In this document: positions 1 to 64,000 of the stretch, one piece after another
How the letters are laid out: each line of letters opens with the position of its first letter
Position numbering within the stretch: the first letter of the stretch is position 1
Assembly: GCA_021498125.1 (NCBI GenBank)
Contig: JAIZWL010000005.1
Location: 62,001-126,000 of the forward strand
Source of the DNA: Candidatus Thorarchaeota archaeon
GTDB lineage: Archaea; Asgardarchaeota; Thorarchaeia; Thorarchaeales; Thorarchaeaceae
Direction: 5' to 3'
DNA: 64,000 bases
Position numbers and translations under genes: made by a program
Notes under the pieces: model-generated
Told to the model about the DNA's origin: nothing
The model's database searches: none
Seen by the model: only the letters and a program-made list of their open reading frames with translations

Positions 1-321
1 ATTGTGCTGGGTGCAAGAAACAGAGACATTCTCATTCGCTATATCTTGCCCAATGTCCTTCCATCAGCTGTTGTTGTTATGACTATCAATTTTGCAGATG
101 CAGTTCTTACGGCAGCAGGTCTGACCTTTGTCGGACTTGGTTTTGGTATAGATGTTCCAGACTGGGGCTATGACCTCTCCAGTGGCCGGCCAATTCTTCT
201 GCAAGTTGGTGCTTGGTGGGTGATCACGTTTCCGGGTCTAATGATCGTTCTACTTGCGATAGGATTTACCCTGACCGGAGAAGGTCTCAACGAGTTGTTG
301 ACACCAAAGTTGCAGGAGTGA
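1..321 (+). CDS. Oligopeptide/dipeptide ABC transporter permease (DppC/OppC type), C-terminal part
   Basis: This is the 3' end of a gene that begins before the window; the reading frame is open from base 1. The visible ~106 residues match the end of DppC/OppC permeases: the cytoplasmic coupling segment GARNRDILIRYILPNVLP (the EAA loop that contacts the ATPase), then hydrophobic segments, the FVGLGFG...PDWG turn, the WWVITFPGLMIVLL segment, and a C-terminus GEGLNELLTPKL like the family's GDGLRDxLDP ending. It forms the membrane channel for peptide uptake with the two ATPases that follow. Its stop codon touches the next gene (TGATG-type junction at 319-323), so translation is probably coupled. 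Substrate cannot be read from the sequence. Confidence 0.9.
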   Translation: MVLGARNRDILIRYILPNVLPSAVVVMTINFADAVLTAAGLTFVGLGFGIDVPDWGYDLSSGRPILLQVGAWWVITFPGLMIVLLAIGFTLTGEGLNELLTPKLQE

Positions 322-326
322 TGATT

Positions 327-1343
327 ATGGGTGACTTGGTAACAATCGAAAATCTTTCAGTAGAATACAAAACGAGACGCGGAATCGCGCGTGCAGTAGA
401 TAATATTTCTTTATCTATTGCAGAGAATACTACACTTGGACTTGCAGGTGAGAGCGGTTGCGGAAAATCCACCTTAGGGCGATCGATAATCGGACTCGTA
501 CCGTATCCGGGTGAGATTGTTGGCGGTCGGATATTCTTTGACGTCGCCGAGCCACATGCATATGAAGGTGGTGAGATTCCGGCCGGAAAGATTGATCTTG
601 TTGGTCTTTCGCCCGAAGAGATGAATGTGCTTCGTGGTGAAGAGATTGCATACATCTTTCAAGACCCAATGACTTCACTCAACCCACTGATGACCATTGG
701 TGCACATTTCACCGAATTGATCCGTACGCATCATCCTGAGATCTCAAAGGAGGATGCTTTGGAACGTGCCGCTGAGGTCCTAGACGCACTTGGGATACTT
801 CCCGAGCGGATGAGTGATTATCCTCACCAGTTCAGTGGTGGAATGCGACAGCGGGTAATGATCGGTCTTGGTCTTGCTTTGAAACCAAAGCTGCTGATCG
901 CAGATGAGCCAACAACGTCACTGGATGTTATCGTTGAGGCTCAGATCATGAAAGAGATGACTCAGTTGAAGGACAAATTCAACCTCACCATGGTTCTGAT
1001 CACTCATAATCTTGGTGTGCTGGCCCAACATGCGGATAATATTGCTATTGTCTATGCTGGGAGGTTGATGGAACTGGCCTCGACTGATAGTCTATTTGAA
1101 TCGCCACAGCATCCATACACGCAGGCGTTACTTCAAGCTGTTCCTGATGTTCGCAAGCCTGACAAGACGCTGGCATGGATTCCTGGAAGTCCCCCAGATC
1201 TCACCGAACCGATGACTGGATGCATGTTCCGTCCGCGTTGTCCACATGCAAAAGAGATCTGTAAGACAGTGCAGCCTCCTCTTATTGAGCGTGATGGTGG
1301 AGGATATGTAGCCTGTCATTTATACTCGGAGGGAACGCAATAA
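327..1343 (+). CDS. Oligopeptide ABC transporter ATP-binding protein (DppD/OppD type)
   Basis: Full ABC ATPase: Walker [10 protein letters not shown] near residue 40, signature FSGGMRQRV, Walker [14 protein letters not shown], and a switch His in ITHNLG. The C-terminal oligopeptide-transporter domain carries the four-Cys pattern [14 protein letters not shown]...C that is typical of OppD/DppD and OppF/DppF. It powers peptide import with its partner encoded next. Start: GGAG at 315-318 lies 8 nt before the ATG at 327; an ATG at 321 overlaps the permease stop and is the alternative. The gene ends in a TAATG overlap with the next ATPase. Confidence 0.93.
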
Positions 1344-2332
1344 TGACAGTACCATTAATTCGTGTAGAAAAACTCAAGAAGTATTTCCCTGTGCAGAAGG
1401 GGTTTTTGGACGCTCTACTGACAAGAAATAAGCAGTTTGTCCGGGCTGTCGATGATATTTCCTTTGAGATCCAAAAGGGTGAGGTGCTTGGACTTGCTGG
1501 TGAGTCTGGTTCTGGTAAGACAACGACCGGTCGTCTTTGCGTCCGTCTTATTGAACCAACTGATGGTCACATCTATTTCAAAGGACGTGACATAGCTCAG
1601 ATCAAAGGCAGCGCCCTGCGAATGCTTCGGAGGAAGATCCAGTTTACCTTTCAGGATCCTACGTCGTCGCTTAATCCGCGAATGACAATTGGTCAAGCCA
1701 TTGCTGATGCATTGCGCCTTCAAGGAATTGGAAGCCCTTCGGACAGGCGAACCGCAGTCGAGGAGGTTCTTGAACGAGTAGGTCTGGCACCAGCCTCTAC
1801 GTATTATGATCGACTTCCACATCAATTGAGTGGGGGTCAGAAGCAGCGTGTTGTATTTGGGAGAGCCATTATTCTTGGACCCGAGTTTATTGTGACTGAT
1901 GAACCTGTGGCCATGGTTGATGTGTCGATTAAGGCCCAGCTCCTAGAGCTGATGATGGACTTGAAAAAGGCGTACGACCTCACATACCTGTTCATCTCTC
2001 ACGATCTCTCTACGGCTCGCCATGTCTGTGATCGGATTGCTATCATGTACCTTGGTAAGATCATCGAGCTTGCAAGTGCTGATGTGATCTATGAAGAGGC
2101 ATTGCATCCTTACACAGTTGGTCTCATGGGTGCGATTCCTATTCCCGATCCTAAAGCCGAGATGCCTGAAGCAGTACCCCAGGGTGAGATCCCAAGTCCG
2201 ATCAATCCTCCTTCGGGTTGTCGTTTTCATCCCCGGTGTCCTAAGGCCATGGATATCTGCTCTAAGGTCGAGCCTGAGCTTGTGGATGTGGGGAATGGCC
2301 ACATGGTCGCGTGTCATCTCTACGACAAATGA
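1343..2332 (+). CDS. Oligopeptide ABC transporter ATP-binding protein (DppF/OppF type)
   Basis: Second ATPase of the peptide transporter. Visible motifs are Walker A GESGSGKTTTGR, signature LSGGQKQRV, Walker B FIVTDEPVAMVDVS (Met-Val where most members have Ser-Ala-Leu), switch SHDLST, and a C-terminal CRFHPRCPKAMDIC...C cluster. Length of 329 residues is normal for the family. The start overlaps the previous stop by one base, so the three genes are one operon. A hairpin follows its stop codon. Confidence 0.93.
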   Translation: MTVPLIRVEKLKKYFPVQKGFLDALLTRNKQFVRAVDDISFEIQKGEVLGLAGESGSGKTTTGRLCVRLIEPTDGHIYFKGRDIAQIKGSALRMLRRKIQFTFQDPTSSLNPRMTIGQAIADALRLQGIGSPSDRRTAVEEVLERVGLAPASTYYDRLPHQLSGGQKQRVVFGRAIILGPEFIVTDEPVAMVDVSIKAQLLELMMDLKKAYDLTYLFISHDLSTARHVCDRIAIMYLGKIIELASADVIYEEALHPYTVGLMGAIPIPDPKAEMPEAVPQGEIPSPINPPSGCRFHPRCPKAMDICSKVEPELVDVGNGHMVACHLYDK

Positions 2333-2350
2333 GTTGATGTCTTTTGTTAC

Positions 2351-2384
2351 TGGTCCCTTATGGGACCACCCATTTATTTTTACT
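2351..2384 (+). terminator. Hairpin and T-rich tract after the peptide transporter operon
   Basis: A perfect 7-bp inverted repeat, TGGTCCC (2351-2357) and GGGACCA (2362-2368), with a 4-nt loop is followed by a T-rich stretch. It begins 18 nt after the stop of the last transporter gene. Archaeal termination depends mainly on the U-tract, so the hairpin may instead protect the mRNA end. The same T/A-rich stretch (TTTACTTAAATT) could also be the promoter of the following gene. Confidence 0.45.
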
Positions 2385-2606
2385 TAAATTGCTTCTCGAT
2401 CCGAGTGGGTAATGATCCGTGTCTTGGTGCTCCGTCCAATGCATACTATAATAAGGGAAGAAGTACCAATTGATGTTGCAGGCAACACAACCACAACGCG
2501 ATTTCCGAGACAGAGTTTAGTGAGGGAGACTACCCAACAACCAACATCCGCCAAAGAACACGCTAGTTTTGGAGACCTGCATATTCGCATAGCGAGTGTA
2601 TTCGAA

Positions 2607-3137
2607 ATGAGTTACGACAGAGAGCCTGTTGAGGCTACAGTGGCCGAGTTGCGGCCGAGAATGAAGAACGTCACCATTAGTTTCAAAGTTGTTGAGCTAG
2701 GTGAGGAACGCGAGGTATCATCGCGTCGAGATATGGAAACACACCGCGTATTGGACGCAACAGTCGGTGATTCCACTGGCACTGTTCAAGTACCATTGTG
2801 GGACGACACTATCGATCAGGTTCAAGAAGGACAGACCTACACACTGACCAACGGTTACACCGGACTTTTCCGAGGCAACCTGCGACTCAATGTTGGTAGG
2901 TACGGCAAACTCGAAGAGGCTGAGAGCCCAATCGAGGAAGTCAATACTGAAGTGGATATGTCTGCTGAAGAGCATGAAGATGATCGTCGTCGACGCCGAG
3001 ATTATGGCGGTGGTGGCGGTAGCTACGGTGGTCGCAGTGGCGGCTATGGTGGCGGTGGCTACGGTGGTCGCAGTGGCGGTGGTTACAGCCGAGGCGGTCA
3101 GCGAGGTCGCAGTAGCGGCCGAGGCCGACGTTACTAG
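2607..3137 (+). CDS. Single-stranded DNA-binding protein, crenarchaeal OB-fold type with RGG tail
   Basis: About 176 residues. Residues ~10-105 form one OB fold closely resembling Sulfolobus SSB: LRPRMKNVTISFKVVELGE, then DATVGDSTGTVQVPLWDD, then YTGLFRGNLRLNVGRYGKL. An acidic linker follows, and the last ~45 residues are a Gly/Arg/Tyr-rich tail with RSGG and YGG repeats ending RGRGRRY. The role is binding single-stranded nucleic acid in replication and repair; the RGG tail would add RNA or protein contacts. Start: the ATG at 2607 gives a protein aligned to the family; the frame is open further upstream to 2412, but that extension has no family-like sequence. Confidence 0.85.
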   Translation: MSYDREPVEATVAELRPRMKNVTISFKVVELGEEREVSSRRDMETHRVLDATVGDSTGTVQVPLWDDTIDQVQEGQTYTLTNGYTGLFRGNLRLNVGRYGKLEEAESPIEEVNTEVDMSAEEHEDDRRRRRDYGGGGGSYGGRSGGYGGGGYGGRSGGGYSRGGQRGRSSGRGRRY

Positions 3138-3170
3138 ACTAAGTATTCTAAACTATACTTGAAATCGGTG

Positions 3171-3206
3171 CGGGCTCTTGCCCGTCACCCGACTTTGTTT
3201 TTTTCC
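3171..3206 (+). terminator. Intrinsic-like terminator after SSB gene
   Basis: CGGGC-TCTT-GCCCG (3171-3184) is a perfect 5-bp stem with a 4-nt loop, followed by a pyrimidine tract with a run of seven T. It lies 33 nt past the SSB stop. Confidence 0.6.
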
Positions 3207-3305
3207 TCTCTCTTTAAACTAATAATTTTCCCGAATTATACTTTTATTATGACCATATTACTGATAAGACTCGACACGTTGTTGTGTTTGACAAGTGAGA
3301 ACAAA

Positions 3306-3743
3306 ATGACATTCGTATTGCACGAGATCGGTCTGGTCAGAAAAACGCAGGGGCGCCTTCCTCAGATAGTGATCCACCAGAGTTTTTGCGAGGCGCTTCT
3401 AAATGTTGACAGGTTCTCGCATATCATCGTCCTGTGGTGGATCTCAGGTCGTGACACAGATGATGATCGTTCGACTCTTGTTGTTACTCCGATAGGTGGT
3501 CGTATTCCTGAACGCTCTGGTGTCTTCTCGTGTAGGTCTCCATCACGTCCTAATCCGATCGGTCATTCGATCGTTCAAGTCGTGTCAGTAGATATGGCCG
3601 CGTGCACCATTGTCGTGGACCAGATCGATGCAAATGATGGCACCCCCATTTTAGACATTAAACCCTATCTTCCCTCCTCGGATCGAGTGGAGAATGCAGT
3701 TGTTGCGCCATGGTTTTCTGATTTAGAACATCGATATGAATAG
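3306..3743 (+). CDS. TrmO-like tRNA (t6A37) N6-methyltransferase (TsaA/UPF0066 family)
   Basis: About 145 residues, the length of the TsaA core domain. The family signature is clear: LHEIGLVRK at the N-terminus, FSHIIVLWWISGR in the middle, and RSGVFSCRSPSRPNPIGHS, equivalent to the usual FATRSPxRPNPIG SAM-binding motif. The end D-I-K-P-Y is also conserved. Known members methylate N6-threonylcarbamoyladenosine at position 37 of ANN-decoding tRNAs. ATG 3306 fits the family's N-terminus; a longer frame reaches ATG 3249 and above. A TATA-like AATTATACTTTTA near 3233-3245 would place the transcript start shortly before the gene. Confidence 0.85.
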   Translation: MTFVLHEIGLVRKTQGRLPQIVIHQSFCEALLNVDRFSHIIVLWWISGRDTDDDRSTLVVTPIGGRIPERSGVFSCRSPSRPNPIGHSIVQVVSVDMAACTIVVDQIDANDGTPILDIKPYLPSSDRVENAVVAPWFSDLEHRYE

Positions 3744-3813
3744 GTCATTAAGTCGGGTATTTGATTGTGTAACCATATTTTATGTATTGCAGTTTTTGAG
3801 ACAATTCCAAAGC

Positions 3814-3822
3814 TCTTAAATC
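3814..3822 (+). promoter_or_regulatory. TATA box (CTTAAATCC) ahead of a histidine kinase gene
   Basis: CCAAAGCTCTTAAATCC contains a purine-rich BRE-like stretch followed by a TTAAAT TATA element. Transcription would start near 3843, which argues for the GTG at 3897 as the start of the kinase gene. The same TTAAATCC word stands before genes at 22027 and 35568. Confidence 0.4.
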
Positions 3823-3896
3823 CCCGATTATTCCAGATTAATTCGGGTTTAGGGAGTCCCGATAGTGCGGGAAAACAAACCATTGTTCCAAAGTGC

Positions 3897-5726
3897 GTGA
3901 GGCCAGTGAATCATCATACTAGAGAGGCATCCCCAGACAGTCGGCTCACATCAGACGAATCCAGAGGCGGTCTTGCAGTCGTAAATAGTGATACACTGAA
4001 CCCTCCATTACTTCAGGCAGCTTTGAGAAGCATATTACGTCAAGTGCCCTGTGGAGTTGCGATCTTGGACGCAACCGGGAGATTCTCATATTATAATAAA
4101 CATTTCATTAAAATTATGAAATTGACCCGCAAGTACGTGGAACAGGTGAATATTGGAGCACCACTTCGTTCCAAGAAAATGCTAATTATTAAAAATGCCT
4201 ATATACTTGCAAAGAATCGGCGATCCTCCGAACCTTCTCTGATTGAGATTCCTCTGAAGCGGACTCGTTTACGGTTCGTAACACGCGCCTTATTTGCCGA
4301 ACAAGAGTTTCTTGGATTCATTCTAGTTGAGGATCAACGGTCTATGCGCACACTTGATCTTGCAACGTTCATTAAGAACGCCGCGACAAACGCGCTAGTC
4401 ATCCATACAGTACAAGGAATCATTACTCAATGTAATAGTTCTCTCATATCTTCTCTTGGATATCATACAGTGCATATTATCGGCAAACCCATCTATGAAC
4501 TAGAATACGATGTTAACGAAGCCAGTTTTAAGGAGCGGGTTGAGAAATTAAAAATAAAACGAGTTCTACAATTCACGACCAAGTACCGCAGCTGGGATGG
4601 TATTATTGTCCCTGCCAAGGTGCGATCGATCATTCTTGAAGATGGCGGCGCGGGTTATATTGTAAATTTAATTGAGTTTGATCAGAAAGCACTAGGAAAG
4701 GTCAGTGTTCATAGTCTCGATCAGTACTCTCATATTTTCGAGAGCATTCCAGTAGCGGCCCTGTTATGGTCACAATTAGATTCTAAATATATTCTGATTT
4801 CGTATAATGATGCTGCTGATATAGTGACTGGAGGTCGGATTAGGGCATTCATTGGGAAAACCGCCCGGGACATCTTTGAGGGTATGCCTGAGGTCGAGGC
4901 GGCCCTTGATGAGGCTTTGCTGTCAGGAGGAGTGATCCGTGGTGAGATTCCATGTCACTGTACAGCTATTGGTCTGAATGGTATCTTTCTACTCTCATTT
5001 TCGAGAGTTATGGGTCGCTCGATCATCATGACCATCACTGATGTCACAAAGCACGTGAATATGCAAAAGAAATTAAATAAGCAGACTGAGGAACTCAGTG
5101 CTTTCGCTCACGAGATGAGTCACGATATTAAGGGCCTCTTGCATAATCTGATGCTTACCCTTGAGTTACTTGAGGAAGAGGTGCGTCATCAGCGAATTGA
5201 TGACATCCGTAATATTGTTGCGCACATTGACCAAATGCTGACTGAGTCTATTTTGCTTGCCGAAGCAGGCGAAACCATTGGCCATTTCCAGTGTTGTGAT
5301 CTGAATCAGGTCATTGACAGTATTGTACACATGATCGCTCCCTCGACGGTTTCTGTGAGTGTTTCGTCTCTACCTATGGTGCGGTGTGATAATCACAAAG
5401 TGATCCAGATGTTTTTGAACATCATTCGAAATGCTATTGAACATGGGAAGGCTACAAAGATAGAGATCGAGTGTGTCAAAGACGAGAAATATTATAACAT
5501 TATATTCCGCAATAATGGTCTGCCGATCCCTCCCAAGATTCGTAAGACCCTCTTTCGTAAACGGGTCTCATCAAAGCCGCATGGCGGTCGAGGCCTTCTC
5601 ATTGTCAGGAGGCTAGTGGACGCTCATGGTTGGGGAATTGATCTTGTTCCCACCGAAAATCCGGCGTTTCGGATAAAAATACCGCTTGATTATGAGTGTA
5701 CAGTTCAAGATTGTGCGGAACGATAG
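3897..5726 (+). CDS. PAS-domain sensor histidine kinase
   Basis: About 609 residues with no clear transmembrane segment, so probably a soluble sensor. It begins with a PAS-like region (residues ~30-160, QVPCGVAILDATGRFSYYNKHF), followed by two further PAS-like stretches (ALVIHTVQGIITQCNSS and SIPVAALLWSQLDSKYIL). The H-box is ELSAFAHEMSHDIKGLLHNL, with the phosphorylated His in SHDIK. The ATPase domain has the N-box MFLNIIRNAIEHG, FRNNGLPIPP and HGGRGLLIVRRLVDAHGWG. Start: GTG at 3897 chosen from the TATA position; a TTG at 3765 is the longer alternative. No response regulator is next to it. Confidence 0.8.
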   Translation: MRPVNHHTREASPDSRLTSDESRGGLAVVNSDTLNPPLLQAALRSILRQVPCGVAILDATGRFSYYNKHFIKIMKLTRKYVEQVNIGAPLRSKKMLIIKNAYILAKNRRSSEPSLIEIPLKRTRLRFVTRALFAEQEFLGFILVEDQRSMRTLDLATFIKNAATNALVIHTVQGIITQCNSSLISSLGYHTVHIIGKPIYELEYDVNEASFKERVEKLKIKRVLQFTTKYRSWDGIIVPAKVRSIILEDGGAGYIVNLIEFDQKALGKVSVHSLDQYSHIFESIPVAALLWSQLDSKYILISYNDAADIVTGGRIRAFIGKTARDIFEGMPEVEAALDEALLSGGVIRGEIPCHCTAIGLNGIFLLSFSRVMGRSIIMTITDVTKHVNMQKKLNKQTEELSAFAHEMSHDIKGLLHNLMLTLELLEEEVRHQRIDDIRNIVAHIDQMLTESILLAEAGETIGHFQCCDLNQVIDSIVHMIAPSTVSVSVSSLPMVRCDNHKVIQMFLNIIRNAIEHGKATKIEIECVKDEKYYNIIFRNNGLPIPPKIRKTLFRKRVSSKPHGGRGLLIVRRLVDAHGWGIDLVPTENPAFRIKIPLDYECTVQDCAER

Positions 5727-5751
5727 AAATGAGTCTCGCTCCGCATATATG

Positions 5752-5772
5752 ATGTTTTTTCTTTGTTTTATT
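5752..5772 (+). terminator. T-rich terminator between convergent genes
   Basis: ATGATGTTTTTTCTTTGTTTTATTTA lies directly between the kinase stop and the stop of the convergent TusA gene. A U-rich tract without a strong hairpin is the usual archaeal terminator. Confidence 0.4.
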
Positions 5773-6007
5773 TATTCCGTTTAACAAACCAGATGAGTTT
5801 GTCGCCCTCTTCTCGCAGTTCGAGGATCTCATTTCCTGTTCGTTCTGCCCACGATGGAAAGTCCTTTTTCGACCCGACATCGGTCGCAATAACTTTGAGG
5901 ATCTGACCAACTTCGATTTTTTGGATCTCTTTCTTTAGTTTCAAAACGGGCATCGGGCAACGTAGTCCTGATGCATCAAACTCTCGTGCAACTTCATAGT
6001 CAGTCAT
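5768..6007 (-). CDS. TusA-family sulfur carrier protein
   Basis: 79 residues, the usual TusA length. It has the conserved start DASGLRCPMPVLKLKKEI with the persulfide-carrying Cys at residue 17 in the CPMP motif, followed by the β-strand ILKVIATDVGSKKDFPSWAERTGN. TusA proteins receive sulfane sulfur and hand it to DsrE-type partners. It is divergent from a small membrane protein and a DsrE-like gene, next to the large Hdr/Dsr operon that carries another TusA. Confidence 0.9.
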   Translation of the reverse strand: MTDYEVAREFDASGLRCPMPVLKLKKEIQKIEVGQILKVIATDVGSKKDFPSWAERTGNEILELREEGDKLIWFVKRNK

Positions 6008-6197
6008 TTGAACTCACAGGCTGCGCAGCCGAATTTTCACTTATCAGTCTTCTCAACACGGAAGCCACATACTATCAAAATGCTTCTCATGTGGCCTCAT
6101 AGAGTTACGGATTGAAATGTTGAAGCCTGCGAATTTATGCTGTTTCGGCATCTTTATTTGTTACACCGTGAAACTTTGCGCCTATAGGTGAATCTTC

Positions 6198-6593
6198 ATG
6201 GCACTGTTTCAATTACTACTATTCATTCTGGCAGGCCTGGCAATTTCTGCCATGTTTTCGGGTTTTCTCTTAGCCCGCAGAATGGGAATGTATCTGATGA
6301 TGCAAGTCATGATGCTCATGTTTGCGATGTTCGTCTCTTTGGGAATACTGGCTTTTGGAATGTTCAGTGCCTCGGCGACAGCAGCTCAATTCGACATCAT
6401 GCATCTACTCATCATTGTGGATCTAGTACTGGTTCTCTTAGCAGTATTAATGGAATTTGTTCAAGTACTGCCTATTCTGATGAAGACTATGCAGGGCGCA
6501 CCCATGCACAGCTCGCATATTACGAACCTTCTCGTGCTGTTCTTCTACCTACTAGGGCTTGTCCTGTTCTATGTAGATCTCGCAGCTATGTAA
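6198..6593 (+). CDS. Small hydrophobic membrane protein, unknown function
   Basis: 131 residues with about four transmembrane segments (roughly residues 5-25, 34-57, 66-86 and 104-128) and a Met-rich second segment (MGMYLMMQVMMLMFAMF). No family recognised. Start: AGGTGA at 6186-6191 lies 6 nt before the ATG. It is followed after 15 nt by a DsrE-like gene, so it may be the membrane partner of a sulfur or thiol transfer protein; this is only positional inference. An overlapping frame over the same stretch gives a Ser/His/Arg-rich product and is a shadow. Confidence 0.7.
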   Translation: MALFQLLLFILAGLAISAMFSGFLLARRMGMYLMMQVMMLMFAMFVSLGILAFGMFSASATAAQFDIMHLLIIVDLVLVLLAVLMEFVQVLPILMKTMQGAPMHSSHITNLLVLFFYLLGLVLFYVDLAAM

Positions 6594-6608
6594 GGAGTTG
6601 ATATCAAA

Positions 6609-6971
6609 ATGCCTTCACTATACATAATTGGTCAATGGGGTCCAGAGGCTGCTGAACGCTGCTATGGACCATTCGTGACAGGGACTACCGCTCAGGCTCA
6701 GGACATCGATGTGACGATCTTTCTTATGATGGACGCTGTCTGGTTGGTCAAAAAAGGGATTCCTGAGAAGATCAAGGCTCCGGGATTTCCACCACTTCCC
6801 GAGCTTATCAACATGTTTCTAGAAGAGGGTGGAAAGATCCAAGTATGTTCCAATTCGGCGGAGTTTAGAGGACTCTCCGAGAAAGACTTCATGGACGAGA
6901 GAATCGAGATTGCTGGAGCAGCCACCATGATTGATGGTATCTTCAAGCACGACAGATATATTGAATTTTAA
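6609..6971 (+). CDS. DsrE-family protein
   Basis: 120 residues with the DsrE/DsrF fold pattern: β-strand LYIIGQWG, helix with AERCYGPFVTGTTAQA, strand VTIFLMMDAVWLVKKG, a helix PPLPELINMFLEEGG, and KIQVCSNSAEFRGL with a Cys at residue 80 in the position used for persulfide in DsrE proteins. The end EIAGAATMIDGIFKHDRYIEF matches small archaeal DsrE members. GGAG at 6594-6597 sits 11 nt before the ATG. Same transcription unit as the upstream membrane protein. Confidence 0.8.
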   Translation: MPSLYIIGQWGPEAAERCYGPFVTGTTAQAQDIDVTIFLMMDAVWLVKKGIPEKIKAPGFPPLPELINMFLEEGGKIQVCSNSAEFRGLSEKDFMDERIEIAGAATMIDGIFKHDRYIEF

Positions 6972-6982
6972 AAAATAGATGT

Positions 6983-7019
6983 AGGGGGAATTTATACCCC
7001 CTCTCATTTTTATTTATTA
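6983..7019. terminator. Hairpin terminator between convergent dsrE-like genes
   Basis: AGGGGG (6983-6988) and CCCCCT (6997-7002) form a 6-bp stem with an 8-nt A/T loop, followed by a T-rich tract. It can serve the plus-strand DsrE-like gene and marks the end of the minus-strand operon. Confidence 0.6.
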
Positions 7020-7352
7020 TAACCATGAACACAGAGTGCCGCTCTCGACCACAAGTTCGATGAGTCGGTCATAGTCGATGCGTGTCACTTCGTTGCTGAG
7101 TGGCAAATCAGATAGTCCTCTCGCATCAAGATCTTCTCCTAAGACATAGATTTGAACGCCCATGCTAATGAGTGATTGAAGTGCGTCTGGCATTATGTTC
7201 TTAGGGGCGGTAGCCACAACAGCGTCTTGAAGAAGAATGATTGAGACCTCATGACCTAGCTTTGCTTGATGCTTGATCACATCGCTGAGGCGTTCTAGAG
7301 TGGTTCTCTGCTGTGGGGAAAAACCGTAGAGATAGAGTATCTTTGAGCTCAT
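7017..7352 (-). CDS. DsrH/TusB-like sulfur relay protein
   Basis: 111 residues. The N-terminal strand ILYLYGFSPQQRTTLERL, the strand EVSIILLQDAVV, the turn ...MGVQIYVLGEDLDARGL and the ending IDYDRLIELVVESG are the DsrH/TusB pattern. A Cys is present near the C-terminus (SGTLCSWL). It is the last gene of the operon, 11 nt after the DsrF-like gene. DsrE, DsrF and DsrH normally form a hexamer that passes sulfur from TusA onward. Confidence 0.8.
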   Translation of the reverse strand: MSSKILYLYGFSPQQRTTLERLSDVIKHQAKLGHEVSIILLQDAVVATAPKNIMPDALQSLISMGVQIYVLGEDLDARGLSDLPLSNEVTRIDYDRLIELVVESGTLCSWL

Positions 7353-7363
7353 TAGTATCTCTC

Positions 7364-7729
7364 CTACATCCTGACCACAGTCGAATACTCGGTCATCATT
7401 TGAGCCAGCTTCTCCATTGTTATGACATGGAGATTTGGATATTCGACAAGATCGTCCGTTGTGAGACCTCTCTCCTGCAATGCCTCCTCCACGAGATAGA
7501 TCTCGGCATCCACAAGATCGAGTAGTTCTAGCGGTTCATCAAGAGAGTCCACATTGAGACCTGAGGTATTCTGATTGTTCTTCAAGAAGTAGACCGCATC
7601 CCTGTCAAAGACTATGTCACAGGGGATAGTAGGTCCAAGACCAAGGAATCCCCCTGCGAGTCTGATCGCCTCAACAGTAATGTTCGTGCCATATGGCCCC
7701 TTATCACAATAGATCAGAATTGAGTCCAT
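7364..7729 (-). CDS. DsrF/TusC-like sulfur relay protein
   Basis: 121 residues. DSILIYCDKGPYGTNITVEAIRLAGGFLGLG matches the TusC/DsrF start, with PCDIVFDRDAVYFLKN and a C-terminal ...LHVITMEKLAQMMTEYSTVVRM. Start: the ATG at 7729 has an AGGAG about 9 nt upstream that lies inside the end of the DsrE gene; a longer frame to 7774 would overlap DsrE. The order DsrE-DsrF-DsrH is the classical one. Confidence 0.8.
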   Translation of the reverse strand: MDSILIYCDKGPYGTNITVEAIRLAGGFLGLGPTIPCDIVFDRDAVYFLKNNQNTSGLNVDSLDEPLELLDLVDAEIYLVEEALQERGLTTDDLVEYPNLHVITMEKLAQMMTEYSTVVRM

Positions 7730-7733
7730 GCTG

Positions 7734-8102
7734 TCACACTCCTGGGCCAAAAAAGATGAGTTTGTCCGCCTCACAAACCAGTTCAGTCAAGGAGCCGAGA
7801 CCCTCTTCTTGAACGGAGTCTATCCGATCCTCTTTCCAGACACCGCCCATTGATAACCATGCAGTACATCCAATGAGTGCGATGCCTTTGTCTGCTATTT
7901 CTTCTTTGAGTCTCTGGGGAATGTTGCGGACATTATTACCTGGGTCTACATGGCCATGCAGGGCATGGACACCGGAGCCAAAAAAGAAGACCCCAAGTAT
8001 CTCGTGTCCCGCCCGTTCGGCTGCGCGGACCATGTTCAGGAGAGTGTCAATGGCCTCAAACTTGTATGGTTCTGTCTGAACGAGAAATGCAAGTTTGGCC
8101 AT
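7734..8102 (-). CDS. DsrE/TusD-like sulfur transfer protein
   Basis: 122 residues. The start LAFLVQTEPYKFEAIDTLLNMVRAAERAGHEILGVFFFGSGV is typical of DsrE/TusD, and ALIGCTAWLSMGGV places a Cys at residue 79, corresponding to the persulfide Cys78 of characterised DsrE. It ends LTELVCEADKLIFFGPGV. Encoded 22 nt after a TusA gene, which matches the known TusA-to-DsrE sulfur relay. Confidence 0.87.
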   Translation of the reverse strand: MAKLAFLVQTEPYKFEAIDTLLNMVRAAERAGHEILGVFFFGSGVHALHGHVDPGNNVRNIPQRLKEEIADKGIALIGCTAWLSMGGVWKEDRIDSVQEEGLGSLTELVCEADKLIFFGPGV

Positions 8103-8124
8103 AGTCGTTCGCCCTGTTTTTTCT

Positions 8125-8355
8125 CTATTTCACGCATTCAAAGTAGAGGGCCCATTCATCGTCTTCCTCTTCTACTTCGAGAAACTTGCTCTTGGTCTTT
8201 GCGATCTCGCGCTTGACCGAATCCACAGCTGGTGGGTGATCAATGAGCACTTTGAGTATAGTGCCCGGTTTCATCTTCATCAGTGCTTTTTTGGTCTTTA
8301 GCGCGGGGTATGGGCAGACTTGCCCACGCACATCAAGTTCTTCATCATAGTCCAT
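8125..8355 (-). CDS. TusA-family sulfur carrier protein
   Basis: 76 residues with the CPYP motif (Cys14) in VRGQVCPYPALKTKKAL and the following PGTILKVLIDHPPAVDSVKREI, typical TusA. It lies between the FrhB-like and DsrE genes of the operon, so it is the likely in-operon sulfur carrier. It differs enough from the TusA at 5768 to suggest a separate partner. Confidence 0.9.
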   Translation of the reverse strand: MDYDEELDVRGQVCPYPALKTKKALMKMKPGTILKVLIDHPPAVDSVKREIAKTKSKFLEVEEEDDEWALYFECVK

Positions 8356-8374
8356 TTTGTATGTACCTCCTTTT

Positions 8375-9415
8375 TTACTGAATCACAGTCCACTTGAGTG
8401 AATAGGGGTCTGTTGGATTCTCTTGGCATTCTATCTCTCCAAGCTGCTGGAGCACCAACAGATGGTAGTGGACCAGAGCACTATCAGCATTGAGATCTTC
8501 AGCCAATGTCAATGTATCGGCCGAGCCCTTCTCTGATAAGTGTTCCAAGACCTTTTCACGGAGTGGCTTTTCGATCTCTGCTGGAACACGCTTGGCCTTT
8601 CTTGCCTGTGCTGCCTCTACCTTTGTGAAGTCGGGTTCTCCAACCTCAAAGATGCCAGCATCAAGCGCTTTCTGAAGGGCCTCTTTTCCTTTCTCGGTCA
8701 GGGCGATGACAGTCGTGAATCCCTTTGGACTTCCTGCGAAGCCACAGGAGATGTCAGCATGGACCCCGATGAAATCAGTGCAGTGATCACATGACCCCAT
8801 CTTGCTCGTCTTTCCGTCTTCACCCTTCCGCATATTGTTCGTGCAGAAGAGTCCGATCTTGAGGACCTTCGTACTTAGTTTCTTTTCCCACAATGACACA
8901 CCACGGAGTTCACATGGAAGGCCGATGACTGCCATATTGGCTCGTGTCTTCTTAGCGTATTCGAGGAACTTTGTCATGACTCCTGTGGGAGAATATTTTG
9001 TTCCAGCCGTCTTGATCATCTCATCAGGGTCGGTGACAATGACCGCCTCATGTTCGTACTTCTCGCCGACAACTGCCGGAACGGCTTTTATGTCGCCCTC
9101 TTTGAGAAGGAATGCGAGAAACGCCGGCACAAAACCACCATTCGTCACTCCCTCGAGAAACTTCTTGTCTTTAGCTCTCAGCGAAGTGATGACCAGAGGC
9201 TTCTCGATCTTTGCTGGTACCTTCTCCGGGTGTGCTTGCGGACAGATGTCATAGCACCGTCCACAGTTATCTGCGCCTCGTGTGAGAATACATTTCCCAA
9301 CGAGTTTTGGCGTCCCGTTCTCCATAACAATTGACTTGCAAGTACCTGCGCAGAGACCACAGCCCTCACACAGGCCCTTGTCTATGACTTGCTCTTTAAG
9401 CAGATCGAAGCTCAT
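8375..9415 (-). CDS. FrhB/FdhB-like F420- or NAD(P)H-linked oxidoreductase with C-terminal winged helix
   Basis: About 346 residues. An N-terminal ferredoxin-like part has CEGCGLCAGTC and, after a gap, CGRCYDICPQA. Next comes the FrhB core (GGFVPAFLAFLLKEG, AGTKYSPTGVM, VIGLPCELRGV, IGLFCTNNM, CDHCTDF, DISCGFAGS). FrhB proteins bind FAD and iron-sulfur clusters and link F420 to a hydrogenase or to Hdr. Unusually, residues ~280-335 form a winged-helix-like end (VLEHLSEKG...LAEDLNADSALVHYHLLVLQQLGEIE). Start: GGGAG then ATG at 9415, overlapping the previous gene by 20 nt; 9445 is the longer option. Confidence 0.85.
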   Translation of the reverse strand: MSFDLLKEQVIDKGLCEGCGLCAGTCKSIVMENGTPKLVGKCILTRGADNCGRCYDICPQAHPEKVPAKIEKPLVITSLRAKDKKFLEGVTNGGFVPAFLAFLLKEGDIKAVPAVVGEKYEHEAVIVTDPDEMIKTAGTKYSPTGVMTKFLEYAKKTRANMAVIGLPCELRGVSLWEKKLSTKVLKIGLFCTNNMRKGEDGKTSKMGSCDHCTDFIGVHADISCGFAGSPKGFTTVIALTEKGKEALQKALDAGIFEVGEPDFTKVEAAQARKAKRVPAEIEKPLREKVLEHLSEKGSADTLTLAEDLNADSALVHYHLLVLQQLGEIECQENPTDPYSLKWTVIQ

Positions 9416-10652
9416 ATGTCCACTCCCTGATAATTCCTTCATCATCTGTAGTGAAGCTGACCTTGCTGAACTCGTCCTCAGCAGAGGCCTTCACCGCTTT
9501 TATCTCAAACTCACTACTGATCTGATACGTGTCAAAGCTCACCTGTGCAGCCTTGGCCGGGGTCTTGAACCCTCCAAAGTAGACGTTGGAAAGGACTTCA
9601 TTCCCTCCGATTCCGCGGATGTCTGCAATGATCTCTTTGATGCCCTCAGCAGTAGGTGATTTGAGGGTCTCAAGTAATTTCTTCTGAATATTCCGTAATT
9701 CTGTTCGAAGGTCCTTGGTTTCCTTGGACACCTTGATTCCAGCAGCATCCTCGTATGCCTCTATGAGATTCAATGCCACTGAGATCCCATGGCGACCAAA
9801 GATGGTTGCTGAGATCTGTGGGGCCTCTTCAATCGCACGGGCAATCATGATATCTGATAATTGGTCTCCCGAGGACGGGTTCTTACCGGAGTATGCAAAG
9901 TGTGAAGCAAGATGGAACCGGAAAAAGGTGCCAACCACATCCACGAGACCCCGGGTCAGATCATCCGGCCTGTCACCAAGAGTATCAGTTGTCCATGTGG
10001 TCGAAGTAGTGTCAACTTCTATCTGAGCCGCAAGTGATCCAAAGTAACCAATCATTCTTCCCGGTGGGTCATCGGTCAGTGCAACACAGCCTCGACAGGG
10101 TGTGCCAAAGTCGATACATCTCTGAGCACAGGTTGCTGCGATCACTCCATTACAGGGGAGTCCTTGATTGTTAAAACAGGTCTCCTGGTTGTTCCAGTTC
10201 GGAACGCGGATGATACTGGTGATCTTCTCTTCGGAGATTGCTCGTGAGCATTCTTTGCATAGGGGTTTACGCTCGATCTCCTTGCCTGCTATGAGGGTGA
10301 GAAGTTCCTCTGGGTCCGGTGGGCAACCCAAGACCGCACCACTGGTTTCGATGAGTTTTGGCACTGGAATGACCTCGCCCGTGATCTTTTGATTTGCGAG
10401 GCCAAAGATTCCTCCGCTATATGGACAAGTGCCATAGAGAATGATCTTTTTGCCCTCGTATTTCTTGAGACGTTCTGCATCGGACTTGAGGGCGTGGCCT
10501 GTCAAAACTATAACATCCGCCTCTCCAGAACCTTTGAGGAAAGGATGTTCCACGATTTCAATGTTGGCATTGTCCGCCAGCGAGATCAGTTGCCATGCAC
10601 ACCTGTCACAGCCATTGAGGTGAACGACACTGACCTTGATCTTTGCCATCAT
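9396..10652 (-). CDS. [NiFe]-hydrogenase small-subunit-like protein (MvhG type) with long C-terminal extension
   Basis: 418 residues, about 100 longer than typical MvhG. The N-terminus has VSVVHLNGCDRCAWQL (the usual GCxGC proximal cluster site as GCDRC), then GTCPYSGGIFGLANQ and GCPPDPEELL as in hydrogenase small subunits. Further clusters are suggested by CKECSRA and CFNNQGLPCNG...CAQRC...CRGC. The remaining ~220 residues have no Cys and are unrecognised. It lies between MvhD and FrhB-like genes, overlapping MvhD by 4 nt. No large subunit gene is present in the window, so a pure electron-wire role is likely. RBS GGAGGTGA precedes two adjacent ATGs. Confidence 0.82.
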   Translation of the reverse strand: MMAKIKVSVVHLNGCDRCAWQLISLADNANIEIVEHPFLKGSGEADVIVLTGHALKSDAERLKKYEGKKIILYGTCPYSGGIFGLANQKITGEVIPVPKLIETSGAVLGCPPDPEELLTLIAGKEIERKPLCKECSRAISEEKITSIIRVPNWNNQETCFNNQGLPCNGVIAATCAQRCIDFGTPCRGCVALTDDPPGRMIGYFGSLAAQIEVDTTSTTWTTDTLGDRPDDLTRGLVDVVGTFFRFHLASHFAYSGKNPSSGDQLSDIMIARAIEEAPQISATIFGRHGISVALNLIEAYEDAAGIKVSKETKDLRTELRNIQKKLLETLKSPTAEGIKEIIADIRGIGGNEVLSNVYFGGFKTPAKAAQVSFDTYQISSEFEIKAVKASAEDEFSKVSFTTDDEGIIREWTYELRSA

Positions 10653-11050
10653 GCCTCACCTCCCGGACAGGTCGTGTCTTCGGCATGAGCCCTTCGTTCG
10701 ATGATGTCATCAAAATCTCCGACAACAGTGTCGCCCTCGGCAGCACGTGCTGTATACATTGTCACACAGTGATTACCATAGCCCATCTCCGCGAGGAATT
10801 TCTTGACAATCTTTACTCTTCGAAGAGTGATGAGGTTGGCATCATTGTAGTGGCATGCTCCAAAACAACAGCCGATGACTGTTACCGCCTCAGCACCTGC
10901 ATTAAAGGCATGGAGGATCTCACGAGCCCCCACACGACCTGCACAGGGGACTCGCACGATATTGATCTCGTCACTATACTTCATTCGCAGGACACCAGCA
11001 GTGTTCGCGGCGCCCTGACCACAGTTTTCACAGAGATATCCTACAATCAT
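10649..11050 (-). CDS. MvhD-like iron-sulfur subunit linking to heterodisulfide reductase
   Basis: 133 residues, standard MvhD/FlpD length. Motifs are YLCENCGQGAANTAG, IVRVPCAGRVGAREILHAFNAGAEAVTVIGCCFGACHY and the ending region ...VKIVKKFLAEMGYG. MvhD carries a [2Fe-2S] cluster and passes electrons from a hydrogenase or F420-oxidising module to HdrA. Its start overlaps the HdrA stop by 4 nt. Confidence 0.92.
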   Translation of the reverse strand: MIVGYLCENCGQGAANTAGVLRMKYSDEINIVRVPCAGRVGAREILHAFNAGAEAVTVIGCCFGACHYNDANLITLRRVKIVKKFLAEMGYGNHCVTMYTARAAEGDTVVGDFDDIIERRAHAEDTTCPGGEA

Positions 11051-13029
11051 TCGTTGCTCCCTCCTGCCTTCGCAGCTGAGAGTAGCGCTGAGACCTCCGC
11101 ATTCAGTTGCCGGTCTCTAAAGTTGCGTATCTGGATGGCTCCTGTGGGACATGCTGGGACGCACGCGCCACAACTCTTGCATGCTGCATCATTGACCACT
11201 GGTTGTCCCGCCTCGCCTACGACTATTGCACCGATCGGGCAGGTGGCGATACACGCCATGCATGAAGTACAGAGATCCTTGTCAATGACCGCAGTGTCCA
11301 TCCGTTTCTCAAGGTATCCACGCACAAGAGGTTGAGCTGCTGCTGAGGCAGCACCACCAGCATGTCCAACAGACTGAGTAATATCCTTTGGACCTTGGAT
11401 CGCACCCGCAAGAAAGATTCCATCACGACTGCTCTTGACTGGTCCCATCTTGATGTGGTACTCCTTTGCGAAGCCCTCCTTCGCCCTGAGGAGCCCGAGT
11501 TTGCCGCCCAATTTGCCAAATCCTTTTGGTGGGACCATGCCCGCACTCAGAATGACCAGATCGGCCATGATCTCATAGGGGGTATGAGTGAGCGTGTCTT
11601 CCACATCAACGATCAACTTGTCAGAGAGCGGGTCGGGTTCAATTGAGGATGGCCTTCCGCGAATGAAGCGAATTCCCGTCTTCTGAGCTCGCTTATAGTA
11701 TTCTTCGTAGTGAAGACCTGGTGTTCGAATATCGATATAGCAGAAGAAGACTTCTGTGTCAGGCAAGTGTTCCTTAATGAATCGGCTATTCTTGATGCCA
11801 TACATACAACACACACCTGTACAGTATTCGTTTCCGACCTGATCATTACGCGAGCCGACACACTGGACAACAACTACCGTCTTGGGCACTTGGCCATTGG
11901 AGGGTCTCACGATCTTGCCCTTTGTGAGCGTGGTCGGAGAGAACATGCGTTCTGCCTGCATCTGTGTGATGACATCAGGATGCTCGTAGTGGTACGCCGT
12001 GATCTCTGTTGGGTCGTACTCTTCGTATCCGGTTGCTACAACAATTGTTCCAACCTTGAAAGTGCGTTTTTCTTTCTTCATGCTAAAGTCAATGGCTTCG
12101 ACAGGACATGCTATAACGCATGACCCACAATCGATACAATGTCTCATGTCAATCGTAAAGACCGAGGGTAGTGCCTGCGGGAAGGGCTTGTATGCAGCCT
12201 TCCGCATTCCGAAACCATGATCCCATTCATTCTTTACCTCAACAGGACAGACCTCAGCACAGCGCCCACATGACGTACAATTGTCATGGACATAGCGGGG
12301 TTTGGTCGTGACTTCTACCTCGAAGTTGCCCATTGATCCTTCAAGATTTGTCACCTCGCTCAGAGTGAGCACCTCGATATTGGGATGTGACATCACTCCG
12401 TTGAGCAGAGGACTGAGCGTACACATAGGGCACTCATCTGTTGGAAATGTCTTGTTGAGCATGGTCATGTGACCACCGATGGAGGTCTCCTTCTCAACAA
12501 GAACGACTGGAATACCCAGTTCGGCAAGATCCATCGCGGCCCGTAGTCCGGCAACCCCACCACCAATCACCATTGATCTCTTTGTGATGGGAAGCTTTTC
12601 GGTTCCGACTTCTTCTTTTTGTGCTGCACGGGCCACTCCTGCGGCTACCATTCTCTTAGCCTTGGCCGTTGCTGCTTCTCTGTCATCTGTGACCCAAGAG
12701 TCCCACTCACGGATATTGACCTGAGTGTGCATGTGTGGATTCATGCCAAGATCACTGATGGCCTTTGCAAACGTGGGCCAGTGCTGTTCATGCGAACATG
12801 AAGCCACAACGGTTCTGTCAAGATTGTGTTCTTTGACCGCATCCTGGATAAGTTGAATGCCCTGTTTGGAACACATAAACATGTAGTCAGTGGAGAACTC
12901 TACATTCGGAAGTGTGCGAGCATATTCTGCGACGCTCTTCACATCGACCATTGCTGCAATGTTCTCTCCACAGTGACAGACAAACACTCCAATACGTGGC
13001 TTCTTTTTAGTATCTTCTTTTTTGCTCAT
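11047..13029 (-). CDS. hdrA: Heterodisulfide reductase subunit A (HdrA), flavin iron-sulfur protein
   Basis: 660 residues, full length. The order is an N-terminal region with FVCHCGENI; FAD-binding VIGGGVAGLRAAMDLAE (GxGxxG at ~156-161); the HdrA-specific FPTDECPMCTLSP cluster site; two ferredoxin motifs CTSCGRCAEVCPVE and CIDCGSCVIACPVEA; NAD-like VVATGYEEYDP; CVGSRN...YCTGVCCMYG; then C-terminal CTSCMACIATCPIGA and CKSCGACVPACPTGA. HdrA is the site of flavin-based electron bifurcation. Cys residues are encoded as such, with no in-frame UGA. It overlaps hdrB upstream and mvhD downstream by 4 nt each. Confidence 0.95.
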   Translation of the reverse strand: MSKKEDTKKKPRIGVFVCHCGENIAAMVDVKSVAEYARTLPNVEFSTDYMFMCSKQGIQLIQDAVKEHNLDRTVVASCSHEQHWPTFAKAISDLGMNPHMHTQVNIREWDSWVTDDREAATAKAKRMVAAGVARAAQKEEVGTEKLPITKRSMVIGGGVAGLRAAMDLAELGIPVVLVEKETSIGGHMTMLNKTFPTDECPMCTLSPLLNGVMSHPNIEVLTLSEVTNLEGSMGNFEVEVTTKPRYVHDNCTSCGRCAEVCPVEVKNEWDHGFGMRKAAYKPFPQALPSVFTIDMRHCIDCGSCVIACPVEAIDFSMKKEKRTFKVGTIVVATGYEEYDPTEITAYHYEHPDVITQMQAERMFSPTTLTKGKIVRPSNGQVPKTVVVVQCVGSRNDQVGNEYCTGVCCMYGIKNSRFIKEHLPDTEVFFCYIDIRTPGLHYEEYYKRAQKTGIRFIRGRPSSIEPDPLSDKLIVDVEDTLTHTPYEIMADLVILSAGMVPPKGFGKLGGKLGLLRAKEGFAKEYHIKMGPVKSSRDGIFLAGAIQGPKDITQSVGHAGGAASAAAQPLVRGYLEKRMDTAVIDKDLCTSCMACIATCPIGAIVVGEAGQPVVNDAACKSCGACVPACPTGAIQIRNFRDRQLNAEVSALLSAAKAGGSNE

Positions 13030-13910
13030 AGTGGTCTGCCCTCCAGCTTGAAGTCAGGGGCTGTCGCCTGATATTTCATGCCAATATCATCCATGCCCAT
13101 CGCAAATGCTGTTATCTGAGAGATATGGATGATCGGTATGTCAAAGTCAGTGCCGCGTTGTTTGTTAAGCGTCTGTTGTCCACCATCAAATTGTAGATGA
13201 CAGAATGGACAGATGTCAAGAAGTGCCTGAGCTGGAACTTGTTTGACCGCAGCCATTTTCTCGTAGAGCATATCCATTGATGCCTCTATGTGCGCAGCAC
13301 GTACTCCACCACCTGCACCACAGCAGGCATGTTTTCGTCGATAATCAAGTAGTTCGATGCCAAGTCCGTCAATGAAATAGTCTTCTAGAATGGTCGGGTC
13401 TTCTGGATCATCGATCTGTTTGAGCGTAAAGGGCCTCAAAAAGTGACACCCGTAGTGAATGACTCCCGTCAGAGCGACTTCTCGCTTAATATAGTCGCGA
13501 ATCTCTGTTGGTCCAATGTCAAACCCCAAGACCTGTGCGATGTGCTTCACTTCGCCACTGGCCTCGACATGGTATCCGAGATCTTTCAGACGTGCATTGA
13601 CCTTTTTCTTGAGTTCATCATCATGCTTGAGGGCATGATTGACCTCGAAGAGCGTTCCAAAGCACCCATTACAGACCGTCAGGATGTCCGCTCCATTGCT
13701 CTCGGCAATGGCTATATTCCTCGCCGCTGCGACCATCCAGTCTGGTTTGTTGAATGATCGAAAGACACCAGGCGCGGGGCAACACCCTGCTTTCTCCATC
13801 TCTTTGACTTCGATTCCGAGTTTGTCTAGGACAAATCGTGTTGTTGATTCTATAGCCGGGTATCTATTGGGCATGATACAGCCCAAGAAAAATGAATATT
13901 CTGTTGACAC
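13026..13910 (-). CDS. hdrB: Heterodisulfide reductase subunit B (HdrB)
   Basis: 294 residues with two CCG domains: first FFLGCIMPNRYPAIE...AGCCPAPGVF...VCNGCFGTL, second IHYGCHFLRP...HACCGAGGGVRAA...DICPFCHLQFD. These ligate the paired non-cubane [4Fe-4S] clusters that reduce heterodisulfides in methanogens. The start codon is GTG at 13910, overlapping the HdrC stop by one base. The true substrate here is unknown; the neighbouring sulfur relay genes make a persulfide or low-molecular-weight disulfide plausible (inference). Confidence 0.94.
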   Translation of the reverse strand: MSTEYSFFLGCIMPNRYPAIESTTRFVLDKLGIEVKEMEKAGCCPAPGVFRSFNKPDWMVAAARNIAIAESNGADILTVCNGCFGTLFEVNHALKHDDELKKKVNARLKDLGYHVEASGEVKHIAQVLGFDIGPTEIRDYIKREVALTGVIHYGCHFLRPFTLKQIDDPEDPTILEDYFIDGLGIELLDYRRKHACCGAGGGVRAAHIEASMDMLYEKMAAVKQVPAQALLDICPFCHLQFDGGQQTLNKQRGTDFDIPIIHISQITAFAMGMDDIGMKYQATAPDFKLEGRPL

Positions 13911-14452
13911 TATTGTGTGTCCTCCTCGTCCTCATGTTTAGGTGGCAGTATAAAGAGCATCTGCGCCATCTTACGTACTTCTTCGGGGTATGCAAAAGCT
14001 GTTGGTGGGATCTCTGGAAGGCCGAGCTCTTTTCGTATCGCCTTGATCTTATCATTAATTGGAACAGCGTGGCCCGTCTTGTGTAAGATATCGACGGTCT
14101 TTCGATGCTTGTCTGCTATGAACCCACGTTCGGATGCAATGTTTCTCAGAACAATGATCGCATCGGTCACTTTGAGGTCTCGTGGACATCTGTCATAGCA
14201 GGCATAACACGTTGTGCAAAGCCAAATGTCCGGGTCTGATAGTACTGACTCGTCCCCGAAGGCGGCCTTGCGCATGATTTCTCTGGTACGCATTGCAGTC
14301 CACCTTCCGGAGAGGCAGCTTGCTGTACACGTACCGCACTGCATGCAGAGATTCGGATCGAATCCTGCCTTTATGAGGGCCTCCTCTATTTCTGGATCCT
14401 TCTCCAAAGGAGTACGGACTGAGGGAGGGGCCTTGTATCTTGTCCCTGACAA
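13910..14452 (-). CDS. hdrC: Heterodisulfide reductase subunit C (HdrC)
   Basis: 180 residues with two [4Fe-4S] motifs, [15 protein letters not shown] and [16 protein letters not shown], and the following [17 protein letters not shown] helix found in HdrC. It carries electrons from HdrA to HdrB. Lies 25 nt after the DsrE-like first gene of the operon. Confidence 0.94.
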
Positions 14453-14477
14453 AACGGGTCACCTCGTTCTGATGTAT

Positions 14478-14834
14478 TTATGCTCCAAAGAAGACAGTCT
14501 GATTGCTGTCTTTCATTGCGTGGACAACACTATGAATGTCAACAACTTTTGCGCCATCAATAAGGTTCTCTTCTGGGATGCCACGCTCTTTGATACAAAG
14601 ACCACACACAAGGAGCGTTCCTCCAGCCTCAAGAAAGTCCTGAAGCACCTCGAGAACTTGGAAGAATTGAGTAGAGTGCTGACCTTTGACTCCGCAATAC
14701 ACACCATCTTCCATCAGGATAATTGTAGTGTCGATCTCTTCCATGACTGCCGTTAATCCGATTCTGACTGCTGTAAAAGCACCGGTCTTGTCATATGGAG
14801 GAGTTGCGACCATGAATGTGAATTTCTTTGTCAT
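14478..14834 (-). CDS. DsrE-family protein, first gene of the Hdr/sulfur relay operon
   Basis: 118 residues. FTFMVATPPYDKTGAFTAVRIGLTAV, IDTTIILMEDGVYCGVKGQ, FLEAGGTLLVCGLCIKERGI and a final VVHAMKDSNQTVFFGA are DsrE-like. Two Cys (77 and 80, CGLC) sit at the expected persulfide position. It heads the operon, which suggests sulfur transfer is integral to the Hdr complex rather than an accidental neighbour. A possible TATA (TTTACTATAA on the minus strand near 14905-14914) precedes it. Confidence 0.82.
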   Translation of the reverse strand: MTKKFTFMVATPPYDKTGAFTAVRIGLTAVMEEIDTTIILMEDGVYCGVKGQHSTQFFQVLEVLQDFLEAGGTLLVCGLCIKERGIPEENLIDGAKVVDIHSVVHAMKDSNQTVFFGA

Positions 14835-15038
14835 TTACTTTCACCAATGTCAGTAGTATTCAAAGACCAGAGTATCAAGTAAATAAATGTATGGCCATAA
14901 CCCCTTATAGTAAACGAATGTTTAGAAAAACCCTTGTTATGAATAGATTTATGAACAGAGCAATAAAAGCCAAAGTTGTTATTGATAACGCACGATTCAT
15001 ATGGCCGTATTAAAACTATAGTTGTGGAGATTAATCGC

Positions 15039-15557
15039 GTGAAAAAACACTGGCCTGAAATGCACAAGAGAAGCATTGATGAGATCAAGGCTCTCTTAGA
15101 TCAAATGGACAATCTTGATGAGCTAGATATCAAGATAATTACACTGCTTCAGTTCGATGGCCGTGCGTCTTTTAACAAGATCGCGGATGTTTTGGGGACT
15201 ACCGTGGCGACCATCAGCAAACGTGTGAAGAAATTAGAACAGCGCGGCATCATTCAAGGGTATGCTGCAATAGTGGCCTGTGATAAACTTGGTTTCCGCG
15301 AAAATCTTTGGCTGATGATCCATACAAAGCCAGGGACCGATGCGGAAGAGATAGGGAAGCAACTGTCCGATATGATAGGTGTCAAGTGCGTGTATGTTAT
15401 CTACAGTGATTTTGACTTGCTTGTTCACATTTCCTGTGCAACTACTGACGAAATCAATAGGACAGTGCAGTCAATAGGACAGATCAAGGATGTGGTCCGC
15501 GTGACCAAGATGACCGTCAGTACTAAGGTCAAAGAGGACTTTCGGGCAATTCTCTAA
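15039..15557 (+). CDS. Lrp/AsnC-family transcriptional regulator
   Basis: About 172 residues. The winged helix is LDELDIKIITLLQFDGRASFNKIADVLGTTVATISKRVKKLEQRGIIQGYAAIV, and a RAM ligand domain follows (LWLMIHTKPGTDAEEIGKQL...VKCVYVIYSDFDLLVHISCATTDEIN...VRVTKMTVS). It is divergent from the 11-gene Hdr/Dsr operon, with about 200 bp between, so it may regulate that operon; this is inference. Start: GTG 15039 has GGAG 9 nt upstream; ATGs at 15060 and 15105 are alternatives. Confidence 0.88.
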   Translation: MKKHWPEMHKRSIDEIKALLDQMDNLDELDIKIITLLQFDGRASFNKIADVLGTTVATISKRVKKLEQRGIIQGYAAIVACDKLGFRENLWLMIHTKPGTDAEEIGKQLSDMIGVKCVYVIYSDFDLLVHISCATTDEINRTVQSIGQIKDVVRVTKMTVSTKVKEDFRAIL

Positions 15558-15682
15558 TAATTTCTATACAAATGCGATTAACTGTACGTATATTAGTACT
15601 AACGTTTCATAAAAGACCCGATATCGTACCTTATAGTATACTCATCACTATCTAGGTCACAGCACGGCAAGAAGATGGAATA

Positions 15683-17443
15683 ATGTCAAAGAATGTTTCC
15701 GTACTAATTGCATTGGTCCACAACGATCTGGTCGCACTCGTACGCGATGTATTCCAAGAGATTGACTTAGTTGGTGATATCGATAATATTTCTACTATGC
15801 AGGAGTCATATGATAGCACGGTCATGGCTAATTACGATATCGTTGTGATTGATGACTCGTCAGTCATTTCTGTACTTTCTCAGAAGTCATTACCCTCGAT
15901 GCCGTGTCATCCACAGAGTAATATAATATTAATTACTGACCTTGCAAATATACCCGATTCCTCATCACCGTATCAGGTTCAGAATCTGATATGGCTACAG
16001 AATCCCCTTGAGAGTTCAGAAGAGCTGGCTGCATTTAGGTCACAGGCGGAAGATATCGTTCAGGTGATCGCCGAACGCAAGAATCTCTTGTACCGAAAGT
16101 TATTGGACCTGATCGAGGCCTCGCCTATACCGGCGGGTATCTGGGTTAAGAACCACAAGGGGCGGATCTATCTCGAACGCTTTAACGACCCGCTAATTTT
16201 CCGGGCAAACGAGTTGGGATACTCTCTTGATGATTCTTCTCTCAAAAAGATGGCGCAGATAGGTCTCGAAAAGATCGGTGAGGCTATCCGTCTATCTCTT
16301 TCAGATGGGGTTCCACGATTTTTGGAGGAGCATCACGAATATCCACAACATGACGACGTGCTCACGTATTGGGAGATTATACCCGTCGGATTGAATATGG
16401 TTCTGGTGATGACTCATTATCTTACTTCAGCGGAGGCATTGCCTAGCACACGGGGTCTTCGGTACGTGTTCAATGCATTTCCAAATCCCTCCTTTCTCTT
16501 CGTGTATACTCAGAACGAATTTATTCTGCTCCGGATAAATCCGGCCGCGGTCGTTCAACGTGGTTTCTCCGATCCCGAGGCGATGGTCGGCAAGACCCTT
16601 CATGATGTCTATAGTAAAATGGATCGAATTGTAGAGATGGTCACGAGTACGTATCAGACGGGTATTTCGAATAAGGTTGAACTCGTACATCCATCCTATT
16701 TTGATTCTACAGTGACTCATACAAGTTTTCAGACCGTCCGTATTGGACTTGACGCAGTTCTTGTCATTGAGACCGATATGACTCCGATCAGAACAGTCCA
16801 CCAGCAGTTAGCCCGTCAGAGAGATGAGATGATCTCGTTCCTTAACCAATTTGATCATGACCTGCGCAACTCGTTGCAGGTGATCGCTTCATATGTGGAA
16901 CTATTGTCTGACGGCTCAGACTCGGAGATTGCTACAGGAATATCTTCCGCCCTTGAAAAAATCCAGCACACCCTTGAGAACTCCCGAGAGCTTGCTCAGT
17001 CCGGATTGGTCATCGGCGTCAAGAAGTTTGTGGACATTGAAGCGATCATCCGTTCTGTTGGCGAATACTGTATCCCTCCTGAGGTCTCATTCACGGTGGA
17101 GAGCATTCCACTGGTGAATTGCGATCAGATGAAAGTTTCTCAAGCAATAGAAAATATTCTTATGAATGCCATAGAACATGGGAATGCGACACGTATCCGT
17201 GTATCCAGCGAATCTACTGATGACGGGATAATTATCATAATATCTAATAATGGAACACGAATTGATCCAAAGCAGATTGACGACATTCTCTCAGGTACCT
17301 ACTCATCCAAGGGCGGCACTGGTGGTCGGGGAATTACGATCACACAGCGGATCATAAAGGCGCATGGTTGGAGATTAGTCGTTGACACCGACCCTGAAAC
17401 CGCCTTTAAGATCATCATTCCGCAGACGGAGACCGTCACCTGA
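15683..17443 (+). CDS. Sensor histidine kinase with N-terminal receiver-like domain
   Basis: 586 residues, soluble. Residues 1-115 look like a degenerate receiver (VSVLIALVHNDLVALVRDVF...YDIVVIDDSSVISVL). Two PAS-like regions follow (SPIPAGIWVKNHKGRIYLERF and RYVFNAFPNPSFLFVY). The H-box is EMISFLNQFDHDLRNSLQVI and the ATPase part has AIENILMNAIEHG, IISNNGTRIDPKQ and GGRGITITQRIIKAHGW. The H-box and ATPase resemble those of the kinase at 3897, pointing to one archaeal kinase lineage. No response regulator lies nearby. Confidence 0.82.
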   Translation: MSKNVSVLIALVHNDLVALVRDVFQEIDLVGDIDNISTMQESYDSTVMANYDIVVIDDSSVISVLSQKSLPSMPCHPQSNIILITDLANIPDSSSPYQVQNLIWLQNPLESSEELAAFRSQAEDIVQVIAERKNLLYRKLLDLIEASPIPAGIWVKNHKGRIYLERFNDPLIFRANELGYSLDDSSLKKMAQIGLEKIGEAIRLSLSDGVPRFLEEHHEYPQHDDVLTYWEIIPVGLNMVLVMTHYLTSAEALPSTRGLRYVFNAFPNPSFLFVYTQNEFILLRINPAAVVQRGFSDPEAMVGKTLHDVYSKMDRIVEMVTSTYQTGISNKVELVHPSYFDSTVTHTSFQTVRIGLDAVLVIETDMTPIRTVHQQLARQRDEMISFLNQFDHDLRNSLQVIASYVELLSDGSDSEIATGISSALEKIQHTLENSRELAQSGLVIGVKKFVDIEAIIRSVGEYCIPPEVSFTVESIPLVNCDQMKVSQAIENILMNAIEHGNATRIRVSSESTDDGIIIIISNNGTRIDPKQIDDILSGTYSSKGGTGGRGITITQRIIKAHGWRLVVDTDPETAFKIIIPQTETVT

Positions 17444-17512
17444 AACTGAAATTGTTCCAAACAAAATTGCCAAAGCCTCTACAAAATAAAACAAATTTGA
17501 GTTGAACCACTG

Positions 17513-18964
17513 ATGTTCGTGAGGACCGAGCGCAAGGAATTGACCAGTGTTGGTGTTGATATTGGCACCGCGACGTTTCATATCATTTTCAGCAAGCTTC
17601 TCCTTGAGAAGAGTCCGACAAAGAGGACCGAGAAGTTTGAGATCACAAAGCGGGAGGTCGTGTATGAAGGTCCTATTCATCTGACACCCATGATTAATGA
17701 GTCCACGATCGATTTTGAAAGCCTGAGAGATTTTCTCTTGGATGACTATGCATCAGCCGGTTTCTCTCTTGAGGACATTGATACTGGTGCTGTGATCATT
17801 ACAGGCGAGAGTGCGCGACGAGAGAACGCTGAAGAGATAGTTCGCTCGTTGGCCGGTGAGGCTGGTAAGTTTGTTGCAGCCACTGCCGGGCCCAATTTCG
17901 AATCGGTTCTTGCAGCCTATGGTGCAGGTGTCGTTGAGAGATCTCGAACGTCTTGCAAAGTGATCATGAATGTGGATATCGGTGGAGGCTCTGCGAACAT
18001 TGCGATCTGTAGTGATGGCCATGTGATAGACACCGCTGCGATCAATGTAGGTGGCCGGCTCTTAGCGCATGATGGCTCTGGGACTATCGTTCGTTTAGAG
18101 AATGCCTGTCGATCGACCGCTAAGACACTTGGTCTGAATCTGGCCAAGGGCGAGCATATAGATTCTGATCATCTCGAAAAAATAGCTGGGGCTCTTGCGG
18201 ATGCACTTATGGAATTCATGACTGGGCAGGTGTCAACAGACCTCACTCGTGTACTCATGATGACACCACCACTTCGTTACAGTGACAAGGTTGATGAAGT
18301 CACTTTTTCTGGAGGCGTGGCCGAATTCATCTATGACCGTGAGACTAGGGACTTCAATGATCTCGGCCGATTTCTCGCAAGAGCAATCTTGGATCGGATG
18401 AACTCAGCAGGGCTCCATCTAGCAGTACCTAACCATCTGATCCGTGCAACAGTCATTGGTGCGGGTCAGAGCAGTCTACATGTTAGTGGCTCAACCACAT
18501 TTCTGTCTCCGGGAATAGATCTCCCCATCCGGAACATTCCCGTTGTCGAACCACATCTGGTCATAGAGGAGTCGGTTGCGACCAGTGTGCGAAGATCGGT
18601 TCAAGAGGCCCTAAAACGATTTAATCTACATGAGGGCGAAGACGAGTTTATTCTGACGTTCAATGGCGCAGTGAAGCCTTCGTACACGTTCCTTGCTGAT
18701 TTTGGAAAAGGGCTGGTCGAGGCACTTCCAAACACGATTCGGCAGAAGCGTCCCATATTATTATGTTTTAATGAGGATGTGGGGAATAGTGTCGGAAACG
18801 TGATGAAGCGTGAGACCAAGATCGACAGTGATGTTCTCTCCATTGACGAGTTGCATCTTCACGAAGGAGATTTTGTTGACATTGGCAAGCCCGTTGTAGA
18901 AGGTGTTGTCATTCCGGTCATAGTAAAGACTCTGGTCTTTGGGGATGCCTCTGCAAAATCATGA
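17513..18964 (+). CDS. EutA-like ethanolamine ammonia-lyase reactivating factor
   Basis: 483 residues with an ASKHA (actin-like ATPase) fold: phosphate-1 loop SVGVDIGTATFHIIFSKL, and phosphate-2 MNVDIGGGSANIAICSDGHVIDTAAINVGGRLL. FVAATAGPNFESVLAAYGAG, MMTPPLRY and the VIGAGQSSLHVSGSTTF segment match EutA. EutA exchanges damaged cobalamin from ethanolamine ammonia-lyase in an ATP-dependent way. No eutB or eutC is in this window, so the partner lies elsewhere or is a different B12 enzyme. Confidence 0.85.
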   Translation: MFVRTERKELTSVGVDIGTATFHIIFSKLLLEKSPTKRTEKFEITKREVVYEGPIHLTPMINESTIDFESLRDFLLDDYASAGFSLEDIDTGAVIITGESARRENAEEIVRSLAGEAGKFVAATAGPNFESVLAAYGAGVVERSRTSCKVIMNVDIGGGSANIAICSDGHVIDTAAINVGGRLLAHDGSGTIVRLENACRSTAKTLGLNLAKGEHIDSDHLEKIAGALADALMEFMTGQVSTDLTRVLMMTPPLRYSDKVDEVTFSGGVAEFIYDRETRDFNDLGRFLARAILDRMNSAGLHLAVPNHLIRATVIGAGQSSLHVSGSTTFLSPGIDLPIRNIPVVEPHLVIEESVATSVRRSVQEALKRFNLHEGEDEFILTFNGAVKPSYTFLADFGKGLVEALPNTIRQKRPILLCFNEDVGNSVGNVMKRETKIDSDVLSIDELHLHEGDFVDIGKPVVEGVVIPVIVKTLVFGDASAKS

Positions 18965-18967
18965 TGC

Positions 18968-20233
18968 TCATACAATGATGTTTTGAAGCAAGTTCTGATA
19001 CTTTGCCTCACATGATTTTCGTGCGTTGCGAAGTAGATTCTCAGCGGTTTCCGAGCTAATCAGTTCTGACAAGTTATTTGAGACCTCTTGAACCATATAC
19101 TCGATTGCATCAGTGATCCCGTCGATATCATTTGGTGTGAGACCGGGGACTCGGGGATAGATGATATGATTGTCACTGGTCAGCTTCAAGAAGGCAATCC
19201 ACGGGAATTGGGAAATGCCTTCTTTGACAATGCTGTCGAATAGGGAGGCTGCATTATCATTCCCAATATGTTCACTGATGGTCTTGAAGAAATGCGAACC
19301 GATGCATTCTGCAATTAATGCGAATCGTTCTTCTACAGATATCCGTTGTAGGAGTCCCTTGTTAAGAAGATAACCAAGCTCTAATAGAATGCTCTCGTCC
19401 CCTTGAATCCCAAGTTCACGTATTAGTTGGATTAGGGGGATACGACCATCCAAGGCCCCTACCACACGAAGTGTATTGTACGATATTCCTGTTGGATTTG
19501 ACGGATTGAAGATGACCGTGAGCGCCTCAGCAGAGGGCATGAGCACATCATAATCACTGGGGACATGAAGCAGGGAGATGGCCCCTCCCCAATATGCTTG
19601 CGATACTATTTCGATGGTTTCATCCAAATCAATCCCCTGATTGACTGCCGCTTCGGCTACCGACTGCCAATCAACCGCATTTTCTAAAAACTTGACGATC
19701 TTAAATTTAATACTGGGCAGGGTGGGCCGGAATGCGCTTGGATCCTCGGTCACCTTGTAAATAAGAGTCCGTTCTGAGATTCGGTCTGCGGTGAACACAC
19801 GACGCACGAAATTATCAAACTCGGCAAAGAGAGAGCCCTCTAGCTCTGCGGCATCCCGAAGAAATTGGAAGGTTTCCTCGAACTCGGCGACCACTTTTTT
19901 GAGTTTACTTCGGGTCTCAATAGTGTCGCGTGCTACTGAGATCACTCCCGAGGCCCACGTCCCATTCTCCACGATCATTGTCGAATCAGGCCCGTAGACG
20001 GTCTTCCATTGAGGGGCCTGTTGTCCTGTCATCTCACTCATGTAATTACTCAGGGCGGATATGAACCCCGACATGATCTGTGAATCTCTTCGTGAGGGTA
20101 TGAATTCATGAGTGTATGGTGCAAGACCAATCTCTCTGTTGAGGATGAACAAAATTCTTTCATTTACAAGGGTCTCGTAAGCATCAATCTCTTTGAATTT
20201 CTCAAGTAGACCCAATGGACTGTCTTCGGACAT
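18968..20233 (-). CDS. Protein with N-terminal longin/roadblock-like domain, unknown function
   Basis: 421 residues, soluble. Residues ~20-125 resemble a longin-like sensor domain (LFILNREIGLAPYTHEFI..., SQIMSGFISALSNYMSEM, a YGPDSTMIVENGTW strand pair and a long amphipathic helix). The rest is helical and contains winged-helix-like stretches (DGRIPLIQLIRELGIQGDESILLELGYLLNKGLLQRI). The layout is the same as in the proteins at 47045-48301 and, for the longin part, 54946-55959. In Asgard archaea such domains often sit near small GTPases; none is in this window. Convergent with EutA, with 3 nt between stops. Confidence 0.6.
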   Translation of the reverse strand: MSEDSPLGLLEKFKEIDAYETLVNERILFILNREIGLAPYTHEFIPSRRDSQIMSGFISALSNYMSEMTGQQAPQWKTVYGPDSTMIVENGTWASGVISVARDTIETRSKLKKVVAEFEETFQFLRDAAELEGSLFAEFDNFVRRVFTADRISERTLIYKVTEDPSAFRPTLPSIKFKIVKFLENAVDWQSVAEAAVNQGIDLDETIEIVSQAYWGGAISLLHVPSDYDVLMPSAEALTVIFNPSNPTGISYNTLRVVGALDGRIPLIQLIRELGIQGDESILLELGYLLNKGLLQRISVEERFALIAECIGSHFFKTISEHIGNDNAASLFDSIVKEGISQFPWIAFLKLTSDNHIIYPRVPGLTPNDIDGITDAIEYMVQEVSNNLSELISSETAENLLRNARKSCEAKYQNLLQNIIV

Positions 20234-20363
20234 TACTTTATTCCCCTGTCAAATACTTGCCATATGCTATTGGTCGCGGTCTAGTCTGTTCTCTGTCCCC
20301 TTAGAGATCAGTCGCAGCAACGAACCCCTTTACTTTGGTCTATATGATTGTTTTCCCGATTAT

Positions 20364-20494
20364 GGCTCTGTGTGAAAAGTCGGTAACAGAGTGCGTATGA
20401 GGCGAATGAACACTAGGTTATGTCCGGATCCAAGAGCCTTCAGGAACCATTCTGACTTGAACGATCTATGTCTGTGGACTTTTCACACAGCTCC
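20364..20494 (+). mobile_element. MITE-like element, copy A (131 bp)
   Basis: The left end GGCTCTGTGTGAAAAGTC and the right end (as complement) GGAGCTGTGTGAAAAGTC are 18-bp inverted repeats with two mismatches. The element is flanked by CCCGATTAT (20355-20363) and CCCGATTAG (20495-20503), a 9-bp target duplication with one mismatch. There is no coding capacity. Copy B at 21845-21975 has the same length in opposite orientation and is identical over 44 bp at one end. A full-length transposase gene with these ends is not in the window. Confidence 0.85.
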
Positions 20495-20574
20495 CCCGAT
20501 TAGTATATTTCTTGTTGCCAGTGACAATATGTATTTTATTCAAACTTGGCACTGTGGTCCTGAGCGAGTTCATT

Positions 20575-21288
20575 ATGGATCAATCAATTTTGACTGCAAC
20601 ATTTCTTCGCAGGCCAAACCGATTCCTTGGAGTGGTGGAACTTGATGGCGTGGAGACCTATGCGTACATTCCTAATCCTGGACGAATGAACGAGCTCATG
20701 ATCCATGGCAGAACAGTCTATCTCCGGCCTGTAGATGATGAAACGCGGAAGACATCTTATGATATGTTGGCTATTGATCATAATGGTCTACTGGTTTCAC
20801 TTGATGCCAATCTTCCGAACCGTTTTATTAAGCGAATGCTTCAGCAGCACGCTCTCCCACAATTCCATGATTATGATCGGGTCATTCCTGAACCTCCACT
20901 CTACGGCGGACGAGCTGATTTCAGGCTTGAAGGTAATGGTCTCACGACGATGATAGAGGTCAAATCGTGTACACTTGTGGAAGATCGCATCGCCATGTTT
21001 CCCGATGCAGTCACAGAACGTGGAGCTCGGCATATGCATCATCTTGCAAGAGCACTGAGAGAGGGATTAGTCGACAAGGCCTCCGTCATTTTCGTCATTC
21101 AGCGTCCTGACGCAGATGTTTTCACTCCTAATGAGCGAACTGATCCCAAGTTTGCAAGAGAGCTGGTTCTTGCACATCAAGGCGGTGTGAGCATATTTCC
21201 GCTTCTTACCGAACTTGATGAGTGGAAGTTGCGATTTATTAAAGAAATACCATTTTATTTTAATGATCCAGTAGATGGTGCACGATGA
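20575..21288 (+). CDS. sfsA: SfsA family protein (sugar fermentation stimulation protein homologue)
   Basis: 237 residues, full length. FLRRPNRFLGVVELDG, YIPNPGRMNELMIHGRTVYLRP, LVSLDANLPNRFIKRML, and GGRADFRLEG...MIEVKSCTLVEDRIAMFPDAVTERGARHMHHL are the conserved SfsA blocks; the last resembles a PD-(D/E)xK nuclease core (D...ExK). An OB-like N-terminal domain precedes it. In vivo function of archaeal SfsA is uncertain. The ATG at 20575 fits the family. It sits between two MITE copies. Confidence 0.9.
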   Translation: MDQSILTATFLRRPNRFLGVVELDGVETYAYIPNPGRMNELMIHGRTVYLRPVDDETRKTSYDMLAIDHNGLLVSLDANLPNRFIKRMLQQHALPQFHDYDRVIPEPPLYGGRADFRLEGNGLTTMIEVKSCTLVEDRIAMFPDAVTERGARHMHHLARALREGLVDKASVIFVIQRPDADVFTPNERTDPKFARELVLAHQGGVSIFPLLTELDEWKLRFIKEIPFYFNDPVDGAR

Positions 21289-21647
21289 CCTTTATCTTCT
21301 GGAGATCTGCCCAACAGGCCTCTTGTTTTTTCGTAAAGCGACATTTCATACTTTCTGTACTTGTTTCTTTTGTCTACCAACTGGAACCGATACTAATACT
21401 GATCCTTTTGGTGGGAGATAATACTGTGCTTTACATTGTACCATTGCCTCTTGTGCAAATGGTCATGCTACTTCTTTTGAAATTCGGTGTTTCTGGATCC
21501 GTTAAGACCGAGTCCGAATTTATTGAGCTTGGGATAGATAATATAATTATAACCGTGCCCACAGAAATATTCGTAGAAGTGTCGTTGAGGTATCGCTTAT
21601 TATCTAAGATTAAAAAAATTCGAATCCAACGATATGGCCTTAGATGA
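21285..21647 (+). pseudogene. Remnant of a multi-spanning membrane protein (paralogue of 22175-23359)
   Basis: 120 codons, hydrophobic, starting in an ATGA overlap with the sfsA stop. From PLPLVQMVMLLLLKFGV to the end it matches the last ~60 residues of the protein at 22175-23359: LVQVVGFLLLQTGIL, then a charged linker, then EILVRVPITYLIKSKI against EIFVEVSLRYRLLSKIKKI. The N-terminal two thirds of the paralogue are absent. It is best read as the decayed 3' end of a duplicated gene, perhaps truncated by rearrangement; a short functional protein cannot be excluded. Confidence 0.5.
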
Positions 21648-21844
21648 TAGATCCTAACGATAGGGGAATCTAAGATGCACAGAGCAATCAAGAACCGGAA
21701 TAAGTAACAGACTCGCGAGCTAAATATTTTATATGACTTGGGAATGAGTCTTCGTAAAGCCTTCTAAGGATGGGAAATATAGTGAACTATGATATAGTCG
21801 AACCTTGAAGATAGATACTTGCTTTTATCGGTTTTTTAAATCCG

Positions 21845-21975
21845 GGATCTGTGTGAAAAGTCCACAGACATAGATCGTTCAAGTCAGAATGGATTCCGAA
21901 AAGTTTTGGATTCGATCGCAAAATGGTGTTCATACTTCTCATAATCACTATTTCACTGACTTTTCACACAGAGCC
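21845..21975 (-). mobile_element. MITE-like element, copy B (131 bp)
   Basis: Ends GGATCTGTGTGAAAAGTC and, on the other strand, GGCTCTGTGTGAAAAGTC. It is flanked by perfect 9-bp target duplications TTAAATCCG (21836-21844 and 21976-21984). It is opposite in orientation to copy A; bases 21849-21892 are the exact complement of 20447-20490. The duplicated target contains TTAAAT, a TATA-box word that sits ~45 bp before the next small reading frame. The rest of 21648-22026 shows no gene. Confidence 0.87.
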
Positions 21976-22026
21976 TTAAATCCGGAAAGCTGAAAAGCAA
22001 TTTGAGTAATCAAGCGAGTGATTGAC

Positions 22027-22182
22027 ATGGGGGATATTCAGACGATCACTGATTGGACTTGTGCCGGACTGAGAAAGTATTCTGGCTTTGACCAGGTAGG
22101 CTCCGAACTATTGGGCGAATCACGTATTGTCGGTGAAATAGAGTTCTGCTACTGGGCACTCGAAAATCACATAGGTGATTGA
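22027..22182 (+). CDS. Small hypothetical protein (51 aa)
   Basis: Reading frame from ATG 22027 to TGA 22180-22182, beginning MGDIQTITDWTCAGLRKYSG and ending with WALENHIGD. It lies about 45 bp after the TTAAATCC TATA word duplicated by the MITE insertion, and its end overlaps the GTG start of the following membrane protein by 8 nt. No homology recognised. Support is position and translational coupling only. Confidence 0.35.
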   Translation: MGDIQTITDWTCAGLRKYSGFDQVGSELLGESRIVGEIEFCYWALENHIGD

Positions 22183-23359
22183 CTTGGCAATAATTCATGG
22201 AGTTACCCCCAGAAGAAACGGCGATATCAATATCCTAGCCGATGTACTGCTCAAGGCTTTATTATTATTAATGGTTCCAATAATGGCGAGTGTCTCCAAT
22301 ATCCTTGAGGTGGATGGACAATCGCAATTAAGAGTGGTAGGCCTGTTTTATACAATAGTGAATTCACGTGTCGTCTTTACTTCAAATCCCCTGCTAGTGA
22401 TCTTTACGCTTTTTGCAATATCTCCAGTGGCCTATTATAAATATAAGATAAACATCCGCGGTCGAAAATTGGGTTCATTGAATCTTGTCTATCGATGTTT
22501 GGTAACAACGTTCATACTGGTCTTCGTTCTGGCCATTTTTAGTAGTAATTTTGGCGATTTTGGTTACGTCGTCCTCGCGGATCTATATATTTCAGGAAGT
22601 GGCTTAATCGGTTCATACGTGACCTTACTCGTGCTTTTTATGGTGGTCTATCCGGAAATATATTATCAATTTAATGCGATTGTCTTGTCTCGCAAGTTGA
22701 AAAAAAGCAGTGTACGACCCAGTGAGATCATATCCTTGGAAGATTCGGAGTCTTCAATATATATGCGACTAAAGACTGGCCTCTCAGGTCTCTTGATCAT
22801 AGCGGCAATGGCTTTTATCCCACTAATTTTTATCGATCAGTTTCAGGTCAATGATTCTATTATTCAATCGCATGTTGGATTATTCATGCCCTTTATTTTT
22901 ATTAGATATTCTGTTCTAACAGCAACCTTTGATATTGTGGCGTGGTCCGTCCTTCAGTTTCTGATTGTCGCTGTTGAGATGTCAGGTGATTTTCTCTTTG
23001 TACGCCAATTTATTAAATATTTGTTGAACGAGTCCACAAAGTTACGTCTACTATTGGTCACGATTATCTCTTATTGGGTGACGATAGCACAGATAGGATT
23101 TTCATTTGCAACAGCATCGTCAACTTCAGGTCCATTCTCAACGTACTCGTTTCTTGCACCTCTAGTACAGGTGGTCGGTTTTCTCCTTTTGCAGACCGGG
23201 ATTCTGAAGAGAGCTGATTTCAAGATCGAACCAGATGTTGCACCCGAGACCGTGCCACCTACATCTACAACTGAGATCCTTGTGAGAGTTCCCATAACCT
23301 ACTTGATCAAATCAAAAATATGGAGCTGGAAATATGGAAGACACAAAAGATCTGATTGA
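22175..23359 (+). CDS. Multi-spanning membrane protein of an ABC exporter operon
   Basis: 394 residues with about eight to nine predicted transmembrane segments and a short cytoplasmic tail. Not recognised as a known permease family. It begins at GTG 22175, overlapping the 51-codon frame upstream, and overlaps the ABC ATPase downstream by 26 nt, so it belongs to the transporter operon. It may be an accessory or second permease. Its C-terminal part exists as a degenerate second copy at 21285-21647. Confidence 0.7.
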   Translation: MIDLAIIHGVTPRRNGDINILADVLLKALLLLMVPIMASVSNILEVDGQSQLRVVGLFYTIVNSRVVFTSNPLLVIFTLFAISPVAYYKYKINIRGRKLGSLNLVYRCLVTTFILVFVLAIFSSNFGDFGYVVLADLYISGSGLIGSYVTLLVLFMVVYPEIYYQFNAIVLSRKLKKSSVRPSEIISLEDSESSIYMRLKTGLSGLLIIAAMAFIPLIFIDQFQVNDSIIQSHVGLFMPFIFIRYSVLTATFDIVAWSVLQFLIVAVEMSGDFLFVRQFIKYLLNESTKLRLLLVTIISYWVTIAQIGFSFATASSTSGPFSTYSFLAPLVQVVGFLLLQTGILKRADFKIEPDVAPETVPPTSTTEILVRVPITYLIKSKIWSWKYGRHKRSD

Positions 23360-24248
23360 GAGTATGCCTCTGCCTGAGGTGTATCGATTAGCAGGAATGC
23401 TGAAAGTTCCACTGACTCAGCGGGTACTACGTCGTTCGATACTTATCGATAAAGTCGTCAGTGCGATAGACGAGTTGGACTTGTTCACTGAACGGCCGTC
23501 ACTGAAAGATCCAGCTATTGAGATCACGAACTTGAAAAAGAAATTCGGAAAGACAATGGCAGTCCGAAACTTGGATCTTGTTGTCCATCCCGGAGAGATA
23601 GTCGGACTCGTGGGGCCTAATGGGGCGGGGAAGACCACATCACTGAGAATACTTGCGGGAATCATTCGGCCGACATCTGGTGCCGTAAAGGTAAATGGTA
23701 TTCCCATGTCGGATAATGCAATTGATGCTAAGCGTGACATTGGCTATATCCCCGAGCGACCATCATGCTACGAGAGCCTACGAGTACGTGAGTACCTCTC
23801 ATTTATTGCTAAGATCTATGGTGTCCCGCCAATCGAGGCGGCTATTCGTGTCTACGAATTTTCACACATGCTCCAGCTCTATCAGTATATTGACTCCTAT
23901 ATTGGTACGCTCTCAAAAGGGAATCTTCAGCGTACGTTGTTAGCTGGTATTTTTGTGCGGCCTGAACCGTATATTCTTGCATTTGACGAGCCCATTTATG
24001 GTCTGGACCCACGAGGTGCATGGAGCCTCAAACAGCATATTCGCCGTCTGAGAAATAGGGGGTCCGCCATCCTGATCTCCACGCATATTCTTGAGGTCGC
24101 TGAGGATCTCTGTGATCGGTTTGTCATTATGCATGAGGGACGAGTTGTTGGGCAAGGAACGTATGACGAGCTTCATGAACAGTTTCCCGACACTCAAAAT
24201 CTAGAGGAGATATTTTTAGAATTAACTGGCGGCATACCACAGGAGTGA
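23334..24248 (+). CDS. ABC transporter ATP-binding protein (ABC-2 export type)
   Basis: 304 residues. An unusual N-terminal extension of ~55 residues (SMPLPEVYRLAGMLKVPLTQRVLRRSILIDKVV, helical, possibly SAP- or wing-like) precedes the ATPase: Walker A GLVGPNGAGKTTSLR, Q-loop near IGYIPERPSCYESL, signature LSKGNLQR (Lys for the second Gly), Walker B YILAFDEPIYGLDP, switch STHILEV. It ends in the usual export-type tail. Partner permease follows with a near overlap. Confidence 0.88.
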   Translation: MEDTKDLIESMPLPEVYRLAGMLKVPLTQRVLRRSILIDKVVSAIDELDLFTERPSLKDPAIEITNLKKKFGKTMAVRNLDLVVHPGEIVGLVGPNGAGKTTSLRILAGIIRPTSGAVKVNGIPMSDNAIDAKRDIGYIPERPSCYESLRVREYLSFIAKIYGVPPIEAAIRVYEFSHMLQLYQYIDSYIGTLSKGNLQRTLLAGIFVRPEPYILAFDEPIYGLDPRGAWSLKQHIRRLRNRGSAILISTHILEVAEDLCDRFVIMHEGRVVGQGTYDELHEQFPDTQNLEEIFLELTGGIPQE

Positions 24249-24256
24249 TTGCAATC

Positions 24257-25831
24257 ATGACGGCCCCCTGTCGTACAACTACTCTTCTACTTAACGAGAT
24301 CCGTCTGATGTGGAATCAGTTCAAGCGAAGCTTGACCACTCCCAGTATGTTGATGTTCTATTCGATCATGCTGGTAGGGGCATTTTTCATTAGTTGGACG
24401 CTCTCGTTTCTTGGTACGGCTGTTTATTTAGAGGGGCATCTGGTGACCCTGCTGGTTGACCTGATAAGCGTAGAAAACGTACTGAGCATTTTGGGTTTCT
24501 TCACGGCTGGTGCAGTCATTGGTGGCTATCTCGGACTGGGGCCCGCGGCTGTGCTACAACCTCCTGATGAGTACATTCTCATGCCCGCCCCTCTCAGACC
24601 TCATCAGGTGTTTATGTCACGATATGTTCGTCGAGTCATCAGAAAGATCGTATATCTTGTTGTTGCATTGCTCATTCTTCAGCCAGTTCTGACAAGTCTT
24701 CAGGTCTCGTCCTTGTCATTCATTGCATTGTTTGGCACAGTCATAATATATCTCGAGACTAATTATATGCTAAGTGGAGTGGCATTCTATCTTCGAAGAC
24801 TAAGCTATCGCATTCCTCAGCGGCCGCTTCGCTATGTACTTCTAGGTCTCCTGCCGCTTGTCTTGATTATAGCGACGCAGCCAATGTTCAATACAAACTC
24901 CGCGTCAATAATGCTGGTCTTTAGCAGTCTTATTGGTTTACTTCTCCTGCACATGTTAGGTCTGATCACAATTAATCCAATACAGGGAGTTGCACTCGGA
25001 GTTGGTATCTGGTTCATCAGTTTCTATCTGCTAGTGGCCACTTTCTCAACACAGGACTACTATGAGGCATTTACATCACGACAGACAAAGAATATTTCCG
25101 AGAGCCGTATCTGGCGGATCATTCATGGAGAGGTCGATTTCTCCAAGACACGATTTAATGATCCCATGATGTGGGTCTTTCTCAAAGACTTCTGGAGCCG
25201 GATGCGTATGTCAACGCAGTTTTGGAAGTATGTGACTGCACTTGTTGGCACGATCGGTGCGATTCTTCTCTGGATGGCCCCCATCGATATCTTGCCTTCC
25301 CTTAATGTGAACCCTGCCAGTATTGCACCAGCCTTCATGATCATTCTTCTTCTTATAATTCAGTTGGCAAGTCTCTCGGCTCTTCTCTCCTTTGTTGATG
25401 AGAAGGACAATATCTATCTCTTGAAGGCCAGCCCGTTTAAGCGAACAGATATTGTCTTGGCCAAATATGTCGGCAGTGTTCTTGACTCTGCAATCTCTCT
25501 GACTCCTTTACTTCTCTTCATCGAGTATATGTTCAGAGAATTTTCGATCGAACCGCTGCTGGTGCTTGTCGGTCCATTACTCCTGGTCTTTTGTGCCTCT
25601 GGTGTGATGATCGGGGCGTATGTTCCAGTTCTTACTAATGAGCCTCAGAATCCTCCTGTCCCGCTTGTATTTTCATACCCCACTCTTAATCTTGTAATCG
25701 GAGGAGCTTTTGTCTTGTTTGTGATCAGTAATCCCGGAGCAATACTTCTCTGGGTCATACCTCTCTTTACCATTGGCTTCGTATTCCTGTTCATGATGCT
25801 CGCAACACATGCTCTACAATCATTCAAATGA
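24257..25831 (+). CDS. ABC transporter permease (export type), large membrane protein
   Basis: About 524 residues with ten or more hydrophobic segments. The N-terminus LLLNEIRLMWNQFKRSLTTPSM is amphipathic and positively charged, as in ABC-2 type permeases; a large cytoplasmic loop (~270-320, SRIWRIIHGEVDFSKTRFNDPM) divides the two membrane halves. Start: GGAG at 24242-24245 lies 11 nt before ATG 24257; GTG 24245 is an alternative. Substrate unknown. Confidence 0.78.
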   Translation: MTAPCRTTTLLLNEIRLMWNQFKRSLTTPSMLMFYSIMLVGAFFISWTLSFLGTAVYLEGHLVTLLVDLISVENVLSILGFFTAGAVIGGYLGLGPAAVLQPPDEYILMPAPLRPHQVFMSRYVRRVIRKIVYLVVALLILQPVLTSLQVSSLSFIALFGTVIIYLETNYMLSGVAFYLRRLSYRIPQRPLRYVLLGLLPLVLIIATQPMFNTNSASIMLVFSSLIGLLLLHMLGLITINPIQGVALGVGIWFISFYLLVATFSTQDYYEAFTSRQTKNISESRIWRIIHGEVDFSKTRFNDPMMWVFLKDFWSRMRMSTQFWKYVTALVGTIGAILLWMAPIDILPSLNVNPASIAPAFMIILLLIIQLASLSALLSFVDEKDNIYLLKASPFKRTDIVLAKYVGSVLDSAISLTPLLLFIEYMFREFSIEPLLVLVGPLLLVFCASGVMIGAYVPVLTNEPQNPPVPLVFSYPTLNLVIGGAFVLFVISNPGAILLWVIPLFTIGFVFLFMMLATHALQSFK

Positions 25832-25834
25832 TCA

Positions 25835-27742
25835 CTAATCACGTCCCGCGAGTCGAAGTGCATTCGCAACTACGATGAAGGTCACGCCCATATCTCCAGC
25901 CGCGATCGCTAACCACAACGGTGCAAGTCCCAAGACTGCGAGGATTGCAACAATCCCTTTTGCTCCAAGGGAGAAGGCAACATTTGTACGAATGATCCTC
26001 ATTGTTCTTCGTGCTTTCTTGACAAGCTGTGGCACTCGTGAGATGTCGTCTTTCATCAGTGCGACATCAGCAGCCTCAATGGCTGCGTCACTTGATGCAG
26101 CCCCCATCGCTACAGAGACATCCGCTCGTGCAAGTGCAGGCGCATCATTGATGCCATCTCCTAACATCATTACCGTTCCAGATTTAGACAGCTCTTCAAC
26201 TATTCTCACTTTGTCAGCAGGCATGAGGTTGGCCCTAACCTCATCGATCCCAAGCTGTGACGCCACCTCTTCTGCAGTCTGCTGATTATCACCTGTTACC
26301 ATGATGGATCTAAGACCCATGTCCTTTAGTCTCTTGATCGTTGCCGCACTGTCACGTCGTGTCGTATCACCCAATGAGATGGTCCCGAGATGCCTGTCGC
26401 CCCGAAAGACATAGACCAGTGATCCATTTCCACAGTGATGGCCTTCTTTGATCGCGACACGTACCTTTTCGGTCGAGAGCAGTTTTAGGTTGCCTGCTCG
26501 ATGGGTCGTGCCACTTATGTTTCCTGCAACACCCATCCCCGGCATGACTCGAAATTCGTCAACATCTGATAGTTCCAATCCCCGCACCTGAGCCTCCGCT
26601 AATATGGCCATTGCGATCGGGTGTTCAGATCTCTGTTCGAGCGAGGCTGCAACCCGTAGAATCTCATCTCCATCAAATTCTGAATGTAAGCATACGTTCT
26701 GAACCTGAAGCCGCCCTTCTGTGAGAGTCCCTGTCTTGTCGAAGGCTACTGTCGTGACCTTACTCAGGGTTTCAATATGACGGGAGCCTTTTACCAGTAT
26801 TCCGTTCTTCGCAAAGCCGGTGATCGCCGACACCATGCTTACGGGAATAGCAATTGCAAAGGCACAGGGACAAGAAGTCACCAGTAATGTGAGACCCCGA
26901 TAGAGCGCTTGTTGAGGTGTTGCTCCGGCAATAAATGAAAACAGTGCGAGTAAGAGTGAGGCTGCCACAACTATTGGAGTATACCTGTGCGAGAATCGTG
27001 AGACCATGCTCTCCGTTCGTGACTTGTTCTTCTGTGCTTGCTCAACCAACTCTATTATCTTCGAGAGCACTGTGTCTGAGGCCCTCTTAGTAACTCGCAC
27101 ACGGATGTACCCCGCCTGATTAATTGTTCCTGCAAATACGTGATCTCCGGTGCCTTTTGAGACAGGTACTGACTCTCCTGTAATGGTTGCTTCATCGATG
27201 TGAGTGGTCCCGTCAACGATCTCTCCATCCAATCCGATACGCTCTCCCGGTCTGATCACAATGATCTCATCAACCTGCACGCTCTCGACCGCTACCGGGT
27301 ATTCGAGACCGTTCTTGACCAAGGTCACATTGTGAGGTTGGAGTGCAGCAAGAGATGCGATCTCGGTCTTGACACGATGATTCGCTCGGGACTCTAGCAA
27401 TTCCGCGATCGAGAACAGAAGCATGACAAGAGCACCCTCTGCTGCTGCGTCAATGATTATGGCAGAGATCGCTGCAAATGTCATTAGAAAATTAATATCA
27501 AGATGGATTCGTGCCGCGCCCCTTATTCCACGGGGAATTATTTCACGACCTGCAATTCCTGTGACGGCAACAAATATTATTTTCGCGGAGAGATGTTCTG
27601 CGAGGAGCAGATCGAGAAACAGCGCTATGCCAAAGAGCAATACTGCTATTGACGTTAGAATATATTCTCTGGTGAAGTCTTCATTTTCATTTTCTTCATC
27701 GATTCCGCATACTGTGCATACGGGTGTCTCAGTTTGTGACAT
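25835..27742 (-). CDS. P1B-type heavy-metal ATPase, Zn/Cd/Pb class
   Basis: 635 residues. The catalytic features are complete: TGES (189-192 region), CPC metal site SCPCAFAIAIP (291-293), phosphorylation DKTGTLTEG (335), SEHPIA (HP locus), GDGINDAPAL hinge. The last segment AAGDMGVTFIVVANALRL keeps the membrane Asp typical of ZntA-like (P1B-2) pumps. The N-terminal metal-binding domain is short: only CTVCG at residues 9-13 with an acidic patch. It exports Zn(II), Cd(II) or Pb(II). Overlaps its ArsR regulator by 14 nt. Confidence 0.92.
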   Translation of the reverse strand: MSQTETPVCTVCGIDEENENEDFTREYILTSIAVLLFGIALFLDLLLAEHLSAKIIFVAVTGIAGREIIPRGIRGAARIHLDINFLMTFAAISAIIIDAAAEGALVMLLFSIAELLESRANHRVKTEIASLAALQPHNVTLVKNGLEYPVAVESVQVDEIIVIRPGERIGLDGEIVDGTTHIDEATITGESVPVSKGTGDHVFAGTINQAGYIRVRVTKRASDTVLSKIIELVEQAQKNKSRTESMVSRFSHRYTPIVVAASLLLALFSFIAGATPQQALYRGLTLLVTSCPCAFAIAIPVSMVSAITGFAKNGILVKGSRHIETLSKVTTVAFDKTGTLTEGRLQVQNVCLHSEFDGDEILRVAASLEQRSEHPIAMAILAEAQVRGLELSDVDEFRVMPGMGVAGNISGTTHRAGNLKLLSTEKVRVAIKEGHHCGNGSLVYVFRGDRHLGTISLGDTTRRDSAATIKRLKDMGLRSIMVTGDNQQTAEEVASQLGIDEVRANLMPADKVRIVEELSKSGTVMMLGDGINDAPALARADVSVAMGAASSDAAIEAADVALMKDDISRVPQLVKKARRTMRIIRTNVAFSLGAKGIVAILAVLGLAPLWLAIAAGDMGVTFIVVANALRLAGRD

Positions 27743-28049
27743 GATATCGCGCTCTCCGCATAATGTCTCGTACGCACTCGTCCTTCAGGAAATGATACAC
27801 TTGTTTGCCTTTTCGTGTGTGCCCCACAAAACCCATGTCGCTTAACTTACTCAAATGATGACTGACATTACTCCGTTCTAACCCGATCTTTTCGGCAATC
27901 TCAGTAACACTCAATTCTTCTCCTGAATCCAAGATCTCAAGTATTTTCAGACGTGATCTATCAGCCAGTGCCCGAAATAAGACCACCATTTGATGTAGTT
28001 CATCATCTTTTATCGTCTGTCGCTTCTGTCGCATTCGGGAAAAGACCAT
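27729..28049 (-). CDS. ArsR/SmtB-family metal-responsive repressor
   Basis: 106 residues. Winged helix ALADRSRLKILEILDSGEELSVTEIAEKIGLERSNVSHHLSKLSDMGFVGHTRKGKQVYHFLKDECVRDIM. Contains Cys and several His (NVSHHLS, YHF, ARYH) that could bind metal. It is co-transcribed with the Zn/Cd ATPase and has a palindromic operator upstream, so it is very probably the repressor of this operon. Confidence 0.92.
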   Translation of the reverse strand: MVFSRMRQKRQTIKDDELHQMVVLFRALADRSRLKILEILDSGEELSVTEIAEKIGLERSNVSHHLSKLSDMGFVGHTRKGKQVYHFLKDECVRDIMRRARYHVTN

Positions 28050-28071
28050 ATTATCACTTCATTTGTACATG

Positions 28072-28111
28072 TGAACATATGTTCAAATGTTCAAGTCGCC
28101 TATATATATAT
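28072..28111 (-). promoter_or_regulatory. ArsR-type operator and TATA box of the metal efflux operon
   Basis: TGAACATATGTTCA at 28072-28085 is a perfect 14-bp palindrome of the SmtB/ArsR type, with a further TGTTCAAG half-site following. TATATATATA at 28101-28110 is the TATA box for the minus strand; a start ~25 bp downstream falls inside the palindrome, so repressor binding would block initiation. Confidence 0.78.
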
Positions 28112-28422
28112 TGTGATGGGTGATATTTTGTTGAAGGTGTGGCGCAAACCGAAGATTGATGAGGGAGACCCGCCGGCGTTTTTATTAAATTGGCGAAAAC
28201 GAGTCGTGTTCTAGTTGAATTCGGAACTGGTATGGTGAATATTAGTTAATTTATTGCAATAGCTATTCTTTTTTTTGGATTTGTGTCATACATGTTTATC
28301 ATAACAAGGGTTATTTTACGCCAAAACACAACTCCTCAAGGATTAAGTTATCTTTGGATAAAACATAGAGGATCGAATGATAAAGAGAGAATGTGGTTAT
28401 TTCCTTCTGGAGCTGTCCTAGA

Positions 28423-30177
28423 ATGAAACCAGATGAAGTAGACCAAACAAAGTGTCATACTCTTAACGAGATCCATACGGCCCTGATGAATACAATTAGT
28501 GATGGAGTTGCAATCATCAAAGATGGTAAGATAATCAATGCTAATCCTGCGTTGATGAAAATTCTTGGAAACGATGTTGAAGGGCGGAATATTTCTAATA
28601 TTATCTCACCAGTTGAAACATTTGAAACAAAGTTTCTTCCAGATGTTTCAGACTCTCAATTTCAGATAGTCTCTTTAAGACGGCGTTCGGGCGAATCCCT
28701 GCTGGTAGAATATACGTCGGAGTCAATTACGTATGATGGAGAGCCAGCCGAACTCTATGTATTCAGGGATTTGACTCCTCAATTTGAGATGGCTCGTGCG
28801 GCTGAGAAGTGCGAGCTCCGATATACTGAGATCTTCACCAAGTCGCCTATTGCATTCATTACAATTAGTCCGCGGGGGATCATTCAGGATATTAATAGGG
28901 CCGCAGCAGAACTGTTAGGCTATACACCTGAACAGCTTTTGAAGCGACCAGGTACTGCTCTATTCGGGAGGGACGAACGAAGCAAACGTGCAGGCTCCGA
29001 CCTCATCACTGCAGCCATTAGCGGTAAGAATGTGACTGATGTCGAAGTCGAGTTTGTCAAGGTAGATGGAACAACAACATGGGTGAGTGTTACTTCATAC
29101 CCTATTATCGTGGATGGCCGTATTGATTCAGTAATGTTGATGGCGATAGATATCAATCGTCGTCGGTTAGCAGAGATCCGTGAGACTGCTGAACGGAACA
29201 GAGCGAATCTCTATCTTGAGGTGATGACTCACGACCTGAACAACATCAATCAGGAGCTTGTCTTTGCTCTTGGTTTGCTCACCGAGTCACTTGACATTCC
29301 GGAAACCATACAGTCGCTTATTGATCAGACAATATGGAACATCCGTCGCTCTGCAAGAATGATCCGGAATATGCGAAGCCTGTTGCGGTTACAGACCGAG
29401 CCTCCTACAACAGAACGCACCGAACTAAAAGATGTCTTCTCCACGGCAGTCACTTCAGTCCAAGAAGACCTCTCGTGGAAGAGTATTCATATCAATTACG
29501 ACCCCGACGAACTGTCAATATCAGTTGCTGGTAACGAGTATGTGCAAGATGTTTTCTTTAACATCATACACAATGCAGCCTTTTATGATCCGTCACAGGA
29601 TGTTTCCATTGATGTGTCTGTAAAAGATGATGCTGTGGCTCATCGTGTAAAGGTGATCATAGAGGATAACGGTCCGGGGATTCCTGATCCTCTAAAAGAG
29701 GCTGTATTTAGAAGAACCGAAGAGAATGCCCGCAAAAAAGCTGGCAGGGGTCTTGGACTTACACTCATCAATGCGATCATGCAGAGTATTGGGGGAACTG
29801 TCTGGGTAGAGGACCGCATCAAAAATGGTGAGGTATGCGGTACCCGTGTGAACTTGGAATTCGAGGCGTGGACAGAGGCTGTAGAACTGCCATGTGGTCG
29901 CAAGACTTGTATCACGTTCTACAAGTCGGATCATTGTCTCTTCTGCGAACCCTCAAAGGAGGTTCTCCTCCAGTCCATGCAGGCCTTGGGCATAGCAATG
30001 AAGCATCTGGAAATAATTAATGTTGATGATCCGACTGCGGAGGTCCACGATATCGACATTTCGATGCTACCTGTTGTGCGTATTTGTGATACTGAACTGT
30101 ATGGTTTCTTCGAAGGCGATGCCGTACAGGGTGCCCTGCTCAATTTGATGCTGAAACCATGTTTTCCAGATACATGA
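28423..30177 (+). CDS. PAS histidine kinase fused to a glutaredoxin-like domain
   Basis: 584 residues. Two PAS domains (residues ~15-120 and ~130-245, the second with FTKSPIAFITISPRGIIQDINRA) precede an H-box (ANLYLEVMTHDLNNINQ, His ~270) and an ATPase domain (DVFFNIIHNAAFYDP, EDNGPGIPDP, AGRGLGLTLINAIMQS). After residue ~490 a thioredoxin-fold domain follows: TCITFYKSDHCLFCEPSKEV with CxxC at 505-508, then ISMLPVVRICDTELYGFFEG with the cis-Pro position LPV. Start ATG 28423 has GGAG 11 nt upstream. The fusion suggests redox control of the kinase. Confidence 0.85.
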   Translation: MKPDEVDQTKCHTLNEIHTALMNTISDGVAIIKDGKIINANPALMKILGNDVEGRNISNIISPVETFETKFLPDVSDSQFQIVSLRRRSGESLLVEYTSESITYDGEPAELYVFRDLTPQFEMARAAEKCELRYTEIFTKSPIAFITISPRGIIQDINRAAAELLGYTPEQLLKRPGTALFGRDERSKRAGSDLITAAISGKNVTDVEVEFVKVDGTTTWVSVTSYPIIVDGRIDSVMLMAIDINRRRLAEIRETAERNRANLYLEVMTHDLNNINQELVFALGLLTESLDIPETIQSLIDQTIWNIRRSARMIRNMRSLLRLQTEPPTTERTELKDVFSTAVTSVQEDLSWKSIHINYDPDELSISVAGNEYVQDVFFNIIHNAAFYDPSQDVSIDVSVKDDAVAHRVKVIIEDNGPGIPDPLKEAVFRRTEENARKKAGRGLGLTLINAIMQSIGGTVWVEDRIKNGEVCGTRVNLEFEAWTEAVELPCGRKTCITFYKSDHCLFCEPSKEVLLQSMQALGIAMKHLEIINVDDPTAEVHDIDISMLPVVRICDTELYGFFEGDAVQGALLNLMLKPCFPDT

Positions 30178-30289
30178 TTCTCTTGAAACTTGGTCGCTCC
30201 GGAGTTCTGGGTCGCAAACGGTACCTCACCTGTTTATCCACAATTTCCTTTTAAATGGCCAATTAGATGGGATTATGAGGTTCGTTACC

Positions 30290-30682
30290 ATGGGAATAAT
30301 CGACCACGTTGCTAACCTACTTGATCAAATAGACATCAAATACACTCGAGATGAAAGTGGGCTTTTGATGAGATGGAAGACAGATCACTTTGAAGATCTC
30401 AAAGTCAAGATCATTGCCAATAATGATGAGAGCTGGCTCTATATTGTTGCTCCCTTTTCAAACTTTTATCAGGTTGATGAGGATAAGCGAAACAAACTCG
30501 CATACGATATGCTCCGAGAATCATGGAAAGCAAATGGTGTCAAGTTCGCTATCGATGACGATGATGATATGATAGTTATTGCAGAGACCAATGATACCGA
30601 TCTGACCCCCCAGGAGATTCGCACGCTAGTGAGTCATGTGGTTCATGCTTGCGACAAGCTCTGGGAGATTTATCCATCATAA
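30290..30682 (+). CDS. Small YbjN/secretion-chaperone-like protein
   Basis: 130 residues with the α/β pattern of the YbjN and type III chaperone-like fold: IDHVANLLDQIDIKYTRDESG, LKVKIIANNDESWLYIVAPF, KLAYDMLRESWKANGVKFAIDDDDDMIVIAETN, then a long final helix. No enzyme motif. A TATA-like TTTTAAAT at ~30249 fits either a leaderless ATG at 30275 or the ATG at 30290, which has GAGG 9 nt before it. Function unknown. Confidence 0.65.
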   Translation: MGIIDHVANLLDQIDIKYTRDESGLLMRWKTDHFEDLKVKIIANNDESWLYIVAPFSNFYQVDEDKRNKLAYDMLRESWKANGVKFAIDDDDDMIVIAETNDTDLTPQEIRTLVSHVVHACDKLWEIYPS

Positions 30683-30691
30683 GTTAAGGCT

Positions 30692-30737
30692 CTTTTTTTT
30701 CACCGGTAGCGCCGCAAGCTCTACCGGCCATCTTTCT
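30692..30737 (+). terminator. T-run and CCGGTAG/CTACCGG hairpin
   Basis: A run of eight T directly follows the small gene, then CCGGTAG (30703-30709) and CTACCGG (30721-30727) form a 7-bp stem, extendable with GC/GC inside. A second pyrimidine tract follows. Probably termination between two plus-strand genes. Confidence 0.5.
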
Positions 30738-30789
30738 CTTTATGCGACACTTTGATAAGCCAGTTTCTTGTTTCTCCTCTTGATGCCCT

Positions 30790-31332
30790 ATGAGCGGAAC
30801 TGCGCTTAGAGTCCCTGTGGCTCCGGAAGAGCGAGAGAAATTGGTGTTGATCATTTTTCCGAAGCGAGTCGGGTTTCTCTTCTACTACGTCTTTGGTGCA
30901 GTATTGATACTCATTGGATTTCTCTATAACGTGGCGACTGCTGGTGGCTGGATCTTCTATAATGAGTTGTCATGGATCATAGGCCTATGTACGATTTTTG
31001 TGGGCGCCGTCATAATGGCCGCAGTTGAAACTCGTCGGAGATTTATTCTATATATCATTACAACGTGGAATGTGCGAATCCGGAGAGGGATAATCAAGCG
31101 GCACACAACACGAGTGTTTTATGATGATATCGAATACATGGAGACGACGGCAAGTCCGGAGGAGAAAATTGCAGGGATGGGCAACCTGTTCATCTACTCA
31201 CGGAAGGTCTCAACTGGAGAGCCAGCACTGGTCTTTAGAGATATCTATAACCCTGAAGGGATACGCGAAATTATCCAGCGGTTCGTAGATACGTTATCCG
31301 ATCCGGTCCCCTGGTCTCATATCGAGCATTGA
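30790..31332 (+). CDS. Membrane protein with bacterial-type PH domain (bPH2-like)
   Basis: 180 residues. Two transmembrane segments (~30-50 and ~60-82) are followed by a β-rich domain: RRRFILYIITTWNVRIRRGIIKRHTTRVFYDDIEYMETTASPEEKIAGMGNLFIYSR...PALVFRDIYNPEGIREIIQ. The order 'translated strand, RxGII, I.Y..I..ME, G.G.L.I.S' is typical of DUF304/bPH_2 proteins. Cytoplasmic side probable for the PH part. Function unknown. Confidence 0.75.
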   Translation: MSGTALRVPVAPEEREKLVLIIFPKRVGFLFYYVFGAVLILIGFLYNVATAGGWIFYNELSWIIGLCTIFVGAVIMAAVETRRRFILYIITTWNVRIRRGIIKRHTTRVFYDDIEYMETTASPEEKIAGMGNLFIYSRKVSTGEPALVFRDIYNPEGIREIIQRFVDTLSDPVPWSHIEH

Positions 31333-31416
31333 ATTTACATCTCTCTTTCCAAATAAGTAAAAACACAAGATTTGTTTAGGTTCATGTATTACTAATTAGC
31401 AGAGAGATGAGAGAAA

Positions 31417-32115
31417 ATGTGGGAACGAACGGTGATACGGTATGAAATGACGTCAGGAGAGATGCTCGAATCGATAATTACCCGAAGAGTTCCGGAATTG
31501 GACCTCTCACACAGGGATATCTCCAACATCGATCTTGCCCCGCTCTGTGACATTAAAGGTCTTGTCGCAATCGACTTGTCTAATAATGAGATACAAACGA
31601 TCGACCTTAGCCCTCTCAGCAAATGTCTCTCTCTCAAAGTCATCAATCTCTCTCATAATGCCTTGAAGGAGGTCTCGCTGACCCCTCTTGTACATCTTCA
31701 TCATTTAGAGACCATAGACCTCTCCCATAATGATCTGACTCACCTCGAATTGAGCCCGTTCAAGGAGCATTCGAACCTGCGAAGATTCTATGTGAGCCAT
31801 AATCAATTGCGATCGATAGACCTCGAAGCGTTCACTGGGTGTGAGAACTTTCAATTCCTCATCATGACAAATAACAACCTAACACAATTGGCTCTAAAAC
31901 CACTCGTATATTGTCCTCAGATGAAGTATCTGATGGTCTCCGGCAATCCCCTCTCCGAACTTGATATATCTCCACTATTCCATCTGTACGATCTGGAGGT
32001 CTTTACAGTCGATGACTCAACTCAATTAGTGGCGAATGCGAGGCTCAAGAGCGCAGGTACGATCCCACTGTCCTTAGTTGACAAGATTCATAGAGTCAAA
32101 TGGATCGAGTCATAG
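31417..32115 (+). CDS. Leucine-rich-repeat protein
   Basis: 232 residues with about seven consecutive ~22-23-residue LRRs. Each repeat follows the form LxxIDLSxNxLxxIxLxPLxxC; the N of LSNN, LSHN and VSHN is conserved, and the convex side often has PL/PF plus Cys or His. No signal peptide or anchor, so probably cytoplasmic binding protein. LRR proteins are frequent in Asgard genomes; the ligand is unknown. Confidence 0.85.
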   Translation: MWERTVIRYEMTSGEMLESIITRRVPELDLSHRDISNIDLAPLCDIKGLVAIDLSNNEIQTIDLSPLSKCLSLKVINLSHNALKEVSLTPLVHLHHLETIDLSHNDLTHLELSPFKEHSNLRRFYVSHNQLRSIDLEAFTGCENFQFLIMTNNNLTQLALKPLVYCPQMKYLMVSGNPLSELDISPLFHLYDLEVFTVDDSTQLVANARLKSAGTIPLSLVDKIHRVKWIES

Positions 32116-32117
32116 GC

Positions 32118-32417
32118 CTACGGCGGTGGTGGAGGAACATAGTCGGGCTTCTTCTCTTCGCGAATTCCCAAGGCGATCTTCAAGATGTTCCCATCCTGAA
32201 ACCCAAGAATATAGGCGACCTCATTTAGTGCTTTTTTTGCCTCAATTCCTACTACTTGGTCGCGTCCCATTTCTATGATCTCCTTGACTATCGTCTTGAT
32301 CTCAGAGATGCCCCGCTCGGCTTTCCGTCGCATATCCGGATCGTTCTCCTGAAGTCCTGCTTCGATCAAGAGTCGTACCGCTGCTCGAACACGTGGTAGA
32401 TAGTTCTCAAGTGCCAT
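32118..32417 (-). CDS. Small helical protein with a C-terminal polyproline tail
   Basis: 99 residues, mostly helical (YLPRVRAAVRLLIEAGLQEN, MRRKAERGISEIKTIVKEIIEMG, AKKALNEVAYILGF), then a disordered KKPDYVPPPPP end. Start: AGGAGG lies 7 nt before ATG 32417. Convergent with the LRR gene, with 2 nt between. Not recognised. Confidence 0.65.
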   Translation of the reverse strand: MALENYLPRVRAAVRLLIEAGLQENDPDMRRKAERGISEIKTIVKEIIEMGRDQVVGIEAKKALNEVAYILGFQDGNILKIALGIREEKKPDYVPPPPP

Positions 32418-32564
32418 ATCCAATCCTCCTGTGAGGCATGACGAATTTGCAGAAAAACATTATCACCCCTCATTATGTACCTCTAATGTTCAAGACCGTG
32501 TCTTACCTGCACAATACTAGCCCTCATCTCTTGGTTGTTAAGATATTATGCGGTGGTCTACTTA

Positions 32565-33224
32565 ATGACTGGTTCAGAAGAAATAGCCGCCAGAATGACA
32601 CTCAAGCTTGCAGGAGAGCTCCAACAGATTAGAGATGTCTGGGTCAGACGACTTGAGAATTACTTTACTCAGCTTGAGTCTCTTGTTGAAGGGCAATGGT
32701 TGGATACATCCGACTTGAAGGGACTCATTCGCGAGTCACAATCCGCAGCACGTGAAGCATTAGATGGTCTTGGTGGCGACCTTAGTGCAGTACTAGTTCA
32801 TGAATCGGGAGGATTATTCGCTCGTTTCGAGAGCGAACGGCAATCGCTGTCCGACGAGATCAATACACTGCGTAGCGAGCTGGCACAGGTCCTCTCGGGT
32901 AATGAGAATGCCATTCGTATTGAGAATCAGACACTGCGTGCGGCCCTCTTCAAGATACCCGAGTTTAAGCTTCTTAAGATTATCAAAGAGAGCGGGCGTG
33001 CTTCTTACAAGGCATTGAGCAAGAGTTATGGCGGAAAAGCAACCGCAGTCAGAAAACTTGTGAAGTCCTTGGAAAAGATGGGGTATGTGGCCATAGACAA
33101 AAAGTCCCGGCCACACACTGTTGTCTTTCTCTCGGCTCCATGGTATTCAGGTACTAACGATGAGCCGCTTGCTCAGACGCTTGATCTTACGAGTCTACAA
33201 GAATCTCAAGTTGAACATCCTTAG
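32565..33224 (+). CDS. Coiled-coil protein with C-terminal winged helix
   Basis: 219 residues. Residues ~5-125 are predicted helical/coiled coil (ARFESERQSLSDEINTLRSELAQVL). Residues ~130-195 form a winged-helix-like unit: FKLLKIIKESGRASYKALSKSYGGKATAVRKLVKSLEKMGYVAIDKKSRPHTVVFL. Possibly a DNA-binding or scaffold protein. The last 38 bases overlap the convergent membrane protein gene. Confidence 0.65.
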   Translation: MTGSEEIAARMTLKLAGELQQIRDVWVRRLENYFTQLESLVEGQWLDTSDLKGLIRESQSAAREALDGLGGDLSAVLVHESGGLFARFESERQSLSDEINTLRSELAQVLSGNENAIRIENQTLRAALFKIPEFKLLKIIKESGRASYKALSKSYGGKATAVRKLVKSLEKMGYVAIDKKSRPHTVVFLSAPWYSGTNDEPLAQTLDLTSLQESQVEHP

Positions 33225-34074
33225 CACCAAGCGATCTTGCCAATTTGTGGACTATAGGCGACAGTCTGCTAAGTAGGATCTCATTTAGCAGAATAGCGGG
33301 CATGACAAATGCCATCATCAATAATGGCAGCCCCACCGTCCAAAAGATACTGGTGAACACTGACAGGTTGGTCATGTCAATTCCTAAGATCACGAATGGC
33401 CTGTAAAAGTGCATGAAGAATGCCGATATTGGATACCCTAGTAGTGAGAAGCCTCCCAAAAAGTTTGAGACCCATCGGCCCACACCCATCGTATCGGGGC
33501 ATCGTCGTATCTCGAGTTCTGAGGGTTTGAGGTTATAGACGATTCCGGAGTCATTTAACAGCCAAGTTGGGGTGTAGAGAAACAATGCAACGTTGAGCAC
33601 GACAAGTGATCCGAGAATAGTATAGAACGGTGCAAAGAGAGGTAAAATCGGTTGAGGAATCGATGCTGGCTCATGGATGATAAAATCGGGGATAAGGTTC
33701 AGGATCGTCTGCCCAAATGTCAGTGCGAATAGTGCTGGGCTCGCCGCCCTGTAGAGGATCTTCTTGGTCGTGAATCTTTTTCCGGTCTCGATGATTCCTA
33801 GATGGTATGCTCCGATCTTGACAAACTTGTTCCCGATGAGATATGCAAAAGTGACGGGAATTGAGAAGACCAGAAAGATAATTAGTGTCAGCGGAATAAT
33901 TATTCGAAGTAAGAGTACTGCATCATTTGAAGCCGCTCCTGGTAAGAGAGGCATAGGATCATAGGACAGCAGTACTCCGTGAATTATATCTGTCAAGAGC
34001 ATAGTCAGATAATACGTTACTAGTATTCCAACTACACAAAAGACAAGTGGTACGATAAATCGGCTTTTTTCCAT
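33187..34074 (-). CDS. Multi-spanning membrane protein, unknown function
   Basis: 295 residues with about six transmembrane segments (start FIVPLVFCVVGILVTYYLTML; further spans near 55-80, 105-125, 145-168, 205-225 and 240-265). A soluble stretch IVYNLKPSELEIRRCPDTMGVGRW lies between spans 4 and 5. No family recognised. Confidence 0.7.
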   Translation of the reverse strand: MEKSRFIVPLVFCVVGILVTYYLTMLLTDIIHGVLLSYDPMPLLPGAASNDAVLLLRIIIPLTLIIFLVFSIPVTFAYLIGNKFVKIGAYHLGIIETGKRFTTKKILYRAASPALFALTFGQTILNLIPDFIIHEPASIPQPILPLFAPFYTILGSLVVLNVALFLYTPTWLLNDSGIVYNLKPSELEIRRCPDTMGVGRWVSNFLGGFSLLGYPISAFFMHFYRPFVILGIDMTNLSVFTSIFWTVGLPLLMMAFVMPAILLNEILLSRLSPIVHKLARSLGAKDVQLEILVDS

Positions 34075-34172
34075 GTTGTCACCTCGTATGGCAAGTTGGT
34101 TCTAGTAAAACATACCACAATATTAATAGAGGGTTGTGCAAAAACACGGCACACCCGCAGGTGAAACATGAA

Positions 34173-34742
34173 ATGGACACGATCAAAGGTGTGATCATTG
34201 GTGTCGTCCTTGTTATTGCCTTAACAGGGATTGTCATCGGTGCTTCAATGGCCTCTTATAACAGTGGAGGCGGTTCCAACACTCATACTACCGTCGCATC
34301 TTTAGCTCCTGATGTTGATCTGATCGATCAGAAGCGTCAAGTGCCAAGCACGTGGGAATTTGACATGTCCGATGGGAGCACGATGAAGATAGATGACTAT
34401 AGCGGATACTATCTCATTGTCGATCTTATGGGTACGAGCTGTCCTGCCTGCGAGAGTGAAAATTCCGAATTACAAGACATCTACGATAACCACAACGATA
34501 CTATCAAGATCGTGAGCCTTTGTGTTGACCTGAGCGCCACAACAGACGCAATGGCGACATACAAGTCGGATCATAGTCTTCCATGGGCACACGGTGTAGA
34601 TGATGGCTACTTTACGCAGTATTTCCATCTGCGGTACACTCCAACTCTGGTCATCATAGACCCTAATGGATACATTCGAATGTACCATGAAGGCATATGG
34701 ACATCATCAGATATCGTTGAATCGATTGCATTAATGAAGTAA
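34173..34742 (+). CDS. TlpA-like membrane-anchored thioredoxin
   Basis: 189 residues. One N-terminal anchor (GVIIGVVLVIALTGIVIGASM) is followed by an extracellular thioredoxin-fold domain: FDMSDGSTMKIDDYSGYYLIVDLMGTSCPACESENSELQD with the CPAC redox site, and YTPTLVIIDPNGYIRMYHEG with the cis-Pro. Start ATG 34173 has AGGTGA 7 nt upstream. The CcdA/DsbD-like gene follows, so it is probably reduced across the membrane by that partner. Confidence 0.87.
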   Translation: MDTIKGVIIGVVLVIALTGIVIGASMASYNSGGGSNTHTTVASLAPDVDLIDQKRQVPSTWEFDMSDGSTMKIDDYSGYYLIVDLMGTSCPACESENSELQDIYDNHNDTIKIVSLCVDLSATTDAMATYKSDHSLPWAHGVDDGYFTQYFHLRYTPTLVIIDPNGYIRMYHEGIWTSSDIVESIALMK

Positions 34743-34755
34743 CCAGGTGATTGAA

Positions 34756-35445
34756 GTGCAGGGCGTCGCAGAGATACTCTTCCAACTCGGGGCAAGTTTC
34801 GGAGTTGGATTTTACACAGCCATCTCGCCGTGTCTCTTTCCTCTGCTACCGCTCATGCTTCTGAGAACACTGCAATCGGAAAACTCACGACGCAGAAGCG
34901 TCGCTATCACGATGACTCTGGTGTTGGGGATTCTGAGCTCGCTGGGGGTATTTGCTATTATCTCCGGCCTGATCGGGATCTTTCTGCTCCAGAATCATAA
35001 CTTACTCCAAGCGGGGCTCGGAACACTCCTAATCTTTTTGGGATTTGTGACCATGTCTGAGCGCCTGAGAAATACACTCCACCTTTCAACTCTGAGTCTG
35101 ACCAACCCACCTGAAACTCCTACCAGCCTGCTGAACGTCTATTTGATCGGACTCGGTTATTCCCTTCTCGCAGCGCCCTGCTCCGGCCCCGCACTTTTAG
35201 GAGCATTCGTTCTCTTCGGTTCAAGTGGCAATGTCATGATCCTCATTCTGATGTTTATTGCGGTTTCTGTGGGTGTGACTATCCCCTATCTCGTACTAGG
35301 TCTGGCAAGCGGTGAGGCGCGTGACAAGATCACCACGAGTCTAACACATTCGGCACACAAGGTAGAGATCATCGTGGGTGTCCTTCTCATTATCATAGGC
35401 ATTATTCTTGCCCTGCCTTACTTTGGGATATTCCTTCCAATTTAG
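34756..35445 (+). CDS. CcdA/DsbD-family thiol-disulfide transmembrane protein
   Basis: 229 residues with six transmembrane segments. The two redox Cys are in the characteristic places: TAISPCLFPLLPLMLLR and AAPCSGPALLGAFVLF. CcdA transfers reducing power from cytoplasmic thioredoxin to exported thioredoxin-like proteins such as the TlpA-like neighbour. Start: GTG 34756 is 5 nt after AGGTGA; GTG 34747 is an alternative. Confidence 0.88.
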   Translation: MQGVAEILFQLGASFGVGFYTAISPCLFPLLPLMLLRTLQSENSRRRSVAITMTLVLGILSSLGVFAIISGLIGIFLLQNHNLLQAGLGTLLIFLGFVTMSERLRNTLHLSTLSLTNPPETPTSLLNVYLIGLGYSLLAAPCSGPALLGAFVLFGSSGNVMILILMFIAVSVGVTIPYLVLGLASGEARDKITTSLTHSAHKVEIIVGVLLIIIGIILALPYFGIFLPI

Positions 35446-35525
35446 ATGAAGACGGTGTGCCAGTGCTGGCTCGGGAAAAAATGTTTTGTCTAAATTTATG
35501 TGAGTCAAGTTACCTTAGAACATAA

Positions 35526-35534
35526 TCTTAAATC
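35526..35534 (+). promoter_or_regulatory. TATA box CTTAAATCC
   Basis: CATAATCTTAAATCCG places a TTAAAT TATA element ~40 bp before ATG 35568. The expected transcription start (~35555) lies after the upstream ATG 35547, which supports the shorter start for the following gene. Confidence 0.4.
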
Positions 35535-35567
35535 CGTTCTAGTGAAATGTATAAGTGTGGCAATTAT

Positions 35568-35921
35568 ATGAAAGAAGTGACAATCAAGGATGTTGATATT
35601 TATTCTATTTTGCGCTTTTTTCTCATGAACTATTCGAACTTGTCTAAGGAGAAGTGGCGATGTGGCAATCAATTACATGCGATATTCGTCCATATTAATA
35701 ACTATGTTTCATGTTCTTATAGTCCACAGACCTTTGTCATTTATGTAGAATATGATCTGGAACGCAATATCGGACGGATTAAGATTCAATCGTCAGGCCG
35801 GAGACAAGGACGAATTATGAGGTGGAAATGTGGTACGGCTGATAGTGCAGAAGAAATCATATATAAAAAATTAGTCAAAGCGGTCCACAGGTTGCACGGG
35901 GAGATCACTCTTACGAATTAG
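35568..35921 (+). CDS. Small hypothetical protein, paralogue of 43183-43503
   Basis: 117 residues, α/β. The strand pair FVIYVEYDLERNIGRIKIQSSGRRQGRIMRWKCG is closely matched by IVVVEYDLERNTGLVTISASGGKKGLLGLDWG in the gene at 43183. Both end with an amphipathic helix rich in Lys/Arg/Glu (AEEIIYKKLVKAVHRL). Not recognised beyond that. TATA at 35526. Confidence 0.6.
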   Translation: MKEVTIKDVDIYSILRFFLMNYSNLSKEKWRCGNQLHAIFVHINNYVSCSYSPQTFVIYVEYDLERNIGRIKIQSSGRRQGRIMRWKCGTADSAEEIIYKKLVKAVHRLHGEITLTN

Positions 35922-36024
35922 TGCGATTCGAACTTGTTCCTACGGCGATCATTCGCACGATTCTCATGTTATGAAACAGTTATAATGAGCCATGTATGAT
36001 AACTTCTAGATTGGAGTTAAAAGA

Positions 36025-36477
36025 ATGGCCGGTTCGAGAAAAAGTGCGATGCTGTTTCTCACTTCTGCGATATTATTGTTCATTCAGAGTGGGATCAGTG
36101 CATTTGGTTTTGAAAACGGAATCGGTGCGATGGCTGCGGGAGCCCTTGCATTTACAATGATCGTGGCAATGTGGTTTGCAACCAAGGGCCGTTTTGCAGC
36201 GGTGATGGACTATTCCTATACTGACTCACCAAACTATGATGGCACATATACGCGGACTTCTACTTACCGGGACACAGGGGAACGCATTCAGATGACCCCT
36301 TGCTGTGGGATTGGTGGTGGCATAGTCATTATTGCAATTGCGATACTGTTTGCTGGTGAATTAGCAAGTGATATGACCATCTTTCTAAGTCCGGCGTTCC
36401 TTGCAGGGATCCTTGCATTCATTGCAGGAATCATTTTTGTTATCGAATACAAAGGGTCATGGACTGCGCATACCTAA
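36025..36477 (+). CDS. Small membrane protein, unknown function
   Basis: 150 residues with four predicted transmembrane segments (about 8-27, 34-52, 95-113 and 120-140). Between spans 2 and 3 is a polar Tyr/Thr-rich loop (DYSYTDSPNYDGTYTRTSTY) followed by PCCGIGGG. No family recognised. Confidence 0.65.
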   Translation: MAGSRKSAMLFLTSAILLFIQSGISAFGFENGIGAMAAGALAFTMIVAMWFATKGRFAAVMDYSYTDSPNYDGTYTRTSTYRDTGERIQMTPCCGIGGGIVIIAIAILFAGELASDMTIFLSPAFLAGILAFIAGIIFVIEYKGSWTAHT

Positions 36478-36532
36478 TGCACAGGTCTCTCGGTTTACAT
36501 GTGACGTTCCCAACAGATCACACAAAATTATA

Positions 36533-37303
36533 TCAAAGAAATAAATCAGATTCGGGGTCTCGCAGAATATCCTTCAGAGACGAATCAGTAGAGACCTCAT
36601 AGTCTATTCCTCGGACTAGCACTACCGGAATTTGTTCGTTCGCCTGACCCATAAGGAGTTCCGCAGCAGCAGCAATCTCATCAGCCACACATACTAATGA
36701 TGACTTTAAGGTTCGGCCGTAGAGATCCGTCATCCCGGCATTCTTGGTGAACGGGCGCATACCGTAGAGCCCGATACAGGTGTTTACGGCATGTCTGCGC
36801 CAGGGTCGCCCCTGTGTATCCGAGATCAGTACAGGCACATGAATTCCAAAGGTCTCGTGAATGGACTCACTGATCTTTCTTGCTGATGCATCAGGGTCTC
36901 GCGGAAGAGCGATCACATGACCGGGAGGCGCATTACTTGAATCCACTCCGGACATGTCAGTGATGATCCCACTCTTTGTGCGAGTGATGAGTACGGGTCG
37001 CTCCCTGATGATCTCCACAGCCTCCAGAAGGGCAACTTCGACGAGTCGTTCATCCCTTTCAATTGCATGTGCTATTCGCCGTGCTTTGTCTGAGACCTTG
37101 ACCTCATCAAGAGCATACATGGCTCCCTCGGCCAATGAGACGATCTTGTGAGTCACCACAAGAATATCTCCAGCCTTTGGTCTGATGGACTCTTGAAGTG
37201 CGGAAGATATGATCCGAGGGAGATTATCCCCTTCTGCAATGGGCGGTATCCCTTTGATAGGAATCAGCGAATAGGTCTCGCTTGTCACTTTATGTTGCCT
37301 CAT
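36533..37303 (-). CDS. cofE: Coenzyme F420-0:L-glutamate ligase (CofE)
   Basis: 256 residues, full length. SLIPIKGIPPIAEGDNLPRII, KAGDILVVTHKIVSLAEG, RTKSGIITDMSGVDSSNAPPGHVIALPRDPDASARKI, PVLISDTQGRPWRRHAVNTCIGLYGM and TDLYGRTLKSSLVCVADEIAAAAELLMGQ are the CofE blocks that bind GTP, F420 and glutamate. It adds glutamates to F420-0. This shows the organism makes or modifies F420, which matches the FrhB-like and luciferase-like proteins in the window. Confidence 0.93.
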   Translation of the reverse strand: MRQHKVTSETYSLIPIKGIPPIAEGDNLPRIISSALQESIRPKAGDILVVTHKIVSLAEGAMYALDEVKVSDKARRIAHAIERDERLVEVALLEAVEIIRERPVLITRTKSGIITDMSGVDSSNAPPGHVIALPRDPDASARKISESIHETFGIHVPVLISDTQGRPWRRHAVNTCIGLYGMRPFTKNAGMTDLYGRTLKSSLVCVADEIAAAAELLMGQANEQIPVVLVRGIDYEVSTDSSLKDILRDPESDLFL

Positions 37304-37321
37304 GAGGATGCTTCTGTCTTA

Positions 37322-38023
37322 CTAGTCAGGCATGGTTTCAGATGAATCATCTTGTTCAAGTTCGCGGATCTGCATCTCTTCGATACTCTGGCCTTCGCCG
37401 AGACCGGCCTGCAATGCGAGATCCTCGGGGATCGCACGAAAGAGAATGAGACCTCCAATGATGTTGATGGTTGCTTGTAGAATGTTCCATGGAATCAGAA
37501 TGATCCCAATGTGGACAGCGAGATCAACAGGCAGTCCATATGCGACCGGAAGCAGAAGTGCGTTCACGCCCAGCATGCCTATCGCTCGAAAGACCGCCCC
37601 CACGATGAGACCTGAAACTATGCGGACTCTCTCTGACCGAAATCGATTCGGAATGATTGCTCGACCTAAAAAGAATCCTAGAACAGTGAGTGCTTCAGCC
37701 GTGACTTTGAATGTCGCCCCGATCGGGTTCCGATACCCAATAGCAATTCCCATGATTCCGATTGAGACGAATGAATAGACGAGACCCAGACCATAGAGCA
37801 CAAAGATGATGGGGATACCAGTCCAATCAATTGTGAAGCTGGGCACCTCTGGAACAAGTTTGAGATCGGTGATGCCCACTATCGGAAATATCTCGAGAGC
37901 CGCGACCATTGCAGAAAAGACGGATAGTAGGGCTATGCTTTTCGAATCATGGCGTACATGAATTCGTCTTATGATAGGCATGGCAGTTTGGTTGCCGTTC
38001 CGCTCTAAAAAGATGACGCCCAT
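37322..38023 (-). CDS. ECF-type transporter S component-like membrane protein
   Basis: 233 residues with about six hydrophobic segments starting ~residue 27 (SIALLSVFSAMVAALEIFPIVG) and ending ~205, then a charged, acidic tail. The early helix with Ala/Ser-rich 'LLSVFSAMVAALE', the loop VPSFTIDWTGIPIIFVLYG and the following gly-rich helices resemble substrate-binding S components of vitamin ECF transporters; the vitamin cannot be assigned. 18 nt upstream of cofE in the same orientation. Confidence 0.6.
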   Translation of the reverse strand: MGVIFLERNGNQTAMPIIRRIHVRHDSKSIALLSVFSAMVAALEIFPIVGITDLKLVPEVPSFTIDWTGIPIIFVLYGLGLVYSFVSIGIMGIAIGYRNPIGATFKVTAEALTVLGFFLGRAIIPNRFRSERVRIVSGLIVGAVFRAIGMLGVNALLLPVAYGLPVDLAVHIGIILIPWNILQATINIIGGLILFRAIPEDLALQAGLGEGQSIEEMQIRELEQDDSSETMPD

Positions 38024-38115
38024 GGGTCAGGGGGATAATGTGAGGGAAACGTCCCTGTAGGAAACCTTTTCACCGACTGATGTATTGAACATGGAAATTG
38101 AAATGGTGATTGATA

Positions 38116-39861
38116 ATGTTTCTATCAAGGTCAGAGACTTATCCCCTCGATCAGATGATTGATGTTGCATCTGGAAGAACGAGGGCTGACCTCGTTCTAA
38201 AAAACGCCTCAGTTGTAAATGTATTCACGGGCGAGATTGACGAGGGAGATGTTGCAATATATGGTAATTATGTAGCAGGTGTTGGAAAGTATGAGGGCAA
38301 TGAAGTTATCGACTTGAAGGGCAAGTTTGTTGTTCCTTCATTTATTGACGGTCATGTACATGTTGAATCATCAATGGTGATGCCCATTCAATATGCTCGT
38401 GCAGTTGTACCGCACGGTACAGGAGCTGTCGTTGCTGATCCACATGAGATCGCAAACGTTCTCGGGATTGAAGGAATCCTCTACATGAGTAAGAGCATGC
38501 GCGGTGGGCCACTGGAGTTCTATATCATGGTCCCATCATGTGTCCCGTCAACCGATCTCGAGACCAATGGCGTAGCTCTTGATTTTCTGGACATCAAGCC
38601 GTTACTCACAGAACACTATGTCTTGGGACTTGCAGAGGCTATGAACTATCCTGGAGTCATATATCGAGACCCCGTCATCTTGGACAAGATCGCTCTTGCA
38701 CTGCATATGGAGAAGCGAATTGACGGTCATGCCCCAGGTATTGATGGTTACGATCTTAATGCCTATGCTGCCGCACGGATCTCATCAGAGCACGAATGCA
38801 CCACCTTTGAGGAGGCCAAGCGCAAGCTCGCTGTTGGAATGCATATTCATATCCGTGAGGGATCGACTGCGAAGAATCTTCGCGCACTTGCTAAGATCAT
38901 AACCCCTGACACGGCAATGTTCTGTAGTTTTGTGACCGATGACCGTAACACGCTGGACCTGATCGCAAAGGGGCACATTGATTCAATGATACGCGACGCC
39001 ATTGCTCTTGGAATCGATCCCATTCTTGCTATCAAGGTGGCGACCATCTCTACAGCGAATCACTATGGGCTTCAATATATTGGGGCTGTTGCTCCGGGAT
39101 ACCATGCGGATCTTACCGTTCTTGGTTCACTAGAGAAGGTCGATGTGAAGATGGTCTTCAAGCAGGGAACCCTGGTTGCAAAGGACGGTGAGATGGTTCG
39201 TGAGTTTGGATCTCAGGAAGCCCCCCGCCTCAGACGTTCTGTTAACATTCACTGGCTCGAACCCGAAGACTTCCAAGTCAAAGCACGCGGTGACCACATG
39301 AACGTGATTGGCATGATTCCGCATCAATTGATCACTGACCGACTGATCGAGGAGACCCGAGTTGTTGATGGCCTCGCAGTCCCCGATATCGATAGGGATT
39401 TGGCAAAGATCGCCGTCATTGAACGTCATAATGCCACCGCACCACGCGCGATCGGGTTTGTGAAAGGTACGGGGATAAAGGAGGGAGCAATGGTCTCATC
39501 GATCGCGCACGACAGTCACAATATTGTGGCAATTGCCACGAACGACCATGACCTGATCGAGGCTGCGATCCAGATCGTACGAATGCAGGGCGGGATTGCG
39601 ATCGTCCGTGATGGCCAAGTTCTTGCATCTCTGCCGCTCCCAATTGCCGGGTTGATGTCTGACCGCCCTATTGAAGAGGTGAGCGAGAAGATCAAAGCAC
39701 TAAAAGAGGCAGCACACAAGATCGGTACCACTCTTGACGATCCCTTCATGGCAATGGCATTCATGTCGCTTCCAGTGATTCCGAAATTGAAGATCACAGA
39801 CCGTGGCCTAGTCGATGTTGAACGGTTCAGGCTCATTGATCTGTTTGATGTCTCTGAGTGA
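38116..39861 (+). CDS. Adenine deaminase (AdeC/Ade2 type)
   Basis: 581 residues, full length. Metal-binding SFIDGHVHVESSMVMP, HGTGAVVADPHEIANVLG, VPSCVPSTDLETNG, IDGHAPGIDGYDLNAYAAARISSEHE, and a C-terminal half with NATAPRAIGFVKGTGIKEGAMVSSIAHDSHNIVAIATND are the adenine deaminase blocks. It converts adenine to hypoxanthine plus ammonia in purine salvage. Start: GGTGAT then ATG 38116; TTG 38110 is an alternative. Confidence 0.94.
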   Translation: MFLSRSETYPLDQMIDVASGRTRADLVLKNASVVNVFTGEIDEGDVAIYGNYVAGVGKYEGNEVIDLKGKFVVPSFIDGHVHVESSMVMPIQYARAVVPHGTGAVVADPHEIANVLGIEGILYMSKSMRGGPLEFYIMVPSCVPSTDLETNGVALDFLDIKPLLTEHYVLGLAEAMNYPGVIYRDPVILDKIALALHMEKRIDGHAPGIDGYDLNAYAAARISSEHECTTFEEAKRKLAVGMHIHIREGSTAKNLRALAKIITPDTAMFCSFVTDDRNTLDLIAKGHIDSMIRDAIALGIDPILAIKVATISTANHYGLQYIGAVAPGYHADLTVLGSLEKVDVKMVFKQGTLVAKDGEMVREFGSQEAPRLRRSVNIHWLEPEDFQVKARGDHMNVIGMIPHQLITDRLIEETRVVDGLAVPDIDRDLAKIAVIERHNATAPRAIGFVKGTGIKEGAMVSSIAHDSHNIVAIATNDHDLIEAAIQIVRMQGGIAIVRDGQVLASLPLPIAGLMSDRPIEEVSEKIKALKEAAHKIGTTLDDPFMAMAFMSLPVIPKLKITDRGLVDVERFRLIDLFDVSE

Positions 39862-39894
39862 GGCGATGCGGAGCAGCTCCACACCTCTTGCGGA

Positions 39895-40749
39895 TCACGC
39901 GGATGTGACGAGCTGCTCACTCTTTCTCTTTTTTATCTCTTCTTCAGCGAACTTGAACTGTTTGTATTTCTTGTAGCCCACTTTGATGGCCATGATAGAT
40001 CCTGCAAGGACTAGAATCATCGCAGTGAGAAAGCCTCCAAGAAATATGGCGATCAGAGTAGTATTTGTGAAGGAGAGAAGATTGAAGAATAGACCTCTGA
40101 ATACCAAGTATGCGACTTCTACGAACAGCAGTACAAGCAGGATTATTCCTGAACTCAGTTGTCGTTCGTGAATGTACACTTGTAATGCGACTTGCATTAT
40201 TATTGCGGAGAGAAGGTTCCCAATGATGCTGAGGATGATCATCAGGTCTCCGGGGAAGAAATAGTATGGAATGTTACCAGCTTGGCCCCATGGAGTGAAA
40301 TACTGGATATAGAATAGTGATAGGATGAACATGAGCTCTAGGAGCATAAAGATGATCCCTCCCAGACCTGTCACCCTGAGAATCACATTGTCAATATGAT
40401 CCGCCCAGTCCATATTGGTGAGCCGCTGATATTCTTCGTCTAATGGTCGTGCCCATTCGCTGGCCTTCACGCATGCAGGTTTTCTGCAATTGACTATGGT
40501 GAGCAATTTGCCACCGTAATCTCCCACTCGACGTTCCATGCACTCTTCGCAAATGAGATCGCCACAGACATGGCAAACGCCCTTTGCAAGCCTGCCCGGG
40601 TGATTCACACAATCACGACTCTGGCTCGGGCCCAAGACTGGACTGCCACAATACTCGCAGCGATTCACTTTGTCTTCATATTGGATGGTGACCTGTCCTC
40701 CACAGACCGGACACATGATCGTTCGTGGATGAGTCCCTGCCTCTGTCAT
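39895..40749 (-). CDS. Zinc-ribbon and B-box-like zinc finger membrane protein
   Basis: 284 residues. Residues ~10-40 are a CPVCGG...CEYCGS zinc ribbon, residues ~46-105 a B-box-like finger (CVNHPGRLAKGVCHVCGDLICEECMERRVG ... CRKPAC), and the rest has about four transmembrane segments and a Lys-rich tail. The neighbour encoded just upstream shares both zinc modules. Start: GGAGG 8 nt before ATG 40749, directly behind the upstream stop. Function unknown. Confidence 0.72.
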   Translation of the reverse strand: MTEAGTHPRTIMCPVCGGQVTIQYEDKVNRCEYCGSPVLGPSQSRDCVNHPGRLAKGVCHVCGDLICEECMERRVGDYGGKLLTIVNCRKPACVKASEWARPLDEEYQRLTNMDWADHIDNVILRVTGLGGIIFMLLELMFILSLFYIQYFTPWGQAGNIPYYFFPGDLMIILSIIGNLLSAIIMQVALQVYIHERQLSSGIILLVLLFVEVAYLVFRGLFFNLLSFTNTTLIAIFLGGFLTAMILVLAGSIMAIKVGYKKYKQFKFAEEEIKKRKSEQLVTSA

Positions 40750-40751
40750 GA

Positions 40752-42203
40752 TCATGTCCTCCTTACATAGTTGTCATACTGGTTAAAGAGACCATCCTCA
40801 CGTATCCGCAGTGCGGGATTTTCCGGTCTTGATTTCGCACGTGCCTCCCACGAGCGGTGTCCTGTTCTCATAGGTGTAGCAGGAGCACGAACAGGCTTGC
40901 GGATTGCGATGCCACGCTCACGTGCCTCGGCAAGACTTACAAAGTCCGTATGCCGTATGATCCGAACCGCCTGAATGGTCACGCTAATGAGACCTGCATA
41001 GAACAAGAGCGGAATGATGACGATCCCTGCAAGAAGCATAAGAACGGCTACTGCTACGGGAATTGCAACTATGATAAGTATGAGAATTAATAGGGCCGAT
41101 GCCGCATCATCATTTCCGCCGCCCCTTGATGAACCCTTTGCCATGCTCGCTGCTATGCGAAAGCCGAATTCCAATACGTATCTCATGGACTTTGCATAGC
41201 CCTCTAAGAACCTCTTGTAGATCGAACCGATCTTACTGAATCTGCCGCCTGCTTGCGTGAAGAGTTCATCTATTGGGATCACGAGAGACGCGGTTGTGAC
41301 AGCAGGTCGATAACGCCCGTTGAAACAGGTCTCACAGAGAAAGATTGTGGACCCTTTCCATCGATCATCCACAGGTGGCTCTTGGGCGGTCAAGCACCTG
41401 CGACAAAACGGTTTACCACATACTGCGCAGGTTGTAGCTGCAAGATACTCGGGATGGTTCGTGCAAGGCACAAAGACACTACTTACGCCAAGCGTGACTC
41501 CACAGTATTGGCATTTGACAGTATTATCAGGCCCAATTTCTGAAATGGGAGTTGCACCACCACAGTTCGAACAGAGAATTGCCATTCCCTCTTTGGTCTT
41601 CATCGTTCGAACTTCTAAGACACGTTTTTCATCCTCTGGCGACAGTGGCTGTCCATCAGGGCCTAGAATTCTTGGCTCAAGCGGAGATGGTAAGATTCCC
41701 CGTTCGATCATTAACGCCTTGCGCTTGTCGCGTACGATCTTGACACCTGGCGGTGGTACTACTTTGTTCCAGCGAATTATGAGATAGAGCGCAAATGTGA
41801 GTTCAATGAGAAGGATCCCCAACGCAAGATTGCCCACAAAGATATCGAGCGTGTACCCAAAGAACGGGAACGTCCAGTGATACCCGATTCCTCTCCAGTA
41901 GAGAAAATAGCCACTCAGTATCACTGCCATTAGGCTGTATAGTATCTGAGCAATGACCGCGTTTCGTCGGAGATCGTCCACATAGTTTCCAATGACTAAT
42001 CCAGGGACTGCGATTCCAAAGAACAACAAGAGAACATATGCTAGACCCAAGTCTGCTAGCTGTGGAAGCCCGTTGATATATGCTGCCAAAAGTCCGATGC
42101 TTGCAAAAAGACCCAATAATCCAAAGAGCATCTGTGTGAGTCCGATGAATCTTAAGCCTCGTGGACGATCAAGGATTGTATCGATCTTACCATCCGTCTC
42201 CAA
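40752..42203 (-). CDS. Membrane protein with internal zinc ribbon and B-box-like finger
   Basis: 483 residues. About five N-terminal transmembrane spans (20-150), a charged linker, a zinc ribbon (CSNCGGATPISEI...CQYCG, ~212-240), a B-box-like finger (CTNHPEYLAATTCAVCGKPFCRRC...CETC, ~248-300), then two further hydrophobic spans and a basic tail. Modules match the downstream gene in reversed order relative to the membrane parts, so the pair looks like a duplicated or co-evolved system, translationally linked (TGA overlaps near ATG). Confidence 0.72.
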   Translation of the reverse strand: METDGKIDTILDRPRGLRFIGLTQMLFGLLGLFASIGLLAAYINGLPQLADLGLAYVLLLFFGIAVPGLVIGNYVDDLRRNAVIAQILYSLMAVILSGYFLYWRGIGYHWTFPFFGYTLDIFVGNLALGILLIELTFALYLIIRWNKVVPPPGVKIVRDKRKALMIERGILPSPLEPRILGPDGQPLSPEDEKRVLEVRTMKTKEGMAILCSNCGGATPISEIGPDNTVKCQYCGVTLGVSSVFVPCTNHPEYLAATTCAVCGKPFCRRCLTAQEPPVDDRWKGSTIFLCETCFNGRYRPAVTTASLVIPIDELFTQAGGRFSKIGSIYKRFLEGYAKSMRYVLEFGFRIAASMAKGSSRGGGNDDAASALLILILIIVAIPVAVAVLMLLAGIVIIPLLFYAGLISVTIQAVRIIRHTDFVSLAEARERGIAIRKPVRAPATPMRTGHRSWEARAKSRPENPALRIREDGLFNQYDNYVRRT

Positions 42204-42490
42204 ATTTCTCCACTCTTAAGTACGACGTAACCTGATTGTGTCCTGTATGACCACGTTTGCTATTTTACTTTTATGTATTGTAAACATCCATCTCTGTATA
42301 AATCGCATACTCGTGATTCAAATAATTATAACTTTTGAGACTCGGTATTCGGTTCACGACCAACGGCCTTATATTGGTTAAGCGATGAGTCACGATTAGC
42401 ATCTAGAATAATGAGGTAACGAGCCCTTTGAATCAGTCTAGTGACGATTCCCGAACTGACGCCCATCATATCGGATGGGTGGCAAATATT

Positions 42491-43081
42491 ATGCGAGCCC
42501 TTGAGCTTACTCATGGAGTCGAGATCGCCCGGCGCTATTTGGCCATGAATGCCTTTGACGGTGCTTTGACCATGCTTGGCCTTATTATGGGTGGGCTCTT
42601 GACTATCAATGCTTCTAATCCCACACCGGGATTCAATGCTATTCTTTTGGCAGCGGCAGGGACCAGTATTGCCATGGCAGTCTCAGGACTCAGCGGATCG
42701 TATCTTGCTGAGACCGCTGAACGCGAGCGTGAGGTTGAAGAGATCGGCAAAGCGATGTTAACAGACATGAGCCACTCGATGTACGCAAAGGCATCCCGGA
42801 CGACTTCGATCGTCGTCGCACTTGTAGATGGTCTCTCCCCGGCCGTCGCAGCAATGATCATCATTCTCCCGTTATTCTTTGTGCCCATGGGAATCTTAGA
42901 ATGGCAGATGTCCTTTTACATCGCAATAATAATCTCTATGCTCTTGCTCTTTGTGTTAGGTCTCTTTCTGGGATCCGTATCGAAAAAGAGTATTTGGGGC
43001 TATGGTGCCAAGACTCTCTTTGCAGGAATCCTCACAGCCATACTACTATTCCTCGTGTCATTTCTGACCAATGCTGGATAA
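42491..43081 (+). CDS. VIT1/CCC1-family-like membrane transporter
   Basis: About 196 residues. EIARRYLAMNAFDGALTMLGLIMGGLLT is the family's first-helix motif (MNAFDG) found in archaeal CCC1/VIT1-like proteins; SGSYLAETAEREREVEEIG and SIVVALVDGLSPAVAAMIIILPLF follow. Five spans likely. Family members move Fe(II) or Mn(II) into compartments or out of the cell; the metal is unassigned here. Start ATG 42491 has GGTGG 9 nt upstream; TTG 42428 (GAGGT 10 nt upstream) gives 21 more residues. Confidence 0.75.
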   Translation: MRALELTHGVEIARRYLAMNAFDGALTMLGLIMGGLLTINASNPTPGFNAILLAAAGTSIAMAVSGLSGSYLAETAEREREVEEIGKAMLTDMSHSMYAKASRTTSIVVALVDGLSPAVAAMIIILPLFFVPMGILEWQMSFYIAIIISMLLLFVLGLFLGSVSKKSIWGYGAKTLFAGILTAILLFLVSFLTNAG

Positions 43082-43182
43082 TTAAACCAAATAATTTGCG
43101 AGGATCTGCTGTTCATCGCATCACAGAGAACTATAAGTTCAAATCCAGAATGGATATTGTAGTATGTGGGGGTAATGCGAAC

Positions 43183-43503
43183 ATGCGAACCGTGTCACTT
43201 TCTGATATAGATATAAATAAAGTAACAAGTTTTTGTTCATCACACTATGGTAGAATAATTCGAAAAAACTGGCGTTTTGGCTCAAATATCGTTTCACTCT
43301 TTGTGAGCGACGAATATGTGCTGCGTACTAATAGCAATCAGACTATTGTCATTGTCGTAGAGTATGATCTTGAGCGCAATACGGGACTTGTCACGATTTC
43401 TGCGAGTGGGGGGAAGAAAGGCCTTCTAGGACTTGACTGGGGATCAGAACGCGCGGCGGAAAAGACCGCCGAGAAAAGAATCCGCGAGCTCATCGGTTCG
43501 TAA
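43183..43503 (+). CDS. Small hypothetical protein, paralogue of 35568-35921
   Basis: 106 residues. Shares the central IVVVEYDLERNTGLVTISASGGKKG block and the final Lys/Glu-rich helix with the gene at 35568. A run of G (43168-43173) about 9 nt before ATG 43183 can act as RBS; ATG 43150 is an alternative. A CTATAAG TATA-like word precedes it at ~43130. Confidence 0.55.
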   Translation: MRTVSLSDIDINKVTSFCSSHYGRIIRKNWRFGSNIVSLFVSDEYVLRTNSNQTIVIVVEYDLERNTGLVTISASGGKKGLLGLDWGSERAAEKTAEKRIRELIGS

Positions 43504-43517
43504 CAAGGTCGTCGTTA

Positions 43518-43545
43518 CCCCCGCAGTTATCCCCGTAAGGGGGGA
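43518..43545 (+). terminator. GC-rich hairpin after the small paralogue gene
   Basis: CCCC-GTAA-GGGG (inside 43525-43545), within ACCCCCGCAGTTATCCCCGTAAGGGGGGACG, forms a tight stem with a GNRA-like loop. It follows the gene ending at 43503. No strong T-run follows, so it may be an mRNA-stabilising hairpin instead. Confidence 0.35.
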
Positions 43546-43693
43546 CGTTAAGAGTGGAATCGATATCCTATAAGACACAGATGTTTTGATATTGATAATG
43601 CGTGTATTTTATCATACACTCATGTATTGGTATAGACGCAGGAAATGATGATAAGTCACGAACCCCAAGTTCACCTGCTGCGGAGGTGTTTCT

Positions 43694-43969
43694 CTGACAA
43701 TAGAACGGTTTGAAGTTGACTCGCATGCAAAACTTGTATCGACCGGAGAAACGATCGATTCCTTAGATACCAGTAAAGTCCTTGTCTTCATTGATCATGA
43801 GAACAAGATCATCTATTTGTGGCGTGGTCAAAAAGCCGATGTTGTGAAAAAACTTGTTGGCACACGAGTTGCTGCAAAACTGAGTCATACTTATCCGGAC
43901 TATCGTATTCGACCAATTGCTGAGGGTACAGAACCTGCCGCATTCAAGGCTTTGTTTGATGCCCCTTAA
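43694..43969 (+). CDS. Gelsolin-like single-domain protein with non-canonical start codon
   Basis: 91 codons, open frame ending TAA 43967-43969. The protein KVLVFIDHENKIIYLWRGQKADVVKKLVGTRVAAKL...YPDYRIRPIAEGTEPAAFKALF follows the gelsolin/villin domain pattern: strand 'vfilD', 'iyvWkGkka', central helix with 'A..A', 'r...v.eG.Ep..F'. Gelsolin domains bind actin and Ca2+ in eukaryotes, and gelsolin-like proteins are known in Asgard archaea. No ATG, GTG or TTG precedes the domain in frame; GGAGGTG (43682-43688) stands 5 nt before CTG 43694, the probable start. A frameshift joining it to the ATG at 43645 is the alternative. Confidence 0.75.
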   Translation: MTIERFEVDSHAKLVSTGETIDSLDTSKVLVFIDHENKIIYLWRGQKADVVKKLVGTRVAAKLSHTYPDYRIRPIAEGTEPAAFKALFDAP

Positions 43970-44142
43970 AGCAGTGCATATTTTCAAATATTAAATCGCG
44001 TGATCGGTTTTGTATTGAGAAATACAGTCTTGTTCAACCATTCAATCATTGATGAGTGAACACAAGATATCCAGCGAACATTAATAGTAGGAAACTACTT
44101 CACATAGATTTAGGAATATGACCCAGTATATCGGTGATATTT

Positions 44143-44871
44143 ATGGTTAATCCGGCGGATACGCCCAACATTTTCATCGACCGAGAACTCCGGAGGATAG
44201 AGCTCACCTTGGAGAGTGGTCGTTATGTCTATCCGCTGAACGTGATTCCCGACGTGGTCTTTCAATCGCATCTTAGAATCCCCGAACTTGTTAAAGACCC
44301 TGAAACTACTCTGTATAAACTGTATCTGACATCAGTCGTTAGCACAATCATCTGTTCATTAAATCCAATTCTCCCGTTTCCGATTAATTGTGCACCCAAG
44401 CTTGTCTTTTTGACCTTAAAAGACGAGATAATCGAAAAGAAAATTGATGACATTGAAGGCAAATTGCTCTCATTTCAGGGTCGCCCTTTTGATGACACCA
44501 TAGTTGAACGTTTTGAATTCTTTCGTGATCTACATCTTGATGAATCTTCAATAGATCGTAATAGACTGGGCGCAATTGAAATCTATGGCGATAAGACCTA
44601 TCTGAACTTGCTCAGAGAACCAAGGGTGTCATTAGTGACCAAGTGGAGTGAGCCTGGGGACTCGCCTCGTTCCCGGCAAGTGAATTGCATCACTGAGATA
44701 GTGCCACGAGGAACCCTGTTCTATAGATATATGTTGGCTATTAGAATACTCTTTTCGAGATGCTATCTTGATCTCCTTGGTCGAAAATATGCATGTGCCT
44801 ACAAATTTTGGATCTGCGAAAGTCTCACTAAAGATCTTACAGACCCTGAAGGTTTTTTTATGCCGCGTTGA
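44143..44871 (+). CDS. Hypothetical protein
   Basis: 242 residues, soluble, no recognised domain. Visible features are an N-terminal RELRRIELTLESGRYVYPLNVIPDVVF strand-rich part, KLYLTSVVSTIICSLNPILPF with some hydrophobic character, and CITEIVPRGTLFYRYMLAIRILFSRCYLDLLGRKYACAYKFWICES near the C-terminus. RBS GGTGAT 5 nt before ATG 44143. Confidence 0.55.
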   Translation: MVNPADTPNIFIDRELRRIELTLESGRYVYPLNVIPDVVFQSHLRIPELVKDPETTLYKLYLTSVVSTIICSLNPILPFPINCAPKLVFLTLKDEIIEKKIDDIEGKLLSFQGRPFDDTIVERFEFFRDLHLDESSIDRNRLGAIEIYGDKTYLNLLREPRVSLVTKWSEPGDSPRSRQVNCITEIVPRGTLFYRYMLAIRILFSRCYLDLLGRKYACAYKFWICESLTKDLTDPEGFFMPR

Positions 44872-44938
44872 GTCTTTGATTCTGTGGTGAGTCAATTACG
44901 CTTATTTTGTGGTCAAGACATCGCATCTGTGAGCAATC

Positions 44939-45857
44939 TTATCTGTTCGATTCTTGATCGCGTGGCAACATCAGGATTGCATGGGATACTCCTAGAGATT
45001 CATACCTTCTTAATTTGTCAACAACATCGTCAACAGTTCCCCACAACGATGATTCTACTCTCTTGCGATAGTCCTCAATAGGAATTGCACGTTGTCTTGC
45101 GCCCTCAATTATCTGTTGTTCCATCTCCGTCCGCGTCTGAAATATTCTTGTCCAAAATCCAACAGATCGTTTCACATCTTGTGGTCTTCGTCCATACTTT
45201 TTGATGAGCGTATCAAGCTCGCTGAAGATGTGTTTACAGTCCTCAATTGAGAAACTCCACGCAACATTCAGTCCGTCGCCCCATTGAGCGGCAATGCTGA
45301 GCATCCAAGACCGCGCTCTCATGGTTCCAACCCAGATAGTCGGATGCGGTCTCTGAACAGGCTTTGGTAACGAGATCAAATTCTCTACGGAGTAGTGCTT
45401 TCCATGGAATGAAAATCGTTTGTTCGTCCACGTTCCACAAATGATCTGTATCGCTTCTGCCAGTTGTTCGATCCGGACCTTTGCCGAGGGGAATCTATAA
45501 CCATAGGCCTTGTATTCGAGCTCGTTCCAGCCTGCGCCGATCCCAAATTCGAGACGACCATTCGAGAGCACGTCAAGGGTCCCGGACGGTCGCTCCCATC
45601 TTGGCATGAAGCGCTGGTTGTCTATATGAATTGCAAAAGACAAGACCACCTACGCGGATGTCTTCAACCTCACGGACCAATGCCGACATCATTAGCCAAG
45701 GATCGAGAAGTATCTTGTCAGTAGCTGTCTCGTTTAGTATGAAATGATCCGAGAACCAGAGAGTTGTGAAACCTCCGTCACGAGCAGCCAGGGCGATAGT
45801 CTTGACATCATCAAATGAAAAACCAAACTGCGGTTCTATCTGGACACCAATGTTCAA
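44939..45857 (-). pseudogene. Luciferase-like (LLM class) F420/flavin-dependent oxidoreductase, frameshifted
   Basis: 5' part (45857 down to 45573): NIGVQIEPQFGFSFDDVKTIALAARDGGFTTLWFSDHF...LVFCNSYRQPALHAKMGAT. 3' part in another frame: DVLSNGRLEFGIGAGWNELEYKAYGYRF... to the end. The family has ...KxAATLDVLSNGRL. Removing the 10 bases at 45578-45587 (GGTCCCGGAC, flanked by GGTC repeats) restores G-A-T-L-D-V-L-S. The gene starts at TTG 45857, with GGAGGT 8 nt upstream. Otherwise it is full length (about 300 residues). It is either a recent pseudogene or a sequencing/assembly error. Confidence 0.8.
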
Positions 45858-45947
45858 CGAGTATACCTCCCGAAGATGACTAGAGATATACTCGTTGTCT
45901 TGGATATTACTTGTGGTATCACCGTAGCAACGGCAAAACCGTCCGAG

Positions 45948-46268
45948 TTATTTACGTCTGAAGAGCCTTCGAAAACGTGAAGTGATCCGTTTCTTGCGTT
46001 GTATCTTGTCAGGGATTGGTACTCCATGACGCTTTGCCAAGACCATTACTGTCATTCGAGCAGCAATGTTCTGTTGAGCATAGTTCACAAGAAAGTCGTT
46101 GAGTGCTCGTTCTTTATCATCTGCAAGCCAGTCTGTTGTATCATCATCGAGCAAGGCAATACCTGCTGACTCACAGATTTTTGCCATGCGCTCTCGTCCA
46201 TAGATTCCGAGACCCCGCGCAACAAGGGTTCCAATTAGTTGTTGCATAGTTTCCTCACTTACTCCCAT
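45948..46268 (-). CDS. Small hypothetical protein
   Basis: 106 residues, helical, with a basic tail (KRITSRFRRLFRRK). The middle (YGRERMAKICESAGIALLDDDTTDWLADDKERALNDFLVNYAQQNIAARMTVMVLAKRHGVPIP) suggests an α-helical bundle. It overlaps the MBL-fold gene by 10 nt and is probably co-transcribed. Not recognised. Confidence 0.6.
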   Translation of the reverse strand: MGVSEETMQQLIGTLVARGLGIYGRERMAKICESAGIALLDDDTTDWLADDKERALNDFLVNYAQQNIAARMTVMVLAKRHGVPIPDKIQRKKRITSRFRRLFRRK

Positions 46269-46990
46269 ACACCCACCTCCAGATTACGCAGGGTTTCTAT
46301 GGCCTCTTTTACTTTGTCACGTGGTATGATCGATCCGTGCTGAGGACAGATCATGTCGATGTCGAGCGGGTCGATCTTACGCAGGAAATTGACCACATGT
46401 CGATGGTCCGACAGGTACGGTTGAGAAAATACCTTCATTGCTTCGAGATAATACTCGTTCGCATATAGTGACCAATCTACAGAAAAGCCTGCAAAGATGT
46501 CCGAACTAAAGAGGATCTTGTACTTCTCGTCGTACGTCACCATTGCTCCGGGGAAGTGCAGGTAAGGGGAAGTGATGAATTCAAGCACATGATCCTTCCC
46601 GATTTCTATTGTGGTACCATCTTCCACAGCAGTGACTTCTGTCTTGACATCGTAGTAAGGAATGAAGAGGGCAGTTCGTTCTGTAGTGACGATCTCGAAA
46701 TTATTGACGCCCACGACTTGTTCAATGAGTGGAATTGCCGCACAGAGGTCCGGGTCCTGATGATGGACGATGACCATTGTAATGGCATCAAGTGGTACTA
46801 CAGATTCTACTTTCTTTTTCACCCAGTTCCAATGTTTGTCGAGGCGCGAGCCCGGGTCGATAAGTATTACTTGGTCTTCTTCAACAATCAGATAGGGGTT
46901 GTTGGAGAAGCCCGCATCATAGTCCGGCCAGCCGACCCACCAGAGACCGGGCTTGATTTCTACAGCTTCTTCAGGATTGATTTCTGTCAT
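46259..46990 (-). CDS. MBL-fold (ODP/flavodiiron-like) metallo-hydrolase or oxygen-sensor protein
   Basis: 243 residues. NNPYLIVEEDQVILIDPGSRLDKHW and MVIVHHQDPDLCAAIPLI are the MBL core; the metal motif reads HHxDPD rather than HxHxDH, as in ODP-type domains of flavodiiron proteins. SPYLHFPGAMVTYDEKYKILFSSDIFAGF and ICPQHGSIIP are the later ligands. No flavodoxin domain follows, so it is a stand-alone domain. Such proteins may sense oxygen or NO. Confidence 0.78.
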   Translation of the reverse strand: MTEINPEEAVEIKPGLWWVGWPDYDAGFSNNPYLIVEEDQVILIDPGSRLDKHWNWVKKKVESVVPLDAITMVIVHHQDPDLCAAIPLIEQVVGVNNFEIVTTERTALFIPYYDVKTEVTAVEDGTTIEIGKDHVLEFITSPYLHFPGAMVTYDEKYKILFSSDIFAGFSVDWSLYANEYYLEAMKVFSQPYLSDHRHVVNFLRKIDPLDIDMICPQHGSIIPRDKVKEAIETLRNLEVGVWE

Positions 46991-47044
46991 TTTAGCTCGC
47001 TACATCAGAATGAATGATGGATTATTTAGGTTATGTGGACATAC

Positions 47045-48301
47045 TCATGAGGAGAATGCGAGCAGTTCCTCCAAGAAGAACGAGATCTCGTCGAATCCGG
47101 CCATCTCTTTCTCAGAGTATTTTGAGAAAAAGTCTTCCTGAACACTGTCCGCGAGTGCTTTGATGAAATTGGTCTTCTTGTGGTCCGGTAGTCCACGGAT
47201 GAACCGTCTAATTAGTTCAAGCCATGCCGTGTGTAGATCCGATACCTGTCGCGGTGTCAGACCTTCATACATCTCAAAACTATAGTTGATATCGATTTGA
47301 CTATTCCATATCCTGATCTCTGACATGATTTCGGGTTTCTCTAACTGTTGCCCAGCCGCTCGTAGTGCTGCTATGATCTTTTCGGATTTGTAGAACTTAA
47401 GCGAACGTTGGATTGCCAGATCCAGTATCTCTTTTGACCAGAGAATTCGTTTCTTTTCGGGACTGAGGACCTCAACAGCTCCTTTTTCAAACAAGTAATC
47501 AAGAAGCCGATAGACTCGTGGTTGAAACTGATCAATGAGGTTCTTTACCGAAGTGCGCCCATCAAGATGCGATACGACTTCTGGAAGGAGTCTTGCCAAT
47601 TCCTCAGAGTACGAGAGCAATTCTTTTTGTTCAGGTGAGTTTGTCTTAATATATTTGTAAAGATTACGAGTCGAGATCAAAATGTCAGTTGGCTCCAGAA
47701 GATTTCGAAAGACTATGTCCCCGCTGGTCCACATGTGAGTGATGACTTTTAGGACCTTATCTGAGGGGATATCACTGTTCTGTACTATTAGATTGATGTC
47801 ATTCTTTCCGTTAATCAGGCTTCGCAGGTTTTCGGTCAGCCACGATGCCGCGTTTTGACTTGTAAATTCAGGTACCCAATTTTCAGATATGTTTTGAATT
47901 CCTACTTGTTCCACTATTATCTGTCGGAACTCATCAAACTGCGACAGATTGTCAACCACTCCCGAAATTGTTCGATCACTGGACTCATAATATCTTTTTT
48001 CGAACTCTGCTTGAAGCTCTCGCAAAATCTCTACAATTTCTGACGTGACCTTATCACTGAACGCGGAAAAAATAGTATATTTCCCAGTGACTAGTGTCAT
48101 CAGTCGCTTTCCATAATCGACTTGAAATTCGCCTGCTTGTTGATCGACAATCTCTTTTGAGAAACTCTGAAGGGCACCAAGAAATCCTGCGACAAGTACT
48201 GGATCGATGTCTGTGAGTCGCGGGTCAAGGCGCTGATACAGAAGAGGAAGTCCAGAACCTTTCTCAATAATTAAAATGCCTCTAATTCCAACGCCTTTCA
48301 T
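47045..48301 (-). CDS. Protein with N-terminal longin/roadblock-like domain, unknown function
   Basis: 418 residues. The start IRGILIIEKGSGLPLLYQRLD...DPVLVAGFLGALQSFSKEI...FQVDYGKRLMTLVTGKYTIFSAFSDK, followed by a long amphipathic helix (SEIVEILRELQAEFEKRYY), is the layout of a longin-like domain (the 'LIIEKGSGLPLLY' strand followed by 'AGFLGALQSFSKE'). The rest is helical with winged-helix-like parts (RTSVKNLIDQFQPRVYRLLDYLFEKGAVEVL). Same plan as the protein at 18968. Confidence 0.65.
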   Translation of the reverse strand: MKGVGIRGILIIEKGSGLPLLYQRLDPRLTDIDPVLVAGFLGALQSFSKEIVDQQAGEFQVDYGKRLMTLVTGKYTIFSAFSDKVTSEIVEILRELQAEFEKRYYESSDRTISGVVDNLSQFDEFRQIIVEQVGIQNISENWVPEFTSQNAASWLTENLRSLINGKNDINLIVQNSDIPSDKVLKVITHMWTSGDIVFRNLLEPTDILISTRNLYKYIKTNSPEQKELLSYSEELARLLPEVVSHLDGRTSVKNLIDQFQPRVYRLLDYLFEKGAVEVLSPEKKRILWSKEILDLAIQRSLKFYKSEKIIAALRAAGQQLEKPEIMSEIRIWNSQIDINYSFEMYEGLTPRQVSDLHTAWLELIRRFIRGLPDHKKTNFIKALADSVQEDFFSKYSEKEMAGFDEISFFLEELLAFSS

Positions 48302-48496
48302 CAGAAGACCTCTATCAAGTATTCATATTTTAAAGTCTACACGACTTGCGAAAAGCAATTAAGAGAAACATACTGTGATTATTAAGATTGCTTATGTAGT
48401 ACCACTCAAATTTCAATATGTGAAAAACATCCGGGATTAAAAAGGGCTGTAAGGACGATAGTTTGATAAGAGTTTATTACGGATTGACAACGGACA

Positions 48497-49255
48497 ATGA
48501 TGGATCAATCACGACTGTCTGATTTTGATGTGAGTGGGGATGCTGATGTAGATAGTGCGGGAAAAAGAAAACAGCCCGAAGGTTTTACAACATCCGATTT
48601 GATTTTTAGTGCTTTTGTAGGCAATAACGAAGACATTTTCCCTGATATTCTGAAACTGCATGTGCCTAAAGGTAGTATTATCGCAGATGTGACATATGGA
48701 AAAGGGGTATTTTGGAAAAAAGTGCCTAAGGATTGGTACAAGCTACTTCCATCCGATATTAAAACGGGTATTGATTGCAGGAAATTACCATATGAAAATA
48801 ATAGTATTGATTGTGTAGTTCTTGATCCACCATATATGGAAGGTTTCTATCGACGTAGTAAAAAGCATTTGGCAGGTAATGGTTCCTACGCCACTTTTAG
48901 AGAATCGTACTCTGATGGCTCTGCTCGTAAGATCAAAACTGGACCAAAATATCATGCAGCAGTCTTGGATATGTATTTCAAGGCAGGTAGTGAAGCATAT
49001 CGTGTATTACGAGAAAATGGTGTTCTTATAGTCAAATGTCAGGACGAAGTGAGTGCTAACCGACAAAACTTGACACACGTCGAGATTATTAATGAATATG
49101 AGTCAATCGGATTTTATACAAAAGATTTGTTTATTGTAGTAAGAACTAATCGTCCTGCTGTCAGCAGAATAAAAAAACAGGTACATGCGAGAAAAAATCA
49201 TTCGTATTTTATCGTTTTTGTTAAAACTAAAAAAACACGAAGTACTGGTGTGTAG
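48497..49255 (+). CDS. DNA methyltransferase of a restriction-modification pair (DPPY motif)
   Basis: 252 residues. SAM-binding motif [12 protein letters not shown] (~61-72) and catalytic [13 protein letters not shown] (D110-Y113), then [18 protein letters not shown]. This is the amino-methyltransferase (N6-adenine or N4-cytosine) pattern; motif order I then IV. It is more AT-rich than its neighbours and is followed at once by a nuclease gene, so acquired as a unit. Target sequence unknown. Confidence 0.82.
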
Positions 49256-49256
49256 T

Positions 49257-49856
49257 ATGGCTACTACGATATTTGATGAGTGGCAAGTGACACTCAGGGA
49301 TATTGACGAAATAATCATAAATAATCCTAGTTTGCGGGGTTTTCTCTTTGGCTATGTTGCTGAATATAAACTTCGGGAGATTTGGTTTTCTCCAACAATC
49401 TTTCATGATGTAGGCAAACATGATAATCATGATCGCCATAAGAAAGGTGATTTGTTTTTTACCTATGACGGTGTGAATATTCTCATTGAATCAAAGTCGC
49501 TGCAAACAAGTACGGTCAGAAAACTTGAAGATGGGACTTATATCGCTAAAGCACAGGTTGATGCTAGTGATAGTCGTGAAATAACCTTACCCAGTGGGGA
49601 AAAAATAAAAACTACCTGTTTACTTGTCGGAGAATTTGATTTACTAGCAGTTAATCTTTTTCCATTCCAGAAGAAATGGGAATGGGCTTTTGCAAAAAAT
49701 TCGGATTTACCTCGCACTAAATATTTCAGATATAGTGAAGACCAACGGCAATACCTTCTTGCAACTACTGTTACAGTCACATGGCCACTCCAAGATCCTT
49801 TTAGGCCAGAACCCTTCGAATTAATTAAGGAAATAGTAAAGGATCGAAAGAGATGA
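49257..49856 (+). CDS. Restriction endonuclease-like protein (PD-(D/E)xK)
   Basis: 199 residues. KKGDLFFTYDGVNILIESKSLQTST gives D65...E78-x-K80, the PD-(D/E)xK metal site. The start at ATG 49257 follows the methyltransferase stop with 1 nt between; a longer frame begins inside the methyltransferase. With the gene upstream it makes a compact type II-like R-M pair. It also has C-terminal aromatic-rich strands (FQKKWEWAFAKNSDLP). Specificity unknown. Confidence 0.75.
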   Translation: MATTIFDEWQVTLRDIDEIIINNPSLRGFLFGYVAEYKLREIWFSPTIFHDVGKHDNHDRHKKGDLFFTYDGVNILIESKSLQTSTVRKLEDGTYIAKAQVDASDSREITLPSGEKIKTTCLLVGEFDLLAVNLFPFQKKWEWAFAKNSDLPRTKYFRYSEDQRQYLLATTVTVTWPLQDPFRPEPFELIKEIVKDRKR

Positions 49857-49881
49857 GGGAACTCGGCAATCTAACAGTTAA

Positions 49882-50835
49882 CTAATCCGAAATAGTAGTA
49901 ATATTTATAATATTCGTTATATTTTGCCAATAAATCTTATCAATCACATCTTGAGGTAGCGAAAGTCCATTTATGATTGTTCCACCTGAAAGAATTGTAT
50001 CAGTATCAACAAAGGGCAATGGCACTTGTGTAACATCAGTCTCCATGAGCAAGCGTTCTGATAGATAGCGACCTTCGTAGTAACTAACATCATTTGTACG
50101 GGAAACGCAATCCGTACCAAAGATAATACGATCTGCATATCGGATTAGGAATTCGCGGGCGCGTTTAGTATCCCTGCCCAGTTCACGAACCATCCATCGT
50201 GCCGACCCTGTGTCTACGGATAAGGTCGGATTATCACGGAACCAACGTCCAAGATTATCAAGTCTATGGATCTCTGGCTGAGCACCAAAATGAGCAACTT
50301 GGTAACGAACTCTAGGACTGCGTTTCATGCGATTCTCGAACTGTTGTAGATGATCTTCTTTAGAGCCAAATTCTTCTGCGGGGTATTTTGTAGCGTAATA
50401 TGTGTCAGGATCACTAATGTGGATGAGCACCGGAATATCAAGGTCACGAAACACGTCGAACAAAGGGTCTAGTGAAGGATCATCGACGGCGATGACCGAA
50501 GGTCTCTTCAGACGGGTCTTCCAAAAGGGGGCAAAATGCAGCTTTGCTACGGAATAACCTTCCTCTTGCATTTTCTTGGCTTCTCTGATCGCGGTATCAA
50601 TCTCGCCACCCATCAGCAGCCGACCCGAGAAATATTTTGCATAGACAAACAAACGGGGATAGCGTCGCTCAATAGGTTCGATCGAATCCCCATGTACAAT
50701 GAGTAATGCCTTTTTCACGCCGTACTTTTTTCCAATTCGCACCTGAAGATCAAGATGGTCAAGGTCAACTGCATGAGTATGAGCATCGAAGATTGGACCT
50801 GTGTAAGTTAATGCCGGATCTAATGAAGTCATCAT
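49882..50835 (-). CDS. Amidohydrolase-superfamily metal-dependent hydrolase (TIM-barrel)
   Basis: About 317 residues. FDAHTHAVDLDHL holds the HxH metal motif; VAKLHFAPFW, IPVLIHISDPDTYY, RYQVAHFGAQPEIHRL, and DRIIFGTDCVSR with the last Asp complete an amidohydrolase-2-like barrel. Start ATG 50835 has GGAG ~8 nt upstream. The substrate cannot be told; members include decarboxylases and lactonases. Confidence 0.78.
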   Translation of the reverse strand: MMTSLDPALTYTGPIFDAHTHAVDLDHLDLQVRIGKKYGVKKALLIVHGDSIEPIERRYPRLFVYAKYFSGRLLMGGEIDTAIREAKKMQEEGYSVAKLHFAPFWKTRLKRPSVIAVDDPSLDPLFDVFRDLDIPVLIHISDPDTYYATKYPAEEFGSKEDHLQQFENRMKRSPRVRYQVAHFGAQPEIHRLDNLGRWFRDNPTLSVDTGSARWMVRELGRDTKRAREFLIRYADRIIFGTDCVSRTNDVSYYEGRYLSERLLMETDVTQVPLPFVDTDTILSGGTIINGLSLPQDVIDKIYWQNITNIINITTISD

Positions 50836-50917
50836 TTTGACCTTCTCCACGCGAAGGAAAAAGGTTGTCTAAACGGCATTGCGTCAGTGATTGTTCTCAT
50901 CACCTCTGGCGCAGTAT

Positions 50918-52246
50918 TCATCCCAATCGTTTCCATAGGGCTTGAGCGCTCTTACGGGAGAGTGTGATTATTTTATCAGGATCTATTTTAGTGAGGTGAT
51001 GGTCATGAACCACCTCTGTCCCTCGTACAAGAACATCTCGGACATCGCGATTACCAACACTATTGAGAAGATGACCAATTGCAGTATGTGCGTTAAGAGG
51101 GGTTGGCAGTCTCGATCCATCAATGACCACAATATCTGCGTCCTTTCCGACCTCAACGCTCCCAAGCCGATCTGCAACACCGTAACATCTGGCACCGTCA
51201 ATTGTTGCCATCTTCAGGATTGCATCAGGCCCTATGGCACTTGGATTCCCACTTGCCAATCTATGGATGGTCAGGGCTGTTCTCATGTTCTCGAACGGGT
51301 CGAAGATCCAGCCGTCATTTCCCAGCCCGACACGAATCCCTCTCTCAAGCATTTCCAAAATTGGAGCCACTCCTACTGCGTTGAGCATGTTGCTCATGGG
51401 ATTATGAACAACAGCGACATCCCTCTCTGTCATGATGTCCAACTCGTTCTCGTTGACATGGACACAATGTGCCAAGACCGTCTGTGGGCCGAGCGCTCCC
51501 AGTCGATCCAATCGTTCAATAGTACGTTCCCCGTAGCGTTCGAGATTATGATAGAGATCAACAAGTCCTTCCGAGGCGTGGATGGTGAGCGGGACATCCA
51601 GCCTGTTTGCAATGGCTGCTGCTTTTTCGATGAGACCGTCACTGACGGTGAATGAGGCATGAACACTGATCATCATGGAAACCAGATGTGACTTGATGAG
51701 ATCGGATCTGGCGAACTGTAAGGCTTCTTCGAGACCTGCCTCTGCCTCCTCCGGAGAATGCCTCTCGGTCACTTCAAATGCAATGACTCCACGAATACCA
51801 AGTTCTTCCGTGGCCCGTGCGATCGCCTCAAGACTGCCCTCGATCGAGTTCGGACCGGAATAGGTATCCGCATAGAATGTAGAACCGCTTCTAAGCATCT
51901 CAGCACCGGCCGAGAGGGCACTCGCATAGGCATCGTCAACGGTCAAGGCCTCATCTACGGGCCACCAGACGCGCTGAAGAACCTGTGCAAAGTCTTGTGG
52001 AGGTTGAATGTTGAGTGTAGCTCCTCGTAACAGGATTCCATAGAGATGAGTGTGTGCAGTGATGATTCCGGGTGCCACAATGCACCTATTTGCATCAATA
52101 ATGGTATCGGCGGACTGTGAAGGTTCACCCTCAGCGATCTCATCAATTTTCCCGTCCTTTATGTAGACGTAACCACGGTCGATCACACTCTGTGAAGAGT
52201 CAACAGTCACGATGGTTCCATCTCTGATCAGGGTGGTCTTGCTCAT
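50918..52246 (-). CDS. Amidohydrolase (SsnA/TrzA-like aminohydrolase)
   Basis: 442 residues. APGIITAHTHLYGILLRGA (HxH), VPLTIHASEGLVD, TVLAHCVHVNENELDIM, VVHNPMSNMLNAVG and VGLGNDGWIFDPFENMR are the metal and substrate motifs of the ATZ/TRZ family; the VHNPMSNMLNAVG block is nearest to SsnA. It probably deaminates or hydrolyses a nitrogen heterocycle. Start ATG 52246; 68 nt before the next same-strand gene. Confidence 0.85.
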   Translation of the reverse strand: MSKTTLIRDGTIVTVDSSQSVIDRGYVYIKDGKIDEIAEGEPSQSADTIIDANRCIVAPGIITAHTHLYGILLRGATLNIQPPQDFAQVLQRVWWPVDEALTVDDAYASALSAGAEMLRSGSTFYADTYSGPNSIEGSLEAIARATEELGIRGVIAFEVTERHSPEEAEAGLEEALQFARSDLIKSHLVSMMISVHASFTVSDGLIEKAAAIANRLDVPLTIHASEGLVDLYHNLERYGERTIERLDRLGALGPQTVLAHCVHVNENELDIMTERDVAVVHNPMSNMLNAVGVAPILEMLERGIRVGLGNDGWIFDPFENMRTALTIHRLASGNPSAIGPDAILKMATIDGARCYGVADRLGSVEVGKDADIVVIDGSRLPTPLNAHTAIGHLLNSVGNRDVRDVLVRGTEVVHDHHLTKIDPDKIITLSRKSAQALWKRLG

Positions 52247-52296
52247 ATCAACACCTCAGACTCAGTCATTGACTTCGTAGCTAATCAGTCTTCGGA

Positions 52297-53724
52297 TTAG
52301 AGGTCCATCTCAACATAGCTGACAGTACCTCTCCCGGACTGATAGATGATCCCTTCTCGTTCGAGATCTGAGAGCGCCTTGTCAAACTCGGCATCGGCGA
52401 TCCCCTCAGCCGCCAGTTCTTTGCGAAGAGCGTCAAGAGGTACATCTTTTCCGATCCCGTCTGAGAGTTTTTTGATCACCTCTACGATCATATCTTGTGT
52501 TGTCTGGTGGGTCTCACTCTTGAGAAATTTTTTGGCAAGGGTGGCTGTTGACTTGTCTTCAGACGCAGCAGCGCGAGCGCCCTTGAGAGCAGCAAGTAGC
52601 GCCGAGGCAGTAGGTGATTGTGGACTGCCTTGTTCTTTATCCGGAGTATCCTCAAAATCCTCAAGGCTCACTCCTTCTAAGCCCTCTTCGGAGACATCTT
52701 CAATATACGGGATCGTCGCATCGGCTTGGATCTCAACACCCAACCATGACGAATCAATGTCCTTATTGAGAGGTGCCGCACGGAGTAATTGTTTGCGGTA
52801 TTTTTTTTGGATTCGTTTTCGTTGGGTTTCAAGATCCGAATCCGCACATAGTTCGACCCCAAGACGAAGGATCAGACGTTCAGCAGCACCCCGAACACGA
52901 GCGTGGGAGTCTGTTGCAACGTAACTGAGTACTTTCATTACCGCCGGGAACTTACTCTCCTTGAGATTAACGCTTTCAAGTAGGGCCTGTTTCACCCGCC
53001 AATCCGTATCTGCAAGAATGTCTAGTACTATCCCTGTACTGGATACGATTCCAAGCTCAGCCATACGGGTGGCCACAAGTACCCGTTCTCTCCAGTTGCC
53101 ATTTTTCAAAAATATTTCCGCGTAACGGATAGTTGCACTGTCAAGAATGTCCAAGATATACGGGATGAGCTCACGCTTACGTTCCAACGACTTTCGTATC
53201 AATATAGGGATCAATCGTTTGCGTGTGGCCTCTGGAAAGAATGTCAGCCGCTGTATCGCACCGTATGACACGGTCTCAATGTGGTTCTTAATCTTATCAG
53301 TCACCCATTTTGTGCCTAATCGCCCCAGATACGCCATGATCCCGAAGACGGTGGATTGATGTTCGCGTCCCAATTTCTCCAGTGCTTCGATCCAGAGCTT
53401 GTGCTGGGTTGTAGATTGGGGGCCGCCCTCGTATCTGAATTTCTCTTCAATGACTTGTAACACCTGTTCTCGCTCAGCAGGGGTGATGTTTACAAACGAT
53501 GAAAACATTAGCGTAATATAATCTCCAAAGACATTTCGAGCAGCAGTCCGAAACATGAGCCTGCGTACAGTCATATCCTCAGCCTCAAAGAGATCTACCG
53601 CCTTTGGTAAGATCCCCTTTCCATTGGGGTATGCCATCATCTTGCCTGCGGCTGAGTACATGACCTTTGCATCAGGAGAGTCAATCGAGGTCCAGATTCC
53701 TCGTAACGCACGGATATGCTTCAT
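52297..53724 (-). CDS. HEAT-like helical protein with C-terminal winged helix
   Basis: 475 residues. Residues 1-290 are repetitive helix pairs (for example RVLVATRMAELGIVSSTGIVLDILADTDWRVKQALLESVNLK) like HEAT/armadillo repeats. An acidic linker follows (VSEEGLEGVSLEDFEDTPDKEQG), and the last ~70 residues are a winged-helix unit (DMIVEVIKKLSDGIGKDVPLDALRKELAAEGIADAEFDKALSDLEREGIIYQ) resembling the C-terminal domain of archaeal MCM or RPA-type proteins. It lies beside a Lys-rich helical protein; together they look like a nucleic-acid-linked pair. Confidence 0.6.
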   Translation of the reverse strand: MKHIRALRGIWTSIDSPDAKVMYSAAGKMMAYPNGKGILPKAVDLFEAEDMTVRRLMFRTAARNVFGDYITLMFSSFVNITPAEREQVLQVIEEKFRYEGGPQSTTQHKLWIEALEKLGREHQSTVFGIMAYLGRLGTKWVTDKIKNHIETVSYGAIQRLTFFPEATRKRLIPILIRKSLERKRELIPYILDILDSATIRYAEIFLKNGNWRERVLVATRMAELGIVSSTGIVLDILADTDWRVKQALLESVNLKESKFPAVMKVLSYVATDSHARVRGAAERLILRLGVELCADSDLETQRKRIQKKYRKQLLRAAPLNKDIDSSWLGVEIQADATIPYIEDVSEEGLEGVSLEDFEDTPDKEQGSPQSPTASALLAALKGARAAASEDKSTATLAKKFLKSETHQTTQDMIVEVIKKLSDGIGKDVPLDALRKELAAEGIADAEFDKALSDLEREGIIYQSGRGTVSYVEMDL

Positions 53725-53758
53725 CTCAAGCTTGTCAATATCAATCTCTTCTGACAGC

Positions 53759-54754
53759 TCAGGACGCCTCCTTTTCTTTGGTCTTGGACTTTTTCGTGCT
53801 ACGTCTTTTCTTCGGGGGTCTTTTCTTCGTACTCTTTTTCTTAGTGCCTTTTCTCGTGCCTTTCGTGGAGCCCTCCTTGGAACGGGTTGTCTTGCTCTTC
53901 TTTGGTCTCTTCGGGGGTGCGGCCTTATCCTTTGCGATATACTCTGTCAGAGGCACCTGAACATCAGATTCTTCAGAATGTGCCTTTGTTTCAGTTGGCT
54001 CCTCCGGTTCTTCTGCCTCGTCAATGATCTCTCCGTTCAAGGTGACCTGCGCGGTCGCTTCGGGATCAATAACATACGAGCTCTCTTCCAACTCCATATC
54101 AAGAAGGATATGCGAATGGAGTGTAAGAAGTTCTTCTGCACGAGGATCATCTTTAGCCAGTTTTGTAGCTGTAATGTCAAGTTGGCGTAGCAGCAGGCAA
54201 CCGAGTAAACATTTTCGTAAGGGCTTTAGATCGTAAGCATCATCTTTGATCTCGGGACGGGCGGCCTCAAAGATCTCCAACCGCTTTCTCATGATATCAG
54301 GGACCAGGTATCTGAAACCATCATGTTCCAGTCCTGTGAGTGCAAAAAGTTCCGTCTTTCCAGCATCGATCATTTCTTTGACAAGGGTTGCACAATGGTT
54401 TCTGGCAGCCCTTCGACCTGCTTTCCATGATGAATCCTTGAGAACAATGTCGAGTAATTCACGAGTAGTGATGTTCAGAGGTACATTGAGCGAGAGCATA
54501 TCCAGCGAAGCAAAAAGGCCATCGCGGAGAAGCCCGATGCACTCGGTAATCTCTTTCTCGCTGAGAGTCTTTGGTCCCTTTCGAGCAAGGTCGTTCAAGA
54601 TACGATGCCATGGATACGCCTTTTTGTCGCGCCAATATCCCTTTAGAGAGTCCACTACCAGATCCATATCGCCTCGTCGGACCATGTCTGCAACCTTGAG
54701 GACGAAGGCTATTGTGGCTGGGTGTCGTACTCTCCGGGTGGGCAGAAATTTCAT
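53759..54754 (-). CDS. Helical protein with Lys/Arg-rich C-terminal tail
   Basis: 331 residues. Residues 1-215 are helical (MKFLPTRRVRHPATIAFVLKVADMVRRGDMD...). An acidic stretch (EEPEEPTETKAHSEES) precedes a tail of ~55 residues made of Lys, Arg, Thr and Ser (KKKSTKKRPPKKRRSTKKSK), like histone H1-type or ribosomal tails that bind nucleic acid. It is upstream of the HEAT-like gene with 34 nt between. Confidence 0.65.
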   Translation of the reverse strand: MKFLPTRRVRHPATIAFVLKVADMVRRGDMDLVVDSLKGYWRDKKAYPWHRILNDLARKGPKTLSEKEITECIGLLRDGLFASLDMLSLNVPLNITTRELLDIVLKDSSWKAGRRAARNHCATLVKEMIDAGKTELFALTGLEHDGFRYLVPDIMRKRLEIFEAARPEIKDDAYDLKPLRKCLLGCLLLRQLDITATKLAKDDPRAEELLTLHSHILLDMELEESSYVIDPEATAQVTLNGEIIDEAEEPEEPTETKAHSEESDVQVPLTEYIAKDKAAPPKRPKKSKTTRSKEGSTKGTRKGTKKKSTKKRPPKKRRSTKKSKTKEKEAS

Positions 54755-54945
54755 CCTCCACTAATACTGTGGCACATACTTCTATGTTATATTGCTTTTC
54801 TGTGGTTATATTGCCCCAGTAATTCTAGCTCTGTTAAACATTGTTGGAACAAGAAACCGCCCTTCAAAAGATTACATTGCTAAATGATTGAGCCACAATC
54901 CGTTCAATGGCCTTCGAGTCAAGAGTCAAGTTTGTCAGTGCTCCG

Positions 54946-55959
54946 TCAGTAGTCCGAAGAACCGGATAGGTCTCGAACAGGTTGTTGGCAAAAGGCGCGT
55001 AGCGCGACCATTAACGCGGTATCAGGTTCATCCCCGATTCCAAAAATGCTCACTGAGGCCCGTTTCTCAATGCTTACGACTTTATTCTCGTAATAGATCG
55101 AACGAAGAGTCGTGTCCGCTTTTAGAAGGTCGCTGAGTGCTGTCTGCAGGGCCGTAAAGAGCGCAGAGAAGAGCGAGGGATCCTCAAGAGTTGTGGTCTT
55201 GAAGTCATACATCAGAACCGGATATCCCGCATCGGTCATCACGAGTAACTTCTCAAACCGACGTTGAGTGAATATCAGATTTAGCGGTCTCCGAAAGGTC
55301 AGCAATATCCAGACGGTCCACCCTGCTGCAAAGAAGAAGGGACGGAACTCTCGAACGATCGGTGACGACGTGAATGCAGACATAGCCGCCCATGTCAGGA
55401 GAAATATGAGTACTATGAGAAGACTGGCTGCATCCGCCTTCGCCTTTCGATTCTTTGCGAGTCGTATCTTGGTGACGATAGGGAGTAGAAATACAATAAT
55501 AAATAATACGATGAGGGGAATAACTAGAAAGTTTACTACTGGCGAGTAGGAGGCGGTAAACATTCCCGTGCTGGAATCATAGGACACAGTGAACCAGTCA
55601 CGATTGATGTAGGCCATCAGGGTCGCTCCACCAAGGATCGATGCGATGTTTGCTCTTCCGGGAAGCTGATTGTATTGAAAGTAAAAGAACGAATAAAAAA
55701 TGAAAATTATTCCCGAGATTAGGAAAAAGTTTGCTGCACTCCAAGATAATTCTGCTGTCTCCAAGGCAGTAGGATCAATAGTGCTTGTTATCAACCTCAT
55801 GGCGGAGCTGAATGACAATAAGAGAAATGCACCAATCATATACAGATGCGAAGCGAATTCGTATCGTGAATATGTTCGATACATCAGGACTGCTCCCGAG
55901 ATGAAAGTTACTTGCTCAAAAATAAATAGAATCAATTCTATCGGTGGTGGAACTGCCAT
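54946..55959 (-). CDS. Multi-spanning membrane protein with C-terminal longin-like domain
   Basis: 337 residues. About six transmembrane segments in residues 1-215 (LILFIFEQVTFISGAVLMY, FLLLSFSSAMRL, FFLISGIIFIFYSFFYF and further), then a cytoplasmic domain: KLLVMTDAGYPVLMYDFKTTTLEDPSLFSALFTALQTALSDLL...LRSIYYENKVVSIEKRASVSIFGIGDEPD, which matches the longin/roadblock pattern also seen at 18968 and 47045. A membrane-bound longin domain would place a GTPase-like partner at the membrane. Not recognised as a known family. Confidence 0.65.
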   Translation of the reverse strand: MAVPPPIELILFIFEQVTFISGAVLMYRTYSRYEFASHLYMIGAFLLLSFSSAMRLITSTIDPTALETAELSWSAANFFLISGIIFIFYSFFYFQYNQLPGRANIASILGGATLMAYINRDWFTVSYDSSTGMFTASYSPVVNFLVIPLIVLFIIVFLLPIVTKIRLAKNRKAKADAASLLIVLIFLLTWAAMSAFTSSPIVREFRPFFFAAGWTVWILLTFRRPLNLIFTQRRFEKLLVMTDAGYPVLMYDFKTTTLEDPSLFSALFTALQTALSDLLKADTTLRSIYYENKVVSIEKRASVSIFGIGDEPDTALMVALRAFCQQPVRDLSGSSDY

Positions 55960-56079
55960 GTTTTATGCCTCTTGTTGTCAAATTCGTAGAGCATTGTGGA
56001 TTATGAATTTACTGGATAGACAGAGGTATGAACAGGCACGGGCAAATGCCTGTTCAAAGGTCGTAGAAGTGATCGTAGC

Positions 56080-57279
56080 TTAGAAGAAGGAAGGCTCTTC
56101 TTCACTGACTCCCTTGGGAGGCTTCATTTTCATGGTCTCTTCAGGTGAGAGGACCTCTACTAACTCGTATTCCGATGTACCAAGGCCTAACTTCTCAGCG
56201 TATCTGACTGCAAGGTATGGATCTTTCATGGGACCATGCAGACGGGCAAAAGGATGCATATCGACCGTTGGGTCAAGATTGGCATTTATGAATGGCGGGA
56301 TCATCTTCTCGATGAGACCCTCTTTTGCGATAAGGTCCAGTGAGGCCTGCTCAATAGCGACAATGTCGCGGCTTCCCAGTACACCAATGTCATTGACCAC
56401 ATGAGGTTGTCCGAATCCCCAACAGTCACAATATGCCGTGATGTCAAGCAGAAAACTGAGATAGAAGATCTTGTCCTTATCGAATGTATCCAAGACATGT
56501 TTTGCACCAAGGGCCATCATCTCTTGGAATACTGAGAAATTCTCTTGTCGGATCTTTAGACAACCCACTCCCTCATCAGCCTTGATACATTCCATGCATT
56601 GGTTGCACATGTCAAATGAGATCGTGAGCTTGTGCTTTTCTTCATCGTAACTAATAGCCTTCTGCGGGCAGGATTTGACAAGTTCTTTGGCATGTTTCGG
56701 TGTGCACTTGTCAGCATTCCAGTAAGGGATTGATTGACCTACAGTATGATATTTTTTCCAACGAGTCTTTGCTGCGAAACCACCAAGTGCAATGTTCTTG
56801 ATCGCACCACCGAAACCACATGAGTTGTGACCCTTCACGTGTGACAGGTCAACAAGAACATCGGCATCGTACAGAGCCCCTGCGAGCTCCATCTCAGTCA
56901 CTCCGTGAAATTCCGTCACGCGAGTGTACGTATAGCCATCCTTTACACCGGAGATGGGAATGATCGGGCATCCGCAGGTCTCCTGAGTGTATCCGCGATA
57001 GACTGCATTGTATACTGATGTTGGATTATCTGTGATGAACGGGAACGCGCCTTGTGCCTTTATTGCCTCTACAATCCTTCGCACGAAGAACACGGGTACT
57101 GTCTGGTAGCCGTCACCAAAACCAAGGTGCATTTTGACTGCGACCTTTTCCTTTTTCTCAATTGTCGAAAAATCCAGCCTCTTGATGATCTCGTCCACTT
57201 TCGCACCGATTGAGGCAAACTTGGCTCTTGCACCATGTTGTATTGAGCCAAAATACACTTTTGCTCGAGAATTGTTCAT
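56080..57279 (-). CDS. DUF362-domain iron-sulfur protein
   Basis: About 399 residues. VKMHLGFGDGYQTVPVFFVRRIVEAIKAQGAFPFITDNPTSVYN and VDLSHVKGHNSCGFGGAIKNIALGGFAAKTRWKKYHT are the DUF362 blocks. The ferredoxin part reads CTPKHAKELVKSCPQKAISY and FDMCNQCMECIKADEGVGCLKI. Function unsettled; likely electron transfer or metal handling. A TATA (ATATTTAAG on the minus strand, 57298-57306) lies ~23 bp before ATG 57279, so the mRNA is probably leaderless; GTG 57294 is an alternative. Confidence 0.82.
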   Translation of the reverse strand: MNNSRAKVYFGSIQHGARAKFASIGAKVDEIIKRLDFSTIEKKEKVAVKMHLGFGDGYQTVPVFFVRRIVEAIKAQGAFPFITDNPTSVYNAVYRGYTQETCGCPIIPISGVKDGYTYTRVTEFHGVTEMELAGALYDADVLVDLSHVKGHNSCGFGGAIKNIALGGFAAKTRWKKYHTVGQSIPYWNADKCTPKHAKELVKSCPQKAISYDEEKHKLTISFDMCNQCMECIKADEGVGCLKIRQENFSVFQEMMALGAKHVLDTFDKDKIFYLSFLLDITAYCDCWGFGQPHVVNDIGVLGSRDIVAIEQASLDLIAKEGLIEKMIPPFINANLDPTVDMHPFARLHGPMKDPYLAVRYAEKLGLGTSEYELVEVLSPEETMKMKPPKGVSEEEPSFF

Positions 57280-57297
57280 GTGAAGGACATTCACATT

Positions 57298-57306
57298 CTT
57301 AAATAT
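57298..57306 (-). promoter_or_regulatory. TATA box of the DUF362 gene
   Basis: Minus-strand ATATTTAAG centred ~23 bp before the proposed ATG; expected initiation falls at or next to the start codon (leaderless). Confidence 0.5.
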
Positions 57307-57346
57307 GGCTCTATCGACTGGCGTAAAAATGCGAACGTGTGCTGCA

Positions 57347-57898
57347 TCACCGGATAATTTTCACGACCGAACTTGGATTTTGGCGTACAAGGATCTCAAC
57401 GTAGTCGTGACTTCTAATTGCTAAGAGAGCAACGCCTGTTCCGAGATTACCGTCTACGATTCTTATCGATTGACCAAGGCTTGTTGGGCCCAAGAGATAC
57501 ATGACGGCGGCTATTAGAACGATCACTGCTATGAAGACCTGGATCGTAAAGATGTCGAGGGGAAGCCTATCGTACAACCTGAATGCAATATGTGTGGCAA
57601 TAAGCAGACCGGCTGTAATCGCCAAAAACCCAACTACCACATTTATTGCTGATACATCCTCGTAGCGTCGCATCTCATGCCAGTGATCATCACACACTGA
57701 GAGCTTGATCCGGAGTGGTTCGACTGATGGATAGGAGGGCTTCTCAATACCCCAGAGAGTTACACGTGCTGGAGGAGCTTTTGATTTGGTCGATACAGTA
57801 AATGGATGAGTTGCAGGTCTGCCACAGACAGGGCAGATATTTGGGAACACGACCTCGTGTAGTTTTACTTTTACAAGAGTGCCTTTCCGTAGAATCAA
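57347..57898 (-). CDS. Membrane protein with N-terminal CxxC zinc-binding motif
   Basis: 183 residues. VFPNICPVCGRPATHPF near the start and a later CDDHWHEMRR suggest a zinc ribbon (CxxC plus CxxH). Two transmembrane segments follow (~85-105, ~115-138), then a short globular end. TTG start, with GGAG 6 nt upstream; no ATG is available. Function unknown. Confidence 0.6.
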   Translation of the reverse strand: MILRKGTLVKVKLHEVVFPNICPVCGRPATHPFTVSTKSKAPPARVTLWGIEKPSYPSVEPLRIKLSVCDDHWHEMRRYEDVSAINVVVGFLAITAGLLIATHIAFRLYDRLPLDIFTIQVFIAVIVLIAAVMYLLGPTSLGQSIRIVDGNLGTGVALLAIRSHDYVEILVRQNPSSVVKIIR

Positions 57899-58100
57899 AT
57901 GGCTCCACTCCGGTTTACTCTGTAGCGACCTAATTGCGATACAAATAATCTCCTATTCAAGTACGTACGGCCTCAGCAAGCATAGTTACCTTTGACAGTT
58001 CTGGACAAGTGATCCGTAGGTCGTGGCACCGCAAGGTTTGGGTCCTGTCGATAATACATGCCTGAGATTGGTCACTCACGTGACACGAGATGCCTCACGA

Positions 58101-59084
58101 TCAGAAGCTATCCAACTCTTTCCACTCTGGAGGAGGTGCAATGTCGTGTGGGAGTATGAAACATTCATGGAGCGTAACACCCGTGGATGAAGTAAGGGAT
58201 CGCCCCGTCCATAATGCCCCTGGATATTGTCCGATCAAGTAGGCTTGCATGGGGCACGGGAGAACATCCTGAAGAGTGGCGATGTAACTCGTGATCATCT
58301 CATACGTTGCTTCTTTGATCTCAGATGTCTCAGTATATTGTCGCAGTCGATCTTTTCTCTTTGGAGTGTCTTTTGCGTCCAAAATAATAACTAAAATACA
58401 GATCACGAAAAACACAGCGAATGCGATCAGGAAAGTCATGAGGATTTTGAAATCGGGGGGACCAAAGACTGCTACGAAGAGAGGTAGTCCAAAATAAGAT
58501 AGAAGCCCAACTATCCCAATAAAAACAAGGACATCATCAATATATGGATTCAGCGGGTTCTCGGCATTGTCAAGAGGGTCTTTAATGACCTGATGCCATT
58601 TCTCGAATTCCTCGGGCATTATGATCTTGAGATTTCTAATGGTCAGGTCGATGACAAATGGTTGGTGGAGACCCATGACGTTGCGATCAGATGTTCTCCA
58701 GTCTGAGATTCTGGGCAGTCCGTGGTAAAGTTGATCGAGCGTTGAGAGCATCATGGTAAGGGTACTACGGTTCAGGCCTTGATACCCCAACTGCTGGTTC
58801 ATCTCTGTATACACATTCATACTAAATGCAATCGGTCGGATAACGATCATGGTGACAAGCACAAGTAGTGCCAATATCTCATACGGAAGAAGGTTGGTTG
58901 AAGGTTCTTCGAGGTGCATCCCGACAATTATTGCAACAAGTGCTATCAGCCCCAAAAGCAGGAGAGTAAATACAAATGCGACTGGTAGCACATATTTCGG
59001 AACTCGTACGGAATTAGACCATGATGTTTCCCCGCAGACGTATTCCTCAAATTCTTTTATGCAATCCTCTCTCTCACTCTTCAT
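58101..59084 (-). CDS. Membrane protein, unknown function
   Basis: 327 residues with four transmembrane segments in pairs (~30-56, ~66-92, ~185-208, ~213-238), and large soluble parts between and after (TLDQLYHGLPRISDWRTSDRNVMGLHQPF, and a long C-terminal region with LQDVLPCPMQAYLIGQYPGALW). Not recognised. Confidence 0.62.
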   Translation of the reverse strand: MKSEREDCIKEFEEYVCGETSWSNSVRVPKYVLPVAFVFTLLLLGLIALVAIIVGMHLEEPSTNLLPYEILALLVLVTMIVIRPIAFSMNVYTEMNQQLGYQGLNRSTLTMMLSTLDQLYHGLPRISDWRTSDRNVMGLHQPFVIDLTIRNLKIIMPEEFEKWHQVIKDPLDNAENPLNPYIDDVLVFIGIVGLLSYFGLPLFVAVFGPPDFKILMTFLIAFAVFFVICILVIILDAKDTPKRKDRLRQYTETSEIKEATYEMITSYIATLQDVLPCPMQAYLIGQYPGALWTGRSLTSSTGVTLHECFILPHDIAPPPEWKELDSF

Positions 59085-59250
59085 CTAATATTCCCCCACT
59101 CACGAGAGGGCGCTTTCGAATTTTAGTGTACTGGCGATGAATACAATTGTTCTCACCGAAGTGAACAACTCATAAGGATAATTCTCTACAATTTAATGTA
59201 CATCATACTTTTAAGATAGATGATGAATGTTTTTTCATTGGTGTTTTGTT

Positions 59251-59565
59251 ATGAGTTCTGAAACGCAATCAATTTATCAATCAATACCACATCTCATTGT
59301 ATTTGTAGTGTTGTTATTCTATGAGTCTTCATCATTCTCATCATTGATCTTGATGTTATCTTCGAGTGGTAGTGATGTAAATCCCGCATTGATCGTTACG
59401 TTCTTACTAGTGATAGTAGTGCTTATTCTTAGTGTTCTTGGTTTATTCTTTATCTGTGCGGATATCTCCAAGTACAAGTTAATCGCTTCAATTAGCTTGA
59501 TCCTGTTGATGGTACAAATTGCAATTTATGGGATTGGATTAATAATCGCGATGATATCCGGATAG
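59251..59565 (+). CDS. Small membrane protein
   Basis: 104 residues, three predicted spans (~11-33, ~44-68, ~76-100). ATG 59251 chosen over the frame start at 59227. Not recognised. Confidence 0.5.
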   Translation: MSSETQSIYQSIPHLIVFVVLLFYESSSFSSLILMLSSSGSDVNPALIVTFLLVIVVLILSVLGLFFICADISKYKLIASISLILLMVQIAIYGIGLIIAMISG

Positions 59566-59593
59566 TTTCAAAATATAAGAACAATCTGTTATC

Positions 59594-59659
59594 TTCCCTC
59601 AGGGCTTGGTTAGGCCGCCATAGAAGAATGATGCGGGAAGCTTTGCTTCCCTGAGGGAA
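59594..59659 (+). other. Overlapping inverted repeats, possible structured RNA
   Basis: TTCCCTCAGGG (59594-59604) pairs perfectly with CCCTGAGGGAA (59649-59659). Inside, GGGAAGC (59635-59641) pairs with GCTTCCC (59645-59651) over a TTT loop. The two pairings share bases 59649-59651, so they exclude each other in part, like a two-state switch. A further stretch, 59815-59870, contains ACAGC-CGTT-GCTGT and GGAC...GTCC hairpins. No coding frame. Confidence 0.4.
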
Positions 59660-60045
59660 CTAACGGAATCAAGAAGTAGCAGCAATAAGCCATGTAGAGA
59701 GTATATTTAATATAAGATGACTTGGACATTTGTGGACAAAGTGGATAGAAACTTAATTATTCCCATCCTATCTCAAGTAGGATATCTCAAATAGGACCTT
59801 TGGCATGATGTGAAGGGAGTTGTTGCCCACAGCCGTTGCTGTGTGAACACGGCGGACGTGACGTCTGTCCAAGACGGCCCATCTTACAATCAACGGTTCA
59901 TATCACGATAGCAAATAAATATGGCCGTTTGCAATGATATTCAGCAAGACTGGAGGCATACTCTACGAGCGACGACCAAGAGAGCCCCGTACCTTCCCAA
60001 GAGAACGATGCTGAACTTGACAACGTTGATGAACGAGATCCCACA

Positions 60046-61164
60046 ATGGTCTTTGGTACTGCTTCATTCTTGAACGATATGGGTTCCGATATGATTGCGC
60101 CCATTTGGCCAACGTTTCTCTCTCATCGACTGGGGCTCAATCTCTTTCAGATCGGAATCATTGATGGCATGGCAATCACAATAACTTCTCTGACCAAACT
60201 TGCATCAGGGTACGCTTCGGATAAGACCGGAAAGAGAAAGTCCTTCATCACGAGCGGGTATCTATTGTCGCTGATCGGCCGATTCATGTTCATCTTTTCG
60301 GCGACCTTCTGGCAGATCCTCTTCTATAAGGCCCTCGACCGAATAGGCAAGATGCGAGGTCCTCCAAGAGATGCGATCGTCGCAGCACATGCTGAGGAAA
60401 AGAATCGTGGTCGCGCCTTCGGGGTCCTTAGAGCAATGGACTCGGCGGGTGCAGTGGTCGGAGCAACTCTCAGCTTTTTCCTCTTCATGTACTTGGGATA
60501 TTTTTGGACATTCATCCTTGCTGCGATTCCTGCCGGTCTCTCAGTCCTCATCATAGTTCTGTTTATCAAGGAACACCACGGGAAAAATGTCTTCAAGGGG
60601 GTCTCGTTTCGAGGTCTCAATCGCGACCTAAAGATGTTCCTTGTGGCCTCGATCATGCTGGCACTGGGAACATATAGCTATTCATTCCTGATCCTGTTCA
60701 GTGCGGATTTTGGTTACACCGATGTTCAACTTCCATTATTCTATATTTTGTTCACGGCGGTTTACGCAGCCTCCGCGTATCCGTTTGGTCGTGCCTCTGA
60801 TAGAGTTGGGCGTAGGCCGATCCTCTTGGCTGCGTTTGTCCTTCTAGGAATAACTTCATTGTGGACCCACCTCGTCACCGACTGGTTTACGGCCATCCCA
60901 CTCATGATCTTCTTTGGGCTGACCAATGGAGCTCTTGACCCAGTTCAGACAAGTTTTGTATCTGACTTGGTAGAGGAAGAGCGACGCGCAAGCATCATTG
61001 GCGCATTTCAGATGTCCATCGGATTAAGTGCTCTTCCGGGAGGAATGCTTCTCGGTTGGGCGTGGGATAACATCGGCAAGCTTGCAGCATTTGATCTGTC
61101 GCTGTTGCTTTGTGTGTTCGCAACAATATTATTGCTGCTTGTTAGACCAAGGACGATCAAATGA
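60046..61164 (+). CDS. Major facilitator superfamily transporter
   Basis: 372 residues from ATG 60046, with eleven to twelve spans. Signature loop GYASDKTGKRKSFITSGYLLSLIGRF, ALDRIGKMRGPPRDAIVAA, and second-half loop FGRASDRVGRRPILLAAF mark an MFS permease. The first span begins at the ATG itself, so an N-terminus may be missing. The frame stays open upstream to 59938 with a polar, coding-like stretch (SDDQESPVPSQENDAELDNV). GGAGG (59952-59956) stands 8 nt before an in-frame ACG (59965). Substrate unknown. Confidence 0.82.
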   Translation: MVFGTASFLNDMGSDMIAPIWPTFLSHRLGLNLFQIGIIDGMAITITSLTKLASGYASDKTGKRKSFITSGYLLSLIGRFMFIFSATFWQILFYKALDRIGKMRGPPRDAIVAAHAEEKNRGRAFGVLRAMDSAGAVVGATLSFFLFMYLGYFWTFILAAIPAGLSVLIIVLFIKEHHGKNVFKGVSFRGLNRDLKMFLVASIMLALGTYSYSFLILFSADFGYTDVQLPLFYILFTAVYAASAYPFGRASDRVGRRPILLAAFVLLGITSLWTHLVTDWFTAIPLMIFFGLTNGALDPVQTSFVSDLVEEERRASIIGAFQMSIGLSALPGGMLLGWAWDNIGKLAAFDLSLLLCVFATILLLLVRPRTIK

Positions 61165-61339
61165 AACAAATCCGGAGCCGTGAGCCCATATTTCAACACA
61201 ACATCATTCTTGTGTAATCTTTTGACCCAATATGCTAGGATCACAGAACACGAGATGTTTCAACATGATTATGTACTTTGGAAACTTCTGTTGCGAAAAG
61301 TTGTAGCTCCGATGGTTCTGCTGGTTTCTACATGACTAC

Positions 61340-61432
61340 GAGCTTCTTAAACCGCTATGTGGAGTGGTGGTGAGCACCCCACATGAGCAGGCCATGCGAA
61401 CGCCGTGCGCGTCCGCGCCGATTTTTCGACAG
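61340..61432 (+). ncRNA. Possible GC-rich non-coding RNA
   Basis: The stretch GCTATGTGGAGTGGTGGTGAGCACCCCACATGAGC... is GC-rich in an otherwise AT-rich gap (61165-61733). ATGTGG...CCACAT with GGTG/CACC inside makes a hairpin, and GCGC-GTCC-GCGC followed by GATTTTT looks like a terminator. A TATA-like CTTCTTAAAC lies ~25 bp before. No known RNA family recognised and no gene seen in the rest of the gap. Confidence 0.3.
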
Positions 61433-61733
61433 GGGCCAGATACCGTTCTTTACCCATTCTAAAAATGCTCACGTTAATAAAGGCCCGGTCATGGTTTCAA
61501 CACGACAACGTACTTCTGAAACTAGGAAAATACACGAAAACGGTGTCCACAGTCTTTTCTAAGGAGGGGAATAATAGACTAGTAGTAGTAGTGCTCCCGT
61601 GTTTTAAAAGGTGTACATAGTAATCGAGATGAATGTAAGGATCAGCCGCAAGATGATCGGATGTATAATTGAAATGGTATATTGTATTGTAATGTACTGC
61701 GAATCTCAATGATATTGAAAATTGCAGGTCATC

Positions 61734-62351
61734 TCATACTTGGTCATCGTCATCCGAATCAATTGGATTGTTTCCTACGGATTCGGAAGGATATTCTTTC
61801 TCTTCATTTAGAGCATCGAGAATCGGTCTGGCATCAGCGTGGATTCGTACGAGAAGATGTTCATCTATAAACGCAACAAGGAATATTACAAATAGGATAT
61901 AGCCAAAAATAGGGGCCGCATACAGAAAAAATGCAATATCTTGAATGATTGGTAATAGGAATATCACTGCAAGTCCTAAAAGTTGCCAGATCCACAAAAA
62001 TATCACAATAGCACTCCAATTTACGAGAATCACTAGGATTCGCATGTGGCTTTTATATTTGACATAATCATCTTCAACGAATGTGGGCACACCAAGTCTA
62101 ATTGCAGTAACGTGAGCCGTCTTTTTTATGTATTCGGTACCTGGAATTATCAATATAAAGAGCCCAGCCATGACAAATAGTACGACGCTTCCGGAGCCCA
62201 CTCCAAATAGCCATACTGACTTTTTCTCCGCAATTGTGAAGAACCAATATGATAAGATTATGCCACCACATATATGCAATAATGCTCCGAAACCATTGAA
62301 ACGATCTACTGGGTAGCTGTTGGTGTTCTGAGATTGGTCTTCTTTAGTCAT
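61734..62351 (-). CDS. Membrane protein, unknown function
   Basis: 205 residues with about four spans (~18-40, ~50-72, ~108-130, ~135-160) and an acidic C-terminal tail (SVGNNPIDSDDDDQV). The start codon lies in a palindrome CATGTGATTTCACATG (62350-62365), which could form a hairpin over the start. Not recognised. 36 nt after the DUF106 gene, same strand. Confidence 0.6.
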   Translation of the reverse strand: MTKEDQSQNTNSYPVDRFNGFGALLHICGGIILSYWFFTIAEKKSVWLFGVGSGSVVLFVMAGLFILIIPGTEYIKKTAHVTAIRLGVPTFVEDDYVKYKSHMRILVILVNWSAIVIFLWIWQLLGLAVIFLLPIIQDIAFFLYAAPIFGYILFVIFLVAFIDEHLLVRIHADARPILDALNEEKEYPSESVGNNPIDSDDDDQV

Positions 62352-62387
62352 GTGATTTCACATGTTCAATTATCATATCAATACGAA

Positions 62388-62951
62388 TCAAAATGGTGAT
62401 CCTACGGACCCAAGTGTATCAAGGTGTGCCAGTTTTCGGATAAAGCCACCTAAGGATGCGCTCGTTATGAAATACCAGACCCAATAGTAGATTCCGAAGC
62501 CGCCCTGTACCGGAACACCAAGCCAACCTACAAAGAAAGGCAAAAGCCTCTGGATGTTGAAGGGAATCACTGCAACAACACTTCCACCAAAGAGTGCTGA
62601 GAGAATCCCGAAGATGATCAGGAAGGGAATGTAAAAGATACACATGGGCTTCATGCGTGCACCCATCATCTGTGTCTGGATCCGCATGATACGTTGTTGA
62701 TCATCCATGACATCTTGCAACAGGACGGGGTTCATAGACTTCCGTGCCTCTTTGAATTTTTGTTGCCACGCTTTGACCTCTTCCATCTGCTCATTTAACT
62801 TCTCAACATCTGTGAACTTCTTTGTAGAATATGTCGAGATGAAGACAACAAAGAGGCTCACTATTGTGATGAAGATCATTGACAGAGGCGGGTATAGTAA
62901 TGGTCCTAGTGCATTGCCTATCGCTGCTATGATGTCTCCGATCAAGTCCAT
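62388..62951 (-). CDS. DUF106 membrane protein (archaeal EMC3/Oxa1/YidC-like insertase)
   Basis: 187 residues. An N-terminal span (MIFITIVSLFVVFISTY), a coiled-coil hairpin (EKLNEQMEEVKAWQQKFKEARKSMNPVLLQDVMDDQQRIMRIQTQMMGARMKPMCIFYIPFLIIFGILSAL), then two more spans and VPVQGGFGIYYWVWYF are the DUF106 layout. Family proteins help insert membrane proteins and are related to eukaryotic EMC3 and GET1. Confidence 0.88.
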   Translation of the reverse strand: MDLIGDIIAAIGNALGPLLYPPLSMIFITIVSLFVVFISTYSTKKFTDVEKLNEQMEEVKAWQQKFKEARKSMNPVLLQDVMDDQQRIMRIQTQMMGARMKPMCIFYIPFLIIFGILSALFGGSVVAVIPFNIQRLLPFFVGWLGVPVQGGFGIYYWVWYFITSASLGGFIRKLAHLDTLGSVGSPF

Positions 62952-63223
62952 TGCAGGTCAAGATTTCAACTAAATTTCTCGTTTTAAGGTTTCTCCATCA
63001 ATATGCTTTGCAAAAAATGGGATGTGTCATTGCATTCGGACTTCATGGTCCACCTTGTTATCATTATTTATTTTCTACTTGTGATCATAATGGTCTTCGA
63101 CTATCGTGAAGCGTATTGTTCTACCTGATTTCTTTAGATGTGCAATACTATTTAATTCACAATTTTGGTGTTCCCGCGTTGACATGATACGATCTCCCTC
63201 TTCTTACTCTGAAGCATATGTCA

Positions 63224-63582
63224 ATACGTGTACTCCCTACGATCGAGTACACGTGACAGGCGATATATTATAATTTCTCCTTTTTTTTCCGTATCATACG
63301 TGTACTAGTAAACGTGAGACGAAAATCTAGTAAACGTATTCGAAAAATCGAGCTTTCGAAAAATCGGTAGGAGTACACGTATAGGTGTTGCGCGCCAAAC
63401 GGTGCACGCTCTAGGGGCAGAATTTGATAGTATGATGTACATGTGCCAGAATAACCGAGAATATCGCACAAATTTGCACTAAAATGGAAAATAACGACAT
63501 TTTTTGCACCTATCATTTTTCATTGAAATCATACGTGTACTCTTTTCGACCTGATGTGTTTATATTTAGGATACGTGTACTC
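63224..63582. repeat. Cluster of six ATACGTGTACTC-type boxes
   Basis: Copies at 63224-63235 (+), 63245-63254 (-, 10 bp), 63296-63307 (+, one change), 63371-63382 (-), 63531-63542 (+) and 63571-63582 (+). The first pair is an inverted repeat with a 9-nt loop. TTCGAAAAATCG is present twice (63339-63350 and 63355-63366), and CTAGTAAACGT twice (63305-63315, 63327-63337). The gap 62952-63614 holds no gene, with an A/T-rich run at 63262-63290. Confidence 0.8.
63559..63568 (+). promoter_or_regulatory. TATA box between two boxes, ahead of the 63615 gene
   Basis: GTTTATATTTAGG is a good TATA element; initiation ~26 bp downstream lies next to the box at 63571-63582, while another box lies 20 bp upstream. 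This fits repression or activation by a box-binding protein. Confidence 0.45.
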
Positions 63583-63614
63583 TTTATGTGTCAGCCGCCG
63601 GGAGGGCTTGACAG

Positions 63615-63884
63615 ATGCAAATGTTCTCAAGAATGCTAAGAAGACAGGGTTTCTACAGGGTCAAAGGACAAGAGGATCCTGTGTACATGAAACATCACGT
63701 TGGAATCGGTGGAATATATGTCCGCATCACGGACAGACGAGCTTTGATCATGGTCCGAGACCTAGGGATCGAAGAGGAGTTCACGCGGGTCAAACGACTC
63801 GAGAACTTCATTAACTCGTTAGATGAAGAAGCGTATCGTCAGAAGTGCTTCATTGTATCTAAGATGCGTGCAGGTGGATCATGA
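63615..63884 (+). CDS. Small hypothetical protein, first gene after the box cluster
   Basis: 89 residues, basic (RMLRRQGFYRVKGQ at the start), with strands GGIYVRITDRRALIMVRDLG and a helix FTRVKRLENFINSLDEEAYRQKC. GGGAGGG ~9 nt before ATG 63615. No family recognised. The promoter carries the boxes, so the product may be the box-binding protein (inference). Confidence 0.6.
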   Translation: MQMFSRMLRRQGFYRVKGQEDPVYMKHHVGIGGIYVRITDRRALIMVRDLGIEEEFTRVKRLENFINSLDEEAYRQKCFIVSKMRAGGS

Positions 63885-63893
63885 GGTTCTCTC

Positions 63894-63925
63894 AGGGGGT
63901 CATACCCCCTCACATTTCTTTTTTA
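63894..63925 (+). terminator. Hairpin terminator after the 63615 gene
   Basis: AGGGGGT (63894-63900), loop CAT, ACCCCCT (63904-63910), then a T-rich tract with TTTCTTTTTT. It begins about 10 nt after the stop. The rest of the window, to 64000, shows no gene start I can support. Confidence 0.75.
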
Positions 63926-64000
63926 TATACATATTCTTCAGTTTACGACTCTTAGTGATCCGACCAAATACGATACGACTGGAGCCAAACTTGCGATGAC

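Follow-up and report, generated by a model that had tools for sequence, protein, structure and literature searches.

The analysed window, a 64-kb stretch of Thorarchaeota DNA, carries a frame for a single gelsolin-like domain, and the question raised by this locus is from which codon the frame is translated. The stop-to-stop frame (43655-43969, 104 codons) is closed on its 5' side by the TAA at 43652-43654. No in-frame ATG, GTG or TTG was found 5' of the domain, and the same was observed in the congeneric genome G003. The first canonical start of the frame is the TTG at 43817, which lies within the domain, 41 codons past a CTG at 43694. The initial annotation had described a 91-codon frame with no canonical start before the domain and a GGAGGTG motif 5 nt before this CTG, and it was correct on both counts. 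The window belongs to a genome of 3.1 Mb in 14 contigs (G000); the congeners carrying the gene are G002 and G003, and G038, referred to below, is a member of another Asgard family. The features assigned are as follows.

43694..43969, + strand: ProGel gene (single gelsolin/cofilin-like domain), 91 codons and stop, with putative CTG start
43694..43696, + strand: putative initiation codon CTG, the sole codon of the stretch invariant in G000, G003 and G002
43682..43688, + strand: Shine-Dalgarno sequence GGAGGTG, invariant in the three congeners with the same 5-nt spacing
43648..43655, + strand: conserved upstream element ATGATAAG; the same or a similar element lies 42-62 nt 5' of most orthologs

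The gene is very probably ProGel, translated from CTG 43694 as placed by the Shine-Dalgarno (SD) sequence, and one of the few genes of this lineage with a near-cognate start.

Protein encoded by the frame

The Pfam Gelsolin score of the protein was 20.5 bits, narrowly missing the cut-off of 21. A profile built from the alignment of 31 orthologs matched PDB 7C2F chain B in hmmsearch with an E value of 6.9e-47 over profile positions 1-91. The AlphaFold2 model (pLDDT 87, pTM 0.79) was compared with 7C2F using Foldseek, giving an E value of 3e-13, an rmsd of 1.5, a TM score of 0.87-0.90 and 66% identity, so the fold is of the gelsolin / ADF-H-like type. The profile E value and the 66% identity assign the protein to the ProGel family despite the Pfam score below cut-off. 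The initial annotation had proposed a single gelsolin-like domain and fold prediction as a check; the profile and fold matches bear the proposal out, with Thor ProGel 7C2F as the closest known structure.

The 7C2F entry is a Thorarchaeota ProGel complexed with rabbit actin (Akil et al. 2020, PNAS 10.1073/pnas.2009167117). Passages of a later article (PMC9433394) describe Asgard ProGel as a single-domain, cofilin-like counterpart to the two-domain gelsolins, and the activity of Thor ProGel as demonstrated, citing Akil et al. 2020. The window protein resembles Thor ProGel in having one gelsolin/cofilin-like domain of about 90 residues with a full-length profile match, and by analogy it would be expected to bind actin. 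Unlike the window gene with its CTG, the orthologs outside the genus begin with ATG. Orthologs were detected in most genomes of the family. Those of the other two congeners are 82% and 69% identical to the window's copy, and the core residues are invariant in the congeners and common to other orthologs of the 31-member alignment. G000 further carries a two-domain gelsolin frame and another small gelsolin-like frame. The window protein is an ordinary Thorarchaeota ProGel ortholog, and its domain is not new, given its identity to the crystallised protein; the novelty resides in the start codon and not in the protein.

Putative initiation codon and Shine-Dalgarno sequence

The window has a single GGAGGTG-N5-CTG motif where chance predicts 0.16, so by itself it is no more than mildly unlikely. 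It is invariant in G000, G003 and G002, the three species of the genus that yielded the gene, while the adjacent codons vary, and its retention in three species makes it more than a chance occurrence. This comparison covered parts of the genomes, the named relatives being metagenome assemblies. In about 25 orthologs outside the genus an ATG stands one codon 3' of the CTG column (two codons in the ortholog L019), mostly behind an SD weaker than the GGAGGTG of the congeners; the entries L035 and L036 duplicate L006 and L007 and so carry no extra weight. In the congeners this former ATG column reads ACA (G000), ACG (G003) and AAC (G002). From the CTG onward, identity at codon positions 1/2/3 was 86/94/40% between G000 and G003 and 80/84/29% between G000 and G002, indicating constraint at the protein level from this codon on. 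The SD duplex energy was -13.4 kcal/mol, whereas the ATG genes of the genus have a median of -6.6; the 16S tail used for these energies was a typical archaeal one, not read from G000, but in this genome AGGTGA and GGAGG are over-represented ahead of genes with an ATG start. G002 alone has an in-frame ATG 16 codons 5' of the CTG, inside the ATGATAAG element, and could in principle initiate there.

In the proposed mechanism, the near-perfect SD duplex (GGAGGTG, 5-nt spacing) would offset the mismatched first base of CTG, and the ordinary initiator tRNA with anticodon CAU would insert methionine at 43694. The ancestor of the genus would have lost the ATG, with a strong SD and a CTG one codon 5' becoming fixed. 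The predicted N-terminal peptide is TIERFEVDSHAK, with the methionine kept or removed. The weak ProGel start may also carry a regulatory meaning.

Alternative explanations

The initial annotation had offered two options, a CTG start or a frameshift joining the domain to the ATG at 43645. The conservation of SD and CTG in the three congeners argues for the former, and a programmed frameshift or recoding event, with initiation at ATG 43645 or at GTG 43686 within the SD, is very unlikely. An ATG is indeed present upstream, and each of the three congeners has a GTG-N6-TGA whose TGA shares bases with the CTG in a CTGA. However, the ATG abuts the 5' edge of ATGATAAG, and its direct position before this recurring element undercuts the idea. 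Across orthologs the position of the ATGATAAG-type element is independent of the reading frame, and its ATAAG core shows an enrichment of about threefold in the -70..-25 region of verified starts; the element may form part of a promoter, with a promoter-like function. The frame of ATG 43645 stops after 22 codons, and the upstream ATG frame ends at differing sites among the congeners. In the three species ATGATAAG and the SD are separated by 34, 34 and 33 nt, so the upstream frame is not kept, and the spacer diverges like non-coding DNA. No slippery sequence is common to the congeners, and a GTG inside the SD cannot initiate using that same SD.

A start at another near-cognate codon behind the same SD, either ACA/ACG at 43697 or ATA/ATT at 43700, is unlikely, though less so than the frameshift. 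G003 has ACG and ATT at these positions, both near-cognates; ACG is the likely aIF6 start in the lineage; and the ATG of the relatives occupies the ACA/ACG column, that of L019 the ATA column. Against this, neither codon is conserved (G002 reads AAC and GTA, G000 ACA at the first), and the second, ATA in G000 and ATT in G003, lies 11 nt from the SD. The CTG alone is both invariant and ideally spaced. The least probable explanation is that the gene is a pseudogene in decay, or that its start codon was lost through faulty assembly. This would fit a gene in which the start codon is the sole missing part, and metagenome assemblies do contain errors, but an identical CTG and SD stand in three separate species genomes. 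Third positions are only 29-40% identical against 84-94% for second positions, and the core residues shared with other orthologs are invariant. Initiation at CTG 43694 is thus the reading preferred here. Of the initial interpretation, the gelsolin gene and the CTG with its SD stood and the frameshift option did not; it had overlooked the ProGel orthology and the other near-cognate starts.

Probable near-cognate starts in other genes

Samples of G000 and G002 were compared through 303 usable non-overlapping ortholog pairs, with antisense shadows filtered out. In about 8 of the 303 pairs a near-cognate start was aligned with a canonical one or was conserved. The set of eight, completed by hand, is as follows.

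ProGel: CTG in G000, CTG in G002
SNAP-like TPR protein: CTG against TTG in the G000/G002 pair
A gene of G002: CTG, where G000 has TTG
Phosphopantothenate synthetase: ATT, where G002 has GTG
HEAT-repeat-like protein, 52297..53757, - strand: second CTG-start candidate in the window, AAAAGGAGGCGTCCTGAG-CTG, with the CTG at 53755-53757
MTHFR: CTG in G002
aIF6: ACG, with the SD inside the upstream gene
One further candidate gene: ACG

These counts suggest near-cognate starts in about 2-3% of the sampled genes, roughly a per-cent frequency in the lineage. Of 22 family genomes, 20 have ATG, GTG or TTG in the start column of the SNAP-like TPR gene; the remaining two, G000 and G003, have CTG. For MTHFR the start is CTG in 13 of 23 family genomes, spread over 6 genera, and 9 of these have no in-frame canonical codon upstream. 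For aIF6, five genomes from three genera have ACG in the start column, and G009 and G014 have ATG. The CTG of the HEAT-like gene, whose HEAT_2 match is weak, stands in the column where the G002 ortholog has ATG, and an alternative in-frame ATG lies 11 codons downstream. Two other candidates were dropped: 773345, whose start codon is TTG, and 360208, a wrong-frame shadow.

The MTHFR gene of G000 itself (L140, G000:C1:486043-486966) has a TAA exactly at the position of the CTG of G003 and reads TAA-ACA-CTC; its remaining start candidates, ACA, CTC and ACT, are all odd.

A screen for coding signal 5' of the first canonical start gave 0/189 genes for E. coli K-12, 11/1024 for G000, 2/361 for G002 and 21/727 for G038. 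Some of these hits are false positives, and at least one of them, SelD, is probably a selenocysteine gene. Taken alone, the higher rate in G000 than in E. coli is not significant. In the phosphoesterase of G038 and G047, two genomes of another Asgard family, AGGAGGTG is followed by AAG at a column with ATG or TTG in other Asgards, and no canonical codon was found upstream of the AAG in either genome.

In many genes of the G038 stretch C1:1-800000 (L253-L292) an SD precedes ATT, ATA, ATC or AAG, and the sequence 5' of the coding signal lacks a canonical start. Such genes are commoner there than in G000, and by eye include RadA-, MoaD-, CinA-, ALDH- and HIT-like genes.

Shine-Dalgarno strength and initiation factors

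The motif GGAGG was present at -20 to -3 in 7 of the 8 near-cognate starts, compared with 53 of 412 canonical starts (13%; Fisher p 6e-6). When aIF6 and the other ACG gene, which had been picked with some freedom, were left out, it was present in 5 of 6 (p 2e-4). The duplex energies of the near-cognate starts ranged from -7.4 to -13.4 against the ATG median of -6.6, and the canonical starts followed the same gradient (ATG -6.6, GTG -7.4, TTG -8.2). The gradient and the GGAGG excess fit a model in which strong SDs make up for weak codons. A tendency of stronger SDs to accompany weaker starts has been reported for GUG and UUG in prokaryotes (Belinky et al. 2017, PMC5622118).

An additional initiator tRNA carrying a different anticodon was considered and rejected on a search that was not exhaustive: a pattern for the initiator-type anticodon stem, tolerating one mismatch, matched only once, with anticodon CAU, and ARAGORN covered part of the tRNAs. 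The loss of aIF1, which in Sulfolobus discriminates against non-canonical starts (PMC6237735), was ruled out as a cause by the presence of the factor (SUI1) in 38 of 39 genomes. With CAU as the only initiator hit and aIF1 present, neither a special tRNA nor an absent factor is needed. The best reading is that the ordinary initiator tRNA would initiate at near-cognate codons in this lineage, driven by the SD.

Neighbouring genes and other frames

The downstream neighbour of ProGel (44134-44871, + strand) codes for 245 aa without a Pfam match. In almost every orthologous locus searched, ProGel is flanked by a relative of this protein, which lies downstream on the same strand in G000 and G003 and is divergent in several relatives, e.g. 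L037. From gene order, the two form a conserved pair that is rearranged in the genus.

The genome's only actin-family match (G000:C3:105694-106827, E 2e-126) has one in-frame TAA inside the matched stretch, which may reflect an error, a misplaced start or recoding. The two-domain gelsolin frame (C3:109418-109939) lies about 2.6 kb from it.

The selenophosphate synthetase frame at about 442070 (L068, G000:C1:440001-460000) and its ortholog on G002:C21 contain an in-frame TGA. In both genomes it stands at the catalytic position, His-Gly-TGA-Ser-Cys-Lys, and the enzyme is probably a selenocysteine-containing SelD.

Comparison with known systems

Both the protein and the biochemical possibility of such a start are known; it is the frequency and the conservation that are unusual. 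Bacterial infC uses an AUU start, and near-cognate starts of bacteria resemble the present case in that the codon is mismatched to the initiator anticodon. Among 61,358 ancestral AUG starts in prokaryotes, 2 had switched to CUG (Belinky et al. 2017, PMC5622118), whereas some 300 gene pairs yielded several aligned cases here; the former count derives from annotations favouring canonical codons. No report of CTG starts or of a near-cognate survey in Asgard archaea was found in the mostly non-subscription literature searched.

A plausible, still tentative generalisation is that start choice is relaxed in Asgards as a whole, with 1-3% of genes, information-processing and cytoskeletal ones included, having near-cognate starts. 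The codon would follow base composition (CTG and ACG in Thorarchaeota; ATT, ATA, ATC and AAG in the AT-richer G038 lineage), strong SDs would enable its use, and annotations would lose or truncate such genes. The eukaryotic-signature proteins of Asgards have been catalogued from gene calls restricted to ATG, GTG and TTG, and standard gene finders overlook or truncate genes with near-cognate starts; the expectation of the initial annotation that such finders would miss the present gene is supported. If near-cognate starts reach per-cent frequency, gene calling would miss small proteins, ProGel among them, and truncate others. In this lineage, the nearest to eukaryotes, the system offers a testable case of archaeal initiation trading codon matching for SD strength.

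Claims of presence or absence and expressed constructs would also be distorted, and a correction to ATT has already been needed for the tubulin AtubA of Kariarchaeaceae, where an ATT start was inferred and the annotated protein was too short (Sci Adv 2026, PMC13394414). As with ProGel, an Asgard cytoskeletal gene has a rare near-cognate codon behind a ribosome-binding site as its likely start. AtubA differs in lineage and codon and concerns one gene without a survey, whereas here the start columns of several genes were compared over many genomes.
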